From positions 54,127-118,126 of the forward strand of contig NZ_FOIA01000006.1 of assembly GCF_900111605.1 (NCBI RefSeq): a stretch of DNA of 64,000 nucleotides, read 5' to 3'. This document shows positions 1-64,000 of this stretch, in pieces. Position numbers and translations under genes: made by a program. Positions within the stretch are counted from its first letter, which is position 1. Every line of letters starts with the position of its first letter. The DNA is from Nitrosomonas marina. Its GTDB lineage: Bacteria; Pseudomonadota; Gammaproteobacteria; Burkholderiales; Nitrosomonadaceae. Below the pieces are notes generated by a model. The model made no database searches. It had not been told where the DNA came from and saw only the letters and a program-made list of their open reading frames with translations.

Positions 1-710
<710 letters not shown>

Positions 711-835
711 TTATCTGATTGGCTTTATTGTTAATGTGATGCTAAGAATTTCTAGTGACTGTTTGATGAAACGATCATTTTTTCATGCGGTTTCCATGGT
801 CTGTGTTGTATGTTGTCAAACAGACGGTGCCGGTA

Positions 836-2530
<1,695 letters not shown>

Positions 2531-2617
2531 TTATTTGAAATCTGAATGTGAATACAAAAAATGTGTTTGTTTCGATTGGGCATGTGCACGACCAATAGTC
2601 TGGGGTATCATGATTTG

Positions 2618-3502
2618 TCAGCGAATCTCAGCAAGTAAATAATCCATCATTTGTTCAGCCTGATGGCGATAGCCACTGCCAAACAAGTTCAAGTGATTCA
2701 GGATATGATAAAGGTTATAAAAAACCCTACGGGTATTATACCCAATTTCCAGCGGATATTCATGCCGATAAGCAGAATAAAAATGATCGGAAAAGCCACC
2801 AAATAATTCAGTCATGGCGATATCGGTTTCACGGTCACCGTAGTATACGGCGGGATCAAACACAACGGGGCAACCGGTGGCGTCATATGAAAAATTGCCA
2901 CTCCACAAGTCGCCATGAAGCAGAGAAGGCGCAGGTGTATAATTGCTGAAAAGACGCTCGCAATCTGCCAGCAAACGCTCGCCGAGCTTTTGCAGTTTGC
3001 CGTGATATCCGTTTTTTTTGGCGAGATTGAGCTGATAACCAAGCCGGTGAGTACGCCAAAACGATAGCCAATCCGAATCCTGAGTGTTGATCTGGGGAGT
3101 GCTGCCAATGGTGTTATTACGAACCCAGCCATACTGGCGTCGTTGAACACGGTGCATGGCGGCGAGCTTAACGCCCAATGCTTGATTGTCACCGTTGCCG
3201 CGCTGCTGTAACTCGAGATATTCAAGTACCAGCCAGGCGGTATGCGCGTTTTTACCCCAGCAAACCGGTTGAGGAACGCGCAGGGTGTCGGACTGGCTGA
3301 TTTCAGCGAGCCCTGCAGCCTCGGCTTCGAACATGAATAGTCCATCAGCATGATTGGTTTTGACAAAAAAGCACCGTTCGTCGTCGGCAACGCAAAAACT
3401 CTGATTAATACAACCGCCCCCGATTGTGGCGATTTTTTGTGGTGCAAAAGCATGCTGTATTGTGTCGGCGATGTGTTTTGCAATATCAGGCCAGTCATTC
3501 AT
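2618..3502 (-). CDS. Fructosamine kinase family protein
   Basis: The 294-residue protein belongs to the fructosamine/ketosamine-3-kinase family (aminoglycoside-phosphotransferase fold). Members phosphorylate sugar adducts on protein amines so that they decompose, a deglycation repair role, although the bacterial substrate is often untested. Seen in the sequence: a glycine-containing N-lobe (IGGGCINQSF), the kinase catalytic loop LLHGDLWSGNFSYD around residue 200, and the metal-binding VVFDPAVYYGDRETDIAM segment near 220. The ending (HLNLFGSGYRHQAEQMMDYL) is typical of the family. It sits 42 bp after argH and about 100 bp before pyrG, all on the minus strand, so an operon is possible. The family call is secure; the physiological substrate is not. 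Confidence 0.88.
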   Translation of the reverse strand: MNDWPDIAKHIADTIQHAFAPQKIATIGGGCINQSFCVADDERCFFVKTNHADGLFMFEAEAAGLAEISQSDTLRVPQPVCWGKNAHTAWLVLEYLELQQRGNGDNQALGVKLAAMHRVQRRQYGWVRNNTIGSTPQINTQDSDWLSFWRTHRLGYQLNLAKKNGYHGKLQKLGERLLADCERLFSNYTPAPSLLHGDLWSGNFSYDATGCPVVFDPAVYYGDRETDIAMTELFGGFSDHFYSAYRHEYPLEIGYNTRRVFYNLYHILNHLNLFGSGYRHQAEQMMDYLLAEIR

Positions 3503-3543
3503 GGTTTGATCAGGAAAGCAGTTGGAAGATGTTGGTCCGAAAT

Positions 3544-4953
3544 TTAATCGCGCTTTTCCTCCGATAACCAGTTTTTTGCGCGAACAATGGCCGCACGTAC
3601 CTGTTCGGGCGCAGTGCCGCCTGGGTGGTTGCGGCTGTTCAGCGATCCCTGCAGGGTCAGCACGGCAAATACATCGTCTTCAATGATTGCAGAAAACTGC
3701 TGCAGTTCGGAGATTGTCAGATCACTCAGATCACACATTTTGTGTTCGGCATAACGAACGGAGCGGGCGACAATTTCATGCGCATCGCGAAATGGTATGC
3801 CTTTTTTTACCAGATAGTCCGCCAGATCGGTCGCTGTTGAAAAACCCTGCATTGCGGCTTTGCGCATAGCCTCCGGGTTTACCCGGATACCTGAAAGCAT
3901 ATCGGCGTATATGCGTAGTGTATCGATTAAAGTGTCGACAGTATCAAACAGCGGTTCTTTGTCTTCCTGGTTGTCCTTGTTGTAAGCCAGTGGCTGTGCT
4001 TTCATCAGAGTCAGCAATGCAATCAGGTGTCCGTTGATACGGCCGGTTTTGCCGCGCACCAGTTCTGGCACGTCAGGATTCTTTTTTTGTGGCATGATGG
4101 ATGAACCGGTACAAAACCGGTCCGCCAACGAGACAAAGCCGATTGCGGGACTCATCCACAAAATCAGTTCTTCCGAAAAGCGCGACAGATGCGTCATCAT
4201 CAATGCGGCACAGGCGCAGAACTCAATGGCAAAATCTCTGTCTGATACCGCGTCCAGCGAGTTTTCGCAGATGCCGTCAAACGAAAGCGACTGCGCTACG
4301 TGTCTGCGATCAATCGGATAGCTTGTTCCTGCCAGCGCGGCAGCACCCAGCGGCAACTGATTGGCGCGCTTTCTGCAGTCGGATAATCGTGTGACATCAC
4401 GCTTGAACATTTCGAAATAGGCCATCAGGTGGTGGCCGAATGTGACCGGTTGGGCAACCTGTAAATGCGTAAATCCAGGCATCGCCGTAGCTGTATGGTT
4501 CTCGGCGAGATTGACGATGGACCATTGCAAAGAACGTGTTAGTTGACTGATTTCATCAATGGATGCGCGCAAGTAAAGCCTGATATCCGTGGCCACCTGG
4601 TCGTTTCTGGAACGGCCAGTATGAAGACGTTTTCCGGCATCGCCGATTAATTCGGTCAGCCGCTTCTCGATATTCAGATGCACATCTTCCAGTTGCAACG
4701 ACCATTCGAGACGGCCATCACGAATTTCGTCGCCGATTTGTCTCAGTCCCTGCTCTATGGCCGATAAATCATCTTGCGTAATGATACCCTGGGCGGACAG
4801 CATTCGGGCATGCGCCAGAGAGCCCTGTATATCGTATGCTGCCAGCCGGTAATCAAAGCCTATCGAGGCCGTATAGCGCTCTACCAGCGCCGAGACGGGC
4901 TCTTCGAATCTGCCGGACCATTTTTTTGTGTCGCTGTCGTTGTTATCAGCCAA
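3544..4953 (-). CDS. argH: Argininosuccinate lyase
   Basis: Argininosuccinate lyase cleaves argininosuccinate to arginine and fumarate, the last step of arginine synthesis. The 469-residue protein has the family length. It starts with the [20 protein letters not shown] segment, has the [13 protein letters not shown] motif near residue 115 and the superfamily signature [12 protein letters not shown] near residue 285, which carries the mobile catalytic-serine loop. The last residues ([16 protein letters not shown]) are usual. It is the first gene of a minus-strand run leading into the fructosamine kinase, pyrG and eno. No transcription attenuator or ARG box is evident upstream. Confidence 0.97.
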
Positions 4954-5241
4954 GACGTATGTTTCCTTTTGTGTAAATCGTTATATGTCAAGTGTTGTAT
5001 TCTTGATGATTGGCGTCAGTTTTAGATTATAAATCAAAATGCACCGGGTGTTATTTGCTATACTCCGGTTGCAGGATTTTTGTCGCTGAACGGCGACCGA
5101 ACCTTTGTAAAACATCGGTGTAACACTTGTTCATATTGAAGTTGTCCTGAATTTGAATTTTGAAATCATCCGCTTTCACTTCAGATTGGATTAGTGGATA
5201 ATTAGAGTTTTTTTACCTGTCACCTAAACAAGGAGCTATTG

Positions 5242-5853
5242 ATGACGGATCAGAATAATGAATCATTTCAATCTAAAGCAACGACATTTTTCTCTATGCT
5301 GGGTCAACGGTTTGAAGTGCTGGAAAAACTTCCACAGAAGCAATTGCCCATGAAATATGCTTTTGTATTGGTAGGTATCATTATCTTCGTTTTTGCCTGG
5401 AAGCTGATTGCTGTCAGCAAAATCGAATCGGATATGAACAAAATGCTTGAAAAGGAGCGTACACTGATTACCCAGCAGGCGCGTGAACATGCTGACAAGC
5501 AGTATAAAAAAGAAGAAGAGCGGTTTGGGCAGGTTCTGGCGTGGGCGGTGCGCAGCGAGCTGATCCGTAACAATATTGATCAGATTGGCCTTTATCTTAA
5601 CGATATTGTCAAACAGATTGATGCGGACCGTATCGTTCTGATCAGTGAAGATGGTGAATTGCTGGTATCTACCGACAAGCGGCTTGAAGACGTAAAAGGC
5701 AGCGATCTGTATTCCAAAGATGTAATTAACGTGCACAGTATAACTATTAAATCTGACGTCGATGGCAAGAAACTGTTAATAGCACCGATTTCTGATTTTA
5801 ACAAACGTGTTGCCGTTCTCGTAATCAGCTACAATCAGGGTAAAGTCAGCTGA
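5242..5853 (+). CDS. Membrane-anchored sensor-like hypothetical protein
   Basis: The function is not recognised. The 203-residue product has a hydrophilic N-terminus, one transmembrane helix (about residues 37-57, MKYAFVLVGIIIFVFAWKLI), then a charged region likely to be a coiled coil (about 58-95). The C-terminal domain reads VLISEDGELLVSTDKRLEDV and later LLIAPISDFNKRVAVLVIS, resembling an extracytoplasmic Cache/PAS-type sensor fold. No HAMP, kinase, GGDEF or methyl-accepting domain follows, so any signalling partner must be separate. The ATG at 5242 is preferred over a TTG three bases upstream because AGGAG lies at 5231-5235, six bases away. The gene is monocistronic, ending at a strong terminator, and is flanked by minus-strand argH and murA. 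Confidence 0.75.
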   Translation: MTDQNNESFQSKATTFFSMLGQRFEVLEKLPQKQLPMKYAFVLVGIIIFVFAWKLIAVSKIESDMNKMLEKERTLITQQAREHADKQYKKEEERFGQVLAWAVRSELIRNNIDQIGLYLNDIVKQIDADRIVLISEDGELLVSTDKRLEDVKGSDLYSKDVINVHSITIKSDVDGKKLLIAPISDFNKRVAVLVISYNQGKVS

Positions 5854-5960
5854 TTGGCAGAAGAATCTGGATAAAGGCAACTTGGGCAAACGGCGGGTTG
5901 TGTAGTCAGTGAATACACGCAGTTTTGCGAAATTGCCTCGATGAATTCTGAGAATGTCTC

Positions 5961-5989
5961 GCCCCTGTCATAAAAGCAGGGGTTTTTTT
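5961..5989 (+). terminator. Rho-independent terminator
   Basis: GCCCCTG at 5961-5967 pairs with its complement at 5976-5982 across an 8-nt loop, and seven T residues follow. It lies about 110 bp after the sensor-like gene and just before the convergent murA end. Confidence 0.85.
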
Positions 5990-6024
5990 GTGTCTGAATT
6001 CCGATATTGAGCACATGAGTTGCG

Positions 6025-7305
<1,281 letters not shown>

Positions 7306-7520
7306 TTAGTGCGCGTCGACCAAAAAATGTCATTATAGCCGAGCAGGCTCCTGTCAATGCATGTCTTTCTGCCGGATTCGTATATGCAGAGTGGTTTTGC
7401 ATGAAATCACGTTCAGCAACCGGATAGAGACAGAGGCATGTGCAGGCGCGTGCGTTTTGATGATGGAAAGCTGGCGTCAATCAATTATACTCGCATATTT
7501 TTAAGCAACAGGAGATGGCA

Positions 7521-7910
7521 ATGAGCAAAGAAGTGATTCAAACGCCGCAGGCGCCAGAGGCGATAGGAACCTATTCTCAGGCGGTTAAAATCAGTGGCGG
7601 CACGACGGTTTATCTGTCGGGACAGATCGGGCTGGATGCGGCGACTATGCAAATGGTCAACGGTATCGAGGCGCAGATACAGCAGGTCTTTCTCAATCTG
7701 AAGGCGGTCGCTTCAGCCAGCGGCGGCAGCCTGAACGATATTGTCAAATTGAATATTTTTCTGACTGACCTGGAACACTTTTCTATGGTGAATGAAATCA
7801 TGGCTACCTATTTCGATCAGCCTTATCCGGCACGTGCAGCCATTGGTGTCAAGGCGTTGCCGCGAGGTGCGCTGGTTGAAATGGATGCTGTCATGGTGAT
7901 CGGCGCATAA
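7521..7910 (+). CDS. ridA: RidA family reactive intermediate deaminase
   Basis: RidA hydrolyses reactive enamine/imine intermediates such as 2-aminoacrylate released by PLP enzymes, protecting cytosolic enzymes. The 129-residue product has the family length and the sequence [24 protein letters not shown] and the catalytic Arg region [23 protein letters not shown]. The ATG at 7521 is chosen over the in-frame ATG at 7515 because AGGAG at 7510-7514 abuts the earlier ATG with no spacing and sits six bases from the later one. recG begins 48 bp downstream on the same strand, so the pair may be co-transcribed, an arrangement seen in other betaproteobacteria. Confidence 0.93.
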
Positions 7911-7958
7911 TGAAGGCGCATCATGCTCAGGCTGCCGCTTTCTGGCTGAAACCCGAAT

Positions 7959-10043
7959 ATGGATAGCGATGCTTCCGTGTCGAATGCGGCTGCGCTGGTG
8001 GTCAGTCCGAAGGTGCAGGAAAAGCTGGCGAGGCTGGGCATTAACAACGAAATGGATCTGGCGTTGCATTTGCCGATTCGTTACGAAGACGAAACGCATG
8101 TATTTCCTATCGCTCATGCACCACAGGGAATGATTGTGCAGATAGAGGGTATAATCGTGCATAACGAAGTCGTTGTGAAACCAAGGCGTCAGCTGATCTG
8201 CCGAATAGAGGATAGTAGTGGCTCTCTGTGCATGCGTTTGCTGAATTTTTACGGCAGCCAGGTCAAGGCGTATGCCGTCGGTAAAAGAGTGCGTTTACTC
8301 GGCGAAATCCGTCACGGTTTTTTTGGTGCGGAAATGGTTCATCCAAAATGCCGCATCGTTAAAGAAAACGAACCGTTGGCAACAGCCATGACGCCTGTTT
8401 ACGCGATGACTGCGGGGTTACCGCAGAAAACGCTGGCAAAACTAATTCATCAGGTATTGCGCCATTCGAAGCAGCCGGGATTGTTTGATGAGACACTTCC
8501 CGATGTAATCATTCACCGATACCGGCTACCGGGATTTAAAGACAGTGTTTTCACCTTGCATCACCCGCCGCCTGATACGCAGGTCAATTTGCTCCAGTCG
8601 CGCATGCATCCGGCATGGCAACGAATCAAATTCGACGAATTGCTGGCGCAACAGCTTTCGATGCGGTTGCATTACCGCCAGCGGCGCAGCCGCATAGCAC
8701 CTCAGTTGAACCAGAAGCATGACCACGGACTGCGTATCCGTTTTCTGGCACAGCTGGATTTCAGTCTGACAATGGCCCAGGAAAAAGTGATAGCTGAGAT
8801 CAGCCGCGATTTAACGTCTGAACACCCAATGCAGCGGCTGTTGCAGGGCGATGTCGGCAGCGGTAAAACGATTGTGGCGGCAATTGCTGCGCTACAGGCC
8901 ATTGAAAACGGTTATCAGGCCGCGATCATGGCGCCGACCGAGATTCTTGCCGAGCAGCATTTCCAGAAATTATCCGCCTGGTTTGGGCCTTTGGGAATAC
9001 AGGTGGGGTGGCTGTCAGGCGGGCAGAAGAAAAAAGACAGGCTATCGGTTCTGGCCGCCATCGAATCCGGTACGGCGATGCTCGCGGTGGGTACGCATGC
9101 GCTGTTTCAGGAACAGGTCAATTTTTATCAGCTGGGACTGGCCATAATAGACGAACAGCATCGATTTGGAGTGCATCAGCGACTGGCTCTGCGCATGAAA
9201 GGCATGCAGCAGTCCGGTATCGTTCCGCATCAGTTGATGATGAGTGCCACGCCGATTCCGCGTACGCTGTCTATGAGCTATTTCGCCGATCTTGATGTGT
9301 CGATTATTGATGAATTGCCGCCGGGCAGATCTCCCGTGATTACCAAACTGGTGGCCGACAGCCGGCGCAATGAGGTTGTTGCGCGAATTCAACAGGCCTG
9401 CCAGCAGGGAAGGCAGGTTTACTGGGTATGTCCGTTAATTGAAGAATCCGAAACACTGCAATTGCAAACAGCGATGGAGACCTGCGAGACCTTGTGCAGA
9501 ATATTTACGGATCTGAATGTTGGCCTGGTGCACGGGCGATTGACGGCGCAGGAAAAGGCGGACATGATGGCGCTGTTTAAGCAGGGTAATATTCAATTGC
9601 TGGTAGCGACGACCGTGATCGAGGTGGGTGTTGATGTGCCAAATGCGTCGCTTATGGTAATTGAAAATGCCGAGCGTATGGGATTGTCTCAACTGCACCA
9701 GCTACGCGGACGTGTGGGCCGCGGGGCGAATGCCAGCGTGTGTATTTTGCTGTATCAGCAACCCCTGTCGTCAATAGCGCGCAAACGGTTGAAAATTATT
9801 TTTGAGCATACTGATGGCTTTGAAATTGCGCGTCAGGATTTGCGTCTGCGCGGACCGGGCGAGTTTCTGGGGGCGCGTCAGAGCGGGGTGCCAATGCTGC
9901 GTTTTGCCGACCTTGAACAGGACGGTGCATTATTGACGGCCGCGCAATCCGTGGCCGATGAAATGCTGAACGATTACCCCGACCTGGCGCAACGGCATAT
10001 TCGTCGCTGGCTGGGAGATAAAACGGAATATTTGCGTGTCTGA
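7959..10043 (+). CDS. recG: ATP-dependent DNA helicase RecG
   Basis: RecG is a double-strand DNA translocase that reverses stalled forks and processes recombination intermediates. The 694-residue product has the OB-fold wedge domain in the first third, the helicase Walker A GDVGSGKT near residue 300, the DEQH box in IIDEQHRFGVHQR near 400, motif III in SATPIPRTL and the C-terminal helicase motifs TTVIEVGVDVPNA and HQLRGRVGRG near 580-590. It ends with the family accessory region (FADLEQDGALL). The start at 7959 gives the expected N-terminus, but no strong Shine-Dalgarno is visible. The 193 bp after it, before ubiC, contain no gene. Confidence 0.96.
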   Translation: MDSDASVSNAAALVVSPKVQEKLARLGINNEMDLALHLPIRYEDETHVFPIAHAPQGMIVQIEGIIVHNEVVVKPRRQLICRIEDSSGSLCMRLLNFYGSQVKAYAVGKRVRLLGEIRHGFFGAEMVHPKCRIVKENEPLATAMTPVYAMTAGLPQKTLAKLIHQVLRHSKQPGLFDETLPDVIIHRYRLPGFKDSVFTLHHPPPDTQVNLLQSRMHPAWQRIKFDELLAQQLSMRLHYRQRRSRIAPQLNQKHDHGLRIRFLAQLDFSLTMAQEKVIAEISRDLTSEHPMQRLLQGDVGSGKTIVAAIAALQAIENGYQAAIMAPTEILAEQHFQKLSAWFGPLGIQVGWLSGGQKKKDRLSVLAAIESGTAMLAVGTHALFQEQVNFYQLGLAIIDEQHRFGVHQRLALRMKGMQQSGIVPHQLMMSATPIPRTLSMSYFADLDVSIIDELPPGRSPVITKLVADSRRNEVVARIQQACQQGRQVYWVCPLIEESETLQLQTAMETCETLCRIFTDLNVGLVHGRLTAQEKADMMALFKQGNIQLLVATTVIEVGVDVPNASLMVIENAERMGLSQLHQLRGRVGRGANASVCILLYQQPLSSIARKRLKIIFEHTDGFEIARQDLRLRGPGEFLGARQSGVPMLRFADLEQDGALLTAAQSVADEMLNDYPDLAQRHIRRWLGDKTEYLRV

Positions 10044-10236
10044 ACTGGCTAACAGATTGTGGCGTGGCTTCGGTGTGAGCGCAGCTTTTATCAGCACCTG
10101 TACAGACTGTTGTATAATGCGTGGCTTGTCGACAGCTATCCGATTGACTGGCCGGACTGATAAAATTCATTTACCAACTAACCCGTTTTGTTTCATTTGA
10201 ACTCTTATGCCGCTTGCGGCAACATGATCGATTATC

Positions 10237-10785
10237 GTGGCAAATATTAGCACTGCGCATCCTCAGGCATGGCTTCCGGCATTAAGTACTGTTTCTCCCG
10301 AAATACGTGACTGGCTGCAGTTTCGCGGTTCACTCACGCGCCGCATACAGGAGCGCTGCGCTCAGTTTTATGTGGAGCCGGTATTCCAGGAGCTCGCACG
10401 CGTGTATGGCGACGAATGGATAAAAATGAAGCTGCGTCCGCACGAACTGGCGCTGGTACGGGAAGTGTATCTGTATTGTTGCGACAAGCCGGTCGTTTTT
10501 GCGCATTCGATTGTGCCTCACAAGGATTTGCGCGGTGCATGGCGTACGCTGAATAATTTGGGCAATCGGCCGTTGGCCAGCATGCTGTTTACCAACCCCA
10601 GGGTAAAGCGTACACCGCTCGAATTTAAAAAAATCAGCGCCGGGCATTTCTTGTATGACCGCGCAGTTTTACGCCTGACAGACTATCCGTCCCACTTGTG
10701 GGCCAGGCGCTCGCGGTTCACATTACAGTGCAGGTCCATTTTGGTGACAGAAGTGTTTTTGCCCGACATTCTGAATTTGACGTAG
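10237..10785 (+). CDS. ubiC: Chorismate--pyruvate lyase
   Basis: UbiC removes pyruvate from chorismate to give 4-hydroxybenzoate, the first committed ubiquinone step. The 182-residue product shows the family pattern: WLQFRGSLTRRIQER near the N-terminus, VREVYLYCCDKPVVFAHSIVP in the middle and LWARRSRFTLQCRSILVTEVFLP at the end, which carries the product-binding Arg and catalytic Glu. The start is a GTG at 10237; no suitable in-frame ATG precedes the conserved region, and a nearby ATG at 10224 is out of frame and closes quickly. It is directly followed by ubiA and ubiD, together supplying the quinone ring, its prenylation and decarboxylation. Confidence 0.93.
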   Translation: MANISTAHPQAWLPALSTVSPEIRDWLQFRGSLTRRIQERCAQFYVEPVFQELARVYGDEWIKMKLRPHELALVREVYLYCCDKPVVFAHSIVPHKDLRGAWRTLNNLGNRPLASMLFTNPRVKRTPLEFKKISAGHFLYDRAVLRLTDYPSHLWARRSRFTLQCRSILVTEVFLPDILNLT

Positions 10786-10795
10786 GGATGTAGAG

Positions 10796-11674
10796 ATGGT
10801 TTCAGACTTAATGAATCAACCTAACCGATTTGCCCTCTATGCACGACTGATGCGACTGGACAAGCCGATCGGAATTCTGTTGTTGTTGTGGCCGATGCTG
10901 TGGGGGTTATGGTTTGCGGCGCAGGGTTTTCCTGATTGGCATATTCTGTTCATTTTTATCATGGGAACCATTCTCATGCGCTCAGCCGGTTGCGTGATGA
11001 ATGATTTCGCCGATCGCAAGATAGACCCGCATGTTGAGCGCACTAAAAACCGTCCAATGGCGGCCGGACAAGTCAGTTCGAAGGAAGCATTGCTGCTGGC
11101 AGCAGGCTTAAGCCTGGTCGCTTTTATAATGATTCTGCCGCTTAATCTGCTGACGATAGCGCTATCCGTACCTGCACTGTTTCTGGCAGCATCGTATCCG
11201 TTTACCAAACGGTTTTTCGCCATGCCACAGGCGTATCTCGGCATTACGTTCAGCTTCGCCATTCCGATGGCGTTTGCCGCGCAAACCAATTCACTGCCTG
11301 CTATTATCTGGATGCTGATGCTGGCCAATCTGTTCTGGGTGGTTGCGTATGACACCGCGTATGCGATTGTCGACAAGCCCGACGATCTGAAAATCGGCAT
11401 CCAGACATCGGCGATTACCTTCGGTCGTTTTGATGTGGCTGGTGTGATGATTTGCCATGCCTTGTTTATTGTTCTCATGATTTATATTGGACAACTGCAA
11501 GCAATGGGCATGGCGTATTACGCTGGTTTGCTGGTAGCGGTGGTTTTGATGGGTTATCAATACACGCTGATTCGCAATCGCGACCGGGCACTGTGCTTTA
11601 AAGCATTCCTGCATAACAATTATGTCGGCATGGTGGTGTTTATCGGTATTGCACTGGATTTCCTGATTCGGTAA
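10796..11674 (+). CDS. ubiA: 4-hydroxybenzoate polyprenyltransferase
   Basis: UbiA attaches the polyprenyl tail to 4-hydroxybenzoate in the inner membrane. The 292-residue protein is highly hydrophobic with seven to nine predicted membrane helices. It has both Asp-rich, Mg-diphosphate-binding motifs: NDFADRKIDPHVERTKNRP near residue 65 and the second DTAYAIVDKPDDLKIG near residue 190. The ATG at 10796 was used; an in-frame ATG at 10811 is an alternative because the N-terminus before NRFALYARLMRLDKP is not conserved. It lies 10 bp after ubiC and 9 bp before ubiD, a tight operon. Confidence 0.95.
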   Translation: MVSDLMNQPNRFALYARLMRLDKPIGILLLLWPMLWGLWFAAQGFPDWHILFIFIMGTILMRSAGCVMNDFADRKIDPHVERTKNRPMAAGQVSSKEALLLAAGLSLVAFIMILPLNLLTIALSVPALFLAASYPFTKRFFAMPQAYLGITFSFAIPMAFAAQTNSLPAIIWMLMLANLFWVVAYDTAYAIVDKPDDLKIGIQTSAITFGRFDVAGVMICHALFIVLMIYIGQLQAMGMAYYAGLLVAVVLMGYQYTLIRNRDRALCFKAFLHNNYVGMVVFIGIALDFLIR

Positions 11675-11683
11675 ACAGATTCT

Positions 11684-13147
11684 ATGAAATATAAAGACCT
11701 GCGTGATTTTATCGCACAACTCGAAACCTTCGGCGAACTCAAACGCATTCCGGTAGAAGTCGATCCGCGGCTCGAAATGACCGAAATCTGCGACCGTATC
11801 CTGAAAACCGAAGGACCTGCGGTATTGTTCGAGAGACCCAAGGGCCATGACATGCCGGTTCTAGGCAACCTGTTCGGCACACCCAAACGGGTTGCGATGG
11901 GCATGGGACAGACGTCGGTCGAAGCGTTGCGTGAAGTCGGCAAGCTGCTGGCTTATCTGAAAGAACCCGATCCTCCGAAAGGACTGAAAGACGCCTGGGA
12001 CAAGTTGCCGGTGCTTAAGCAAGTATTGAACATGGCCCCAAGAGTGTTAAGCAGCGCACCGTGTCAGGAAATTGTCCGGGAAGGCGATCAGGTTGATCTT
12101 GGCAAAATACCGATTCAAACCTGCTGGCCGGGTGATATTGCGCCGCTGATTACCTGGGGATTGACCGTGACACGTGGACCCAGCAAAACCCGCCAGAATC
12201 TTGGTATTTATCGCCAGCAAGTGATTGCTCCCAATAAAGTGATCATGCGCTGGCTCGCACATCGCGGCGGCGCGCTCGATTTTCGCGAATTCTGCCTGAA
12301 AAACCCCGGTCAGCCTTATCCTGTTGCCGTTGCGCTGGGGGCTGATCCGGCAACAATACTTGGTGCGGTAACACCCGTACCTGATACCCTCAGCGAATAC
12401 CAGTTTGCCGGATTGCTGCGGGGCTCCAAAACCGAGGTGATCAAATGCATTGGTAGCGACCTGCAGGTGCCGGCAAGCGCCGAAATTGTACTCGAGGGTG
12501 TAATTTATCCCGATGAAACCGCGCTCGAAGGCCCTTATGGCGACCATACCGGCTATTACAACGAGCAGGAAACCTTTCCTGTTTTCACCATCGAGCGCAT
12601 CACCATGCGCCGAGACCCAATCTATCATTCCACCTATACCGGGAAACCGCCCGACGAACCAGCGATTCTCGGGGTGGCGCTGAATGAAGTGTTCGTGCCG
12701 CTGTTGCAGAAACAATTTCCTGAAATCACTGATTTCTATCTGCCGCCCGAAGGCTGTTCGTACCGTATGGCAGTGGTCAGCATGAAGAAACAATATGCCG
12801 GACACAGCAAGCGCGTAATGTTCGGTATTTGGAGTTTCCTGCGCCAGTTCATGTACACCAAATTCATTATCGTTACCGATGACGACGTTAACATCCGCGA
12901 CTGGAAAGAAGTCATCTGGGCTGTCACCACCCGGGTCGATCCGGCCAGAGATACGCTTATCGTCGAAAACACCCCTATCGATTACCTCGACTTCGCCAGC
13001 CCGATCTCCGGTCTCGGCGGCAAAATGGGACTCGATGCGACCAACAAATGGCCGGGAGAAACCAACCGAGAATGGGGTACGCCGATTGTGATGGACGAGG
13101 CGGTTAAGCTGAAAGTTGATGCAATGTGGGGGGAGTTGGGGTTGTAA
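11684..13147 (+). CDS. ubiD: 3-octaprenyl-4-hydroxybenzoate carboxy-lyase
   Basis: UbiD decarboxylates the prenylated hydroxybenzoate using prenylated FMN supplied by UbiX (not in this window). The 487-residue product matches the family length. It starts with [22 protein letters not shown], carries the [19 protein letters not shown] cofactor region near residue 170, and the catalytic [15 protein letters not shown] stretch near 285 with the Glu/Asp/Arg network. It is the last gene of the ubiC-ubiA-ubiD run; the next 2 kb contain no confident gene, so transcription probably ends soon after. Confidence 0.95.
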
Positions 13148-13311
13148 CTTTAGAAGCAATGGTGTAAGTTGCTGATAATGAATATTAATTTGAGTAAATG
13201 TCGAAAATTGACCGTATAAGAGAAAATCGGGTGGTTAAAAGTTGTATTTGTTTTATTCGTGACTATTGACGTATCGCTTGTGGCTTGACTTGCTCAGAAT
13301 TATGATAATAA

Positions 13312-13464
13312 AGGGTCAAATCTGTTTATTAATTATAAGGATTGATATATTCTCGCTTGTTCTTGCTCCTATTTTTAATCAAAATCTTACCCAACATACC
13401 AATGTGTCACTTAGAAGAATTACTACAAAGGTAGAGAATAAATTAATAGACAGACTTGACCCCT
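13312..13464. repeat. REPIN-like inverted motif pair
   Basis: A motif starting AGGGTCAAATCTGTTTATTA at 13312 is repeated in inverted orientation at 13441-13464 (minus strand AGGGGTCAAGTCTGTCTATT). The two arms are about 23-24 bp with roughly three mismatches and enclose about 105 bp. GGGGTCA-type ends of this kind are typical of REP sequences mobilised by RAYT (TnpA-REP) transposases. A related single motif occurs at 42767. No RAYT gene is in the window. Confidence 0.55.
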
Positions 13465-13678
13465 GTGTGTATGTACCTTTATGTCTCTGTTTGAAATGAT
13501 CAGTCTCTGCCCGTATTGTTCTCAGGTTACAATTCCTGCTTAAAGAACACGATTCATAATTGTCGTGCTCGTTCTTTGCCAATTCAATTTTATTAATAAT
13601 TTCGACAATTCTGCTATCCGGTACCAAACCATCAGCTATGTCGTCATTATTGTTTTCAACACTATATTCCTTGTTCAT
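13379..13678 (-). CDS. Small hypothetical ORF, 3' end in repeat DNA
   Basis: The function is not recognised. From the ATG at 13676-13678 the product has 99 residues and is charged in its first two thirds (MNKEYSVENNNDDIADGLVP onward), with a RIVEIINKIELAKNEHDNYE helix. A good ribosome site, GGAGG, lies nine bases upstream, the main reason for listing it. The last 30 residues are hydrophobic and encoded by the REPIN-like repeat arm, so the original 3' end was probably displaced by the repeat. It may be a gene remnant. An overlapping plus-strand reading has no supporting signal. Confidence 0.35.
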   Translation of the reverse strand: MNKEYSVENNNDDIADGLVPDSRIVEIINKIELAKNEHDNYESCSLSRNCNLRTIRAETDHFKQRHKGTYTQGSSLSINLFSTFVVILLSDTLVCWVRF

Positions 13679-14340
13679 CACAAAAATCCTCCGCAATGAT
13701 TACCTGACGCAGTGATTGTTGAATCAAATCTTGTAAAATCATCAAAAGACTAAACTGCTGGCCAGAAAATATAAATCCCAGTAACGCAACTGCAAAAATG
13801 CGGTTACTACAGCAAGCGCCACAAACAATGTATCCGATGCGTTGTGCGTGATTCAGGAATCGAGCATGTGCGCGCCTGATATCTATCTCGCAGAAAATAC
13901 AATTCCGATTCGGAAATCCGTATTGGCACAGGTTTCGTGCTGATTTTCCGGTCTTTATTACAGTTAAACCATTTTTTGTATCAGTGGATCACATCACTGA
14001 TCATCGGAAACTGTCTGTTACAGTTAATCAAGCAATTTTTATTCCAGTTAGAATTTGTTTATATGTATCAGTTCATTAATAAGTGCGGGCAATAGAAAAA
14101 GTATCGAGTTGTAAACTGCTTCGACACATTGTAGTCAATTTGACGGTTTTGGAAAATAAATGGTAGTTAAGTATCGCGTAAATTTAAGGATCGATTTGGT
14201 TAAATTCAAACGCTTCGGAATAAATGACATGTTCTGCATGACAACATAAGGCAAGTGCGTATAGTCATGAAAAAACGCAGTTATTGCTTTGCTTGGCTGT
14301 GTGTGCGATTACTTTTGAATTTGAAAAAATTCCTGACTAG

Positions 14341-14601
14341 CGCTCTTTCAATATGATATTGCCGGGTTCAGTGCGCTTGTCAGCGCTCATGGCAAGGCGT
14401 GTCTTGCAGGAGTAGTCATTCTATTACCAAAAGACACAACACAGTCCATGGGCGCTGACAAGCGCACCCACCGGGCGTTACCGTGGTGTCCTGCAGCCGC
14501 GTTACAGTACTTGAAAAGGGAATAACCCTTTCCCGTGTACTGTGCCTTGCTGCATAACACCACGATAACGCTGTACCTGACAATATCATATTGAAAGAGC
14601 A
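14341..14601. mobile_element. MITE-like element of nested inverted repeats
   Basis: The 261-bp unit has terminal inverted repeats (about 21 bp plus the flanking CTAG, one mismatch) starting CGCTCTTTCAATATGATATT and is bounded by CTAG at 14337-14340 and 14602-14605. Inside are further inverted arms: 14371-14392 with 14446-14467 (22 bp, one mismatch), 14476-14489 with 14557-14570, and 14504-14510 with 14537-14543. It has no coding capacity. The palindromic CTAG flanks could be a 4-bp target duplication like that of IS5-type elements, which is inference. A truncated copy of its left end lies at 18928. Confidence 0.7.
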
Positions 14602-14605
14602 CTAG

Positions 14606-15156
14606 AAGGGTACAACCATTTTATAGATTACCCTGATTAGTCTGGTTACGGGGACGCTGTTGCGATCAGTGATGAATCGCCTTGATGGTATTCAGGAAGC
14701 TGGAGTTATATTCAAATAAGTTTTCTTTGCACCCATCGGCGCCAGCACCAATACCAGCGGCCCGATTACCTCCCGCTGGTTATGCCCTCTGCATGTTGCT
14801 AGATTGTTGTTTCGGGGGGGCAGTATTAAAGCGCTATAACAGCGCCGGTATCTTGCTATAACCTAAGCAAAAACGGCGCATTATAATCCCAACTGTTTCC
14901 AGTTGTCCGTTTAAGAATAAACCGGCGTTTGAATCTACGGCTGCTTTGGCTAGTCTGTAACCAGCTTTGTCTGCTGTCGACAATCCTTTAAATTCAAGGC
15001 CTGGTTTGACGGCAAATTACTGATGTCTTGAGAAATAACAATGAATGCTGCTTGATCGAAGTTGCCAGCATGCAGTGCTCTGTCGCGGACTGTTTGTGTC
15101 GCCTACAGTCGCCTGCGAGAACGGGATGGCAAGTGACATTTCTTTGGCACCACAAT
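14606..15156. other. Gene-free stretch with a possible coding fragment
   Basis: I see no intact gene. On the minus strand at roughly 14885-15010 one frame reads FAVKPGLEFKGLSTADKAGY and continues in coding style (LAKAAVDSNAGLFLNGQLE) for about 45 codons, without a start or Shine-Dalgarno and closed upstream by a stop. It may be the remnant of a lost gene. The rest is featureless apart from a run of G at about 14813-14820. Confidence 0.3.
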
Positions 15157-15663
15157 TTAGCCATCATTCTCGGTATACCGGATAGCGGTAATCGCATAAC
15201 GTACCCGGCCGGCAGGGCGCTGCACGGTTACTTCGTCATCGAGATGTTTTCTCATCAGGGCACGGCCCACGGGCGAATCCATGCTGATCCAGCCTTTCTC
15301 GACATTAAATTCATCCGGGCCGACGATACGGTAGGTGACGCATTCACCTGTTTCATCCTCGAGCTCGACCCACGCGCCGAAAAATACCTGATCCTGATTC
15401 GAGGGCAGCTGGTTAACCACGATTAATTCATCCAGACGTTTTTGCAGATAGCGAATACGCCGGTCAATTTCACGCAATTGCTTTTTGCGGTAAATATATT
15501 CAGCATTCTCTGAACGGTCGCCTTCGGCTGCGGCTGCGGCTAATGCTGCAGTGACTTCGCGGCGTGTTATCCATAAACCCTTGAGTTCCTGGCATAATGC
15601 TTCGTGACCTGATTTGGTGATATAGGCCGAGCTTTTGGGTTGTGGTGGACGATAGCGTGTCAT
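15157..15663 (-). CDS. greB: Transcription elongation factor GreB
   Basis: GreB enters the RNA polymerase secondary channel and stimulates cleavage of backtracked transcripts. The 168-residue protein has the N-terminal coiled-coil with the acidic tip in EGDRSENAEYIYRKKQLREI near residue 45, a following long helix (RIRYLQKRLDELIVV), and the C-terminal FKBP-like domain (VFFGAWVELEDETGE, then SPVGRALMRKHLDDEVTV). The ATG at 15661-15663 is chosen because MTRYRPPQPKSSAYITKSGH matches GreB N-termini; the upstream extension is unconserved. YIYRKKQLREIDRRIRYL favours GreB over GreA. It is divergent from polX, whose start is 67 bp away. Confidence 0.93.
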   Translation of the reverse strand: MTRYRPPQPKSSAYITKSGHEALCQELKGLWITRREVTAALAAAAAEGDRSENAEYIYRKKQLREIDRRIRYLQKRLDELIVVNQLPSNQDQVFFGAWVELEDETGECVTYRIVGPDEFNVEKGWISMDSPVGRALMRKHLDDEVTVQRPAGRVRYAITAIRYTENDG

Positions 15664-15730
15664 GCGTAATTTTGTAGCATAATGAGAAACGCAAATGATA
15701 GCGTAATAACGAACCAATCAGGAGGTATCT

Positions 15731-17455
15731 ATGCCCCGACATAATGCCGATATCGCCGCCATCTTTGAAGAAATTGCCAACCTGCTTGAAATTCAGGACG
15801 CCAATCCGTTTCGCATACGTGCCTACCGCAATGCCGCCCGTATATTAAACGATCATTCCCGGGATGTCGGTACGATGCTGAGGAAAGGCGAAGATTTAAC
15901 CTGTTTATCGGGGATAGGGAAAGATCTGGCCGCTAAGATTGAGGAAATCGTGTCCAGCGGCCATTGCAGCCTGCTTGATCGGCTGCACAAAAAAATGCCC
16001 GCTACGATTGGTGATCTGTTGAAAATACCTGGAATCGGCCCTAAACGTGTGAAAGCGTTGTATCACGATCTCGCTGTGCAGACCGTCGAACAGTTGTACC
16101 GCGCCGCGCGCGATGGACGTATTCGCGAATTGCCCGGTTTTGGTGAAAAGACTGAACTGAATATTCTGCAGTCCTTGGAAGCGCATGCAAATCAGACGCA
16201 GCGTTTCAAGCTGATAACGGCAGTTCAGTACGCCGAGGCGTTAGAACAGTCGCTTGCAACAGTGTCTGGTGTCAGTCGGGTGACGATAGCCGGTAGCTAC
16301 CGGCGCATGCGTGAAACGGTCGGTGATCTGGATATACTGGTAGCGGCCGAGACTTCGCGTCCGGTGATACAGCATTTCATCGAATACGGCGAAGTCAACA
16401 GAATCCTGTCGGCTGGCGCTACTCGTGCCAGTGTTGTTCTTGAATGCGGCATGCAGGTTGATTTACGTGTTGTTAAAGCAGAAAGTTTTGGTGCAGCGCT
16501 GCACTATTTCACCGGTTCCAAATCGCATAATATCGCTGTCAGGCGCATTGCTCAGCAAAAAGGGCTCAAGATCAACGAATATGGCGTCTACCGAAGCGAT
16601 AAACAGATTGCGGGGCAAGACGAAGAGTCAGTCTATGCCGCGGTCGGTCTGGCATATATTCCGCCTGAATTGCGTGAAAACCGCGGAGAGGTCACGCTGG
16701 CGCAGGTCGGACGTTTGCCGCAACTGGTTGAGCAGAGCGATCTGCGCGGCGACCTGCATGCGCACACTAACGCCACTGATGGACATAATTCGTTGCGAGA
16801 AATGGCGCTTGCTGCAAAATCGTTTGGTTTCGAATATCTGGCGATCACAGAACATTCGCGGCGGCTGACAGTTGCCCACGGTCTCGATCCGCTGCAGCTT
16901 TCACGCCAGTGTGCAGAAATAGACAAACTAAATGCGGAAATGGATGAAATAACGCTTCTCAAGGGAATCGAGGTGGATATTCTTGAGGATGGAAGCCTCG
17001 ATTTGCCGGATAACGTGCTTGCAAAGCTCGATCTTGTCGTCGGGGCGGTGCACAGTAAATTCGATTTGTCCCGCGCCAGGCAGACAAAGCGTATACTGCG
17101 TGCATTGGAACATCCGCATTTTACCATGCTGGCGCATCCGACCGGACGGCTGATTCAGCGACGCGCACCGTATGACGTGGATATGGCGCGTATTATACGT
17201 GAAGCCAGAAACCGTGGCTGTTTTCTGGAACTCAATGCGCATCCTGAACGGCTGGATTTGCTGGATACTTATTGCCAGATGGCCAGAGAAGAGGGTGTGC
17301 TGGTCAGCATCAATTCCGATGCCCACAGTAACCACGATTTTGCCAACCTGCGGTTTGGCATCGGGCAGGCGCGACGCGGCTGGCTGGAAAAAGACGATGT
17401 ACTTAATACACGTTCACTGAAAGCATTACGCCAGCTGCTCAAACAGACAATGTGA
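15731..17455 (+). CDS. polX: Family X DNA polymerase with PHP domain (PolX)
   Basis: PolX is a gap-filling DNA polymerase fused to a PHP metal-dependent phosphoesterase with 3'-5' exonuclease or AP-endonuclease activity in studied bacteria; it acts in base excision repair. In the 574 residues, seen in order: a helix-hairpin-helix rich N-terminus (LSGIGKDLAAKIEEI, IPGIGPKRVKALY), the polymerase catalytic site GSYRRMRETVGDLDILVAAE near residue 195 with its Asp pair, the fingers/thumb region, then a PHP domain from about 335 beginning DLRGDLHAHTNATDGHN, continuing to INSDAHSNHDF near 535. AGGAGG at 15720-15725 supports the start. Confidence 0.95.
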   Translation: MPRHNADIAAIFEEIANLLEIQDANPFRIRAYRNAARILNDHSRDVGTMLRKGEDLTCLSGIGKDLAAKIEEIVSSGHCSLLDRLHKKMPATIGDLLKIPGIGPKRVKALYHDLAVQTVEQLYRAARDGRIRELPGFGEKTELNILQSLEAHANQTQRFKLITAVQYAEALEQSLATVSGVSRVTIAGSYRRMRETVGDLDILVAAETSRPVIQHFIEYGEVNRILSAGATRASVVLECGMQVDLRVVKAESFGAALHYFTGSKSHNIAVRRIAQQKGLKINEYGVYRSDKQIAGQDEESVYAAVGLAYIPPELRENRGEVTLAQVGRLPQLVEQSDLRGDLHAHTNATDGHNSLREMALAAKSFGFEYLAITEHSRRLTVAHGLDPLQLSRQCAEIDKLNAEMDEITLLKGIEVDILEDGSLDLPDNVLAKLDLVVGAVHSKFDLSRARQTKRILRALEHPHFTMLAHPTGRLIQRRAPYDVDMARIIREARNRGCFLELNAHPERLDLLDTYCQMAREEGVLVSINSDAHSNHDFANLRFGIGQARRGWLEKDDVLNTRSLKALRQLLKQTM

Positions 17456-17636
17456 CGCCGTTTGTCAGCGTTACTGGATGAAGATTAATAATCACCGGGT
17501 TCGTTCGGTAACGCGTTTGACTGGTTGTCGGGCTTGACGTATAGTTCGCTCAAACTTGGCGTACAGGATTGTTCTATCCGTTCAATTGAATTTTGTGCAG
17601 TGACAATTACCTCAAACACCCACACCCGTTCTTAAA

Positions 17637-18845
17637 ATGGCATTTCACGAAAACCGCTGGCTGGTAGTGGCAGGCGCGCTGATCATTCAGGTCTGTCTGG
17701 GCGCTATTTACAGCTGGAGTGTATTTGTGAATCCGCTCAAAGACGTTTTTTCTTTTACGACCACGCAGACTCAGGCGATCTTTTCTCTGGCGCTGGCTGC
17801 ATTTGCGCTGGTAATGATTTTTGCAGGCAAATTGCAGGATAAAAAAGGTCCGCGTACAGTAGCAACGCTGGGTGGTATCGTACTAGGGGCCGGATATCTG
17901 CTGGCTGCGTTCAGTGGCGATAGTTTTCTGCTGCTAGCCTTATCAGTGGGTATCATCGGCGGTGCTGGTATTGGTTTTGCATACGTATGTCCCATTGCCG
18001 CTTGTGTCAAGTGGTTTCCTGACAAACGTGGTATGGTAACCGGTTTTGCCGTGGCAGGTTTCGGTGCCGGCGCGTGGCTGTTTGCAAAAATTGCATCCGG
18101 CTTTATCAACGCCTATGGTCTGTCGTCGGCTTTTATGTATCTGGGCATGATATTCATGGTGGCGGTTGTAACAGGTGCGCAGCTGCTCCGCAATCCGCCT
18201 GCTGGCTGGAGGCCCGCTGGCTGGCAGCCGCCTGCGTCGAAATCCGCAACTGCAGTGGCGATGGATTTTGAGTGGCGGGACATGGTCAGACACAGGCAGT
18301 TCTGGAGACTCTGGCTGATGTTTGTATTTGGTGCGGCCGCCGGGTTGCTGGTGATCGGGATATTGAAACCTTTTGGGATCCACAGTGGATTGAGCACTGC
18401 GGCGGCTGCGCATGCTGTCGGTGTTCTGGCCTTGTTTAATGGAGCAGGACGGATCCTCTGGGGCGCGATTTCAGACAGGATAGGCAGGAAAAATGCAATG
18501 ATGCTTATGTTTCTGCTGCAAGGTGTCATGATGCTCGCCCTGATAAAAATGGGATCAAACGAAATGACGCTGTCTATTGCTGCCGCTTGGGTGGGTTTCA
18601 ATTTTGGCGGAAATCTCGCGCTGTTTCCCGCGACGACCGCAGATTTTTTTGGAACCAGACATGTTGGCATCAACTACGGACTCATGTTTACGGCGTATGG
18701 TGTTGCCGGCATCGCCGGACCGATACTTGCAGGCAGTGTTTTCGACATGACAGGCAGCTACCTGTGGGCCTTTATTCCGGCGGGCGTTGCCTGCTTTGCC
18801 GCTGCCGGCATATCGCTTGGACTGAAGCCACCGCAACACGGTTAA
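17637..18845 (+). CDS. OFA-type MFS transporter
   Basis: A 402-residue inner-membrane protein with 12 predicted transmembrane helices, of the oxalate/formate antiporter (OFA) branch of the major facilitator superfamily. Seen: the N-terminal WLVVAGALIIQVCLGAIYSWSVF segment typical of OFA proteins, the MFS loop motif GKLQDKKGPR after helix 2, FAYVCPIAACVKWFPDKRG, and the second-half counterpart GAISDRIGRKNAMM. OFA members exchange small mono- or dicarboxylates, but neighbours (polX, a truncated repeat, a PAS-GGDEF-EAL gene) give no hint of substrate. The ATG at 17637 opens the conserved region; no clear Shine-Dalgarno was found. Confidence 0.88.
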   Translation: MAFHENRWLVVAGALIIQVCLGAIYSWSVFVNPLKDVFSFTTTQTQAIFSLALAAFALVMIFAGKLQDKKGPRTVATLGGIVLGAGYLLAAFSGDSFLLLALSVGIIGGAGIGFAYVCPIAACVKWFPDKRGMVTGFAVAGFGAGAWLFAKIASGFINAYGLSSAFMYLGMIFMVAVVTGAQLLRNPPAGWRPAGWQPPASKSATAVAMDFEWRDMVRHRQFWRLWLMFVFGAAAGLLVIGILKPFGIHSGLSTAAAAHAVGVLALFNGAGRILWGAISDRIGRKNAMMLMFLLQGVMMLALIKMGSNEMTLSIAAAWVGFNFGGNLALFPATTADFFGTRHVGINYGLMFTAYGVAGIAGPILAGSVFDMTGSYLWAFIPAGVACFAAAGISLGLKPPQHG

Positions 18846-18927
18846 TGCTGTACAGAGATGTATTGAGAAGTGAACAAATACTATGCAATGCGTAATTTCT
18901 CAATTGTTTTCAACTGTTCGGCGCTAG

Positions 18928-19021
18928 TGCTCTTTCAACTTGATATTGCCGGGTTCAGTGCGCTTGTCAGCGCTCATGGCAAGGCGTGTTTTGCAGGAAA
19001 TAGTCGTTCTATTACTAAAAG
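18928..19021. repeat. Truncated copy of the 261-bp MITE-like element
   Basis: About 94 bp match the left end of the element at 14341 with a few substitutions (TGCTCTTTCAACTTGATATT start), through the first 22-bp arm and the following 50 bp, then stop. It is preceded by CTAG at 18924-18927 and followed by CTAG at 19026-19029, where the neighbouring minus-strand gene has its stop codon. Confidence 0.75.
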
Positions 19022-19025
19022 AATA

Positions 19026-21956
19026 CTAGCCAAATAAATCCTGTATTTTTACTGCCTGGTTCCGTTGTTTTTTTAGCAATAGAGTAAATTCCTCAGCAGT
19101 GACGGCAGGTGAGTAACGGAAACCCTGTTCGAAATCGCAGCCAATATCTACCAGCAGACGCCGTTGTAATTCGGTTTCCACGCCTTCGGCAATGGTCTTT
19201 ATATCCAGTTTGTGCGCCATGACGACAATGGCGTCTACCAGCGCGCGATCGGTGGTATTGTCGGCTAGTTGCTGAATGAAGGACTTATCTATTTTAAGGT
19301 AATCGATATCAAATTTTTTTAGATAGGACAGCGAAGAGAAACCGGTGCCAAAATCATCAATGGATACTTCTATTCCATCATTCAGAAATTCCAGTAATCG
19401 TTTTTTAACGACAGGCGTGTCTTTCAGCAGCAGGCTTTCGGTAATTTCCACGTTAATGCAGTTGCCTGGCATTCCCTGTTGAATCAGATAATCCGTCAAC
19501 TGATTCTTCTTTAAAGAGGTGAGTTGTGTGGCGGACATATTGATGCTGACTTGCAGGAGATAGCCGAACTGGTTTTGCCATTGTTTGATGTTGGCAACTG
19601 TTGTAGTAAACACCATTTCACCGATTTGTTTAATTAACCCGCTTTCTTCAGCCAGGGGAATGAAGGTATGAGGGCTGATCATGCCGCGTTCAGGATGTTT
19701 CCAGCGCAACAGTGCTTCAGCTTTACAGATCAGCCCATGCTTGAGGTCCAGAATAGGCTGGTAGTAGACTTGTAATTCATTGCGCGATAATGCCTGCCGC
19801 AGATCATGAGTCAGCACCATTTTTTCATATGCTTCCTGCTGCATTGAACGGGTAAAGTAATTGAAACGGTTGCGTCCGGCCAGTTTTGCTGCGTACATTG
19901 CCTGATCTGCGTGCTTCATCAAAGCCTTCATATCAATCCCATCGTCCGGATAGATGGCAATGCCAATGCTGGTGGAAATATAATAATTGGCTTGTTTTTT
20001 GTCGAGCTTGAATGGAATACTCAGTTTGTTAATGATATTTCTGGCGATTGCCTCGATACGTGATTTGTCATCAATTTCCGGCAGAATAATGGCGAATTCA
20101 TCACCACCAAGACGCGCTATGGTATCGGTTTTACGTACGCACGATGTGAGACGCAGGGCGACTTCCCTGAGTAGCTTGTCACCTTTGTCATGACCAAGCG
20201 TGTCATTGATATCCTTAAAGCGGTCCAAGTCAAGAAACAGCAATGACATCTGTTGGTCATTTCGTTGCGATTTTTTGATTTCCCGGGTTAGGCGGTCTTT
20301 AAAAAAATTACGATTAGGCAGTCCGGTAAGCAGGTCATAATTTGCCTGTTTAAATAGCAGTTCGTCCTGTTTTTTCTTTTCGGTAATGTCTGAAAACTGA
20401 CCGACATAACAATACACGCTGTTATCAGTGTTGAGGATGACGCTTATGTTCAGCCATTTCGCATGTACGTGACCGTTCTTGTGGCGGTCCCATATTTCAC
20501 CCTGCCAGTGACCCTCTGTTTGCAGTTTTTGCCACATTTTTTTGTAAAAAGAATTATTGTGACGTCCGGATTGAAAAATTCTGGGATTTTTCCCTATTAC
20601 ATCTCCAGGTTCATAACCGGTAATGCGTGTGAATGCCGGATTGATTGCCTTAATAAAATTATTTTCATCCGTTACCATGATGGCTTCATTGCAAAATTTA
20701 TAAATTGTAGCCGCCATCGCCATGTAGTCTTCGTTTTCTTTTTGCTTGGTGATATCCTGGTAAACGCCGAGTACACCGATTATTTCATCATCAGCGTTAC
20801 GCAATGGTACTTTTGATGTCCGCACCCAGATTGTATCGCCATTGGGCGTCGTTTGCGGTTCTTCATAGTCAAGCTTGGGAACGCCTGTTCTGATCACCTG
20901 CTGATCATCGTTACAGTAGCGCGTTGCCTGCTCTCTCCAATTTAACTGGGAATCTTTTTTGCCGATCATTTTTTCAGGGCAATTTTCTCCGGCATCTTGT
21001 GCAAAGGCGCGATTGCAACCCAGAAACCGGGACTCCAGATCTTTCCAGAAAATACGTACTGGTGCTGTATCGATTACAGTTTTGAGTAAATTGCGGGATT
21101 CAACCAGTGCCTGTTCCTTCTCTTTGCGATCTGTAATTTCAATAAAGTAACCAATTAATTCGGTATGATTGCCTTCGGGGTTTGTGACTGCATAGACCAC
21201 ATCTCTCATCCATAACCAGTGGCCTTTACAATGCTTAAAACGGTATTCGAGGATATGTTTGTTTTGCGTGGAGAAATCACATAAACTGGACATCACTTGA
21301 TACCGGTCCTGGGGATGAATGTGCTCAGCCCAGAAGTCTTGCGTGCTGAGAAATTCCTCAACGGTATAACCCAGCATTTGGGTCAGGTTGTTGCTGACAA
21401 ATGTGGCAGCGTATGGCGGCTCAGCCCTGCAGGTGTAGATGACGGCGGGTGATGAAGAGAGAAGAAATTCCAGTCTTTTGTTAAGTGTGCAAAGTGCAAT
21501 TTCTGTCCGTTTGCGGTCGGTGATGTCGGTGGAGATGCCGCACATGCCAATAATCTCGTTCTGATCATTGCGAACGGGCTTTTTGACGGTCCAGTAAATT
21601 TTTTCTTTACCGGTAGATTTGACGAAAGTTTTTTCTTCCCTCTCTATTGTTTCGCCCTGCTCGATGACATGCCGATCGTTGAGCATCAATTCGTTTGACA
21701 CTCCCAAATCGAAAAAATGACTGTCATCAAAGCCGATAATTTCCTCAAGCGGTTTGTTGAACAGTTCTTTCACAGCCCGGTTTACAAAGATATACCGTCC
21801 AGCGATATCTTTGATAAAAATATAGGTGCTGTTCTGATCCAGAATTGTTTCCATGCCAGAAATCAGGTCCATTGATGGAATTGATAGTTTTCCATCTGAA
21901 TCCGGGTCGGATTGAATCAGAAACGCGGAAATTTTTTCTGGCGGTAAGTTTTTCAT
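19026..21956 (-). CDS. PAS4-GGDEF-EAL cyclic-di-GMP signalling protein
   Basis: A cytosolic multidomain protein of 976 residues that makes and/or degrades cyclic di-GMP. Four PAS/PAC modules occupy about residues 20-560, each ending in an ITDRK- or ITEKK-type linker. A GGDEF domain follows (about 565-720) with an intact RLGGDEFAIILPE active site, and an EAL domain (about 735-970) with AEALLRWKHPERG, DDFGTGFSSLSYLKKFDIDY and TIAEGVETE, so both catalytic sites look functional. No membrane helix is evident, so the input is probably intracellular (redox, gas or ligand). The ATG at 21954-21956 is preferred (AAAGGCG upstream) over one eight codons earlier. Its stop lies at a CTAG next to a repeat fragment. 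Confidence 0.93.
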   Translation of the reverse strand: MKNLPPEKISAFLIQSDPDSDGKLSIPSMDLISGMETILDQNSTYIFIKDIAGRYIFVNRAVKELFNKPLEEIIGFDDSHFFDLGVSNELMLNDRHVIEQGETIEREEKTFVKSTGKEKIYWTVKKPVRNDQNEIIGMCGISTDITDRKRTEIALCTLNKRLEFLLSSSPAVIYTCRAEPPYAATFVSNNLTQMLGYTVEEFLSTQDFWAEHIHPQDRYQVMSSLCDFSTQNKHILEYRFKHCKGHWLWMRDVVYAVTNPEGNHTELIGYFIEITDRKEKEQALVESRNLLKTVIDTAPVRIFWKDLESRFLGCNRAFAQDAGENCPEKMIGKKDSQLNWREQATRYCNDDQQVIRTGVPKLDYEEPQTTPNGDTIWVRTSKVPLRNADDEIIGVLGVYQDITKQKENEDYMAMAATIYKFCNEAIMVTDENNFIKAINPAFTRITGYEPGDVIGKNPRIFQSGRHNNSFYKKMWQKLQTEGHWQGEIWDRHKNGHVHAKWLNISVILNTDNSVYCYVGQFSDITEKKKQDELLFKQANYDLLTGLPNRNFFKDRLTREIKKSQRNDQQMSLLFLDLDRFKDINDTLGHDKGDKLLREVALRLTSCVRKTDTIARLGGDEFAIILPEIDDKSRIEAIARNIINKLSIPFKLDKKQANYYISTSIGIAIYPDDGIDMKALMKHADQAMYAAKLAGRNRFNYFTRSMQQEAYEKMVLTHDLRQALSRNELQVYYQPILDLKHGLICKAEALLRWKHPERGMISPHTFIPLAEESGLIKQIGEMVFTTTVANIKQWQNQFGYLLQVSINMSATQLTSLKKNQLTDYLIQQGMPGNCINVEITESLLLKDTPVVKKRLLEFLNDGIEVSIDDFGTGFSSLSYLKKFDIDYLKIDKSFIQQLADNTTDRALVDAIVVMAHKLDIKTIAEGVETELQRRLLVDIGCDFEQGFRYSPAVTAEEFTLLLKKQRNQAVKIQDLFG

Positions 21957-22158
21957 TTTGCGCCTTTGGAAACATTGCATAGGCTCATCATATGAGGCTG
22001 CTTAGCATGTATTATGATGGTTTTTGAGAAATAATAAAGTGCGCTTTACGGAGATCTTCCTGTTTATACGTTATTAAAAGTTACGATGCTGTCTCAGAAT
22101 CCTTCAATCTCCTTCAGACTGATAGCGTATGCAATGCATTGGAAATAAAACGGCTGGT

Positions 22159-23220
22159 TCATGAAACCTGTTCCGCTAATAGTGGCATGTATTGTATGAC
22201 TTTTCTCTGTTTAAAATCCGTTTTGGTAAAGACGCCACAGTCGAGTATCCAGCCGGAAACCAGTTCCGCGGGTGTAACGTCAAACGCCGGATTGTATATT
22301 TGTGTATCCTGAGTGGCCCAGCAAATGTGGCCAAAAGCGCCAGAAATTCCGGATACCTCGCTTGCTTTGCGTTGCTCGATCGGTATGCGGCTGCCGTCTG
22401 CGCAATGCCAGTCCATGGTGGTGTAAGGACCGGCCACATAAAAAGGAATTGTATGATATTGTGCGAGAACAGCCAGCGAATAGGTGCCTATTTTATTCGC
22501 GAAGTCGCCATTTGCGGCTATTCGATCGCAACCGACAATAATTTTCTGAACCTTGTTCTGCTGCATCAGGTGCCCGGCCATGTTGTCGGTGATCAAAGTG
22601 TAGGGGATATCCAGTTTTTTCAATTCCCATGTCGTTAATCGTGCACCCTGCAGTAATGGCCGCGTTTCGTCGACATACACATGAACTTGCTTTCCCTGCT
22701 GATGGCATTTTCTGATAACGCCGAGTGCGGTGCCAATACCTGCCGTTGCCAGACCGCCGGTATTGCAATGCGTGAGAATATGATCGCCGCTTGCTATCAA
22801 TTCAGCGCCATTTTGAGCAATAGCTTCGCAAAGTGCGAGATCCTCGGTAAACAATTCTATTGCAATACTCAGTAATGCCTCGGGCGATTTATTTGATCGA
22901 ATGCCGGCAATCATCCGGTTCATACATGTCATCAGGTTGACTGCCGTCGGACGGGCTGCATACAGCGCTTGCGCCTCGTTTTCGAGTTGTTTCAGGCACG
23001 TCCCTTTAATTGCCGATTGTCCCAGACCCAGCGCTGCCACGACACCGATCAAAGGCGCCCCACGGACTTTAAGCGTTTTGATGGCTTCAATGACCTCACC
23101 GACAGTAGTGAGCTGAACCCATTTTTCTTTCAAGGGCAACAGGGTCTGGTCCAGAATCCAGAGTTCTGTTTGGTGCGGTGTGTGCGTAAAACGAAGCGCC
23201 AGCGATTCCAGGTGTGTCAT
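22159..23220 (-). CDS. mtnA: Methylthioribose-1-phosphate isomerase
   Basis: MtnA isomerises 5-methylthioribose-1-phosphate (and, in the related shunt, 5-deoxyribose-1-phosphate) to the ribulose phosphate. The 353-residue product is of the eIF-2B-alpha-like fold with normal length. Seen: KVRGAPLIGVVAALGL near residue 55, the catalytic Cys in ILTHCNTGGLATAGIGTALG near 155, and the catalytic Asp in VGCDRIAANGDFANKIGTYS near 235. No mtnK, mtnC or mtnD is nearby; a class II aldolase gene lies 125 bp upstream on the same strand, pointing to the DHAP shunt rather than the full methionine salvage pathway. Confidence 0.95.
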   Translation of the reverse strand: MTHLESLALRFTHTPHQTELWILDQTLLPLKEKWVQLTTVGEVIEAIKTLKVRGAPLIGVVAALGLGQSAIKGTCLKQLENEAQALYAARPTAVNLMTCMNRMIAGIRSNKSPEALLSIAIELFTEDLALCEAIAQNGAELIASGDHILTHCNTGGLATAGIGTALGVIRKCHQQGKQVHVYVDETRPLLQGARLTTWELKKLDIPYTLITDNMAGHLMQQNKVQKIIVGCDRIAANGDFANKIGTYSLAVLAQYHTIPFYVAGPYTTMDWHCADGSRIPIEQRKASEVSGISGAFGHICWATQDTQIYNPAFDVTPAELVSGWILDCGVFTKTDFKQRKVIQYMPLLAEQVS

Positions 23221-23345
23221 GCCTTAAGTTCTCCTGGCTGTAATGTTAAAAGGTCGCGAAAGGGAATTTTGGTATTTATTGTGTGGTATAGCGATTTTTC
23301 CGTTTGCTTTCATTGCTGTTCTGGCTGTTTCACAGGATAATAATG

Positions 23346-24053
23346 TTACAGTAATCGATTGCCAATACGTTGCCGCAAGGCTCTGAGTTCTGCGATCTCT
23401 TCGTCGGGCAGAAAGGTGAGCCCGCCGAGTGCATGCGCTTTCCATAATATTTCCGAGGAGTGTTCGATACGTTCCATTCCCATCCATGCTTCCTCGAGTG
23501 TTTCACCCCAGCTCAGCGCACCGTGTCGCGATAAAATCAGAGCTCTGTAATGGGGCAGAAATTGTTTTAAGTTATCGCCCATGGCCTGAGTTCCGGGGCG
23601 CGCGTAAGGAACAAAGGGAATGTCGCCACAGGCCAGAATGGCCTCGCTGACAGCATGTGACGGCAAGCATGTTAAATCGGGTCGAGCAACAGACCAGGCA
23701 ATTGCAGTAGGCGGGTGTGCATGAACCACCGCTTTTGCCAGTGGGTTTTGTCTGTATACCGTCAGGTGCATTTTCTTTTCTGAAGATGGTTCTCCCTGTA
23801 TGGTCTGATTATCCAGACTGATTAACGCCATTTCTTCAGGGACCATAAACGCTTTGGAAATACCGGAAGGTGTGATGAGTATTTCATTTTCACTTACGCG
23901 GCAGGATATATTGCCGTCGGCGGCTGCAAGCATGTTTTTTTGATGCAGTCGTCGGGCGATGTTGATGATCGTTTCACTGATACGGCGGTATTGTTTTATT
24001 TCTGTAACTTCCTTCATGTCTTTTGCATCGATCACTGGTCCAGCGCACCGCAT
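23346..24053 (-). CDS. Class II aldolase/adducin family, probable Ald2-type
   Basis: A 235-residue zinc-dependent class II aldolase. Seen: the phosphate-binding AAADGNISCRVSENEILITPSG segment near residue 45, the zinc ligands in VVHAHPPTAIAWS near residue 110, and the third His in LILSRHGALSWGETLEEAW near 180. HAHPP resembles fuculose-phosphate aldolases more than MtnB dehydratases, whose motif is usually HTHS. With mtnA next door the likely reaction is cleavage of 5-deoxyribulose- or 5-methylthioribulose-1-phosphate to DHAP plus an aldehyde. The start is uncertain: an ATG twelve codons in (24015-24017, MKEVTEIKQ) would also fit family length. Alternative: methylthioribulose-1-phosphate dehydratase. 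Confidence 0.8.
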   Translation of the reverse strand: MRCAGPVIDAKDMKEVTEIKQYRRISETIINIARRLHQKNMLAAADGNISCRVSENEILITPSGISKAFMVPEEMALISLDNQTIQGEPSSEKKMHLTVYRQNPLAKAVVHAHPPTAIAWSVARPDLTCLPSHAVSEAILACGDIPFVPYARPGTQAMGDNLKQFLPHYRALILSRHGALSWGETLEEAWMGMERIEHSSEILWKAHALGGLTFLPDEEIAELRALRQRIGNRLL

Positions 24054-24169
24054 CTACAGGTGCATTGCCCTTTATTTCGGTTATCTGCATGAAAGCAGCT
24101 GAGGGTCATTGTATCAGACAAAATAACGATATTCGGTCGGCAAATTGTAAACAGCATACGGTTATACAA

Positions 24170-25258
24170 TTACTCTATGGCGGTGGCCAGATCGGTAGCA
24201 AGTTTCACCAGTATAGTTGATTGTTCCAGTTCATGAATGAAACGCCAGGGAATATTTGACAGACCAGTCTGGGCACCTGTCAGTGCGCCAGTCAGAATCG
24301 CACGCGCCTGGTTTTGTCCACCTCCGTTGATGGCATGCAGCACGGCCGATTCGAAGTCATTATGGAAGCGGGCAGCAAGGTAGTAGGCTGCTGGCAGTTG
24401 ATGATAAATAGCGCAGGGCATGCCGTAAACAATCGATACCTTCCATGCCGGTTCAATATGAATTTCAGGGTCCGCAGCCGCAGCCGCCATATAGGACGGA
24501 GTGAGCAAAGCATCGGGTGAGGCAAAGCGGCCTGCGCGGGGCGGATCGGGGTCGCCGGGTCGTGGATTCTGCAGATTATCCCGCGTTACAATATGAAAGG
24601 GCAGCTTGCCGTTTTTGACCAGTTTCAGCAGTTTGTTCGAAAGCTCTGTATCCAGTGTATGTCCCTGGATCAGTAAACTCAGCACAGCGCCGTATGCAAC
24701 GGTCATTGCTACGACGGTTTCATCGGATTGCGTGAGCAGGGTGTTCTCGGTGATGGCCGAAGCGAGTTGATCCGGCTGCAGTGCATAGCGCACGGCAATG
24801 GCAAGCGTGCGCTCTATGGCTTCAGTGGTGTCCGCATGGCTGCCGGTCTGTTCCCAGGTCAGTTTCTGTTGTATGCGTTGCCGCCAGACTTCTCGAATGG
24901 ATTGGCTGGTATATTTTCCAGGGCCGCAGACGGGTGTTCCGTCCAGCATCGGAAACAGCGTTTCATCCATACGCTGGCAGAAATCGGTCTTGTCGTAGCC
25001 ATTGCACTTAATAAGTGAACGGATCATCAGATTCAGTATAAAACCGGCCTGTGACAGCTGTCCGGCTTTCATTCCGGCATGATACCGGTCAGGTCTGGGG
25101 TCGGTATAACCGTCGATCCAGTCTCCGTAATCACGACGAAGTTCATCAAGGTTATAGTACCAGTGTGGACCAAGGGCCAATGCATCGCCGATAAAAGCGC
25201 CCATAATGGCGCCTTTGACCCGGTCCTGAAGATTTTCGTTAGGCATGGGTTGTTTCAA
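24170..25258 (-). CDS. ADP-ribosylglycohydrolase-like (J1-crystallin-type)
   Basis: A 362-residue all-helical protein of the ADP-ribosylglycohydrolase superfamily. The N-terminus has VKGAIMGAFIGDALALGPHW, the superfamily GD motif. However, the two metal-ligand motifs of active ARH enzymes are replaced: GQ-TDDT becomes AGQLSQAGF near residue 67, and the C-terminal GGDTD becomes NGGGQNQARAILTGALTGAQ near residue 315. Such replacements are a feature of the J1-crystallin-like branch, whose activity is not established. So the fold is secure, but ADP-ribose hydrolysis by the usual two-Mg mechanism looks unlikely. It ends about 117 bp from the aldolase on the same strand and may share transcription with it. 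Confidence 0.82.
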   Translation of the reverse strand: MKQPMPNENLQDRVKGAIMGAFIGDALALGPHWYYNLDELRRDYGDWIDGYTDPRPDRYHAGMKAGQLSQAGFILNLMIRSLIKCNGYDKTDFCQRMDETLFPMLDGTPVCGPGKYTSQSIREVWRQRIQQKLTWEQTGSHADTTEAIERTLAIAVRYALQPDQLASAITENTLLTQSDETVVAMTVAYGAVLSLLIQGHTLDTELSNKLLKLVKNGKLPFHIVTRDNLQNPRPGDPDPPRAGRFASPDALLTPSYMAAAAADPEIHIEPAWKVSIVYGMPCAIYHQLPAAYYLAARFHNDFESAVLHAINGGGQNQARAILTGALTGAQTGLSNIPWRFIHELEQSTILVKLATDLATAIE

Positions 25259-25500
25259 TGTATACGATATTGGGATGATGAATGAAGCGTGTCTGCTTTC
25301 CTGCGGCTGTTTGCCAAAAATTTAACTTAATCAATTTGAAACCGGTTGATATTACAGTTTATATGATTGTCTGTCACGGTTTGGGATTGTTTATAATGGA
25401 ACTTTATGAAGATTGAATGCCGCCTTGCTTGCACTGTGTTGACGACTCGGCTATGGTTTATGCACCAATGCTGGTGGCGAACAAACATAACAGGAGGTGA

Positions 25501-25569
25501 ATGATGTATGCTTTTTGCAGCGACAGAGCGAAAAAATATACATTACAGCTTCTTTGCAAAGCCGGTTAA
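25501..25569 (+). CDS. Possible 22-residue peptide with strong ribosome site
   Basis: The reading starts MMYAFCSDRAKKYTLQ and ends after KAG at a TAA. AGGAGGTGA at 25492-25500 is an almost perfect Shine-Dalgarno, four bases from the first ATG and seven from the second. It lies just upstream of the SRPBCC gene and could be a translated leader peptide. No homology is recognised; a longer frame starting at a GTG in the same spot runs out of frame over the next gene and is not favoured. Confidence 0.35.
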   Translation: MMYAFCSDRAKKYTLQLLCKAG

Positions 25570-25593
25570 TATTCCGGAATAAGGATAAATATA

Positions 25594-26094
25594 ATGTTCA
25601 ATTTAGGTTCCATGTTGAATCTGGGTTCTACGGAACCTGTCATAGGCAGCGCTTCTATCGTTGTCAGGTGCTCGTCCAACGAACTGTTTCGATACATCGG
25701 AGAAGACCTGTTCCAGAATTATCCCAAATGGTCCCCCGAGGTCAAGGAGCTTGAACAAATCACACCCGGCCCGGTACAACTGGGAACGATCGGGCGCCAG
25801 GTTCGTGTCGATCAGGGACGGCGTTCAGAATCGCGCTTTAAAATATCCGATTTTTCTGCAGGAGAACGGTTAACGTTTATCGGTGTGTCCGATCCTTATC
25901 GTTGTTCGTATGAGCTGCAGACAATCGATGCTGAAACTGCAACGAAGTTGACGTTTACATTTGAGTTGCTTGAATTGCTGGCAATTATGCGTCCATTGGA
26001 AGGACTGGTGCGAGCAACCATTAAGGATGGCGTTGGAAGAACGGTTCAGAATATCAAACGGTTGGCTGAGGCTGAGAAACTAAAATCCGGCTAA
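25594..26094 (+). CDS. SRPBCC family protein
   Basis: A 166-residue protein with a START/SRPBCC (polyketide cyclase-dehydrase-like) fold. The sequence has the expected pattern of a single helix-grip domain: SIVVRCSSNELFRYIGEDLFQNYPKWSPE, a run of strands (RSESRFKISDFSAGERLTFIG, ATKLTFTFELLE) and a long C-terminal helix (GLVRATIKDGVGRTVQNIKRL). Such proteins bind hydrophobic ligands or catalyse cyclisation; here the substrate is unknown. The start has AAGGAT eight bases upstream. An O-methyltransferase gene follows 139 bp later on the same strand, which might indicate a small-molecule tailoring pair. Confidence 0.8.
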   Translation: MFNLGSMLNLGSTEPVIGSASIVVRCSSNELFRYIGEDLFQNYPKWSPEVKELEQITPGPVQLGTIGRQVRVDQGRRSESRFKISDFSAGERLTFIGVSDPYRCSYELQTIDAETATKLTFTFELLELLAIMRPLEGLVRATIKDGVGRTVQNIKRLAEAEKLKSG

Positions 26095-26233
26095 CTAACA
26101 AACTAATTTTAAATAATTCTATCAGCGGGATAAAACGATTAGTAAATTAGCTATCGCGCTTGAATGAGATAATACATTTCATCGGTGGCAGCCCGCTAAA
26201 TTATCAGATGAACCAGTCAAAAGGAAAAGTGTG

Positions 26234-27271
26234 ATGGCACAAGATAAAATTTCCGATCTTCAAATACCCCAGGTGGATGATCGCCCGCTGTGGGATGTTA
26301 TTTTTGGAATATATGGTTATCCGGCGCTGCTTCTGGCGCATCGTCTCAAGATTTTTTCCATTCTTGCTGAAAAAGCACGTACGTTGCCTGAAATCTGTGA
26401 TGCACTTAACCTGAAACAGCGTCCTGCAGAAGCTATGCTGACAACAGCAACCGCACTGGGTTTTTTGACGCTTGAGAATGGACGTTACAGTCTGACAGCG
26501 GTTACCGAAACGTATTTGCTTGAGGACAGCCCGAATTACTTCGGTTTTTTCTGGGACATGATGATAGATAATTATCAGATCGCCTCAATTGCAGGTCTTG
26601 AAAAAGCTGTACTCACTGATGCGCCGCAGGCGTATGGCGGCGGCGATATTTTTAAAACACATGAGGAACAGATTGAATTGCTGCGCCGGTTTACAGCGGG
26701 TATGCACAGCATCAGCATCACATCAGCGCTGGTTTGGCCAACGCTGCTGGATTTTTCCAAACACCGTATTATGCTCGATATCGGCGGGGGCTCCGGAGCA
26801 CATTCGATCGGCGCGGTATTGAAGCTGCCGAATCTGAAACAGGCGTTGATACTGGATTTCTCACAGGTCTGCGAAGTGGCGGAAGAATATATTGTCCAGT
26901 TTGGCGTGCAGGATCGTGTTAAAACACATGCAGCCAACATATGGCAGGATCATTGGCCCGCTGCTGATCTTCACTTTTTCTCAAACATGTATCATGACTG
27001 GATGCCCGATAAATGCCATTTTTTAACAGCTAAAAGCTTCACAGGCCTTGAGTCCGGCGGAAGGATTGTGATTCATGAAATGCTCTATGATGATGATAAA
27101 ACCGGCCCGTTTACTGCTGCCGCCTATAGTATGGTGATGATGGGATGGACGGAAGGCAAACAGTATACTGGCCAAGAATTGACAGAAATGCTCGATAAAA
27201 TTGGTTTCCAGGATATTCATATTCATAAAGCGTTTGGCTACCATAGTATTGTTACCGGGGTTAAGCCTTAG
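26234..27271 (+). CDS. SAM-dependent O-methyltransferase
   Basis: A 345-residue methyltransferase of the plant-type O-methyltransferase family 2 (hydroxyneurosporene/acetylserotonin OMT-like). The N-terminal helical dimerisation domain (YPALLLAHRLKIFSILAE, RPAEAMLTTATALGFLTLENG) is followed by the SAM-binding motif IMLDIGGGSGAHSIGAVLK near residue 178 and the catalytic region FFSNMYHDWMPDKC with a conserved His near 255. AAGGA at 26221-26225 is eight bases from the ATG at 26234, which is preferred over a GTG three bases before. The substrate is not known; the neighbouring SRPBCC protein could act on the same compound. Confidence 0.88.
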   Translation: MAQDKISDLQIPQVDDRPLWDVIFGIYGYPALLLAHRLKIFSILAEKARTLPEICDALNLKQRPAEAMLTTATALGFLTLENGRYSLTAVTETYLLEDSPNYFGFFWDMMIDNYQIASIAGLEKAVLTDAPQAYGGGDIFKTHEEQIELLRRFTAGMHSISITSALVWPTLLDFSKHRIMLDIGGGSGAHSIGAVLKLPNLKQALILDFSQVCEVAEEYIVQFGVQDRVKTHAANIWQDHWPAADLHFFSNMYHDWMPDKCHFLTAKSFTGLESGGRIVIHEMLYDDDKTGPFTAAAYSMVMMGWTEGKQYTGQELTEMLDKIGFQDIHIHKAFGYHSIVTGVKP

Positions 27272-27369
27272 CGTACCGTATAGAGCGGGCAATATCAGAT
27301 CGTCAATATCGGATCGCCAAAAAAACAGGTGCTACTGCACCTCATCAACCAAAACAGAGGTGTTGTGAT

Positions 27370-29271
27370 TCAACAGTCTTCGAACGTAATCTTTTCGTTT
27401 TCTTTTTTATATTTTTCATCTTCTTCCAGCAGGCTTTCCGGTGGTCTGCTGTAAGCTTGTTGCAATAATTTAAATTTTTTTAAATAATATTCCAATGGCT
27501 TTTTGCACCCTTTCTTATCATATACACTGATGATTTTAGGAATAACATTCGGTGCCTGAGCGTTTCCATTGAATTTGAAAATAATTCTGTACTGTATCCT
27601 TTTCTCGACCGTGGCGCGTTTATAGTTTTCGGCAGGATTGCCTTGCTGGAATGCCGGATTGTCGCAAACGAGAAACGCGTCGAAATCTATAATCACGCAT
27701 CCGCCCCTGCCTGAAAGCCCTGGAATGAATTTACTGTCGTCGCCCCTTTCGCCAAAGAAATGACTGAAGGAAATACCCGGAGAGTCCTGCTGCACAATGG
27801 CTGGTTTGGAATTTTTTTTATTGCCGGATCGGTTGGGTGTTTTGCCGGGCCTGATGTCGGGTTTGGTCTGTGGCCGTGTATTCCGGGGATTGTTGGTGAA
27901 CCTGGGGTCGTATGCATTGCCGTTGCGGGCCAGACTTTTTTCCGAATCCAGAATGTCCAGCGTCCAGTCATGACCGAGCACCTGTTTTCTGAATTTGCCT
28001 TGTTGCTTAATCAGCGCCCGGGCCCAGGCAAATTGGATCACCGCATAGGGATGCGCGGTCTTGCAGCAGTTGCGTGGATTTTTGACAGCCCAGTAAAGCT
28101 CCAGATCAAAAATCTTATACTGCGTTCCTTCGCGTGTGTAATCTCTGGGCGTCTGTGCTATCTGTATCAAATTGCTTCCGGCATAAAAGGAAAGAGGGCC
28201 TTTGTGGGAAGAACTGCCGGATTTTTCGGCTGCGCTCCAGATTACGCTTAGCTTGTCGCTGTCTTCGCAGGGGTTCTGTGGGTCGTTGTCGGGAATAAGC
28301 TTGATAGTACCGACAAGCATTTCCTGAGCTGTTGCGGGATGTTTGGGTAACGGTTGCGGTGGCGGCACCAGAAATATCCAGCCTTCTTTCTCTATTTTTT
28401 TGATCTTTTGTTCCAGGTCTTCTTTACCTTTCGCGCTGATTTCCAATTGATCCTGTTCTTGAGCCTGCTGACCGGGCTTCTTGATATTAACGAACTTGAC
28501 GGGTGTGCCATTTCGTTGCCATTCGATGATCAGTTTTCCAGGCAACCCTTTAATGTCTCTTGCCGATATATGCATACGAAGACTGGCGCCTTTATAGAGC
28601 CTCAGTTCCGGCCTGAAATCACTGAACCGGGTTCTTAGTACGTGGACTTTGCCTTCCTTTAGAATTTCGATCTGAAAGAAAACGGTCATTTCACATTTGT
28701 TGCGTACAACCGTTCTTCCGTAATCATCGATATCGGTATATAGCATGCCATTAGCGGGCGGCAGCCAGAATGCCGAGTAGCTGGCGCTGACCAGGCCGCC
28801 GATCGGGGTGCCGGCAAGACTCTGCAAACCTGGCGTCATGTGCGTAACACCGCTCATGTTCAGCGTTATGTCTGACAGAAAACTGATTTCCGATGATGCA
28901 ACATCGACATCCTCGGGTCGCGGTTCCCATTCTGTTTCGTCCACGCGGTCAGTGTCAGTCTCCGGTGGCGGCCAGGTTTCATGAAGAATTTCGTCAGGCT
29001 CCCGCCACTCCGATTCCGCGAATGTTTCAGCTGTTGTCGGCTCGCTGAAAGCGTTTTCTGCGCCGGAAAAAATTGCCAGATCTTCGTCTTCAATGGGATG
29101 CATTGTAGCTGGCCAGTCAGTTATCTGGACACTGTTTCTGAATTCGAGCGGATTATTTGCCGACCGTAACAGTTTTCGTGCTCCGGGAGAAATGCCCAGG
29201 GGGTTCTCCAAAGAATGAGGCGTGTCGACGTCCGCTTCAGAACACTGACATTCTTCTCTTTCTTTAACCAT
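27370..29271 (-). CDS. Large hypothetical protein paired with capsid-like gene
   Basis: The function is not recognised. The 633 residues have no signal peptide or membrane helix. The N-terminus has a CQC motif and a long acidic, disordered-looking section (about 55-125) with repeated Trp-Glu/Pro motifs (SEWREPDE, ETWPPPETD, ETEWEPRPED). Two possible beta-rich regions follow (about 150-270 and 300-440), separated by a KKIEKEGWIFLVPPPQPLPK linker. A basic Asn/Pro stretch (PRNTRPQTKPDIRPGKTPNR) lies near 470, and the C-terminal domain ends in a Lys/Glu-rich helix. It starts 54 bp after the capsid-like gene, same strand, so the two are probably one operon. The Shine-Dalgarno is weak. It could be cargo, a scaffold or a structural partner. 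Confidence 0.7.
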   Translation of the reverse strand: MVKEREECQCSEADVDTPHSLENPLGISPGARKLLRSANNPLEFRNSVQITDWPATMHPIEDEDLAIFSGAENAFSEPTTAETFAESEWREPDEILHETWPPPETDTDRVDETEWEPRPEDVDVASSEISFLSDITLNMSGVTHMTPGLQSLAGTPIGGLVSASYSAFWLPPANGMLYTDIDDYGRTVVRNKCEMTVFFQIEILKEGKVHVLRTRFSDFRPELRLYKGASLRMHISARDIKGLPGKLIIEWQRNGTPVKFVNIKKPGQQAQEQDQLEISAKGKEDLEQKIKKIEKEGWIFLVPPPQPLPKHPATAQEMLVGTIKLIPDNDPQNPCEDSDKLSVIWSAAEKSGSSSHKGPLSFYAGSNLIQIAQTPRDYTREGTQYKIFDLELYWAVKNPRNCCKTAHPYAVIQFAWARALIKQQGKFRKQVLGHDWTLDILDSEKSLARNGNAYDPRFTNNPRNTRPQTKPDIRPGKTPNRSGNKKNSKPAIVQQDSPGISFSHFFGERGDDSKFIPGLSGRGGCVIIDFDAFLVCDNPAFQQGNPAENYKRATVEKRIQYRIIFKFNGNAQAPNVIPKIISVYDKKGCKKPLEYYLKKFKLLQQAYSRPPESLLEEDEKYKKENEKITFEDC

Positions 29272-29325
29272 AACGATTCACTCTTCGTGTTTACCGTGAT
29301 GCGCTGTGATCAGGCACCGACAGGA

Positions 29326-30318
29326 CTATTTGCCGCAAACCGGAATGGTGGCGTTCCTGATTACCGACAATGCGGCCGAACTGCCCAATGCAATACCAGC
29401 TGGCATCGACAAGTGGTAGACCAGCGTGGACGCATCGGCAAGAATCGTTGAACGCGTAATAATGTTTTGCGCTTTTTCCGGCTTAATACCGTGCAGGTTG
29501 CCCGGTCCCAGCGATAAAAACCAGATATTTGTTGCCAAAGGCGGCTCCATGCCATTGAGCTCAAGAACGTTCTCCGGTGATATGGCTGCGCCGACATGAT
29601 TGTGGCCGCACTCGTATACCTGATTCAAATCATTGATATACACCGGTGCGCCGTCAAATTTGAGTACATGCTCAAATTTTATTGTGCCGTCAGGACAGGT
29701 AAACTCCATTTCTTCACTGTCCGGCCTGAGTCCTCTGACATAATGGGATGCATTGATGGCGCGTTTGCCAATGCTGCTGGTAAATATGACAACGCAGCGT
29801 CCGTCATTGGCGCGAACCAGTTCTTTGGCTCTGTCCAAGTCTTCCAGTGTAAGCGGGCGTCCCTGAAGGTCTATTGTGTTGCCCGGATTAACCAGACTAA
29901 GCAATCCGTCAAATTCTTCCGGATTAGCGGAAGCATCGCCCCTTTCAAACAGTATCCAGAACTTGTATAACAGTTCCCTGACAGCAAGCGCCATCTGGAC
30001 GGCAACCTGGTCATTTGCATTGGATGAGAAAATATCCTGCGCTTTATAGCTAACGCGGAAGTGAGTGGCAATTTCGGCAAACCGGTAAACGCGATTCGGA
30101 TCGTTCGGCTGTTTGGTGTCTTCGGGGATTGGACTGTTCTGGCCAATAGCGTTGCCCGGGGTCAAAGCACCTGTCGCGGCATAACGGAGTGAATGACCTG
30201 AAACGGGAATGAACGGAAAAATGGATGAAAGCTGTATACGAAACGGAAAATCCTCGATCAGCCATTTTGCCAGTGCATCATTAGAAAGAAGCTGTGCATT
30301 AGCGCCTATAGGTTGCAT
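29326..30318 (-). CDS. HK97-fold major-capsid-like protein, outside any phage
   Basis: The 330-residue product resembles phage major capsid proteins of the HK97 fold. Seen: an N-terminal region ending in a LRYAATGALTPGNAIGQN loop, then EEFDGLLSLVNPGNTIDLQG and PLTLEDLDRAKELVRANDGR (the GL-then-TLEDLD pattern of capsid proteins), VVIFTSSIGKRAINASHYVRG, and FDGAPVYINDLN, followed by a C-terminal beta-rich region. No portal, terminase, protease, tail or integrase gene lies nearby. The ATG at 30316-30318 is chosen because GGAGGTGG lies just upstream; a longer reading has an unlikely N-terminus. Together with the 633-residue partner it could form an encapsulin-like compartment. The fold call rests on pattern recognition, not a search. 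Confidence 0.55.
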   Translation of the reverse strand: MQPIGANAQLLSNDALAKWLIEDFPFRIQLSSIFPFIPVSGHSLRYAATGALTPGNAIGQNSPIPEDTKQPNDPNRVYRFAEIATHFRVSYKAQDIFSSNANDQVAVQMALAVRELLYKFWILFERGDASANPEEFDGLLSLVNPGNTIDLQGRPLTLEDLDRAKELVRANDGRCVVIFTSSIGKRAINASHYVRGLRPDSEEMEFTCPDGTIKFEHVLKFDGAPVYINDLNQVYECGHNHVGAAISPENVLELNGMEPPLATNIWFLSLGPGNLHGIKPEKAQNIITRSTILADASTLVYHLSMPAGIALGSSAALSVIRNATIPVCGK

Positions 30319-30618
30319 AGTTCCACCTCCAGTCAACGTATCCGGCCGTCTGATATCATTCCTCAACGGCTGGCAGTGAACATAAATGCATCTACATGAA
30401 ACGTTTTTTCCTCTCTAATTGGAGGAGTGCGAAGCACGCAATTGCTATCTAACCAGTATTCGTTGCAAACTGCAAATAAATTTGCGATACAGCCTATACT
30501 GCTTATTAATATTTTTTTGTAATTTCCGGTATGACATAATGTGTCAGACAGCTGGGCAGCAATGTGTTATCAATTGTTGTGCGGAATGTAAACTACAAAA
30601 AATAACGGCTTTAAATTT

Positions 30619-31101
30619 ATGTATGCATTTAAATCTAAAATCGACAAATCGCTGGTATTCCTGCTGGTATTTTCAGTGATCGCATGCCTGATGGGCGCAT
30701 CTGTAATGCTGGAAGTCGGCGGTATGTTCAATACCATTCTGGCCGTTGTCACGCTGTTAATTGGTGCAGGTTTTCCAATGTGGATACTGGTATCTACACG
30801 ATATATCGTTAATGACGATAATCTTAAAATAACCAGCGGGCCGTTTTCATGGACTATACCGATTGATTCGATTACCTCTGTTCAGGAAACCCGCCACGCC
30901 GGTGCAAGTCCGGCATTGTCGCTGGATCGTCTGGAAATAAAATACGGTACGAATAAAGCGATTCTTGTATCGCCCGCTGATAAACAGGCGTTTCTGCAGA
31001 AACTGAACGGCGGAAAACAAGGCAAGCCGCAGAGCATCGGCAAACATTCCGGCGGTAATGTCAAAAAGAAAAAAGCAAAAAAAACCGTCAATCAGGATTA
31101 A
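30619..31101 (+). CDS. Membrane protein with bacterial PH-like domain
   Basis: A 160-residue protein with two N-terminal transmembrane helices (about 10-30 and 36-58) joined by a very short loop. A soluble domain follows whose pattern (STRYIVNDDNLKITSGPFSW, IPIDSITSVQETRHAGASPA, LDRLEIKYGTNKAILVSPAD) matches bacterial PH-like membrane proteins. The C-terminal 35 residues are Lys/Gly-rich and probably disordered. The role is unknown; such proteins are usually membrane-associated accessory factors. It is preceded by about 250 bp without a gene and followed by a DUF488 gene 69 bp later on the same strand. Confidence 0.75.
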   Translation: MYAFKSKIDKSLVFLLVFSVIACLMGASVMLEVGGMFNTILAVVTLLIGAGFPMWILVSTRYIVNDDNLKITSGPFSWTIPIDSITSVQETRHAGASPALSLDRLEIKYGTNKAILVSPADKQAFLQKLNGGKQGKPQSIGKHSGGNVKKKKAKKTVNQD

Positions 31102-31170
31102 CTGTGATGAGCGTATTTGAATTGAGGCCTGCCGTCGTTCAATGCTGTACGGTAAGCTACGATCGATTTG

Positions 31171-31527
31171 ATGACACTGACAGTCAAGCGAGTTTACGAC
31201 GAACCTGACCCGAAGGACGGCATGAGAATACTGGTCGACCGGCTTTGGCCAAGAGGGCTTTCAAAGGAAAATGCAGCCCTTGACGTCTGGCTGAAATCTG
31301 TAGCGCCGTCAACCGGGCTTCGCCGCTGGTTTCAGCATGACGCCCGGAAATGGAAGGTATTCAAGGATAAATATTTTGCCGAACTGGATGCCGGGACAGA
31401 AGCCGTTGGTGAATTGCTGGGCTATATCAATCAATCCGATGTGGTGCTTTTATATGCAGCAAAAGATCCTGAGCATAATCACGCCGTTGCATTAAAAGAA
31501 TATATAGAACTGGTTATATCGCAGTAG
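31171..31527 (+). CDS. DUF488 family protein
   Basis: A 118-residue protein of the DUF488 family, of unknown biochemical function. Seen: the family start KRVYDEPDPKDGMRILVDRLWPRG, then LDVWLKSVAPSTGLRRWFQHD, KWKVFKDKYFAEL and the final VVLLYAAKDPEHNHAVALKEY. The ATG at 31171 follows a TTG three bases before that could also serve. Its stop is about 40 bp from the trailing end of the CRISPR array, but it runs on the other strand and is not a Cas gene. Confidence 0.85.
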   Translation: MTLTVKRVYDEPDPKDGMRILVDRLWPRGLSKENAALDVWLKSVAPSTGLRRWFQHDARKWKVFKDKYFAELDAGTEAVGELLGYINQSDVVLLYAAKDPEHNHAVALKEYIELVISQ

Positions 31528-31567
31528 TGGAGTAACATTTTTTACGTAAAAATGCGTAAATTGTTTG

Positions 31568-33176
31568 GATCTTGCTTTTGCCCGGCTTTTCAGCCGGGCG
31601 CTACTAATTTTGTGATGTGTGTTTATCGGGACAAAGAGGGGTTTCAATCCTCGCCCGGCTTTTCAGCCGGGCGCTACAAAGACCTGATCCGGGAACGGTA
31701 CGAGCTGGAAGGTTTCAATCCTCGCCCGGCTTTTCAGCCGGGCGCTACCCAACTGTATCAAGGCTTTCGTGATGGTAGTACAGTTTCAATCCTCGCCCGG
31801 CTTTTCAGCCGGGCGCTACCAAGGGCGTACGTCGATTCTCTCGGTTGATACTTGTTTCAATCCTCGCCCGGCTTTTCAGCCGGGCGCTACGCCGTATGAG
31901 CCAACAATCGGCACGAGTTACGCTGTTTCAATCCTCGCCCGGCTTTTCAGCCGGGCGCTACAAGCGGCCGGTCAAATGGGTGTTACCGGCGCACAGTTTC
32001 AATCCTCGCCCGGCTTTTCAGCCGGGCGCTACCCTTGTAGCAATCGCGGCAGGTAAGCCACTGTATGTTTCAATCCTCGCCCGGCTTTTCAGCCGGGCGC
32101 TACGTTTGGGCGTGGGGTGCCACGATTCCGGCGCGAAGTTTCAATCCTCGCCCGGCTTTTCAGCCGGGCGCTACGATGGTGGAATTTCATCATAAACAAA
32201 ATATTAATGTTTCAATCCTCGCCCGGCTTTTCAGCCGGGCGCTACTTTTATCATTGGATTTCTGTTTTCTTCTATTCTAAGTTTCAATCCTCGCCCGGCT
32301 TTTCAGCCGGGCGCTACGACAGCACGCCGACATTCTGGGCGGGCACTCATGGTTTCAATCCTCGCCCGGCTTTTCAGCCGGGCGCTACTTGGTGTCACTT
32401 GCGGGGCTGGTTGTTGCTCTGCTTGTTTCAATCCTCGCCCGGCTTTTCAGCCGGGCGCTACCAATGCAAATCGAGTCCCATTCTTGTGATTATAAGTTTC
32501 AATCCTCGCCCGGCTTTTCAGCCGGGCGCTACAAAATCCAGATGTTATTTCAGAAACTTTTAAAGGTGTTTCAATCCTCGCCCGGCTTTTCAGCCGGGCG
32601 CTACTATTATGAGTGAACAAAGTCATTGGCTTGGTAGAGTTTCAATCCTCGCCCGGCTTTTCAGCCGGGCGCTACCCCGCCAATCCACCGAGGCGGTTGT
32701 CCACCGACGTGTTTCAATCCTCGCCCGGCTTTTCAGCCGGGCGCTACAGTATCCTATTACTGCGGAGTTCACCGATTTAATGTTTCAATCCTCGCCCGGC
32801 TTTTCAGCCGGGCGCTACGTATTCACGATATTGAAACAAGAGAAGATGTTAGGGTTTCAATCCTCGCCCGGCTTTTCAGCCGGGCGCTACCCATTTTTGG
32901 CATGAGAAAAAAACCCCGAAATTAGTTTCAATCCTCGCCCGGCTTTTCAGCCGGGCGCTACAAATAGCAGAACTTACTGCTGAGTTGTCTCATGCTGTTT
33001 CAATCCTCGCCCGGCTTTTCAGCCGGGCGCTACCCGGTTCTCGTGCTGAATAGTATCGTTGACAGCGGTTTCAATCCTCGCCCGGCTTTTCAGCCGGGCG
33101 CTACGAGCGCATTGCCTGCAGATTGCAGTCCACCGCCTAGTTTCAATCCTCGCCCGGCTTTTCAGCCGGGCGCTAC
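31568..33176 (-). CRISPR. CRISPR array, 37-bp type I-C repeats, 22 spacers
   Basis: There are 23 repeats of 37 bp: 22 that look identical and one degenerate (31568-31604) at the trailing end, which keeps only the last 25 bp of the plus-strand repeat. Plus-strand repeats begin GTTTCAATCC and end GCGCTAC; the transcribed sense is minus, ending GGATTGAAAC next to each spacer. In sense orientation the repeat forms a 9-bp stem (CGCCCGGCT with AGCCGGGCG) capped by GAAA, leaving an 11-nt 3' part that matches a Cas5c 5' handle. Spacers are 34-36 bp and all differ. Repeat starts (plus coordinates) run 31641, 31712, 31783 up to 33140. cas2 and the leader are on the 33176 side. Confidence 0.99.
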
Positions 33177-33355
33177 GGTACAACTATAACTCTATCATAC
33201 TAAAGTTAATTTTTATCAAATTACGCGAACTGCTGCATTTTATTCGTGGAGGAGGAACCGGATAATAAGTGGTTTTTGAAATGCTGTTGTATTTCAATAT
33301 ATTAGTATCTGCGCGAACGTGCCGGTATTTGGGTGTCGCTTTATGTCCGCGTAAT
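33177..33355 (-). promoter_or_regulatory. CRISPR leader
   Basis: The 179 bp between cas2 and the first (newest) repeat should hold the array promoter and the integration signals. The part adjoining the array is AT-rich (33180-33230), as is usual for leaders. I could not define a convincing -10/-35 pair. Confidence 0.7.
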
Positions 33356-33646
33356 TCAGGCAATGAGTGGTCCATCGAAATCAATAGATTTAACATTGCC
33401 GTATTCCTTAACATGCAAATCAACAGGTTCTGTCAATCGATATAGACGCAGACTGTCTTCTTTTTCATCAATCTCAGCCAGTAGTTGTCGTTCGAGTTCT
33501 TCGAATTGCATTAAATTGACCTTGCATTCAAAAACGGATTTCTGAACACGTTGACCGTGGCCTTCGCAGATTTTTGCTACACGCCGCAATCTGCGGCGTC
33601 CTGCGCGGGTTTCTGTTGAAACATCATAAGTAATAATAATCAGCAT
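33356..33646 (-). CDS. cas2: CRISPR-associated endonuclease Cas2
   Basis: Cas2 forms the Cas1-Cas2 integrase that inserts new spacers. The 96-residue product is a ferredoxin-fold protein starting [20 protein letters not shown] (the conserved Asp in YDVS) and containing [20 protein letters not shown] and DSLRLYRL. It follows cas1 with one base between stop and start, and is the last cas gene before the leader. Normal length for the family. Confidence 0.97.
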
Positions 33647-33647
33647 A

Positions 33648-34682
33648 TTATTTCACCAGAAATGGAATGTAACCGTCCATTTCGCCGCTTATTGTGCGAG
33701 ATAAGAAGCGTGCCTGTAACAAAGGCAAGAGCCCGTACGGAATTTTTGTATCTAGTAACGGATGTGTGATTTCTTCCTGTTTGCGTTCCTGATACGCCGT
33801 GACAGCTGTTTTTCTGGCTTTATCCTGCAGGAGAACAGCACCGCCTTCCCGTTCCTGAATATCATTTTCCGTAATTTGTCCGCGATTGATTAAAGTGAGT
33901 GCCAGTCTGTCGGCCAGAATGCTGCGAAATTCTTCCATCAAATCCAGAGCCAGCGCTGCTCTTCCGGGTCGTACACTGTGGAGAAAACCTAATTGTGGGT
34001 CAAGACCTACACTCTCTATCGCCGAACGGCAATCGTTCATGACTATCGAATACAGAAACGACAGCAGCGCATTAAAGCGATCGCGCGGCGGTCTGCGTGT
34101 TCGTCCATCCATACTGAAAAATTTCCGCTTATCGCTACGTACCAAATAGATCAGGGTTGAAAAATAAACCTTCGCAGCGTCTCCCTCAATGCCGCGTATG
34201 ATATCAAGATTAGCGGCTAGGGGAAGGTTACGGACTGAAGTAGCCAGCGATTGCGCTGCATTACCGAGCATTTTCTTGTCATCTTCATTTGTTGCCTCGC
34301 GTGCACCGCGCAATAACACCTGACGGCAGTTACGCAATTTTCCAGCAATTGCGGCTCTTGCAATTGTTAGGGTAAATGCCTCATTTGCAGCCATGCGGTG
34401 TTGTGCTTGTCTAAGCAGAATATTTCCGCTGACGCCACCTTCCAGCCGTGCTTTAAAACGCCCATTGCCATCAAGCAATACCAAGCCTATACCATCATCG
34501 GCGCAACGATGCATCAATGCCGGGGAGATCATGATGTTACCAAAGCAGACAACCGTGCCCAAATGATGCAATGGAACCTGAAGTTTTTTTACCCGTTCCA
34601 CATCAATGCGCAAAGTATTATTTTCAAGATGCACATAGGATTTTGGTGTCATGACATACAGTGTATTGAATATTTGATACAT
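33648..34682 (-). CDS. cas1: CRISPR-associated integrase Cas1 (type I-C)
   Basis: Cas1 is the catalytic subunit of the spacer-acquisition integrase. From the ATG at 34680-34682 the product has 344 residues and starts [20 protein letters not shown], matching type I-C Cas1 N-termini (LNTLYV-TP). The active-site region appears as [20 protein letters not shown], then [20 protein letters not shown], containing the conserved Glu, His and Asp. A start eight codons earlier is possible but would overlap cas4 and is unlike the family. It lies between cas4 and cas2. Confidence 0.97.
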
Positions 34683-34689
34683 GAATGAT

Positions 34690-35319
34690 TTATTGGTCCG
34701 GTTCAAATAAATTTATATGCAATTTTTGCTGGCTGTCTTTATCAGCCATAATTCGGGGCTGGCAGATTTCTTTCAGCGAGCACTCCTTGCAGCGCTCATC
34801 ATTCAGCGGCGCAGGTAATTTTTCGGAGACCAGCAATGTTCGCACAGCTTGTGCAGTTTCTTTCACCTGTTGACGCAAAACATCGTTGATCGTAACCTCG
34901 CGGCGGCGACGGGACGAGTGATGATAAATTGCGCCATGTGTCACCGGTTTGCCAGTCATTTCCTCCAGGCAAAGTGCCTGTGCTGCAAGCTGAATATCGT
35001 CATGGGTTTTTGCACGTTTCTTCCCGTGTTTGTATTCCACAGGATAAATGCGTCCATCAGGATGAAATTCCACCACATCGCATTTTCCTATCAATCCCAA
35101 TTGCTCTGACCAAACCGGCAATGCATGCTCTATACGCACACCTTCAAAAGTTTCCAATCCCGGTTCATCGACGTGTTGATGCACGGCATTGCCGCGCATG
35201 GTGTGAACATTTTCGTCGAACATCTGTTCGATATGAATCAATGCACACTGTCGCGGACAATAGCTGTAATGCTGCAGGGCTGAAAGCATGATAGGCTCAT
35301 CCGTTTCTTCGGTATTCAT
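34690..35319 (-). CDS. cas4: CRISPR-associated exonuclease Cas4
   Basis: Cas4 is an iron-sulfur, RecB-like nuclease that trims and orients prespacers and selects the PAM. The 209-residue protein has the first cysteine in YSYCPRQCALIH near residue 20, the nuclease residues in LIGKCDVVEFHPDGRIYPVEYKHG around 75-95 (Asp and Glu-Lys), and the C-terminal cysteine cluster RCKECSLKEICQPR near 178-188. Its start codon overlaps by ATGA the stop of the upstream toxin-like remnant, showing that cas4 lies in the same transcript. Confidence 0.96.
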   Translation of the reverse strand: MNTEETDEPIMLSALQHYSYCPRQCALIHIEQMFDENVHTMRGNAVHQHVDEPGLETFEGVRIEHALPVWSEQLGLIGKCDVVEFHPDGRIYPVEYKHGKKRAKTHDDIQLAAQALCLEEMTGKPVTHGAIYHHSSRRRREVTINDVLRQQVKETAQAVRTLLVSEKLPAPLNDERCKECSLKEICQPRIMADKDSQQKLHINLFEPDQ

Positions 35320-35567
35320 TGGTTGTTACCAAACAGTCGGCCGACTAACACTTCTTTCGATAGTACATGGTGCCTGCTCACATCATTCAAAATGGCAGGA
35401 AGCGTACCAATGTGTAAAGGATTATGCATCGGGATGGTCAAATGATGTTTTTCTGGAATCGTTCATTCAAGCCTGACGTGACTGCCAGTTTGCCGGGTTA
35501 TTCGATAATCGAGCCGTTCAAACGCTTTGATCATTTGATTGCCAGAAATATTTCTTGGCAGTTTCAT
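35316..35567 (-). pseudogene. HicA-like toxin remnant with in-frame stop
   Basis: Read on the minus strand from the ATG at 35565-35567, one frame gives an 84-codon HicA/YcfA-like (double-stranded-RNA-binding fold) toxin. It starts MKLPRNISGNQMIKAFERLD, passes RQTGSHVRLE, and resumes HHLTIPMHNPLHIGTLPAIL and LSKEVLVGRLFG. An in-frame TGA at 35463-35465 breaks it after codon 34. The conserved GSH motif that carries the catalytic His is present. The final TGA overlaps the cas4 ATG by ATGA. A GGAG lies upstream at long spacing. It follows a HicB-like remnant and is clearly a type II toxin-antitoxin pair embedded in the cas operon. Confidence 0.75.
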
Positions 35568-35584
35568 GCGCGAATCACTTCTCC

Positions 35585-35778
35585 TCATACGAAATCCACC
35601 TGGATTATTTGATGTGCTGCATCGTCATCGAAGTGCCGATGAACGGCATCCCGCATTCGCTGATACAGACTGGAAAGATCACCCGTTTCGGAAAGAATCG
35701 ATTCGCTTGATACACACGGCGTATAGCCCCCTTCCAGTGCTTCTTCAACCAAAAATAAATTTCATTAGCGCTTTTCAT
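35585..35778 (-). pseudogene. HicB-like antitoxin remnant with frameshift
   Basis: The minus-strand ATG at 35776-35778, three bases from the cas7 stop, opens MKSANEIYF; one base is then missing in a run of T residues near 35750-35755. The restored frame gives VEEALEGGYTPCVSSESILS, LYQRMRDAVHRHFDDD and ends QIIQVDFV at a TGA at 35585-35587. The VEEALEGGYTA and RDAVRCHFDD patterns are those of HicB-like / DUF1902 antitoxin partners of HicA. The single frameshift could in principle be a sequencing error in a homopolymer, but the toxin is also broken. The upstream gene is cas7 and the downstream gene the toxin remnant. Confidence 0.7.
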
Positions 35779-35780
35779 TG

Positions 35781-36662
35781 TCACACCTTCTTCTCAAGCG
35801 TCACACCGGATGGCAACTCATCTTCAATAACAGAAACCTGATAATCTTCAACCGAACGCGGTACGACAACACCATCTTTGCGTTTTGGCTGTATACGCTC
35901 AAAGAGACTGAAGGCTGGCGCATTGCCAAGTTCATTGTCATGCTTAAAAACATACAGGCCGCGCGTTGCCATTTCGCCCCGTGCTGCAGAACGATCATGA
36001 TCGAACATTTGTATCAGCGCTTGCCATAACAATTCCAGATCACTTTCATCAAACCCGGTTTGCTTGGCCAGAAAAGAAGAGACAAAGCCATGCGCAATAT
36101 AAAGACCATACGGTACAGTAAATTTACGGCCCATCGTGCGATTATCCCCCGATTGTTTTTCAGCCTCGGCTTCTGTGGCCACCGCCATACGGGTTATGGC
36201 ATGTTCTTGTGGAACAACGGGATCTACTGAACGTGCAAATGTCATCTGTACCGGCCCACGCACCTGACCGCAGTTGATCCCGGTAGACATGACCGCACCA
36301 AACGTGCGTACATCGTAAAAATTCCGGCACATCCACAGCCGAGCTTCTTCAACGGCATTACCACCTTTGCGTTTTTTATCGTCACCTTCAAGCAGCTCCG
36401 CTTTATTGATCCCAATATAAGCACGTTTGTTCTGATTATTGAGTACAGCTTTTTCTTTAATATAAATTTCATAGGGTGGTTGCTCACCTTTTACCAAACC
36501 TATGAAGTTGCGCACTTTCCGTTTCAAGCTAACGTCCGTCACCAATCCACGTCCTGTTTCTGCATCCACTCGCGGTAAGTTTCCTGCATCCGGATCGCCA
36601 TTGGGATTACCGTCTTTCACATCAAACAACAAAACAAAATCGTAGCGATTTTTGAGTGCCAT
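35781..36662 (-). CDS. cas7: Type I-C Cascade backbone protein Cas7 (Csd2)
   Basis: Cas7 polymerises along the crRNA spacer in the Cascade complex. The 293-residue product starts [28 protein letters not shown], the family signature, and contains [34 protein letters not shown] and [18 protein letters not shown], the RAMP-type strand-loop elements of the I-C Cas7. It ends [10 protein letters not shown]. It starts 5 bp after cas8c and is followed within three bases by the HicB-like remnant. Confidence 0.97.
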
Positions 36663-36667
36663 GATTA

Positions 36668-38380
36668 TTATTCTCCTTTGTTAGTAGGCTCTGATTTAGT
36701 GAAAAAGGCATGGCGCTGATGGTAGTAACCGATAGCAAAACGGCCTTGATCCTGTAAATTAAGTTGAGCAGGAAAATCGGAAATGCCATCCATAATTTTT
36801 CCGAGTAACTTTTCATAATTGATAGTCTCGCCCATATTGTTTAGCTTGGCGACATGATGATTCTTCAATTTGAGCAGTGTTGCAAAAACGGTTACCGGTG
36901 CGCCTGAAGCAGCGCCGTAATAACGATCACGAATCGTTGCATTGAGACCAGGGTTGGCCCTCTCCTGAATGCGTTCCAGGACCGCAAACAACCGACCCAG
37001 CCGATAAGCAGAATTGATATTTTTTTCGTCGAGTGACACTTTAAGTTCCTCCTTTCCGGATTGACGGTTTATGCACGCCTTGATGATTGCTGCACGCGGA
37101 TATGTGATTTCCTGTTCAGCCCGTATCCGGCGAATTGCTCCGGATAATAAAGTCTGTGGATACGGTGCTCCCTCAATGATATTACGCATAACATCGCCCC
37201 CAAGATTGGGTGGAATATTTTCAGACTTACCTAATGAAGCTATTGCCACCAATAGGCGAAACAAAGAGAATGTCTCCGGTTCATGTGGTGCATGGACAAT
37301 ACGCAAATCCTCAAAATATCTGCGAATATTACCAGCCAATTCCTCCACCGTTTTGACATGCCAGAAACGTATAGCGATGCGGGCGGCATTGGGTGCCAGT
37401 CCCAATACATAAAAGCGAGTATTGTCATCTTCAAAGCTATTGCTACCCGTTTTCGGTGCGTTCAGCAAAGCAGAAACTGCACTCACTCCTAAATCAGGGT
37501 TGTCCTTCGTTGGTTCGCCAAAAAGGCCGGGGAAGAGTTCTTCCATCGGATGACTCGGAGTCGCAGCCCAGAAAACCGTGGATGCATCGCCAACCTGCAA
37601 ACGTTGCTTTGAGTTTTTGGCCAGCAGGTGATTAAGTGCCGTTGTATAAGAAAATACCGCCTGCTTTCCTACTGGTGCATTGCCACCTTGCGTTTTACCA
37701 TACGAACTGAAAGCATCCAGATTAAATGAAACGATACTGGCCCCCGAACTTTGCGTACCCCATACGCCCTTGATAGAAGGATGAAGTCGCTCAATCACAT
37801 CCGCTTCACCGGATACCAGACAGCATGCGGTTTTCTCAAGATCAACATCTTCAAACGTTGCAAGTATCTCTACAACAGCAGGCCGTTCACATACAGGTAT
37901 AGCATCACCTTCCAATCTGAATGTCAGATTGGCGCCCGTACCCAGAATTTCTGGCCATAACGATTGGCTAAAAACTTGCTCGAAATTATGATCATCGAGA
38001 AAAGCGATAACAGCCTGAATACCTGCATCGTCACAAGCTGGGAAACGGAAATGAATGGCTTCAACAAACGCCTTATGCTGTTCAAGGGCACGCTCAGGTT
38101 TTCCTTTGTTGTCCACGCCTAGAACATAACCGGGGTTGTCCCACAGCAAATTTGCTGCCACTCCCGAAGAACGCTTGACAGTTTGAGGCACTAGAAACGA
38201 TTTTGCGGTCTTTTTCTTACCTTCGCCTTCACGGGTATCATCGAACCCGACAAATTTACCATTCGCTGTCAACACGATCAGAAAGGGAATTTCTTTGTAT
38301 TCTAATCCTGATGGCGCCAGATTACTGTCAGGCATTTGGGATTTGCGTTGATAATACTCATTGAGTGCTTGTAAAATCAT
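36668..38380 (-). CDS. cas8c: Type I-C Cascade large subunit Cas8c (Csd1)
   Basis: Cas8c recognises the PAM and anchors the complex; it also encodes Cas11c by internal initiation in studied systems. The 570-residue product starts [20 protein letters not shown] and contains [40 protein letters not shown] and [20 protein letters not shown], all typical of Csd1. The C-terminal 150 residues would form the small-subunit region. Its start overlaps the cas5 stop by ATGA, and its stop is five bases before cas7. Confidence 0.96.
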
Positions 38381-39078
38381 CCTCGTACCTCCTCGCTATT
38401 CCATGAAGGCACATGCAACACGCCATTTTCCAACTTTGCACGGAAAAACTTCGGCTGAGGATTGGTAACATTACTAAAATCCATGTCGTACAGCATCCAG
38501 CCTAGATCACGCTTACTTTCAAATCCCAAATCTGTTTTCTCAGCAGCACTCAACGTTTCCCAAGCGGGATGTGTTGTCTCTGTATCCACTAGGCGGAAAT
38601 CACAGGCAAATTCCCGGCAACCCAGATAAGGCTGATTAACGCATTGGCCCTTCCCGGCGCGGCGTTCGAACATATCCAGAAATTTGGCCGCGGTATTGTT
38701 CTCACCGGCATCCGGCAGTAACTCGAAATGCGCATGAATGCGGTACGTGACATCGCGCAAAAATAATCCCGCTCGCTGCTGGCGTTCATCTTCGATATTT
38801 AATCCGAGACAGCCCGCATTTTTGTTCATGACTTCTTGTGTATTGCGCATCGAAATGACCGCGCCCACTTCGTTGCGCCGGACGGTAATCCAGTGAATCG
38901 GCCTGAGTACTTCGATTTTCTCGATATGCCATCGAATCGCCGGTTTCCACAAGATGGATTCAAACACCGCACGCGCAGATGACGGTGTCATCACATCGTA
39001 ACTGACGCGTTCGACCTTCATTTCCGGGCGTGTAAAACAGGCCAGATCACTGCTGACTTCAAGACAGTATGTTTTCAT
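38377..39078 (-). CDS. cas5c: Type I-C crRNA-processing protein Cas5c
   Basis: In type I-C systems Cas5c (Cas5d), not Cas6, cuts the pre-crRNA at the base of the repeat hairpin and then caps the 5' handle. The 233-residue product starts MKTYCLEVSSDLACFTRPEM and has SYDVMTPSSARAVFESILWK and NTQEVMNKNAGCLGL, typical of the family. The ATG at 39076-39078 is chosen because AGGAG lies five bases upstream; a GTG two codons earlier overlaps it. No cas6 is present, consistent with this role. Confidence 0.96.
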   Translation of the reverse strand: MKTYCLEVSSDLACFTRPEMKVERVSYDVMTPSSARAVFESILWKPAIRWHIEKIEVLRPIHWITVRRNEVGAVISMRNTQEVMNKNAGCLGLNIEDERQQRAGLFLRDVTYRIHAHFELLPDAGENNTAAKFLDMFERRAGKGQCVNQPYLGCREFACDFRLVDTETTHPAWETLSAAEKTDLGFESKRDLGWMLYDMDFSNVTNPQPKFFRAKLENGVLHVPSWNSEEVRG

Positions 39079-39092
39079 TTGCACTCCTATGC

Positions 39093-41333
39093 CTACACGA
39101 CGCTTTGCGTCGGATCAAAAACTATACCCTGATTCATTATTAGCCCCAGCCGTGAGTCATAAAGCATATCGGATTTCTGAATAAAAATACCGGGAAACAT
39201 TTCTTCAATTTCTTGATTTTTTAGCAATTTACGGCACTCATGTTCACGTATATTAACTGTATACCGCTGCAATCGCTGAAAAATACCCCGGAGTTCACGG
39301 GGATGCATGTTTTTGCTGTTCTCCAATGTATTGATTAATCCAGGACTCTCGCCAAATCGTACGATGACAGCCGTTTGTCCTTCTTCATTGATCAACTGAA
39401 AATTTTTGGCAGCAGTTCTAAAATTCAACTCAGCCTTTCTCGCTTCGGCTGAATTATTCAGATCTAGCAAACTAATAATGCCTGCCACATCCAGACTGTT
39501 CAAGCTAGCATAATAATGCTGAAAATATGCTTCAAAACACTCCCGTGACAATGGATTGCCTTTGCTTAACCGCATGACCTCCGCCCCGCTTTGCTGCGCC
39601 TTGCGTAATAATCCGGGCGGCGCGGGCGTGGGTGGCACAAAAACAACCACTTTCCCCAAGCTGGATTTCATGCCCTCACGATTGCAGCGCCCGGCTGCTT
39701 GCGCTACGGCATCCAAACCAGCCAGTGCACGATAAACCACCGGGAAATCCATATCCACACCCGCTTCAACCAATTGTGTGCTTACTACACGCGTAGGTAA
39801 GCCAGTTTTCAAACGTCGCTTGATCTCGGCAATGGCCTGACTACGATGCTGTCCGCACATCAGTGCGGACAAATGAATCGTCTCACTGGGCATCAAACCG
39901 TGCAGCTCACGACAATCATTACGTGAATTAACAATACAGAGTACTGATTCAAACTGAATAAGTTCTTCTGCGACAGATTCCCAGGTGCGTTGGCTTGTAA
40001 AATCATCCGGCAATTCTGCTTCTACTCGCTTGAGACCGGTGTAAAGCTGTTCAGGATCATCCATCAATTCACGCACTTCTTTTAAACCCGGAAATTTCGG
40101 ACGTGGAGAAAAGGCTGGTTGCGTCGCAGTGGATAGTACGAAACTGACTTTATAGCCGTTTGCCAAATCTTGCATGACATGCAAAATCGGCGTAAGAAAT
40201 TCAGGTGGCATTAATTGCGCTTCATCCAATACCACTACACTGTTGACGATATTGTGTAGCTTGCGGCATCGACTTGTTTTTGCAGCGAACAGTGATTCAA
40301 AAAACTGCACGTTTGTGGTCACAATAACCGGCGCATCCCAATTTTCTGAAGCCAACCGGGAACGGAGGTTTTCACGATCCGGATTAAGGTTGCTGTGGTG
40401 TTCAATGACACTTTCCGCCCCAAAAATATTTCGAAAGATTTCCACTGTCTGCTCGAGAATGCTGGTGTAAGGTATTACGTATATCACACGGTGCTTACCG
40501 TGGTGTATTGCGTGTGTGAGCGCGAAAGCCATGCTCGAAAGTGTTTTTCCACCACCAGTCGGGACGGTAAGTGAAAATAAGCCGGAAGGCAATACGGCTT
40601 TCGCGTAGCACTGATTCAGTACTTTCGCGCGTATTAGATTTACCTTGCTGGTTTTAGCTTTCGCGGATTTCTCATTCATGTACAGATCGAATACATATTT
40701 CAGTGTTGCCAACGAAGGATAAGCCGAACGAAGCGTATATTTTTCGTGATCCATAAAAGCCTCGGTATCAAGAAAGTCTGCATCAACCAAACATGAAAAT
40801 AATAATCTTAGCCATAAGGCCAGCGAACCATTGGGCGGCAATGATGAGGGTGTAATGTTGTTAAGAATCGCCATTGGTGGAACAGCTCGCAATACTTCTT
40901 CTAGGTAGCCTTTCTCTTTTCCGTTCTCAATTCGATTAAAAAGTGAAGATTGACCGCTTTCTGTACTGTTCCAATCCGGTAATCCGGAATGGTGCCCGGC
41001 AATCAGATAAGCCAGAATGCGTCCTTGCAAACCCAGTTTTTCTATGGCATGTATAGCGCCTGCTGTTGAGTGATCTACCCGGCCAGGCATACCCTCGATA
41101 TGGGCTTCGGTGTCGTAGCCGCTTGCTGATTTGATATATTGTTGAAATTTGGGTCGATATTTGCCCAAGTCATGCCACAAACCTGCAAGGTAAGCCCATT
41201 CTGCACTGCAAAACTTTTGAGCATTTGCTTTTGCACGCTTTGCAACTTCGTATAGGTGCTCGTCTAGTGGATGTTCGAGCCATTTCCCATCTGAGTCTTG
41301 GCAAACATGTGCAAGATTAGTACCTTGGCCCAT
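39093..41333 (-). CDS. cas3: CRISPR-associated helicase/nuclease Cas3
   Basis: Cas3 is recruited to target-bound Cascade and degrades DNA. The 746-residue product is an HD nuclease-SF2 helicase fusion. The HD domain shows YLAGLWHDLGKYRPKFQQYI near residue 48 and GRVDHSTAGAIHAIEKLG near 85; the helicase has Walker A TVPTGGGKTLSSMAFAL near 260, a DEAQ box in VVVLDEAQLMPPEFLTPI near 370 and motif VI in AQAAGRCNREG near 555. It heads the cas operon, with cas5c 14 bp downstream. The start at 41333 has no clear Shine-Dalgarno. The operon promoter must lie in the 41334-41762 gap. Confidence 0.97.
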   Translation of the reverse strand: MGQGTNLAHVCQDSDGKWLEHPLDEHLYEVAKRAKANAQKFCSAEWAYLAGLWHDLGKYRPKFQQYIKSASGYDTEAHIEGMPGRVDHSTAGAIHAIEKLGLQGRILAYLIAGHHSGLPDWNSTESGQSSLFNRIENGKEKGYLEEVLRAVPPMAILNNITPSSLPPNGSLALWLRLLFSCLVDADFLDTEAFMDHEKYTLRSAYPSLATLKYVFDLYMNEKSAKAKTSKVNLIRAKVLNQCYAKAVLPSGLFSLTVPTGGGKTLSSMAFALTHAIHHGKHRVIYVIPYTSILEQTVEIFRNIFGAESVIEHHSNLNPDRENLRSRLASENWDAPVIVTTNVQFFESLFAAKTSRCRKLHNIVNSVVVLDEAQLMPPEFLTPILHVMQDLANGYKVSFVLSTATQPAFSPRPKFPGLKEVRELMDDPEQLYTGLKRVEAELPDDFTSQRTWESVAEELIQFESVLCIVNSRNDCRELHGLMPSETIHLSALMCGQHRSQAIAEIKRRLKTGLPTRVVSTQLVEAGVDMDFPVVYRALAGLDAVAQAAGRCNREGMKSSLGKVVVFVPPTPAPPGLLRKAQQSGAEVMRLSKGNPLSRECFEAYFQHYYASLNSLDVAGIISLLDLNNSAEARKAELNFRTAAKNFQLINEEGQTAVIVRFGESPGLINTLENSKNMHPRELRGIFQRLQRYTVNIREHECRKLLKNQEIEEMFPGIFIQKSDMLYDSRLGLIMNQGIVFDPTQSVV

Positions 41334-41762
41334 ATTTTTGTGTGCTTAAACTGTTCATCGTAACTCCACTATAATCTGTCATCACGGATTATTACCTTTT
41401 TTCAACCCTATTTTCAAAGCAACAATTATCTAGATTGATTTTGCGCTGCAGAATGCCTGCAATTATTATTTTCCGGTATACATTATATGCTTGTGGAAGC
41501 TTGCCAAGAAAAGCTTTGCATTCTGTTAGTATCGGGCGTTCAGATACTCTGTGTCACGACTGTGAACTGGTCGTTGAGTCAATATTCGAGGATTGCTGGC
41601 TCGGAAAAAGCTGCTGTGATGACCAGACAGTAATTGATTGATCGATTGAATTGACATGTTTTAGTTGTTTTTATCCTGCTTAGCTTGAATTTTGTTTCGT
41701 CGATAATATAAGTATCTTATAAGCATTATTTCCTTTTTTTCATTGAAAACAATTATCTGAAG
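41334..41762. other. AT-rich region upstream of cas3
   Basis: The gap holds no gene I can support, although a plus-strand frame of 62 codons from the ATG at 41453 exists without a ribosome site. It should contain the minus-strand promoter of the cas operon and the start of the small membrane-protein transcript. I did not find a convincing promoter pair. Confidence 0.4.
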
Positions 41763-41972
41763 ATGCCGAGCTTACGTTTTAAAATTGTTATAGCAAAAAA
41801 AAACGATAAACAAACACAACCAGATATGCCCGGGCTGTTACAAAGAATGAAACGGGGGTTGCAGACTTATTTGCGCAGCTTGTTCAACAGTGATGCGCTG
41901 CCGTATTTTTTGGCGCCAGTGATTTTTCTGGCGATGATGTATCTGGAATGGCTATACTTGCTCGTATTGTAG
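41763..41972 (+). CDS. Small tail-anchored membrane protein
   Basis: The function is not recognised. The 69-residue product is basic in its first half (KFKI-like start MPSLRFKIVIAKKNDKQTQP), has an amphipathic KRGLQTYLRSLFNS segment, and ends in a single hydrophobic helix (about residues 47-69, YFLAPVIFLAMMYLEWLYLL) with almost nothing after it, a tail-anchored layout. A strong terminator lies 27 bp after the stop, which supports it as a real transcription unit. No clear Shine-Dalgarno is seen. Confidence 0.55.
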   Translation: MPSLRFKIVIAKKNDKQTQPDMPGLLQRMKRGLQTYLRSLFNSDALPYFLAPVIFLAMMYLEWLYLLVL

Positions 41973-41998
41973 AATTGTAAACAGCTTCTGTAATTTCA

Positions 41999-42026
41999 GC
42001 CTTCTTCACTGGAAGAAGGCTTTTTT
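41999..42026 (+). terminator. Rho-independent terminator
   Basis: A perfect 9-bp stem (GCCTTCTTC at 41999-42007 with its complement at 42012-42020), a 4-nt loop and six T residues. It ends the small membrane-protein unit and faces the convergent CBS gene. Confidence 0.9.
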
Positions 42027-42077
42027 ATTTGGCAGGTTGCGATAAACTGCTGATTTAATCGCATTATGCAGAGCAGG

Positions 42078-42665
42078 TTAATTTGAAATGACTGTTGCTT
42101 CAATTTCTGCGAAAGTTTTGGCGACTTCGGCAAGTGGAATGGTTTTGCCCAGTTGTTTTTCGATTTGTGTCAGCGAAAAGATGCCGCAAATGATCACGCT
42201 GCCGTTGCTTTCATAATCCATCACCAGCGTGTGTTGACGTCCGGCATCACTCAGGCTGGCGATAATATGACCAACTTTGGCGTGCCGGACATCCTCCATG
42301 GAGATCGCCTCCAGGTTGTTTAGCGGGGTCATAATGTCTGAAACCAGAATTTCACTGTGCTTAAGGTGACGTTCCTGGTTAAAACGCATCGGTTTTTCTC
42401 CGAGAATATCAGTCGCTGTAATAACGCCCTGAAGCGTGTGATTGCCATTGATGACAAACAGCGAGCGAACGCCGCGCTGTTTCATGTACAGGTTTGCCAG
42501 ATCGATACTTTCATTCGGTCCAATTGTTGCTACATGACTATGGCGCAGATCAGTCATGATATCGAGTGCTGGCGACTGAAGCGTGACGCGTTTGGCAGGC
42601 GCAGGCTGAAAAACACAGACAACACCAGACAGTCGTTGTGCTGGAAGTGCATGATATTCAGTCAT
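42078..42665 (-). CDS. Two-CBS-domain protein
   Basis: A 195-residue protein with two CBS motifs (about residues 35-95 and 110-175) and no attached enzyme domain. Seen: DIMTDLRHSHVATIGPNESI, GVRSLFVINGNHTLQGVITA (first CBS), VSDIMTPLNNLEAISMEDV and a weaker second half ending SVIICGIFSLTQIEKQLG. CBS pairs bind adenine nucleotides and often regulate transporters or enzymes. The ATG at 42663-42665 is chosen because GAGGAGGG lies seven bases upstream; a longer frame adds an unlikely N-terminus. It is monocistronic by position and convergent to the terminator at 41999-42026. Confidence 0.85.
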   Translation of the reverse strand: MTEYHALPAQRLSGVVCVFQPAPAKRVTLQSPALDIMTDLRHSHVATIGPNESIDLANLYMKQRGVRSLFVINGNHTLQGVITATDILGEKPMRFNQERHLKHSEILVSDIMTPLNNLEAISMEDVRHAKVGHIIASLSDAGRQHTLVMDYESNGSVIICGIFSLTQIEKQLGKTIPLAEVAKTFAEIEATVISN

Positions 42666-42766
42666 TACAAAACCCTCCTCAATCGGTATACGGATGTGTA
42701 TGAACATCAAATATTATAAAAACATTATAAATGTCTTTTTGAGCACTCTACGCCGATAAAAATAAG

Positions 42767-42846
42767 GGGTCAATCTTTTTTTACTTTTTCGGGAAGTCAA
42801 TAAAATGAACAGGTTGCAGATTTATGAATGATGGTGGGGACAGTAG
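42767..42846. repeat. REP-like single motifs
   Basis: GGGGTCAATCTTTTTTTACT at 42767 and a further GGGGACAGTAGTCAG near 42836 resemble the GGGGTCA ends of the REPIN-like pair at 13312. They lie between the CBS gene and the end of aroE. No inverted partner pair is clear here. Confidence 0.35.
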
Positions 42847-43662
42847 TCAGATTTTTTTAAGATTGGTGATAATGTTCCGAGTATCGGGTCTGATGCCGCG
42901 CCACAGGTAAAACGATTCGGCTGCCTGTTCGACCAGCATGCCAATACCGTCGGCGAGATGCCGTACGCCCTGTTGCGCCGCATAGTTGAGGAATCGTGTC
43001 GGTTCAGTACTGTACATCATGTCATAGGCCAGTGTATCGGTAGTAAAAATTTTGGATGGCAGTTCCGGTAATGCGTTATTAAGGCTCGCGGAGGTGGCGT
43101 TGATAATAATATCAAAGCATTCACCCGGGAGGTCCATATAACCGCTGGCTATTACAGGACCAAATTCTGAAAATTGTTGTTGCAATAACTGGGCTTTTTG
43201 AGGTGTGCGGTTGGCGATTACAAGCCTGGTCGGGTGCTGCTGTAACAACGGCAGTATGACTCCGCGTGCAGCGCCACCTGCTCCCATGAGCAGGATGCGT
43301 TTGCCAGTAACCGGAATTTTCAAATTGATCGTAATGTCGCGGATCAGTCCTGCGCCGTCTGTATTGTCGCCCTGAATATGGCCATCAGCGAACTTGAACG
43401 TATTGACGGCACCTGCAATACGGGCGCGCTCTGTTAGACTGGCAGCAATTTGGCAGGCTTCCTGTTTGAATGGTACGGTGATATTCATGCCTTTGCCGCC
43501 TTGTTGACGAAAAGTATTCACGGTTGATTGGAACTCATTTTGCGGCGCGAGTATGGCCTCATAGTGGATATCCTGCTGGGTCTGTCTCGCGAAAGCCATA
43601 TGAATTTGCGGCGATTTGCTGTGACTGATAGGGTTGCCGACAACGGCGTAACGGTCTGTCAT
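42847..43662 (-). CDS. aroE: Shikimate dehydrogenase
   Basis: AroE reduces 3-dehydroshikimate to shikimate with NADPH in aromatic amino acid synthesis. The 271-residue product has the substrate-binding VVGNPISHSKSPQIHMAFAR near residue 10 and NITVPFKQEACQIA near residue 65, the catalytic Lys-Asp pair (FK and GDNTDGAGLIRDI), and the nucleotide-binding LLMGAGGAARGVILPLL near residue 130. It ends in the usual AAESFYLWRGIRPDT helix. It lies 22 bp after the TonB gene on the same strand. Confidence 0.95.
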   Translation of the reverse strand: MTDRYAVVGNPISHSKSPQIHMAFARQTQQDIHYEAILAPQNEFQSTVNTFRQQGGKGMNITVPFKQEACQIAASLTERARIAGAVNTFKFADGHIQGDNTDGAGLIRDITINLKIPVTGKRILLMGAGGAARGVILPLLQQHPTRLVIANRTPQKAQLLQQQFSEFGPVIASGYMDLPGECFDIIINATSASLNNALPELPSKIFTTDTLAYDMMYSTEPTRFLNYAAQQGVRHLADGIGMLVEQAAESFYLWRGIRPDTRNIITNLKKI

Positions 43663-43684
43663 AGTGGCGTCAATGCGGTAACGT

Positions 43685-44602
43685 TTAGCGGCTGGTTAAG
43701 GTGTCAGATCGTGCAAAAACCCATGTGCGGGTTATATGAAGAATGTCTGTGTCACGGCTGATATCGGGTGGAAACGGTGCAAAACCGTTTTTTCCAGCCA
43801 GCCTGACAATCCGGATAGCGGCATCGTCAAGGATTTTAAAGCCAGAAGACCGGTTAATCCCGATGGATTCAAGACTGCCATCGGCGCGGATGCCAACGGT
43901 CAATTGCAAATTACCATATATCTTTTCCCGTTTGGCGTCTTCTGGATAATTCAGGTTGCCAATGCGCTCAACTTTCAGGCGCCAGTCCTCGACATAGCGT
44001 GCAAACCGGTATTCTGTAGCCCGGGCGCCGACGAATTTTCTTTTAGGACGTTTTTGATAGGCGTTATGATCTTCCGCGATCTGTGCTTTCAGGCGTGCTA
44101 TATCGAGACTGCGCTGTAGCAAATCCGAAGAAACGGGGTCCTCGGTGGGGAGTGGCTTCTCGATTTGCGCGGGATTGGTTTCGACAGATTCGATGCTTTT
44201 CTCGCTTTGCAGGGCAGTCATCAGTTTCTGTGTTTCCTGTTCCAGTTGTTTGACCTTTTCTTCTGCAGCAAGAGAAGGTCGTGATGGTTTGCTCTGAGGC
44301 AATACCGGAAAAGGTGTTTTTGCACGTTGATCTGCGTCGACATTGCCGCCGCCGTCAAGATTTGACTGTGCAAGCAGTTCGGTATCGACGGGAGTTAACC
44401 GGGATTTGCTGTTCACCAGTACGACTTCAAGCGATGAAGCGATTCTTTCAAAATCGGGTGTCGGAAATTCAAATGTCACACCGAACAGTACGATCAGATG
44501 CAAAACCAGGGAAAACACCATCATACCCGACAAGCGGCGTGTTTGCCTGTTCTCGTAGGAAAGCGACGATTGTTCGTTGAAATAATTAATTGCTGCCGAC
44601 AA
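43685..44602 (-). CDS. TonB-family energy transducer
   Basis: A 305-residue inner-membrane-anchored protein that couples the proton-motive force (through ExbB/ExbD, not in this window) to outer-membrane transport. Seen: an N-terminal membrane helix (SGMMVFSLVLHLIVLFGVTF, about 24-44), a long charged/coiled periplasmic linker with Gln/Glu/Lys, and a C-terminal TonB domain (about 215-295) reading YPEDAKREKIYGNLQLTVGI and SSGFKILDDAAIRIVRLAG. It lies just upstream of aroE on the same strand, an arrangement common in betaproteobacteria. Confidence 0.9.
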   Translation of the reverse strand: MSAAINYFNEQSSLSYENRQTRRLSGMMVFSLVLHLIVLFGVTFEFPTPDFERIASSLEVVLVNSKSRLTPVDTELLAQSNLDGGGNVDADQRAKTPFPVLPQSKPSRPSLAAEEKVKQLEQETQKLMTALQSEKSIESVETNPAQIEKPLPTEDPVSSDLLQRSLDIARLKAQIAEDHNAYQKRPKRKFVGARATEYRFARYVEDWRLKVERIGNLNYPEDAKREKIYGNLQLTVGIRADGSLESIGINRSSGFKILDDAAIRIVRLAGKNGFAPFPPDISRDTDILHITRTWVFARSDTLTSR

Positions 44603-44712
44603 CGATTAGACCTTAAATAAAATTAAACAATAATAGTGACGTACATCATTTTAGGCAACATCTGAAAACTTGTCATAACAATAACGGTATGTTTGCGTCC
44701 CTTTTACCTCGC

Positions 44713-46569
44713 TTACGAATCCAGCTTTTCAACAAATTTCGCCTGAATGTTGCACTCGAGCAAATCAATACTCTGGATTTCCAGTTTTACATATGTGTCC
44801 GGCGCGACGTTGGGTAATGACGGGATTCGCATTACTAGCGGTATCGGCTCGAATTTGACCAGGTTTTCTTTGATTACCTGCGCATTAATGGTTTGTATGT
44901 TTTCCTGTAATAACCAGCGCAGGCACCAGTAGTATTCCATGGATCGCTGAAAGTCGCTGTAAATACTGTGTGCAGTTTCAAAATCCTGCATTGCAATCAG
45001 TAAATCGTCACTGTCGCGTGCGTATGGCGGTGTTTCTCCGCGAATCATTGCAACCAGCTGCCGCTGGTTGATTAAGTCGACATACCGGCGCATGGGCGAA
45101 CTGATCCATGCGTATTGAGCAACGCCAAGTCCCTGGTGTGGTGCCGGCGAAGTGGTCATTTTTACCTTGCTGTTACCTTGCGCGCGGTATATGCCGGCAA
45201 TATTGGTTTCAGCAAGCTGTCTACCCCATTCAGTATTGGCGAAAATCATAAGCTCGGAGACAACCTTGTCGATTGGTGAACCACGACGCCGCGCCTTGAT
45301 CGTAACATGGTCGTTTTCTACATCAAAGCTGTAGTCAATTTTATCATTGTTGGCATCGTTGGATTTGCCACGCAGTGATTCCATTTTACAGGCAAAGTGC
45401 CACAGGATACGCAGTTCCTTGAGGAAAGGCTGGTCGGTAAGTTCTTTGTTAAGGGTCCTTTCATTGAAGTACGTTTCCAGTGTGTCATGCCGCAGGTTTT
45501 TCACAATATTTATTTTTTCGATTCGATTCTCGATGTGTGTAACCGTATAGTCATCCGCAACATCCAGGTACAACGAAACTGCCGGGCATGACCGATTCTC
45601 GCCAAGTGTGTAGTAATCAATGGCAGTGTCTGGCAGCATGGTGATTTTCTTGCCTGGAATGTAGACGGTTGACAGGCGTCCGGCAGCGGTTTTATCCAAA
45701 GGGGTGTTCGGTTGGATGCCGAGGGCGGGTGCTGCGATATGGATGCCAATTCTGAAACTGCCCAGTTTCAGTGGTGTGATTGAAAAGGCATCGTCTATTT
45801 CTGTAGTCGAAGCATCATCGATACTGAAAGCGGCAACATCGGCCGTTGGCAGGTCATCCAGGTTATCCGGTATCAATTGCCTGTCGGTTTCGCTAAAATC
45901 GATACCGTTCGGAAAGTGTTCCCAAAGAAATCGATGATAATGATAGTCATGTGTTGATGGTATTGCGCCGCAATTTTCCAGAATGCTGAGTACGGACTGC
46001 TTTGCTTGAGTGCTCGCGGCTTCGAGCGCTTTCCATTCGATGGAATTTTTGTCCGGTTTATACAATAATTGAGCAATGTTGGCTTTGAATTCTTCCGGTA
46101 ATTTGCCAGTGCATAGCTGTTCTGTATAACGTGTTTTAAGCTCCGCCAGCAGCCGTTTTTTTTCCTGACTGGCTATTGCAGCTTTGAGCGCATCAGGTGG
46201 CGCTGCTTTGTAGCGGCCTTTTCCCTTTTTGTAAAAATACATCGGAGCGCTGTGCAGCAGAATAAGCGTTGCCGCAGCTTCTACCGGATCGGGTTTGTGA
46301 CCGAAATAATCTGTCGCGAGAGATTCGCTTTCAAATTCTGTGTCCTGTGCGCAGCATTCCCACAGAAAATCGGGATCCAGTTCGTCGGCAATTTTCTGGG
46401 CCAGATCCATGAAATCGTTTAATGCCGGTGTTTCAAAGCGTAGCAGAACGGAAGCCGCTTTAATTTTTGAACGCTTGCCATGTATTGCTTCGACCTGTAA
46501 GGAAGTGGTGTTGTCGGCGAGCACGGTGCCTACCTTAAAGCTGCCGGATTCTTCATAAAAAACATTCAT
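44713..46569 (-). CDS. RNB-family exoribonuclease (RNase II-like)
   Basis: A 618-residue 3'-5' exoribonuclease of the RNase II/R superfamily. The RNB domain spans about residues 225-540 with the metal-binding FSIDDASTTEIDDAFSITPL near residue 250 and YAWISSPMRRYVDLINQRQL near 490. The N-terminal cold-shock-like segment begins with SFKVGTVLADNTTSLQVEAI. The C-terminus has only a short S1-like region (about 80 residues), shorter than in RNase R. The start at 46569 (MNVFYEESGSFKVG) is the family start in this branch. The gene is followed by the TonB gene after a 110-bp gap. Confidence 0.87.
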   Translation of the reverse strand: MNVFYEESGSFKVGTVLADNTTSLQVEAIHGKRSKIKAASVLLRFETPALNDFMDLAQKIADELDPDFLWECCAQDTEFESESLATDYFGHKPDPVEAAATLILLHSAPMYFYKKGKGRYKAAPPDALKAAIASQEKKRLLAELKTRYTEQLCTGKLPEEFKANIAQLLYKPDKNSIEWKALEAASTQAKQSVLSILENCGAIPSTHDYHYHRFLWEHFPNGIDFSETDRQLIPDNLDDLPTADVAAFSIDDASTTEIDDAFSITPLKLGSFRIGIHIAAPALGIQPNTPLDKTAAGRLSTVYIPGKKITMLPDTAIDYYTLGENRSCPAVSLYLDVADDYTVTHIENRIEKINIVKNLRHDTLETYFNERTLNKELTDQPFLKELRILWHFACKMESLRGKSNDANNDKIDYSFDVENDHVTIKARRRGSPIDKVVSELMIFANTEWGRQLAETNIAGIYRAQGNSKVKMTTSPAPHQGLGVAQYAWISSPMRRYVDLINQRQLVAMIRGETPPYARDSDDLLIAMQDFETAHSIYSDFQRSMEYYWCLRWLLQENIQTINAQVIKENLVKFEPIPLVMRIPSLPNVAPDTYVKLEIQSIDLLECNIQAKFVEKLDS

Positions 46570-46967
46570 ACCATGCGGTGGCTTTTACAAACTCGATTGA
46601 TTGGATAGAAAATTGATCTAGAAGTTGCCTAACATTAAACTTCAGCCCAAAACTGTTTGCTGTAGTTTAAGTTTGCACTCGATGTATTTGACCTGTGAAC
46701 TGTCTGATGCTTGTTATGGTGATTATATACGAAGAGGGTAGGCTGGCGGTGGGAAAAGAGGTTGTCCATGGCCGAATAGAAGTTGCAGGTGCGTGAAAAT
46801 GTCTGGAAAAAAACAGAAAAAGTTTTTCGAAGCGATTTACACTTCGGCGATGCAGATCAGGCAAGCAAGCAAAGTGAACCTTGGCGTTTGTTCCCAAACC
46901 CGTTGCAAGCAATGCCGGAAAACTTAAAAGAAACGTATGACATTGATTTTGAGTTGTCCTAGAATAG
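46570..46967. other. Gene-free region
   Basis: I see no supported gene, hairpin or repeat in this stretch of about 400 bp between the RNB exoribonuclease start and the dciA end. Short frames on either strand lack ribosome sites. Confidence 0.5.
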
Positions 46968-47438
46968 TCAATTGAAGCCGGTTTTTTTTAACAGTCGCTG
47001 GATGCTGGTTTTAAGCTCGGAATCGGGTAACGAGAGCGCAAGACGATTCAGACTTTTAAGACCCGTACCACTGATCTTGGGCTTTAAAGATCGCATTTTT
47101 TGTTTTGAAATCGACTCGGCGCACTTGTCGAGCGCGGGTTTTTGTATCCGTACTTTAATAGAAGAAATTTGCCATCCTTTTTTTTGAATTTTTTGCAGAA
47201 TAGAAGGCACCATATGCTTCAGCCTGGCAGCAACTGAAGCGTTTGCGGCCAATAAGGTAAGCTGGTTTCCGGATAACGGACCGAGTTCGCAGTGTTTGAT
47301 CAGGTGTTCCGGAATAGCTGCAGACTCGGCTAACATATGTTTTATTTTGTTTAACTGAAGAGCATGGTTTAATAACGCCGTATATTCAGAATTTCTACCA
47401 ATGGCGTGAAGGTATAAGTTTAATTTCTTGGAAGCCAT
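46968..47438 (-). CDS. dciA: DUF721 / DciA-type protein
   Basis: DciA is the ancestral helicase loader that acts in place of DnaC. The 156-residue product has the DUF721 pattern: LLPLSGNQLTLLAANASVAA-type strand region (GPLSGNQLTLLAANASVAAR), a following KHMVPSILQKIQKK helix, and a basic C-terminus (KIQKKGW, KTSIQRLLKKTGFN). The dciA-M23 peptidase-secA order is conserved in betaproteobacteria, which supports the call. It is divergent from the M23 gene with only 33 bp between the two starts. If the start is downstream, its promoter would have more room. Confidence 0.8.
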   Translation of the reverse strand: MASKKLNLYLHAIGRNSEYTALLNHALQLNKIKHMLAESAAIPEHLIKHCELGPLSGNQLTLLAANASVAARLKHMVPSILQKIQKKGWQISSIKVRIQKPALDKCAESISKQKMRSLKPKISGTGLKSLNRLALSLPDSELKTSIQRLLKKTGFN

Positions 47439-47471
47439 GGCTGCTTTGATTCATTCTTCGGAATTAATATT

Positions 47472-48389
47472 ATGAATATTATCTTAATTTCCAGTCAATC
47501 AGCGCAAGCAAAGAAAATAGTATTGACTAAACTGCACCTTGCAATTTTTACAGGTGCAATATTAACAACCGTGCTGTTGCTGGCGTTGAGTCTGAATTTT
47601 TTCTCATTACGCTATGCAGACCGCATCGAAGCACCGGTTCTGAAGGCGCTGCTTGTCAGCCCGCAAGAAAAAAGACACCAGAAAATACAATCGCAATTGC
47701 ATGATAACTTAAGTGTTATGGCCGCAAAGCTCGGTGAAATGCAGGCGCAATTGTTGCGATTGGATGCCGTGAGCGCACAACTACTGGAGCTTTCCGACCT
47801 GGAGTCGGACGATTTTATGCTTGATCAGTTACCGGGTCGGGGCGGCGCGTATACCGGTATGCACACAGAGGCTCTTTCTTTTGCCAGATTTGAGCGGGAA
47901 CTGCAAACATTATCCGGTATGCTGGACGACCGGTCGGACAAGCTGAGTGCGCTTGAAACGCTGTTACGCAGCGAACGGCTGTCAAAACGCGTGATGCCTT
48001 CGGTTATGCCGATTGAAACTGACTGGTATTCGTCGGGGTTTGGTTTTCGAAGAGATCCATTTACAGGCAGGCGTGCTTTTCATGAGGGCGTCGATTTTCC
48101 TGCGAGAACAGGTACACCTATACGTGCAACAGCCGGAGGTGTGGTCGTTTATTCCGATAGACATTCCGAGTATGGTAATATGGTCGAAATTGATCATGGT
48201 GATGAAATGATCAGCCGTTACGCGCATGCCTCAAAGCTGCATGTCGAAGTGGGTCAAGTTGTTACGCAAGGGCAGAAGATCGCCGAGGTAGGCAGTACCG
48301 GTCGTTCGACTGGCCCGCATCTGCATTTCGAAATCAGGCATAAGGATGTGCCGCAGAATCCATCACGGTTTCTGAAAAAACCGGACTGA
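47472..48389 (+). CDS. M23 family metallopeptidase
   Basis: A 305-residue envelope protein with one N-terminal membrane helix (about 22-45, LAIFTGAILTTVLLLALSL), a coiled-coil-like periplasmic section with Gln/Leu repeats, and a C-terminal M23 (LytM) domain. The zinc ligands appear in FHEGVDFPARTGTPIRATAG near residue 200 (His and Asp) and in GPHLHFEIRHKD near 275 (His-x-His). It probably cleaves peptidoglycan cross-bridges or activates amidases. It lies between dciA and secA, as in other betaproteobacteria. Its start overlaps a 33-bp intergenic region shared with divergent dciA. Confidence 0.92.
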   Translation: MNIILISSQSAQAKKIVLTKLHLAIFTGAILTTVLLLALSLNFFSLRYADRIEAPVLKALLVSPQEKRHQKIQSQLHDNLSVMAAKLGEMQAQLLRLDAVSAQLLELSDLESDDFMLDQLPGRGGAYTGMHTEALSFARFERELQTLSGMLDDRSDKLSALETLLRSERLSKRVMPSVMPIETDWYSSGFGFRRDPFTGRRAFHEGVDFPARTGTPIRATAGGVVVYSDRHSEYGNMVEIDHGDEMISRYAHASKLHVEVGQVVTQGQKIAEVGSTGRSTGPHLHFEIRHKDVPQNPSRFLKKPD

Positions 48390-48425
48390 TCAATAGCATC
48401 AACTGAATCAGTATGCTTAGTGCCG

Positions 48426-48581
48426 CTATTACACCATTTGTGTAATAGTGTTATTCTTCAGAACGTGCTAAGCGTTTGATTGCATTTTGGCTGCTTCATG
48501 CTAAACGCTGTCTTTGCGCTACTTTTTTCTTTTATACAAGAGTGAAATTGAGTGAGACACCTTGTCTCACTCTTTGTTTTT
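48426..48581 (+). promoter_or_regulatory. secA leader with two hairpins
   Basis: A first hairpin has CTATTACAC at 48426-48434 with its complement at 48440-48448. A second has GAGTGAGACA at 48550-48559 with its complement at 48563-48572, a 3-nt loop and a T-rich tail (48573-48581), which is a strong rho-independent terminator. It ends only about 30 bp before the secA ATG, so either secA has a promoter overlapping the hairpin or the hairpin acts as an attenuator of read-through from the M23 gene. Confidence 0.75.
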
Positions 48582-48612
48582 CCGGATATTAATTTTAAAC
48601 AGCTCGTTATTT

Positions 48613-51333
48613 ATGTTAGGTAATCTACTCAAAAAGGTTTTTGGAAGCCGTAATGATCGTATCATCAAGCAGTATGAGAAAACAGTAAATAAAATTAATT
48701 CGCTTGAAGCAGATATCGAGCAATTAACGGATGCTGATTTACGTGCCAAAACTGCAGAATTTAAGCAGCGCGTTGAAAACGGAGAAACTTTGGATGCGAT
48801 TTTGCCCGAAGCATTTGCCGTAGTTCGCGAAGCGAGTAAACGTGTACTGAATATGCGTCATTTTGACGTGCAGTTGATCGGCGGCATGGTGTTGCATGAC
48901 GGCAAGATCTCAGAAATGCGCACGGGCGAGGGTAAAACACTGATGGCAACGCTGCCGGCTTATTTAAATGCATTGGCCGGTCATGGGGTGCATGTGGTGA
49001 CTGTCAATGATTATCTGGCCAAACGTGATGCGGGCTGGATGGGAAAAATCTATGAATACCTGGGCGTCAGTGTCGGCGTCATTTACGGTCATATGCCGCA
49101 TGCGGACAAAAAATCTGCGTATGCGGCGGATATTATTTATGGCACCAATAATGAATATGGCTTCGATTACCTGCGTGACAATATGGTGACTCATCAAGCG
49201 GAGCGTGTTCAGCGTCATCTTAACTTCGCTATTGTGGATGAGGTTGACTCGATTTTGATTGATGAGGCGCGGACGCCGTTAATTATTTCAGGGCAAGCCG
49301 AAGGTGATACTGAAATTTATGTTCGTATCAACAAATTAATTCCAAAATTAAAGCGTCAGGAAAAAGAGGATGCGCCGGGTGATTATAGTGTTGATGAAAA
49401 AGCACATCAGGTAATCTTGAGTGAGGAGGGTTTCGAGCATGCTGAAAAACTGCTGGCCGAGGCCGGTCTGCTCAAGTCCGGTTCTAGTCTTTATGATCCG
49501 GCTAATGTCAATCTGATACATCATTTAACAGCGGGTCTGCGCGCGCATGCCCTTTACTTCCTCGATCAGCATTATGTCATTCAGAATGGCGAAGTTGTCA
49601 TTGTCGATGAGTTTACCGGACGATTGATGCCTGGAAGGCGCTGGTCGGATGGCCTGCATCAGGCAGTGGAGGCAAAAGAGGGCGTTGCAATTCAGAAAGA
49701 AAACCAGACTCTGGCCTCTATAACCTTTCAGAATTATTTTCGCATGTACCAGAAGCTGGCAGGCATGACCGGTACGGCTGATACCGAAGCGGCAGAATTC
49801 CAGCAAATCTATGGTCTCGAGACCGTAATCATACCAACGCATCGTCCTATGATTCGTGATGACCGCATGGATCTGGTCTTTCGTACCATGGATGAAAAAA
49901 ACAATGCTGTTATCGAAGGAATCAAAGAGTGTTATGACAAAGGTCAGCCAGTCCTTGTCGGCACAACATCCATCGAAAATAATCTACTGCTTTCTAAATT
50001 GCTGGATCGTGCAAAGCTGCCGCATCAGGTACTGAATGCAAAACAGCACGACAAAGAGGCTAACATCATCGTTCAGGCGGGTCGCCCAAAAATGATCACG
50101 ATTGCAACCAATATGGCCGGTCGTGGAACGGATATTGTATTAGGCGGGAATCCTGAACCGGAAGTTGAGAGTATTCGTCATGACGACAAATTAAGTGATG
50201 CGGAGAAAGAAAAGCGCATCAAGGAACTCTACGAAAAATGGCAGGTTGTGCATGATGAAGTATTGCAGAATGGCGGACTGCATATTATCGGTACAGAGAG
50301 GCATGAGTCGCGTCGGGTGGATAATCAGTTGCGAGGGCGTTCTGGCCGACAAGGCGATCCCGGTTCAAGCCGGTTTTATCTGTCACTGGAAGATCCTTTG
50401 TTACGCATTTTTGCATCTGACCGGGTCGCTAATATCATGACGCGCCTTAAGATGCCAGAAGGTGAGGCAATCGAACATCCATGGGTTACACGGGCTATTG
50501 AAAATGCGCAGCGAAAAGTAGAAGCACGTAATTTTGATATACGAAAGCAGTTGTTGGATTACGATGATGTTGCAAACGACCAGCGTAGTGTTATATATCA
50601 GCAGCGTAATGATCTGCTGGAAACAGAGCATGATATAGCGGAAACCATAACTGCTATACGTGAAAGTGTATTAACCGGTCTGTTTGGCCAATATATTCCT
50701 CCTCAAAGTGTTGAAGAACAATGGGATGCGCCGGGTTTGGAAAAAGCGTTGGCCGCTGAGTATCAATTGCATTTGCCAATTCAGCAATGGTTGGAGGAAG
50801 AGCCCGATTTACATGAAGAATCGCTGTGTGAACGAATTATCGACATTGCTGCAGAGCATTACCAAAGCAAAGTTGATCAGATTGGTGCTGATATCATGCA
50901 CCAGTATGAGCGTGCACTTATGTTGCAGGTAATTGATACACACTGGCGCGAGCATCTGGCGGCGCTGGATCATTTGCGTCATGGTATACATCTGCGCGGT
51001 TACGCACAAAAGAATCCGAAGCAGGAGTATAAGCGAGAAGCGTTTGAACTGTTTACCAACATGCTCGAGGAGATTAAAGCTGAGGTGACCAGAATATTGC
51101 TTACCGTTCAGATCAAAAACGAGCAGCAGGTAGAGGCAGTAACAGAAACACTCAAAACGCCCGAGAATATGGAATTTCACCACGATAGCGCGTCGGGTGG
51201 AATGGAAGGTGGCGAGGGTGCAGATGAAAAAGCGCAACCCTTTGTGCGTCAGGGAAGTAAAATCGGGCGTAATCAACCGTGCCCTTGCGGGTCGGGTAAG
51301 AAATACAAGCAGTGTCATGGCAAGATAAAGTAG
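48613..51333 (+). CDS. secA: Protein translocase ATPase SecA
   Basis: SecA drives preproteins through SecYEG at the inner membrane. The 906-residue product has normal length. It starts [20 protein letters not shown], the family start; an upstream frame start at a TTG inside the terminator is not plausible. Seen: Walker [21 protein letters not shown] near 103, the [20 protein letters not shown] motif near 210, the [20 protein letters not shown] motif near 500 and the C-terminal zinc motif [19 protein letters not shown]. It is followed by about 890 bp without a gene before petA. Confidence 0.97.
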
Positions 51334-52224
51334 TGCAGTGCTCGATCAGATGAGTGCTGACAAATAAGCTTTTGCGCAATTTTCCTGTGCACGAATTGGA
51401 ATAGGATTATTCTCCTGTGGGGCAGGAAAAATTTTCGACTACAAATGGTGAATCCTGATAGCCAGATTCGATTCTGGTGGGCAGGGTGTGGCAAGCAGTC
51501 GCAAACTGTCGTTTAGTGGAGCCGCGTCAATTATTAATCGTTCTTCTTGGGGTGTTGGTTATTTCTAGAATAAGCAACGCTGTCCAGGCTCTGAAAGCGC
51601 ATATTACTTGAGATGGGTGTTGCTGTGGTCGTGCTTTTTGTAGGCACTCGATACGCTGTCACGTTGTAAAGCGTATCAAAAACTTGATTCGATAGAATAT
51701 TGATTCTGCCGCTTCCTCTATTTTCTAGTAATAGATGATTGTTTTGAAATCTTAATCATTGTGCTGTTTCACGTTCGTTAATAACCAGATTTTACGTGCC
51801 GGAAAGTTTTTTAGTATTTCCCTGTCATGATTATGGTATAATAACCCATTTATTCAAGGGGCTGTCTTTATAATAAAAAAACACGTATTCCTATGAGGTT
51901 TGGAAAGAACGTGTTGGAACGAGCTGGAACGTGTTGGCGCGCTTAAATTCCACTGGCTTATGAATTGGATTATTAGCATTTAGCGTAGCAAATTGCTAAT
52001 ATTTCTGTTTTATTCATAAGACTGTATTCATTCCGACTGCATTCATTCCTTGAGGCGGCTCTATGTAAATGCTGTATAGAGAAATGCTTCTTATCTCGAA
52101 ATTCTGCATGGATTAAAGAAAATACGGGCAGGAGAGAGAAAGATTTTTTAACGATTTTGTTTATGATAGTAATCTATCAAGTAATTGATATTTAATGAAA
52201 AAAATAATTGGTGGAATTTAAGAT
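51334..52224. promoter_or_regulatory. Long petA upstream region with repeats and hairpin
   Basis: I see no gene in these 890 bp. Seen in order: an extended -10 (TGGTATAAT, 51834-51842); three tandem 10-bp units (GAACGTGTTG, GAACGAGCTG, GAACGTGTTG) at 51907-51936, spaced one helical turn; a nested inverted repeat at 51957-52020 (CTTATGAAT with ATTCATAAG, and ATTAGCA with TGCTAAT inside); and a 15-bp tandem repeat at 52021-52050. The -10 is about 385 bp before petA, so the leader could be long and structured. A poor -35 makes the promoter call tentative. Confidence 0.45.
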
Positions 52225-52833
52225 ATGGCAGATAGTTTCAGCATTGATAGTAAAATGAGTGGGAGAAGGAAGTTTCTGGTTGCTGCGACTTCTGTGGCGG
52301 GAGGCGTTGCGGGCGTAGGCATTGCAACGCCTTTTGTTTTGAGCATGATGCCAAGTGAGCGAGCCAAGGCCGCAGGCGCACCAGTAGAAGTCGACATATC
52401 GAAGCTTGAAGCAGGCATGTTACTGATGGTGGAGTGGCGTGGACGAGTAGTCTGGATTCTCGACCGAACACCTTCGATGTTGGCGACCCTGGAAAAGCTC
52501 GAACCTAAGCTGGCTGATCCAAATTCAGAAAAAAATCAACAGCCTGATTACGCAACAAACAGAACGCGTTCTATTAAACCCGAGATTTTAGTAGTGGAGG
52601 GTATTTGTACTCATCTGGGTTGCTCTCCGGTCTTCAGGAAAGATATAGCACCAGAGGATCTTGGTCCCGATTGGTTGGGTGGTTTTTTCTGTCCTTGTCA
52701 TGGCTCGAAGTTTGATCTGGCGGGCCGAGTATACAAGAGTGTTCCTGCACCAACGAATTTGGTAGTGCCGCCGCATACTTATTTAAGTGATAACGTCCTT
52801 TTAATTGGGGCAGAAAGCAAGGAATCAGCATAA
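52225..52833 (+). CDS. petA: Ubiquinol-cytochrome c reductase Rieske subunit
   Basis: The Rieske iron-sulfur subunit of the bc1 complex passes electrons from ubiquinol to cytochrome c1. The 202-residue product has an N-terminal twin-arginine signal anchor (MSGRRKFLVAATSVAGGVAG), then the soluble domain with both cluster motifs CTHLGCSP near residue 132 and CPCHGSKFD near 155, containing the Cys-His pairs, and the following Pro loop (APTNLVVPP). It heads petABC; its stop and the petB start touch (TAAATG). The upstream region contains a possible promoter and structured leader. Confidence 0.97.
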   Translation: MADSFSIDSKMSGRRKFLVAATSVAGGVAGVGIATPFVLSMMPSERAKAAGAPVEVDISKLEAGMLLMVEWRGRVVWILDRTPSMLATLEKLEPKLADPNSEKNQQPDYATNRTRSIKPEILVVEGICTHLGCSPVFRKDIAPEDLGPDWLGGFFCPCHGSKFDLAGRVYKSVPAPTNLVVPPHTYLSDNVLLIGAESKESA

Positions 52834-54081
52834 ATGAGCAAGCAAAATAATTCGTTTCTTGAATGGATAGACAAGCGTTTTCCATTGGTTTCTACTTGGA
52901 AAGAGCATTTTACAGAGTATTATGCGCCCAAGAATTTTAACTTCTGGTATTTTTTTGGATCGTTAGCGTTACTGGTATTGGTAAATCAGCTGGTCACGGG
53001 CATTTTTCTTACAATGAGCTATAAGCCTGACTCAAGTCTGGCATTCGCTTCGGTTGAATACATCATGCGTGATGTCGAGTTTGGTTGGCTGATTCGCTAC
53101 ATGCATTCAACGGGAGCTTCCATGTTCTTCGTTGTTGTGTACCTGCATATGTTCCGTGGAATGATGTATGGCTCATATCGTAAGCCCCGCGAGCTTCTAT
53201 GGCTGATTGGTATGGCAATATTTTTTGTATTAATGAGCCTTGCCTTTACCGGATACATATTGCCATGGGGCCAAATGTCTTACTGGGGTGCACAGGTAAT
53301 TGTCAGTATGTTCGAAGCGATTCCATTTATTGGCGAGACGCTGCATAACTGGATTCTGGGCGATTTCATGCTGTCAGATGCGGCCTTGAACCGTTTCTTT
53401 GCATATCATGTTGTGACACTGCCGGTATTGATTGTCGTTCTGGTGTTTGTCCATATCATTGCTTTACATGAGGTAGGTTCAAATAACCCGGATGGTATTG
53501 AAATCAAAGAGAACAAAAACCCTGAAACAAAAATCCCGGTTGATGGAATACCATTTCATCCTTACTACACTGTAAAAGATATTTTTGGTGTTGTTGTTTT
53601 TCTGATTGTTTTTTGCGGCATCATTTTCTTTGCGCCGGAGATGGGGGGGTATTTCCTCGAGCACAACAATTTTATACCAGCAGATACGTTAAAAACGCCG
53701 GATCATATTGCACCGGTCTGGTATTTCACACCGTATTATTCAATGTTACGCGCTGTAACTGTGAATTTTCTGTGGGTCGACGCGAAATTGTGGGGTGTAT
53801 TTTTAATGGTCGCGGGTGTCGCCATTTTCTGTTTTCTGCCGTGGCTGGACAGAAGCCCCGTAAAATCTATTCGCTATAAAGGCCCAATTTTCAAATTCGC
53901 ATTAACGCTCTTTGTTATCAGTTTTTTCGTTCTTGGATGGTTGGGTACACAGCAACCCACTCCGTTATACACGCTATTAGCCCAAATTTTTTCGGTTATT
54001 TATTTTGCATTCTTCATTTTGATGCCTTGGTATAGCAAAATAGATAAAACAAAACCTGAGCCTAAAAGAGTGACCAAATGA
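52834..54081 (+). CDS. petB: Cytochrome b of the bc1 complex
   Basis: Cytochrome b carries two b hemes and both quinone sites in the inner membrane. The 415-residue product has eight or so membrane helices, the heme-ligand histidines (YMHSTGASMFFVVVYLHMFR and the second pair in FFAYHVVTLPVLIVVLVFVH), and the Qo-site motif in DHIAPVWYFTPYYSML, PVWY in place of the more common PEWY. That variant is known in some beta- and gammaproteobacteria. It overlaps petC by 4 bp (ATGA). Confidence 0.97.
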   Translation: MSKQNNSFLEWIDKRFPLVSTWKEHFTEYYAPKNFNFWYFFGSLALLVLVNQLVTGIFLTMSYKPDSSLAFASVEYIMRDVEFGWLIRYMHSTGASMFFVVVYLHMFRGMMYGSYRKPRELLWLIGMAIFFVLMSLAFTGYILPWGQMSYWGAQVIVSMFEAIPFIGETLHNWILGDFMLSDAALNRFFAYHVVTLPVLIVVLVFVHIIALHEVGSNNPDGIEIKENKNPETKIPVDGIPFHPYYTVKDIFGVVVFLIVFCGIIFFAPEMGGYFLEHNNFIPADTLKTPDHIAPVWYFTPYYSMLRAVTVNFLWVDAKLWGVFLMVAGVAIFCFLPWLDRSPVKSIRYKGPIFKFALTLFVISFFVLGWLGTQQPTPLYTLLAQIFSVIYFAFFILMPWYSKIDKTKPEPKRVTK

Positions 54082-54803
54082 ATAAAATAAAAATATTTCT
54101 GACTGTCTTGTGTTTGGCTCCATTGAGTTTGTTCGCCGCAGAGCCCGGAATGCCCTTGGATAGTGTTCCAATTTATCAAACTGACAACGAATCGTTACAG
54201 CGGGGCGCTGAGACTTTTGTAAACTATTGTCTGACATGCCATGGCGCAAGTTTTATGCGTTATAACCGCCATCGCGATATTGGTTTGGATAATGAAGCTG
54301 AAGTTACCGAGAAACTGATATTAACGGGACAAAAAGCGGGCGACTTGATGTTGTCAGCCATGCGTAAAAATGAGGGAGAAGACTGGTTCGGAGTTGCTCC
54401 TCCGGATTTGTCCGTCATTGCGCGCGCAAAAGGTGCGGACTGGTTGTATACCTATCTACGCGCTTTTTACCGAGATGAATCTACAGTATCCGGATGGAAC
54501 AATCTTGTTTTTGATCGTGTTGCCATGCCTCATGTTTTATACGAGTTGCAGGGGGAACAAGAACTGGTTGTAGAAACAGTGGCGGGTAAAGAAGTAAAAA
54601 GCCTTGAATTAGCCAAGCCAGGCTCGATGACGGTATCCGAGTATGATCAATACGTTGCAGACCTGGTAAACTATATGGTTTATCTTAGTGAACCGGCAGC
54701 AAATGATCGCAAACAATTAGGTATATTGGTAATGATATTTCTGTTTGGTATGCTGGGATTGACCTATGTATTATATCGGGAGTACTGGAAAGACATACAT
54801 TGA
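54078..54803 (+). CDS. petC: Cytochrome c1 of the bc1 complex
   Basis: Cytochrome c1 transfers electrons to soluble cytochrome c. The 241-residue protein has a signal peptide (MNKIKIFLTVLCLAPLSLFA), a heme-binding CXXCH in VNYCLTCHGASFMRYNRH near residue 50, the methionine-ligand region AMPHVLYELQGEQ near 155, and a C-terminal anchor helix (KQLGILVMIFLFGMLGLTYV). It completes petABC and is followed by sspA 48 bp later on the same strand. Confidence 0.96.
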   Translation: MNKIKIFLTVLCLAPLSLFAAEPGMPLDSVPIYQTDNESLQRGAETFVNYCLTCHGASFMRYNRHRDIGLDNEAEVTEKLILTGQKAGDLMLSAMRKNEGEDWFGVAPPDLSVIARAKGADWLYTYLRAFYRDESTVSGWNNLVFDRVAMPHVLYELQGEQELVVETVAGKEVKSLELAKPGSMTVSEYDQYVADLVNYMVYLSEPAANDRKQLGILVMIFLFGMLGLTYVLYREYWKDIH

Positions 54804-54851
54804 GCATGAAGTAATTTTCATTCTTAGTGATAATGTTGTGAAATTTTAGCC

Positions 54852-55451
54852 ATGATGACTTTGTATTCAACAATTACATGCCCGTATAGCCATCGCTGCC
54901 GTATTGTACTGCACGAGAAGGACATGGACTTTGAAGTAATTGATGTTGATCCCAACAACAAACCTGAAGATCTCGCGGTCATGAGTCCGTATGGGAAAGC
55001 GCCGATTCTGGTTGAACGCGATCTGGTACTCTATGAATCTAATATCATCAATGAATATATAGATGATCGTTTTCCACACCCGCAGCTCATGCCTGCAGAT
55101 CCGGTCATGCGTGCACGTGCCAGGCTATTGCTGTATCGTTTTGAACAGGAGCTGTTTTGCTATATAGATGCCATTGAAGATACCGATGGAAAATCGGCGG
55201 AAAAGGCCCGCACAGCAGTTGCAGAAAACCTGACGGTTATAGCGCCGATTTTTGAGAAACAAAAATATATGCTAGGTGATGAGTTTTCCATGCTGGATGT
55301 GGCGATAGCACCTTTACTATGGCGGCTTGAGCATTACGGTATTAAGTTACCCAAGCAGGCGGCTCCATTATTAAAATACTCTGAGCGCTTATTTAGCAGA
55401 CCGCTTTTTATCGATGCATTATCGGCATCCGAAAAGGTCATGCGGAAATAA
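54852..55451 (+). CDS. sspA: Stringent starvation protein A (GST-like)
   Basis: SspA is a glutathione-S-transferase-fold protein that binds RNA polymerase and modulates stress or virulence transcription. The 199-residue product has the GST N-domain TLYSTITCPYSHRCRIVLHE followed by ILVERDLVLYESNIINEYID and a C-terminal helical domain (EFSMLDVAIAPLLWRLEHY). The ATG used is the second of MMTLYS, or one codon earlier. Its stop overlaps the sspB start (TAATG), giving the classical sspA-sspB pair after petABC. It may lack glutathione-transferase activity like other SspA. Confidence 0.93.
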   Translation: MMTLYSTITCPYSHRCRIVLHEKDMDFEVIDVDPNNKPEDLAVMSPYGKAPILVERDLVLYESNIINEYIDDRFPHPQLMPADPVMRARARLLLYRFEQELFCYIDAIEDTDGKSAEKARTAVAENLTVIAPIFEKQKYMLGDEFSMLDVAIAPLLWRLEHYGIKLPKQAAPLLKYSERLFSRPLFIDALSASEKVMRK

Positions 55452-55885
55452 TGAAGTTGCCATCGACGAAACCATATTTAATCCGCGCAATCTATGAGTG
55501 GTGCAATGAATGCGGATACACGCCATTGTTATCTGTCAAAGCAATTCCTCAAGCAGATTTTCCGGCGGATAAAATCCAGAATGGTGAGATCATTTTCAAC
55601 ATTCATGATAGTGCGGTGCACAATCTGATTATTGGAAATGATATAATCAGCTTCTCAGCCCGGTTTGGGGGTGTGGCAAAGCAAATTGCATTTCCCACGG
55701 AAGCGGTCAATGGTATCTTCGCTCGAGAAGTTAATCAGGGTGTTTCATTTCCTGAGAATGATTTGACGGGAGAAAAGGAAGTAACGGACAAGTTAAATGC
55801 CAATAAAAAAAATAAGCTGGTTAAATCATCAGACCAAACGAAGCCTGATAAAAAAGGCAGAGCTAATTTACACTTGGTAAAATAA
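55451..55885 (+). CDS. sspB: ClpXP specificity-enhancing factor SspB
   Basis: SspB tethers ssrA-tagged substrates to ClpXP. The 144-residue product has the conserved MKLPSTKPYLIRAIYEWCNE start, the peptide-binding core FSARFGGVAKQIAFPTEAVN and the FAREVNQGVSFPE segment, then a Lys/Ser-rich flexible linker ending KGRANLHLVK, the C-terminal ClpX-binding motif. Its start overlaps the sspA stop. A tRNA-Thr gene follows 44 bp later, marking the boundary of an integrated element. Confidence 0.94.
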   Translation: MKLPSTKPYLIRAIYEWCNECGYTPLLSVKAIPQADFPADKIQNGEIIFNIHDSAVHNLIIGNDIISFSARFGGVAKQIAFPTEAVNGIFAREVNQGVSFPENDLTGEKEVTDKLNANKKNKLVKSSDQTKPDKKGRANLHLVK

Positions 55886-55929
55886 CGACCAAATATAAAT
55901 TCACAGCATTGTAGTGAATGTCATCAAAA

Positions 55930-56005
55930 GCCGGCATAGCTCAGATGGTAGAGCAGCTGATTTGTAATCAGAAGGTCCCGAGTTCGATTCTTGGTGTCGG
56001 CACCA
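55930..56005 (+). tRNA. tRNA-Thr (anticodon TGT)
   Basis: The 76-nt cloverleaf runs from the GCCGGCA acceptor strand to TGTCGGC, with discriminator A and an encoded CCA at 56003-56005. The D arm (AGCTCAGATGGTAGAGC), the anticodon arm (CTGATTTGTAATCAG, anticodon TGT) and the T arm (GTTCGATTC) are all present. The anticodon TGT reads ACA and related Thr codons. It is the probable insertion target of the element downstream. Confidence 0.97.
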
Positions 56006-56006
56006 T

Positions 56007-56135
56007 AAAATCAATGGCTTGCAATTTATCTGCAAGCCGCTTTTGTTTGTGGGGTTACGCAGGGGTTACATTGCGACAATTTTATAGCCTTTGCTGGGCA
56101 CTTTTTTGCTTTCTTTCCAGGTGATCAAATCAGAT
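56007..56135. repeat. Left copy of an imperfect direct repeat
   Basis: The 129 bp directly after the tRNA match 59058-59177 at several points: both begin AAAATCAATGGC, share TTACATTGCGACAATTT, and end CAAATCAGAT. In between they differ by small indels and substitutions. The right half encodes (minus strand) the last 22 codons of an HTH protein (SDLITWKESKKVPS, KGYKIVAM), a remnant related to the gene at 59132. The repeat is probably an element end, perhaps a duplicated att region. Confidence 0.65.
56016..56047 (+). terminator. tRNA-Thr terminator
   Basis: GGCTTGCA at 56016-56023 pairs with TGCAAGCC at 56031-56038 across a 7-nt loop, followed by a T-rich tail. The corresponding segment in the right repeat copy has lost most of the stem. 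Confidence 0.8.
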
Positions 56136-56282
56136 GAGCCGTCTTTCTGATTATCTTAGTCACATCAACTGGCGACTACTAGTACACGCAGCTTTGTTAA
56201 AGGTTTAGAAAAGAAGGCTTCCTTGAGATCTTTCTACGGAAAAAATGAAAAAAAATATACTCGAGTCTGGAATTAACTTACG

Positions 56283-57719
56283 TTAATCGTTTAAGCCAAT
56301 ACCCTTTAGTTCTTTATTTAGCTTTTTCTTAAGCGTCTGTTTGCATTCTGTGCGTAGTGCTTCTGGAATCTCAGCGCACCTTTTCTCTATCCCTACTGAA
56401 AATTGCTCCTGAAAATCGTTTCGGATTGATCTGCTGTTCGCTTTTCTTGACGCACCATAGGCCTCTTGCATTGCCTTGAAGCGCTCCTCTATCGGCGGGT
56501 GTGGACAAGTAGAGTCTATTGCAAAGCCGAAATCAAAAAAACGCTTATAAAAAGCTGTCAGCCCAGCCTTATCCAGTTCAATGGCAGACTCAAGTTCAGC
56601 AATGCCAGCATTACGTTTTCCAAGGATTGAAGCGGCAAATGCGTCGGCCTCAATCTCCATGTCATAGATCTGTTCACATATCGGGTTTGTTACTTGTGTG
56701 TGACCGCTAAGAATATGCCCAATTTCGTGAAGTAGTGCGAACGAAATCAGTCCACCTAAGACACGCTCAAGCCGCATTACCTTGGCAAGTTCTTTGTCCC
56801 CAAAGATTTGAACTACGTCATCATTGACCATTTGCTTCTCGCCACGCAATAAACCAGCCACAAATTCCTCCGGGGAGCGGTTTCCCATTATGGCTTTTTG
56901 GAATTGCTGTCTTAACGCAGATTTCTCATCTTCAGATTGCTGCCGCATATCAATTGATAGTTCGAGAAGCTGTTCACCCAAGATCACTTTTTCATTTTCT
57001 TTGCCCAAACGGGTTCGTGCCTGCTCCAGAGCTTCGTAACTTCCGAACGTTTCTATAACGGCAACATCAAGAAAAGCTTCGGCCATTGGCTGGGTGATAA
57101 CAATTCGGTCGCCTGCTGCGTTCAATCCCACTGCAGAGCTTTCAGCATCGAAGATAATCCATTCGTCGTGGGGGGCTTCTTCAAGGCTTTTTTGAAGCCA
57201 ATTAAAACGTTTTGTCAATTGCGCCAAATCATTGCTAACGAAACTACTAAACAAGTTGCTCAGTCTGTTCTGGAGTTCAAGAATAAAAAAACATGAGAAG
57301 ACCGATTCATCCCGTGTTCCGCCATTCTTCCGGTCTTTGATTCGTTCATCGATTAAACCATCCTGTAGAGCGTTTACACCACGCTGCCTTTGAGCGTACT
57401 CTAAGAACAAGTTGGCACATTTCCTTGATTCTCCGCTGATGAACTCTTCATTTATAATCGCGATCCTCTCTTCGATCAAAGGCTTGTATTCTCTAAACAA
57501 TGCATCTGTTTCATTGTTTGTGGTTGTCGACTTGGCTTGATCCATCAACTGATTGTACTTCTTGAGAACAGCCTCTCGATCAATATTTTCCTGCTCTAGC
57601 AGAATAAGTATCTCTCTGGTGAGCGCATTAGGGTCAGTTTCTTGCGCAGCTATCAAAGGCCCGGCCAGTAAGAATACAAACGACAAAATAATTGCAATGT
57701 TATTCCGTTGCAGAGCCAT
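56283..57719 (-). CDS. Exported HExxH zinc metalloprotease
   Basis: The 478-residue product has a signal peptide (MALQRNNIAIILSFVFLLAG), then a helical region (about 25-170) and a zinc protease core: LISFALLHEIGHILSGHTQV near residue 335 gives the HExxH motif, and the third ligand probably comes from the downstream IYDMEIEADAFAASILGKRN. The layout suggests a gluzincin like the M48 family, but the helical N-terminus is unusual and the family is not certain. The ATG at 57717-57719 is preferred because GAGG lies seven bases upstream; it overlaps the upstream gene stop by 20 bp. It is the third gene of a minus-strand cargo operon inside the element. Confidence 0.85.
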   Translation of the reverse strand: MALQRNNIAIILSFVFLLAGPLIAAQETDPNALTREILILLEQENIDREAVLKKYNQLMDQAKSTTTNNETDALFREYKPLIEERIAIINEEFISGESRKCANLFLEYAQRQRGVNALQDGLIDERIKDRKNGGTRDESVFSCFFILELQNRLSNLFSSFVSNDLAQLTKRFNWLQKSLEEAPHDEWIIFDAESSAVGLNAAGDRIVITQPMAEAFLDVAVIETFGSYEALEQARTRLGKENEKVILGEQLLELSIDMRQQSEDEKSALRQQFQKAIMGNRSPEEFVAGLLRGEKQMVNDDVVQIFGDKELAKVMRLERVLGGLISFALLHEIGHILSGHTQVTNPICEQIYDMEIEADAFAASILGKRNAGIAELESAIELDKAGLTAFYKRFFDFGFAIDSTCPHPPIEERFKAMQEAYGASRKANSRSIRNDFQEQFSVGIEKRCAEIPEALRTECKQTLKKKLNKELKGIGLND

Positions 57720-58197
57720 GAGCAGCCTCATCTCCATGTTTGACTTTAAGAGTAGAGTTCTCCGCCACATTGATCAGAGTTCCAATCAGGAGCAGAACTG
57801 TAGCAGTAAGAAATCCACCATACGCAGTTGCTTCCACAAATACATCGAGTGCATTTTTATCGAGATTTATAGTGTTGTATAAGGGGGCGGCAAGAAATGA
57901 TGCTGTAAGCACCAACACAACCAAATGCAAGCAGATTGCAATGACGTATATCTGTGGTCGTAGGCGGATGTGATGATGCGTTCGTGGGATTAAAGCTTTC
58001 TCCAGCGATGTTGCAATATTGGGCATGCATAATACTGTGTGAAGCATGATACAGAGCTTCATCTCATCCGGGCTTGCCAAAACTCGGTGGCTTGCAACAC
58101 ATACCTCGCAGTTTGAGTAAATCAGTGCCAATGCTACACCGAAAACCCAGAAACACAGCCACAGTATAGCAATTAATAGATGCATTAGGCCTCGCAA
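57700..58197 (-). CDS. Cargo membrane protein, unknown function
   Basis: The function is not recognised. The 165-residue protein has about three membrane helices (about 3-26, 82-105 and 124-146) with a Cys-rich loop (SNCEVCVASHRV, near residue 30) in the first third and a charged C-terminus. The overlap at both ends, 13 bp with the exported protein before it and 20 bp with the metalloprotease after it, shows translational coupling of three genes. It may anchor or gate the exported protease. Confidence 0.65.
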   Translation of the reverse strand: MRGLMHLLIAILWLCFWVFGVALALIYSNCEVCVASHRVLASPDEMKLCIMLHTVLCMPNIATSLEKALIPRTHHHIRLRPQIYVIAICLHLVVLVLTASFLAAPLYNTINLDKNALDVFVEATAYGGFLTATVLLLIGTLINVAENSTLKVKHGDEAAHGSATE

Positions 58198-58820
58198 TTA
58201 TTCTTCACCAGCTTTTCAAGTACAAAATTGCCAAAATACTCATGGAAGAAATGACCATTATAAGAACCGGCAAATTTAGAATGTTTTTGTAGGTTGTTTG
58301 ATGAGCCGTTATATACTGTCGTTGTTAGTGTTAAAAACACACCCACTTTTTTTACTCTTGCTTTGATCTGAAGATCCATTGAATGGAAAATTCCAGGATC
58401 CAGAAAAACTTGCTCATCTGTCGTATTATGCGAATCGACAAGCTCACGTTTTAGTAGAAAGCGTTTGGTTTTATAGTGCCGTTCTTTGTTATCAGGAAAG
58501 TGTTTTTCTTCTTTAATGTTAATGTAATACTCACGCAGTCCTTGTAAGATTGCTTCATCCAGATGATCTTCGTCGACTTTAAGAACATCACAAACCCGAA
58601 GCACCGCAGTCGAGTCTAAACTGCCTGTTCCTAGCCCCGGTGTCCATCCATCTGCGAGCATCTTTCGGATGGTGCTAGTCTGCTGATTGGGTTCTGACGC
58701 TACTGAGATATTTATTCCCGCCAGATTGACCGCTGCCACGCATGCAATCAAACCGAAGAGACGTGGAAACTCGAGATTCTCGTTTCCAAAGAATAAAAAT
58801 AATTTCTCTTTCAATGTCAT
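58185..58820 (-). CDS. Cargo exported protein, unknown function
   Basis: The function is not recognised. The 211 residues start with a hydrophilic segment and a hydrophobic helix (about 18-40, RLFGLIACVAAVNLAGINIS) that may be an uncleaved signal. A charged domain with no recognised family follows, containing VLRVCDVLKVDEDHLDEAIL, a Lys/Arg-rich ERHYKTKRFLLKREL section and a beta-rich region (KVGVFLTLTTTVYNG). Cys residues are few. It is the first gene of the three-gene operon and the 311 bp before it hold the right copy of the direct repeat. Confidence 0.6.
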   Translation of the reverse strand: MTLKEKLFLFFGNENLEFPRLFGLIACVAAVNLAGINISVASEPNQQTSTIRKMLADGWTPGLGTGSLDSTAVLRVCDVLKVDEDHLDEAILQGLREYYINIKEEKHFPDNKERHYKTKRFLLKRELVDSHNTTDEQVFLDPGIFHSMDLQIKARVKKVGVFLTLTTTVYNGSSNNLQKHSKFAGSYNGHFFHEYFGNFVLEKLVKNNCEA

Positions 58821-59057
58821 TTTGAGTATAAGAAAAACAAAAGACCTTTTTCACGAGTCTCGAATGTACTGAAAGCTAGCTCGGTTGTCAAACACAGTGA
58901 TAATTGATCAATGAATGGCTATATCCCACTTTGGCTAGCACAAACAGCTGTTTTTCTATCCTCTCGAAAATCTACTAACCCGGAATGCTGTTCATGAAAT
59001 GGTAAGTGAGTTTCATAATCTCCTTGTCGTTGGTTAGATGCAGACTATAAGCGATTC

Positions 59058-59177
59058 AAAATCAATGGCATGAATGTTGAATTATAAGCCGTTTTTATTT
59101 CCGGGTTTACATTGCGACAATTTGATAGCCTTTACTGGGACACTCTTTTGCTTTCTTTCCAGGCGATCAAATCAGAT
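59058..59177. repeat. Right copy of an imperfect direct repeat
   Basis: The 120 bp match 56007-56135 from AAAATCAATGGC to CAAATCAGAT, with several substitutions and indels. It includes the 3' end of the HTH gene (59132). A GCGATTC just before it (59051-59057) resembles the tRNA-Thr T-arm CGATTC, which suggests a degraded second attachment region. Confidence 0.65.
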
Positions 59178-59359
59178 ATTTTGTACCTGACCTTGCTGCC
59201 TATTTTGTAGAAAGGGATGATCTCCTTCTTTGTGCAACGCCATGAAGCGAGCGTATTCACTTTTACGCCGATAATTTGCGCGGCCATCGTTGGATCAACC
59301 TCTTCCGTGTTTTCGCCGGACTTAATTATTTTGCTTAGGGTCAAGTTTGTTTCACTCAT
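59132..59359 (-). CDS. Small HTH protein, AlpA/excisionase-like
   Basis: The 75-residue product starts MSETNLTLSKIIKSGENTEE and contains MAAQIIGVKVNTLASWRCTK, the winged-helix turn of AlpA/MerR-type DNA-binding proteins, followed by YKIGSKVRYKISDLIAWKES, the usual wing. It could be an excisionase or a regulator of the element. The ATG at 59357-59359 is chosen because AGGAG lies eight bases upstream. It ends VSQ at a TAA; a 1-nt difference from the left repeat remnant (which continues KGYKIVAM) suggests the end was lost by an indel. Confidence 0.8.
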   Translation of the reverse strand: MSETNLTLSKIIKSGENTEEVDPTMAAQIIGVKVNTLASWRCTKKEIIPFYKIGSKVRYKISDLIAWKESKRVSQ

Positions 59360-59435
59360 CTCTTTAACTCCTATACTTCTCGAATACACGTAAATTTTTA
59401 TCTTCTCAATTGCCAGCTAAATGCTGACCGTGTTG

Positions 59436-59864
59436 TTAGCTCAAAACTACAAAAACCAATACAACCGAAACCAACACCAGAACGGCAGCCAGTAAATTCA
59501 TAATAGCCGCCTGCCTGGAAATTCTGGTCAGTTCACGGATTTCGTGATTGATCGTGATGCTGATTTTCTCGCTGATTAACTGTATGCTTTGGTCTGCTAA
59601 TTGATCATGTGTTTTGCTGAAATTGTTTTGATGTGAGCTGATCAGCGCATTGGATTTTTTGCTGGCGTATGAATGCCATTGATTGAAACTTTCCTGTAGG
59701 ATAGCTTCATATTTGCTTAGCAATTCAGCATGAGCTTTTTCATTCTGTTCCAGCAATACTTCATTGAGTGTATGCATCATCAATACCGGGTCATCTCTGG
59801 TCAGAGCAATACCGTGCTCTGACGCAATCCGTTTGATCAATGCATCCAGCTTGTCGTTGTTCAT
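59436..59864 (-). CDS. traM: TraM-like conjugal transfer protein
   Basis: The 142-residue product has an N-terminal helix region (MNNDKLDALIKRIASEHGIA), a central SYASKKSNALISSHQNNFSK segment, and a C-terminal membrane helix (about 117-141, AIMNLLAAVLVLVSVVLVFV). It is like IncP TraM, whose exact role in transfer is unclear. It overlaps traL by ATGA, and the traM-traL-traK order matches the RP4 Tra1 region. The weakest of the Tra calls on sequence alone; position supports it. Confidence 0.75.
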   Translation of the reverse strand: MNNDKLDALIKRIASEHGIALTRDDPVLMMHTLNEVLLEQNEKAHAELLSKYEAILQESFNQWHSYASKKSNALISSHQNNFSKTHDQLADQSIQLISEKISITINHEIRELTRISRQAAIMNLLAAVLVLVSVVLVFVVLS

Positions 59865-60592
59865 GACAATACCGCTGACACGTTCTCAAGATTGGTAAAC
59901 AACTGTCTGCGAATAATGGTTAGCCGCTGGCGAACCATCACCGGCAGCGTGCTATTTCTAAGCGCTTCGTCAAACGTAAATTTCGATTGCAGGATTTCGC
60001 TCAAATCCTTGCCGAAAGTTTCCGGTTTGTAGTGTGGAATTCTAATGATTGCCGATACCCGCGCCTTGTTATCAATGTACGCTTTCATTTCCTCAAATTG
60101 TTTGCCGTTCATGGTGATCTCACCCCAATAAGGATTAAGCCAGACCACAAACAATGCTTCCTTTGGAAACTGTTTCACGAGATGCACAAAACCATTGAGC
60201 GTATCAAGTAAAGCCTGACTGCCGGTAATCACGGTATGAACAACCAGTTCATGTCCCATATCCAGCAACAATGCCGGGATTTGATTGCTGATCAGGTAAT
60301 GCGACATCGGTACGAATGTGCTCGCACCATTATCGATAATGACATCGGTTTCAGTATTGGCGATGAGTTCAATCAGATCGTCAAACTTCCTGGGATCGAT
60401 TTCATCGTTGTTCATCACATTAATCTGCTTAACATTGAGTTTTTTGAAACCATGAAACGTGGCATTAACCGGGTCGGTATCGATGCACAACGGATTTTTA
60501 CCTTTGGCGATCCTGTGCTGCGCCAATGTTGATGAGATGAAGGATTTGCCAACACCCCCCTTTCCTTGCAATATCATATGTATCTTGGCCAT
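59861..60592 (-). CDS. traL: TraL-like ParA family ATPase
   Basis: A 243-residue ATPase of the ParA/MinD superfamily. It starts MAKIHMILQGKGGVGKSFIS with the deviant Walker A GKGGVGKS, has CIDTDPVNATFHGF and later VVWLNPYWGEITMNGKQF. It corresponds to IncP TraL, found next to traK and traM; its transfer role is not established. AGGAG lies eight bases before the ATG at 60592, and its start overlaps the traK stop by one base. Confidence 0.87.
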   Translation of the reverse strand: MAKIHMILQGKGGVGKSFISSTLAQHRIAKGKNPLCIDTDPVNATFHGFKKLNVKQINVMNNDEIDPRKFDDLIELIANTETDVIIDNGASTFVPMSHYLISNQIPALLLDMGHELVVHTVITGSQALLDTLNGFVHLVKQFPKEALFVVWLNPYWGEITMNGKQFEEMKAYIDNKARVSAIIRIPHYKPETFGKDLSEILQSKFTFDEALRNSTLPVMVRQRLTIIRRQLFTNLENVSAVLS

Positions 60593-60915
60593 TAGATAAG
60601 CTCCTCTTTTTCAGTTGCAGAATTAAAACGAAATCCTTCCTGATCAGTTGTTGCCGTTTTTTTAATCCCGGTATTTATTCGCTGTTTTTTGTCATCAGCA
60701 ATATGCCGGTTAACCAGTGTCCTGAACCACTGATACGAGCATGTGATCTTTCCCTCGGCAAATAACGTGTCCCATACTTGGTACACCGTCCAACCATCCT
60801 GTAATGCCAGTTCGATATCTGGCTTCAATGCGATAAACACCGGCAAAAACTGTTTGCCAGTGTTTTTGTGCTTGTCTGTAAATAGCGCGATACGTTCTGA
60901 TAAGGTTTTGGTCAT
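60592..60915 (-). CDS. traK: TraK-like oriT-binding protein
   Basis: The 107-residue product starts MTKTLSERIALFTDKHKNTG and contains DIELALQDGWTVYQVWDTLF and CSYQWFRTLVNRHI, then a Lys/Thr-rich C-terminus. IncP TraK binds the oriT region and bends it to aid relaxosome assembly. The ATG at 60913-60915 has GGAG nine bases upstream. It is divergent from traJ across the oriT. Confidence 0.82.
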   Translation of the reverse strand: MTKTLSERIALFTDKHKNTGKQFLPVFIALKPDIELALQDGWTVYQVWDTLFAEGKITCSYQWFRTLVNRHIADDKKQRINTGIKKTATTDQEGFRFNSATEKEELI

Positions 60916-61320
60916 CACAATGTTCTCCGTATCAAATTATTTTTTGGCGAAAGAAATTTTTGGTTTTGCTTTTTGTTTTTTTCTAAAAAAACTTCCCGCC
61001 CATTTTCAAAGTTTCATTCACTCGCAATAGCGTTGCTTTCAGTTTCATTTTGTTTCAATCCGTTTCTTTTGCTTTTGTTTGCTTTCTTTTTGTTTAAAAA
61101 GCACTTTCTTTTACTTGAAAGAAGCTTTATGCAAGCATTTTAAAGCGAATGAAATTATAATATAACGAAAATAAACTGTTTGCAAACTTATAATATAGTG
61201 GTAGTATATTTTAAAAAACTAACACAACAGGGCAAGATATGTGGAGATGGCCATCTCCACGCAAACTTTATTCGCAAATACTTTGCTCAACGTTGATCTT
61301 GCTCTACGAGGCAAACGGAA
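60916..61320. other. IncP-like origin of transfer
   Basis: Seen: a nic-like core on the minus strand, ATATCTTGCCC at 61230-61240, close to the IncP YATCCTG/Y consensus, with predicted cleavage between 61233 and 61232. Next to it is a perfect 20-bp palindrome at 61241-61260 (GTGGAGATGG and its complement), the expected TraJ site. Upstream, GTTTC repeats at 61042, 61052 and 61062 are spaced exactly 10 bp within a T-rich strand, and another lies at 61011, a likely TraK-binding region. Confidence 0.8.
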
Positions 61321-61752
61321 ATGACAGTTTTAAAGTACCAAAAAAGTGATGAAAAGCAGAAGACTTTGGGTACAAATAAAGGGACAAGGTGCGCGAAATA
61401 CACAAAGCGCACCAAACGTACCAAGCGCGACAAGCGTCTCAGGGTGCCTGTATTGCCGGAGGAAGAAATGATGATCAAAACAAAAGCAACTGAAGCCGGA
61501 TTAACGATTGCCGAGTATCTGCGCAATTTGGGCCTGGGTTACAGCGTACCCAGCATCATCGATAACCGCCAGGTGGATGCGCTGCTTAAAATCAACGCCG
61601 ATCTGGGAAGGCTTGGCGGATTGATCAAGCTTTGGCTGACCAATGACCGGCGCACAAAATATATCGGCAAGTCTCAACTGCATATGACACTGGACACAAT
61701 CCGGGAAACACAAAGTGTAATGCTCAAGGAAATCATCAAACTCAGAAAATGA
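61321..61752 (+). CDS. traJ: TraJ-like relaxosome protein
   Basis: The 143-residue product has a very basic N-terminus (KRTKRTKRDKRLRVPV, about 28-45), then a ribbon-helix-helix-like region (KATEAGLTIAEYLRNLGLGY) and VDALLKINADLGRLGGLIKL, which matches IncP TraJ. TraJ binds the palindrome near nic and recruits TraI. The ATG at 61321 has GAGG upstream. The gene ends 39 bp before traI. Confidence 0.88.
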   Translation: MTVLKYQKSDEKQKTLGTNKGTRCAKYTKRTKRTKRDKRLRVPVLPEEEMMIKTKATEAGLTIAEYLRNLGLGYSVPSIIDNRQVDALLKINADLGRLGGLIKLWLTNDRRTKYIGKSQLHMTLDTIRETQSVMLKEIIKLRK

Positions 61753-61791
61753 TACTCGGAATAACCAAATTTCTTAAGCCGCTTAAACACT

Positions 61792-63417
61792 ATGATCGCT
61801 AAAATCATACCCATCAAATCGATACGCAAAAGCAACTTCTCTGCCTTGGTGAAGTATCTGACCGATCCTCAAGGCAAGAATGAGCGTATCGGTCAGATTT
61901 CAGTTACCAACTGCTACACCGATGAATTGATACCAGCGCTATTGGAAATCCAGAACACACAGGAAATGAACAAGCGTGCCAAATCCGATAAAACCTGTCA
62001 TCTGGTACTGAGTTTCCCTGAAGGTGAACGGTTATCCAGTACCGATCTGAGTGCAATTGAGGAGCGATTCTGTGAAGCACTGGGTTTTAGTGAACATCAG
62101 CGCATCAGTGTGGTGCATGACGATACGGATAACCTGCACATCCATATTGCGATCAACAAGATTCATCCACGTAAACTGACGATTCACAATCCCTATTACG
62201 ACTACAAGAAAGTTGCGACACTTTGCGAGCAGATCGAGCAGGAATACGGACTGACAAAGGTCAATCATGAAACCAGGATTGATAAAACAGAGCGAACCAT
62301 CCAGGACATTGAATCCAAGGCAGGTATCGAAAGTCTACTTGGCTGGATACGGCGCGAATGTCTTGATGATATCAAGCAAGCCGATACATGGCAGGATTTA
62401 CACAAACTATTGCACAACTACGGCCTGGAGATCAAGGAACGTGGTAACGGCCTGGTGTTTGCCTCCAGTAGCGGTGTGGCCGTTAAAGCCAGTTCCGTTG
62501 ACCGGTCTTTATCAAAACCTAATTTGATCAAACGACTGGGTGCTTTTGAACCGTCTATAGATACACCTCAAACCAATACTCAAAGTACCCAAGCAACAGA
62601 AGCAGAAGCTAAATGCTATCAACCCAAACCGCTGCAAAACAATGTCGACACCTCCAGATTGTATGAGCGTTATCAGCAACAACAAGCCAATGCAGCTTTA
62701 TTACGCAAAGAACAGTGGCTCAAATTACGAGAACAGCGTGACCTGTTGATTGAACGTGCCAAACAGGAAGCCAGCAGCAAACGCAGCATCATCAAACATG
62801 TTCAAGCCGGGCCGCTTGGCAAAAAAGCCTTGTATGCAACCATCAGCCTGCAATTCAAAACAACATTGGATGAAGTTAAGCGCGAGTACCGTGAAGCTTA
62901 TGCACAATTAAAAGTTAATACTCGGAGAATGTCGTGGCTTGATTGGCTGATGGTTGAAGCCAAAAACAGCAACGCTGAATCGCTTGCAGTATTGCGTGCC
63001 AGAAGCAACAGACGCAACGGAACTGGTGCGGTTTTGCGTGATTCTATTACTGGCAACAAATATGATAACAATCAGTCCATAACAGATAAAATTGAGTCCA
63101 TAACCAAAGATGGAACCGTGTTTTACAGGGTTGGCAATACGGTTGTTCGCGATGACGGCAAGCGGTTGTTTGTTGCATCGAATGTTTTGAATGATTCGCT
63201 TGTTGACGTGCTGCAGGTTGCCATCAACAAGTACGGTAATCACCTGTCAGTTAATGGTTCAGATGAATTCAAGACAGCGATTGCTCGAACTGCAGCGCAA
63301 AACAGTATCCGTGTCACGTTCGATGATCCGGAACTCGAACGACACCGCAGTCAATTATCGAGACAAGTTGTATTTCAGAAACGATCCAAAACTTCAACGT
63401 ACCGAAGGAGTCTGTGA
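61792..63417 (+). CDS. traI: TraI relaxase (MOBP, IncP-like)
   Basis: The 541-residue relaxase nicks oriT and covalently binds the transferred strand. It starts MIAKIIPIKSIRKSNFSALV with Tyr22 in the catalytic position, as in RP4 TraI, and has GFSEHQRISVVHDDTDNLHI then HIAINKIHPRKLTIHNPYYD, giving the metal-binding His motif. It then has a TraI-type C-terminal region (LLGWIRRECLDDIKQADTW) that is shorter than RP4 TraI (about 730). Its stop overlaps the traG start by one base. The relaxase motifs are intact, so the element is likely mobilisable. Confidence 0.95.
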   Translation: MIAKIIPIKSIRKSNFSALVKYLTDPQGKNERIGQISVTNCYTDELIPALLEIQNTQEMNKRAKSDKTCHLVLSFPEGERLSSTDLSAIEERFCEALGFSEHQRISVVHDDTDNLHIHIAINKIHPRKLTIHNPYYDYKKVATLCEQIEQEYGLTKVNHETRIDKTERTIQDIESKAGIESLLGWIRRECLDDIKQADTWQDLHKLLHNYGLEIKERGNGLVFASSSGVAVKASSVDRSLSKPNLIKRLGAFEPSIDTPQTNTQSTQATEAEAKCYQPKPLQNNVDTSRLYERYQQQQANAALLRKEQWLKLREQRDLLIERAKQEASSKRSIIKHVQAGPLGKKALYATISLQFKTTLDEVKREYREAYAQLKVNTRRMSWLDWLMVEAKNSNAESLAVLRARSNRRNGTGAVLRDSITGNKYDNNQSITDKIESITKDGTVFYRVGNTVVRDDGKRLFVASNVLNDSLVDVLQVAINKYGNHLSVNGSDEFKTAIARTAAQNSIRVTFDDPELERHRSQLSRQVVFQKRSKTSTYRRSL

Positions 63418-64000
63418 TGAACAAATACAATCCCGGTTTCCAGGAAAACAGAAACGCAACGAAAGATGCTTTGATTATCCGCTTGCTCGCCATTGTTTTT
63501 TTGATCGGTGGGCTCCAAGTTGCAACACAGTATTTTGCACACCAGTTCAATTATCAGGATCAGCTCGGGGCACATTTTAATCAACTCTATGCACCCTGGT
63601 CGATTCTGGTCTGGAGTAATCAGTGGTATGACAAACATCCAGCCATCTTTGATCTCGCTGCCGGTTACGGCATCCTGTTTTCCAGTGTCGGATTGATTCT
63701 GGTGTTGATCGTCAAGATGATGCTTACCAATTCTTCGCGTGCGAATCGCAATCTGTACGGTTCAGCGCGATGGGCGGACAAGAAGGATATCGAAGCGGCT
63801 GGATTGTTGTCTTCCAAAAAGAACAAAGGCGATGAAGCGGTTTATGTCGGTGCCTGGCACGACAAATCCGGCAAAACACATTACCTTAAACATAGCGGTC
63901 CGGAGCATGTATTGTGTTTTGCACCGACACGTTCGGGCAAAGGCGTGAGTTTGGTGATTCCGACCTTGTTGTCATGGATACAAAGTACTGTCATAACCGA
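63417..64000 (+). CDS. traG: TraG/VirD4 coupling protein, N-terminal part
   Basis: The coupling protein delivers the relaxosome to the type IV secretion pore. About 194 residues are visible before the window ends. Seen: two membrane helices (about 19-41 and 77-99), then the conserved SARWADKKDIEAAGLLSSKK segment and the Walker A APTRSGKGVSLVIPTLL near residue 170. It starts with the ATG that overlaps the traI stop, as in IncP. The rest of the gene and any mating-pair genes lie beyond the window. Confidence 0.93.
   Translation, partial: MNKYNPGFQENRNATKDALIIRLLAIVFLIGGLQVATQYFAHQFNYQDQLGAHFNQLYAPWSILVWSNQWYDKHPAIFDLAAGYGILFSSVGLILVLIVKMMLTNSSRANRNLYGSARWADKKDIEAAGLLSSKKNKGDEAVYVGAWHDKSGKTHYLKHSGPEHVLCFAPTRSGKGVSLVIPTLLSWIQSTVIT

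Follow-up and report, generated by a model that had tools for sequence, protein, structure and literature searches.

A tagged partner gene and a second copy accompany a predicted HK97-fold shell gene, likely encapsulin-like, in Nitrosomonas marina

Background

Encapsulins of families 2A and 2B, SrpI and MmpI, have cysteine desulfurase, terpene cyclase and other proteins as their cargo. In the accessible part of a large encapsulin survey, disordered regions of family 2 cargo proteins, some of them with conserved motifs, are described as likely addresses, and the accessible main text does not contain the word "Nitrosomonas" (PMC8346489), which in a further article is named in the reference list only (PMC6934571). 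According to the accessible portion of a 2023 article (PMC10669011), Bt075 of B. thuringiensis israelensis is a diverged capsid protein of phage origin that is similar to the shells of encapsulins; for the sorting of the insecticidal Cry/Cyt proteins, the authors put forward a short motif, L(S/D)(I/T)NE. In its Fig. S2 legend, the article assigns Nitrosomonas and Planctomycetes relatives to the Bt075 clade; the terms "protease" and "peptidase" are absent from its accessible main text. One published peptidase nanocage is a cage built of peptidase, not a cage with peptidase cargo, and in the open-licence PMC literature we found no report of peptidase cargo or of a fifth encapsulin family.

Here, we analysed a window of 64,000 nucleotides from Nitrosomonas marina (contig NZ_FOIA01000006.1, positions 54,127 to 118,126), in which an initial annotation had described a gene with the layout of an HK97-fold capsid protein, standing alone and away from phage genes, and had raised the idea of an encapsulin. 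Beyond that annotation, we describe a partner gene, a paralogue, a tag shared by mostly unlike proteins, and relatives in Planctomycetota.

Results

The shell protein gene, with a predicted HK97 fold, occupies 29326..30318 on the minus strand (stop included) and encodes 330 aa from an ATG at 30318; a mechanical ORF list has it start at an upstream TTG at 30366, but the Nm51 homologue begins MQPIG. The reading frame is genuine, and the three segments highlighted earlier, EEFDGLLSLV, PLTLEDLDRAKEL and FDGAPVYINDLN, are all found in its product. A search of 5.8 billion proteins returned 71 homologues at E≤1e-3, the best of which is a Nitrosomonas marina protein with 97% identity, and named sources of the others include additional Nitrosomonas, one MAG each of Brocadiaceae and Acidobacteriota, and B. 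cereus, whose 287-aa protein (P0071) is 35% identical to the window shell. The gene is under purifying selection, with a dN/dS of 0.07 against each of two relatives (0.11 for the paralogue shell, and 0.23-0.28 for the partners), and given this value and the 71 homologues the frame is not a product of chance. The B. cereus protein may be Bt075 or close kin; tblastn of P0071 against plasmids gave nothing, and a link to pBtoxis could not be made. In a single genome pair (27373-30318 of the window compared with L004), dS was 0.85 for the shell and 0.34 for the partner, which hints at recombination or gene conversion inside the pair of genes.

An AF2 model of the shell, together with its structural matches, yields a predicted HK97 fold and so backs the fold call that had been made by pattern recognition. 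The nearest predicted fold is that of family 2 encapsulin shells, among the Foldseek-ranked chains on which VIA-align was run (folds missing from that ranking can still exist); the model has no long N-terminal helix, and the Z for family 1 encapsulins was lower. Structure matches in BFVD are viral capsids, the best at 2.5e-15. The profile search proposed earlier, against HK97 and encapsulin families, succeeded on the capsid side, with PHROGs assigning the shell to phrog_212, major head protein (E 1.9e-14, residues 8-324), a match that denotes homology and not phage function, and failed for family 2A encapsulins, the NCBIfam model of which (NF041162) scored 14.5 bits against a cut-off of 380. 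Pfam returned SU10_MCP alone, below threshold (21 vs 24.1 bits), an NCBIfam capsid match was also sub-threshold (27.1 vs 75 bits), and no family 3 or 4 encapsulin was listed for the shell in the NCBIfam scan, our sole comparison with those families.

Comparison of profiles with hhalign joined the Nitrosomonas shells to planctomycete shells at 2.5e-66, to phage capsids at 8.5e-26 and to the family 2A encapsulins of Nitrosomonas at 0.019, with phage capsids and family 2A joined at 1.8e-6. Searching the PDB with the shell profile (A1) gave weak phage-capsid matches (best E 0.0063), with no encapsulin among them, and in a tree of 53 rows, with long branches, family 2A lies far from the shell. Because both the profile comparison and the tree set family 2A far apart, we do not file the shell under family 2, despite the nearest predicted shape. 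By tblastn, matches were found in 104 of 50,697 phage records (all below 60% identity, with top rows at ~27%) and in 885 of 72,556 plasmid records, with annotated major capsid proteins in the leading rows (top 28.6%); several of the relatives fetched from phages and plasmids adjoin annotated portal, scaffold or head-tail genes. The shell probably originated from a tailed phage with a capsid gene of the PHROG 212 kind. As the deep branches of the tree are long and their joins may be false, we claim no order of origin among the phage, tandem-shell and Nitrosomonas clades.

Two cysteines, at residues 61 and 90 in window numbering and near the predicted E-loop, co-vary across shells: of 43 rows, 22 have both and a single row has just one of them, and in alignment A1 (regions 57-66 and 88-92) the pair occurs in 20 of 54 rows and a lone cysteine in 5; they are a candidate disulfide or metal site, and the window shell lacks both. 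The homologues P0047 (569 aa) and P0053 (508 aa) have an additional C-terminal stretch of ~213 and ~164 residues, respectively, which may be cargo or a display element joined to the shell. Two shell relatives look broken, one being interrupted by stops (L116, genome G361) and the other a C-terminal fragment in a cyanobacterial assembly (L012).

Pfam scans of the ten neighbouring genes (23346-36662) identified Aldolase_II, ADP-ribosylglycohydrolase, polyketide-cyclase-like, O-methyltransferase and bacterial PH, as well as DUF488, Cas2, Cas1, Cas4 and Cas7; all ten are cellular or CRISPR genes, with no portal, terminase, tail or integrase among them, in line with the earlier statement that phage neighbours are lacking. 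When five flanking genes were scanned against PHROGs, the ADP-ribosylglycohydrolase was the one match. The genome itself has no match to Phage_portal or Terminase_6N at E≤1e-3, two families that do not cover all portals and terminases, and these matched in 4 of 14 and 6 of 14 control genomes, respectively. A viral scan in IMG/VR gave 17 stretches that fit the pattern, none of which was confirmed as a relative of the shell. Within the families and databases searched, the gene lies outside phage and prophage, as an encapsulin gene would, and the portal, terminase, scaffold and tail genes that stand alongside a PHROG 212 phage capsid gene were not recognised at the window locus. Right beside the shell locus, a CRISPR-like repeat array is followed by Cas2, Cas1, Cas4 and Cas7 (31552-36662, minus strand); in an N. 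marina relative (L003), the ORFs beyond the DUF488 gene resemble other cellular genes, not CRISPR/Cas.

The gene had been called lone, which is wrong, because the shell is paired with a 633-aa gene on the same strand and has a second copy elsewhere in the genome. The partner (W633, putative cargo) lies downstream of the shell at 27370..29271 (minus strand), separated from it by 54 bp (29272..29325, minus strand), an operon-like spacing, and in both N. marina Nm22 and Nitrosomonas sp. Nm51 the partner likewise comes after the shell. Its sequence has an N-terminal Cys motif, C-Q-C, at residues 8-10 (29242..29250, minus strand), and similar motifs are encoded downstream of many related shells. 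Two tag motifs follow, motif A at residues 25-52 (29116..29199, minus strand, beginning ISPGARKLLRSANNPLEF) and motif B at residues 130-165 (28777..28884, minus strand, beginning SFLSDITLNMSGVTHMTPGL). Searches of Pfam, PHROG and NCBIfam matched nothing in the partner at E≤1, its body shows no recognised enzymatic domain or activity motif, and four homologues were found in a protein scan that scored ~8,000 candidates sharing most words. In the AF2 model, residues 1-185 have almost no structure beyond a few short helices, of which two fall at motif A, and the model as a whole is too poor for a structure search (pLDDT 38.6). A reading of W633 as a phage decoration protein was dropped, as the locus has no phage-type neighbours.

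The second shell in the same genome is 62% identical to the window shell and is followed, after a 2-base gap, by a 417-aa partner (L041_417), which carries HELIH and has no N-terminal Cys motif. N. marina Nm22 likewise has both of these shells. The shell is present in 6 of 85 Nitrosomonas genomes, and true family 2A encapsulins (L023-L034) occur in 20 of the 85 and in none of those six; the two are possibly alternative compartments in Nitrosomonas. Across a sample of 398 Pseudomonadota genomes, with at most five candidates scored in each, the shell was found in its own genome only.

The tag combines motif A (LLR.A..P.EF), a linker, and motif B (FYLTD..LNL.G..HMTPGL), and is N-terminal in most of the proteins that carry it. 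We compared ten tagged proteins, one per type, leaving out close relatives (L003, L004, L005_838, L007 and P0072-P0077). Six types are encoded next to a shell (the window 633-aa protein, L006_491, L006_829, L041_417, L008_442 and L011_504), one (L066_428) is on a contig in which we found no shell, and three (P0078, P0079 and P0080) come from the protein scan, with their genomic neighbours unseen. Tag and body were cut 40 residues past the histidine of motif B, a boundary set by us; for L006_829, residues 1-300 served as body and 301-480 as tag, with 481-829 outside the comparison. Using blastp without composition correction (E≤0.01), 40 of 45 pairs of tag regions matched, and 2 of 45 pairs of bodies (L006_491/L011_504 and L006_829/L041_417). 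Shuffling, a control that covers the tags only, gave a mean of 0.27 matching pairs over 30 rounds, and leave-one-out models gave each tag 65.6-152 bits, where 200 shuffles reached 9.8 at most, with a small favourable bias, as the models share one alignment that includes the left-out row. The tag is internal, with motif B repeated, in L006_829 and its relative L005_838.

Run over the Nitrosomonas genomes, the tag model matched 11 of 85 at E≤0.1, and at E≤1e-4 gave 12 matches, all in the six shell genomes, the best match elsewhere being 0.0011. This co-occurrence of shell and tag is mostly linkage, because the tagged genes adjoin shells and several of them are rows of the tag model; matches outside the model rows were found in G004 (1.0e-13), G071 (4.8e-13) and G044 (contig C10, 5.0e-21). 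The last of these is a 428-aa gene amid unrelated genes, with no shell found on its contig, a result that does not amount to there being no shell, as the draft has ~200 contigs and contig ends truncate both of its shell pieces. With respect to the tagged, dedicated cargo of encapsulins, a shared tag that is a putative address is present on ten types.

HExxH occurs, as a motif and not as an activity, in 4 of the 10 tagged types, the other 6 being without it, and L011_504 carries HEFGHNLGENH together with sub-threshold M43/reprolysin matches. P0078-P0080 and the scanned planctomycete partners had no match above cut-off in the family libraries. P0079, P0080 and L116 were searched for HG ... W[SA]C, which we take to be a clan-CD-like (caspase-like) pattern; this reading was supported neither by Pfam nor by a PDB sequence search with P0079, and we therefore do not claim a caspase-like identity. 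Some of the putative tagged cargo proteins are probably protein-cutting enzymes. As HExxH is found in some types and the window partner has no recognised motif, the term "peptidase cage" would apply to some partners.

Shell matches were found in 19 of 294 sampled Planctomycetota genomes, at up to seven places per genome (at most seven candidates were scored in each), and 25 loci, a subset of all matches, were fetched. Genes directly downstream of these shells often start with a Cys motif (CPSCG, CGC, CTTCG and similar). We counted such motifs at 26 loci (the 25 and the paralogue of the window shell), 24 of which extend for 300 bases or more past the shell. Among these 24, an ORF of at least 150 aa that has C.{1,2}C close to its beginning was seen on the downstream side in 13 and on the upstream side in 4, and on the reverse strand in 2 (downstream) and 3 (upstream). 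With a limit of 60 aa the excess was weaker (18 of 24 against 8, 8 and 10), and some matches look spurious (L111). A planctomycete tag model (A6), made from four rows from G085 and G323, matched at E≤1e-5 in 5 of 17 shell-match genomes (17 of the 19 were searched) and in 0 of 17 without a shell match; six of its nine matches adjoin a shell, two are at contig starts and one (G323:C3) has no reported shell match.

Tandem shell genes are present in three planctomycete genomes (L097, L098 and L099); in L097 and L098 they are followed by small genes that look structural and by a protein whose N-terminus has a double CGC, and L097 has a sub-threshold phage-tail-collar match. These loci may be a different device. 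Planctomycete shell loci also often hold another gene that is membrane-bound or lipoprotein-like by eye, e.g. L043:3675-4229, L106:7717-8364, L103:8083-9570 and L104:9063-10589, and these four genes gave one sub-threshold MORN, one transglutaminase and one leucine-rich-repeat match set.

Discussion

We consider it likely that the predicted HK97-fold shell is encapsulin-like and packs the tagged downstream protein as cargo, where both assembly and loading are steps that we infer. The encapsulin idea raised initially gains from the cellular context and the tagged partners, and has to be narrowed in that the shell does not score as a family 2A member and is nearer in sequence to phage capsids. 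The shell would assemble into an encapsulin-like closed compartment, with the tag serving as an address that docks cargo inside it, as proposed for N-terminal regions of family 2 cargo. One shell could take up several cargos, and for those with an HExxH body, the cage may separate a zinc peptidase from the cytoplasm.

The same tagged proteins might be organised by an open lattice or matrix, such as a sheet or net, and not by a closed shell, a role proposed for the related Bt075 in the parasporal body. Such an arrangement appears unlikely, since family 2 encapsulin shells are the closest match to the predicted fold, the ten scanned neighbours include no recognised matrix gene, and none of the ten tagged proteins contains L(S/D)(I/T)NE within the compared regions. 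Alternatively, the tag could dock elsewhere (e.g. at a chaperone, at the membrane or for export), with shell and partner merely co-regulated. Its length and bipartite build (~100-150 residues with linker), which set it apart from the short C-terminal peptides in family 1, would fit such a role, as would the membrane-bound or lipoprotein-like gene seen by eye near the shell at several planctomycete loci, but strong tag matches are confined to shell-gene genomes among the 85 Nitrosomonas, and the accessible text of PMC8346489 offers a parallel in family 2 cargo, where the terminal regions are long and for the most part disordered; we rate docking elsewhere as quite improbable.

That the shell is the remnant capsid of a decayed prophage, retained by chance or for an unrelated purpose, seems to us very improbable. 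Its closest named sequence homologues are indeed phage major head proteins (phrog_212), and the 104 phage records that match it, with top rows at ~27% identity, point the same way; against this, the dN/dS is 0.07, the genome holds two divergent copies, each with a tagged partner, and no Phage_portal or Terminase_6N match, six of the 85 genus members carry the shell with tagged genes retained, and some planctomycete genomes hold several copies.

Going further than an encapsulin-like compartment at this locus, we tentatively propose, as something possible rather than probable, a further encapsulin lineage that arose from a tailed-phage capsid, separate from the named families, with several shell types per cell, each having an N-terminal tag of its own and swappable cargo, with many peptidases among the cargo that stay caged until they are required, and with spread between nitrogen-cycling bacteria. 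The number of shell types per cell is two in this Nitrosomonas and up to seven in some Planctomycetota. If true, encapsulins would gain a lineage with a peptidase cargo class, of which we found no report in the open-licence PMC literature, and the loosely described "exapted capsid" clade would gain a testable function. A natural bipartite tag on many different proteins would be directly usable to load foreign proteins. Such a lineage would also raise the question of why a cell should maintain more than one capsid-derived cage at a time. The tag is also a search handle, by which carriers can be proposed as cargo even if they are encoded far from a shell gene.

Compared with known systems, the window shell has the HK97 fold in common with family 1 encapsulins. 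With regard to family 2A, no cysteine desulfurase was recognised beside the shell (in the Pfam and NCBIfam scans of the partner, or among the ten neighbours), and with regard to family 2B, the 330-aa shell has no Pfam cNMP-binding domain; cargo of the types named for these two families was not recognised at the window locus. The PHROG 212-like phage MCPs (Pseudomonas PAKlein3/Ab18 and Epa; Rhizobium B1VFA) are homologous to the window shell, with 24-29% identity in the rows listed, and three of the plasmid-borne relatives adjoin a DUF6651 gene; such genes stand in phage records or phage-like plasmids, whereas the window shell stands among cellular genes. The exapted phage-capsid clade of Bt075 takes in B. 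thuringiensis israelensis, Planctomycetes, Nitrosomonas and Paenibacillus, a kinship given by way of a figure legend (PMC10669011), and in the accessible text Bt075 is tied to the matrix of the parasporal body, unlike the setting of the window shell.
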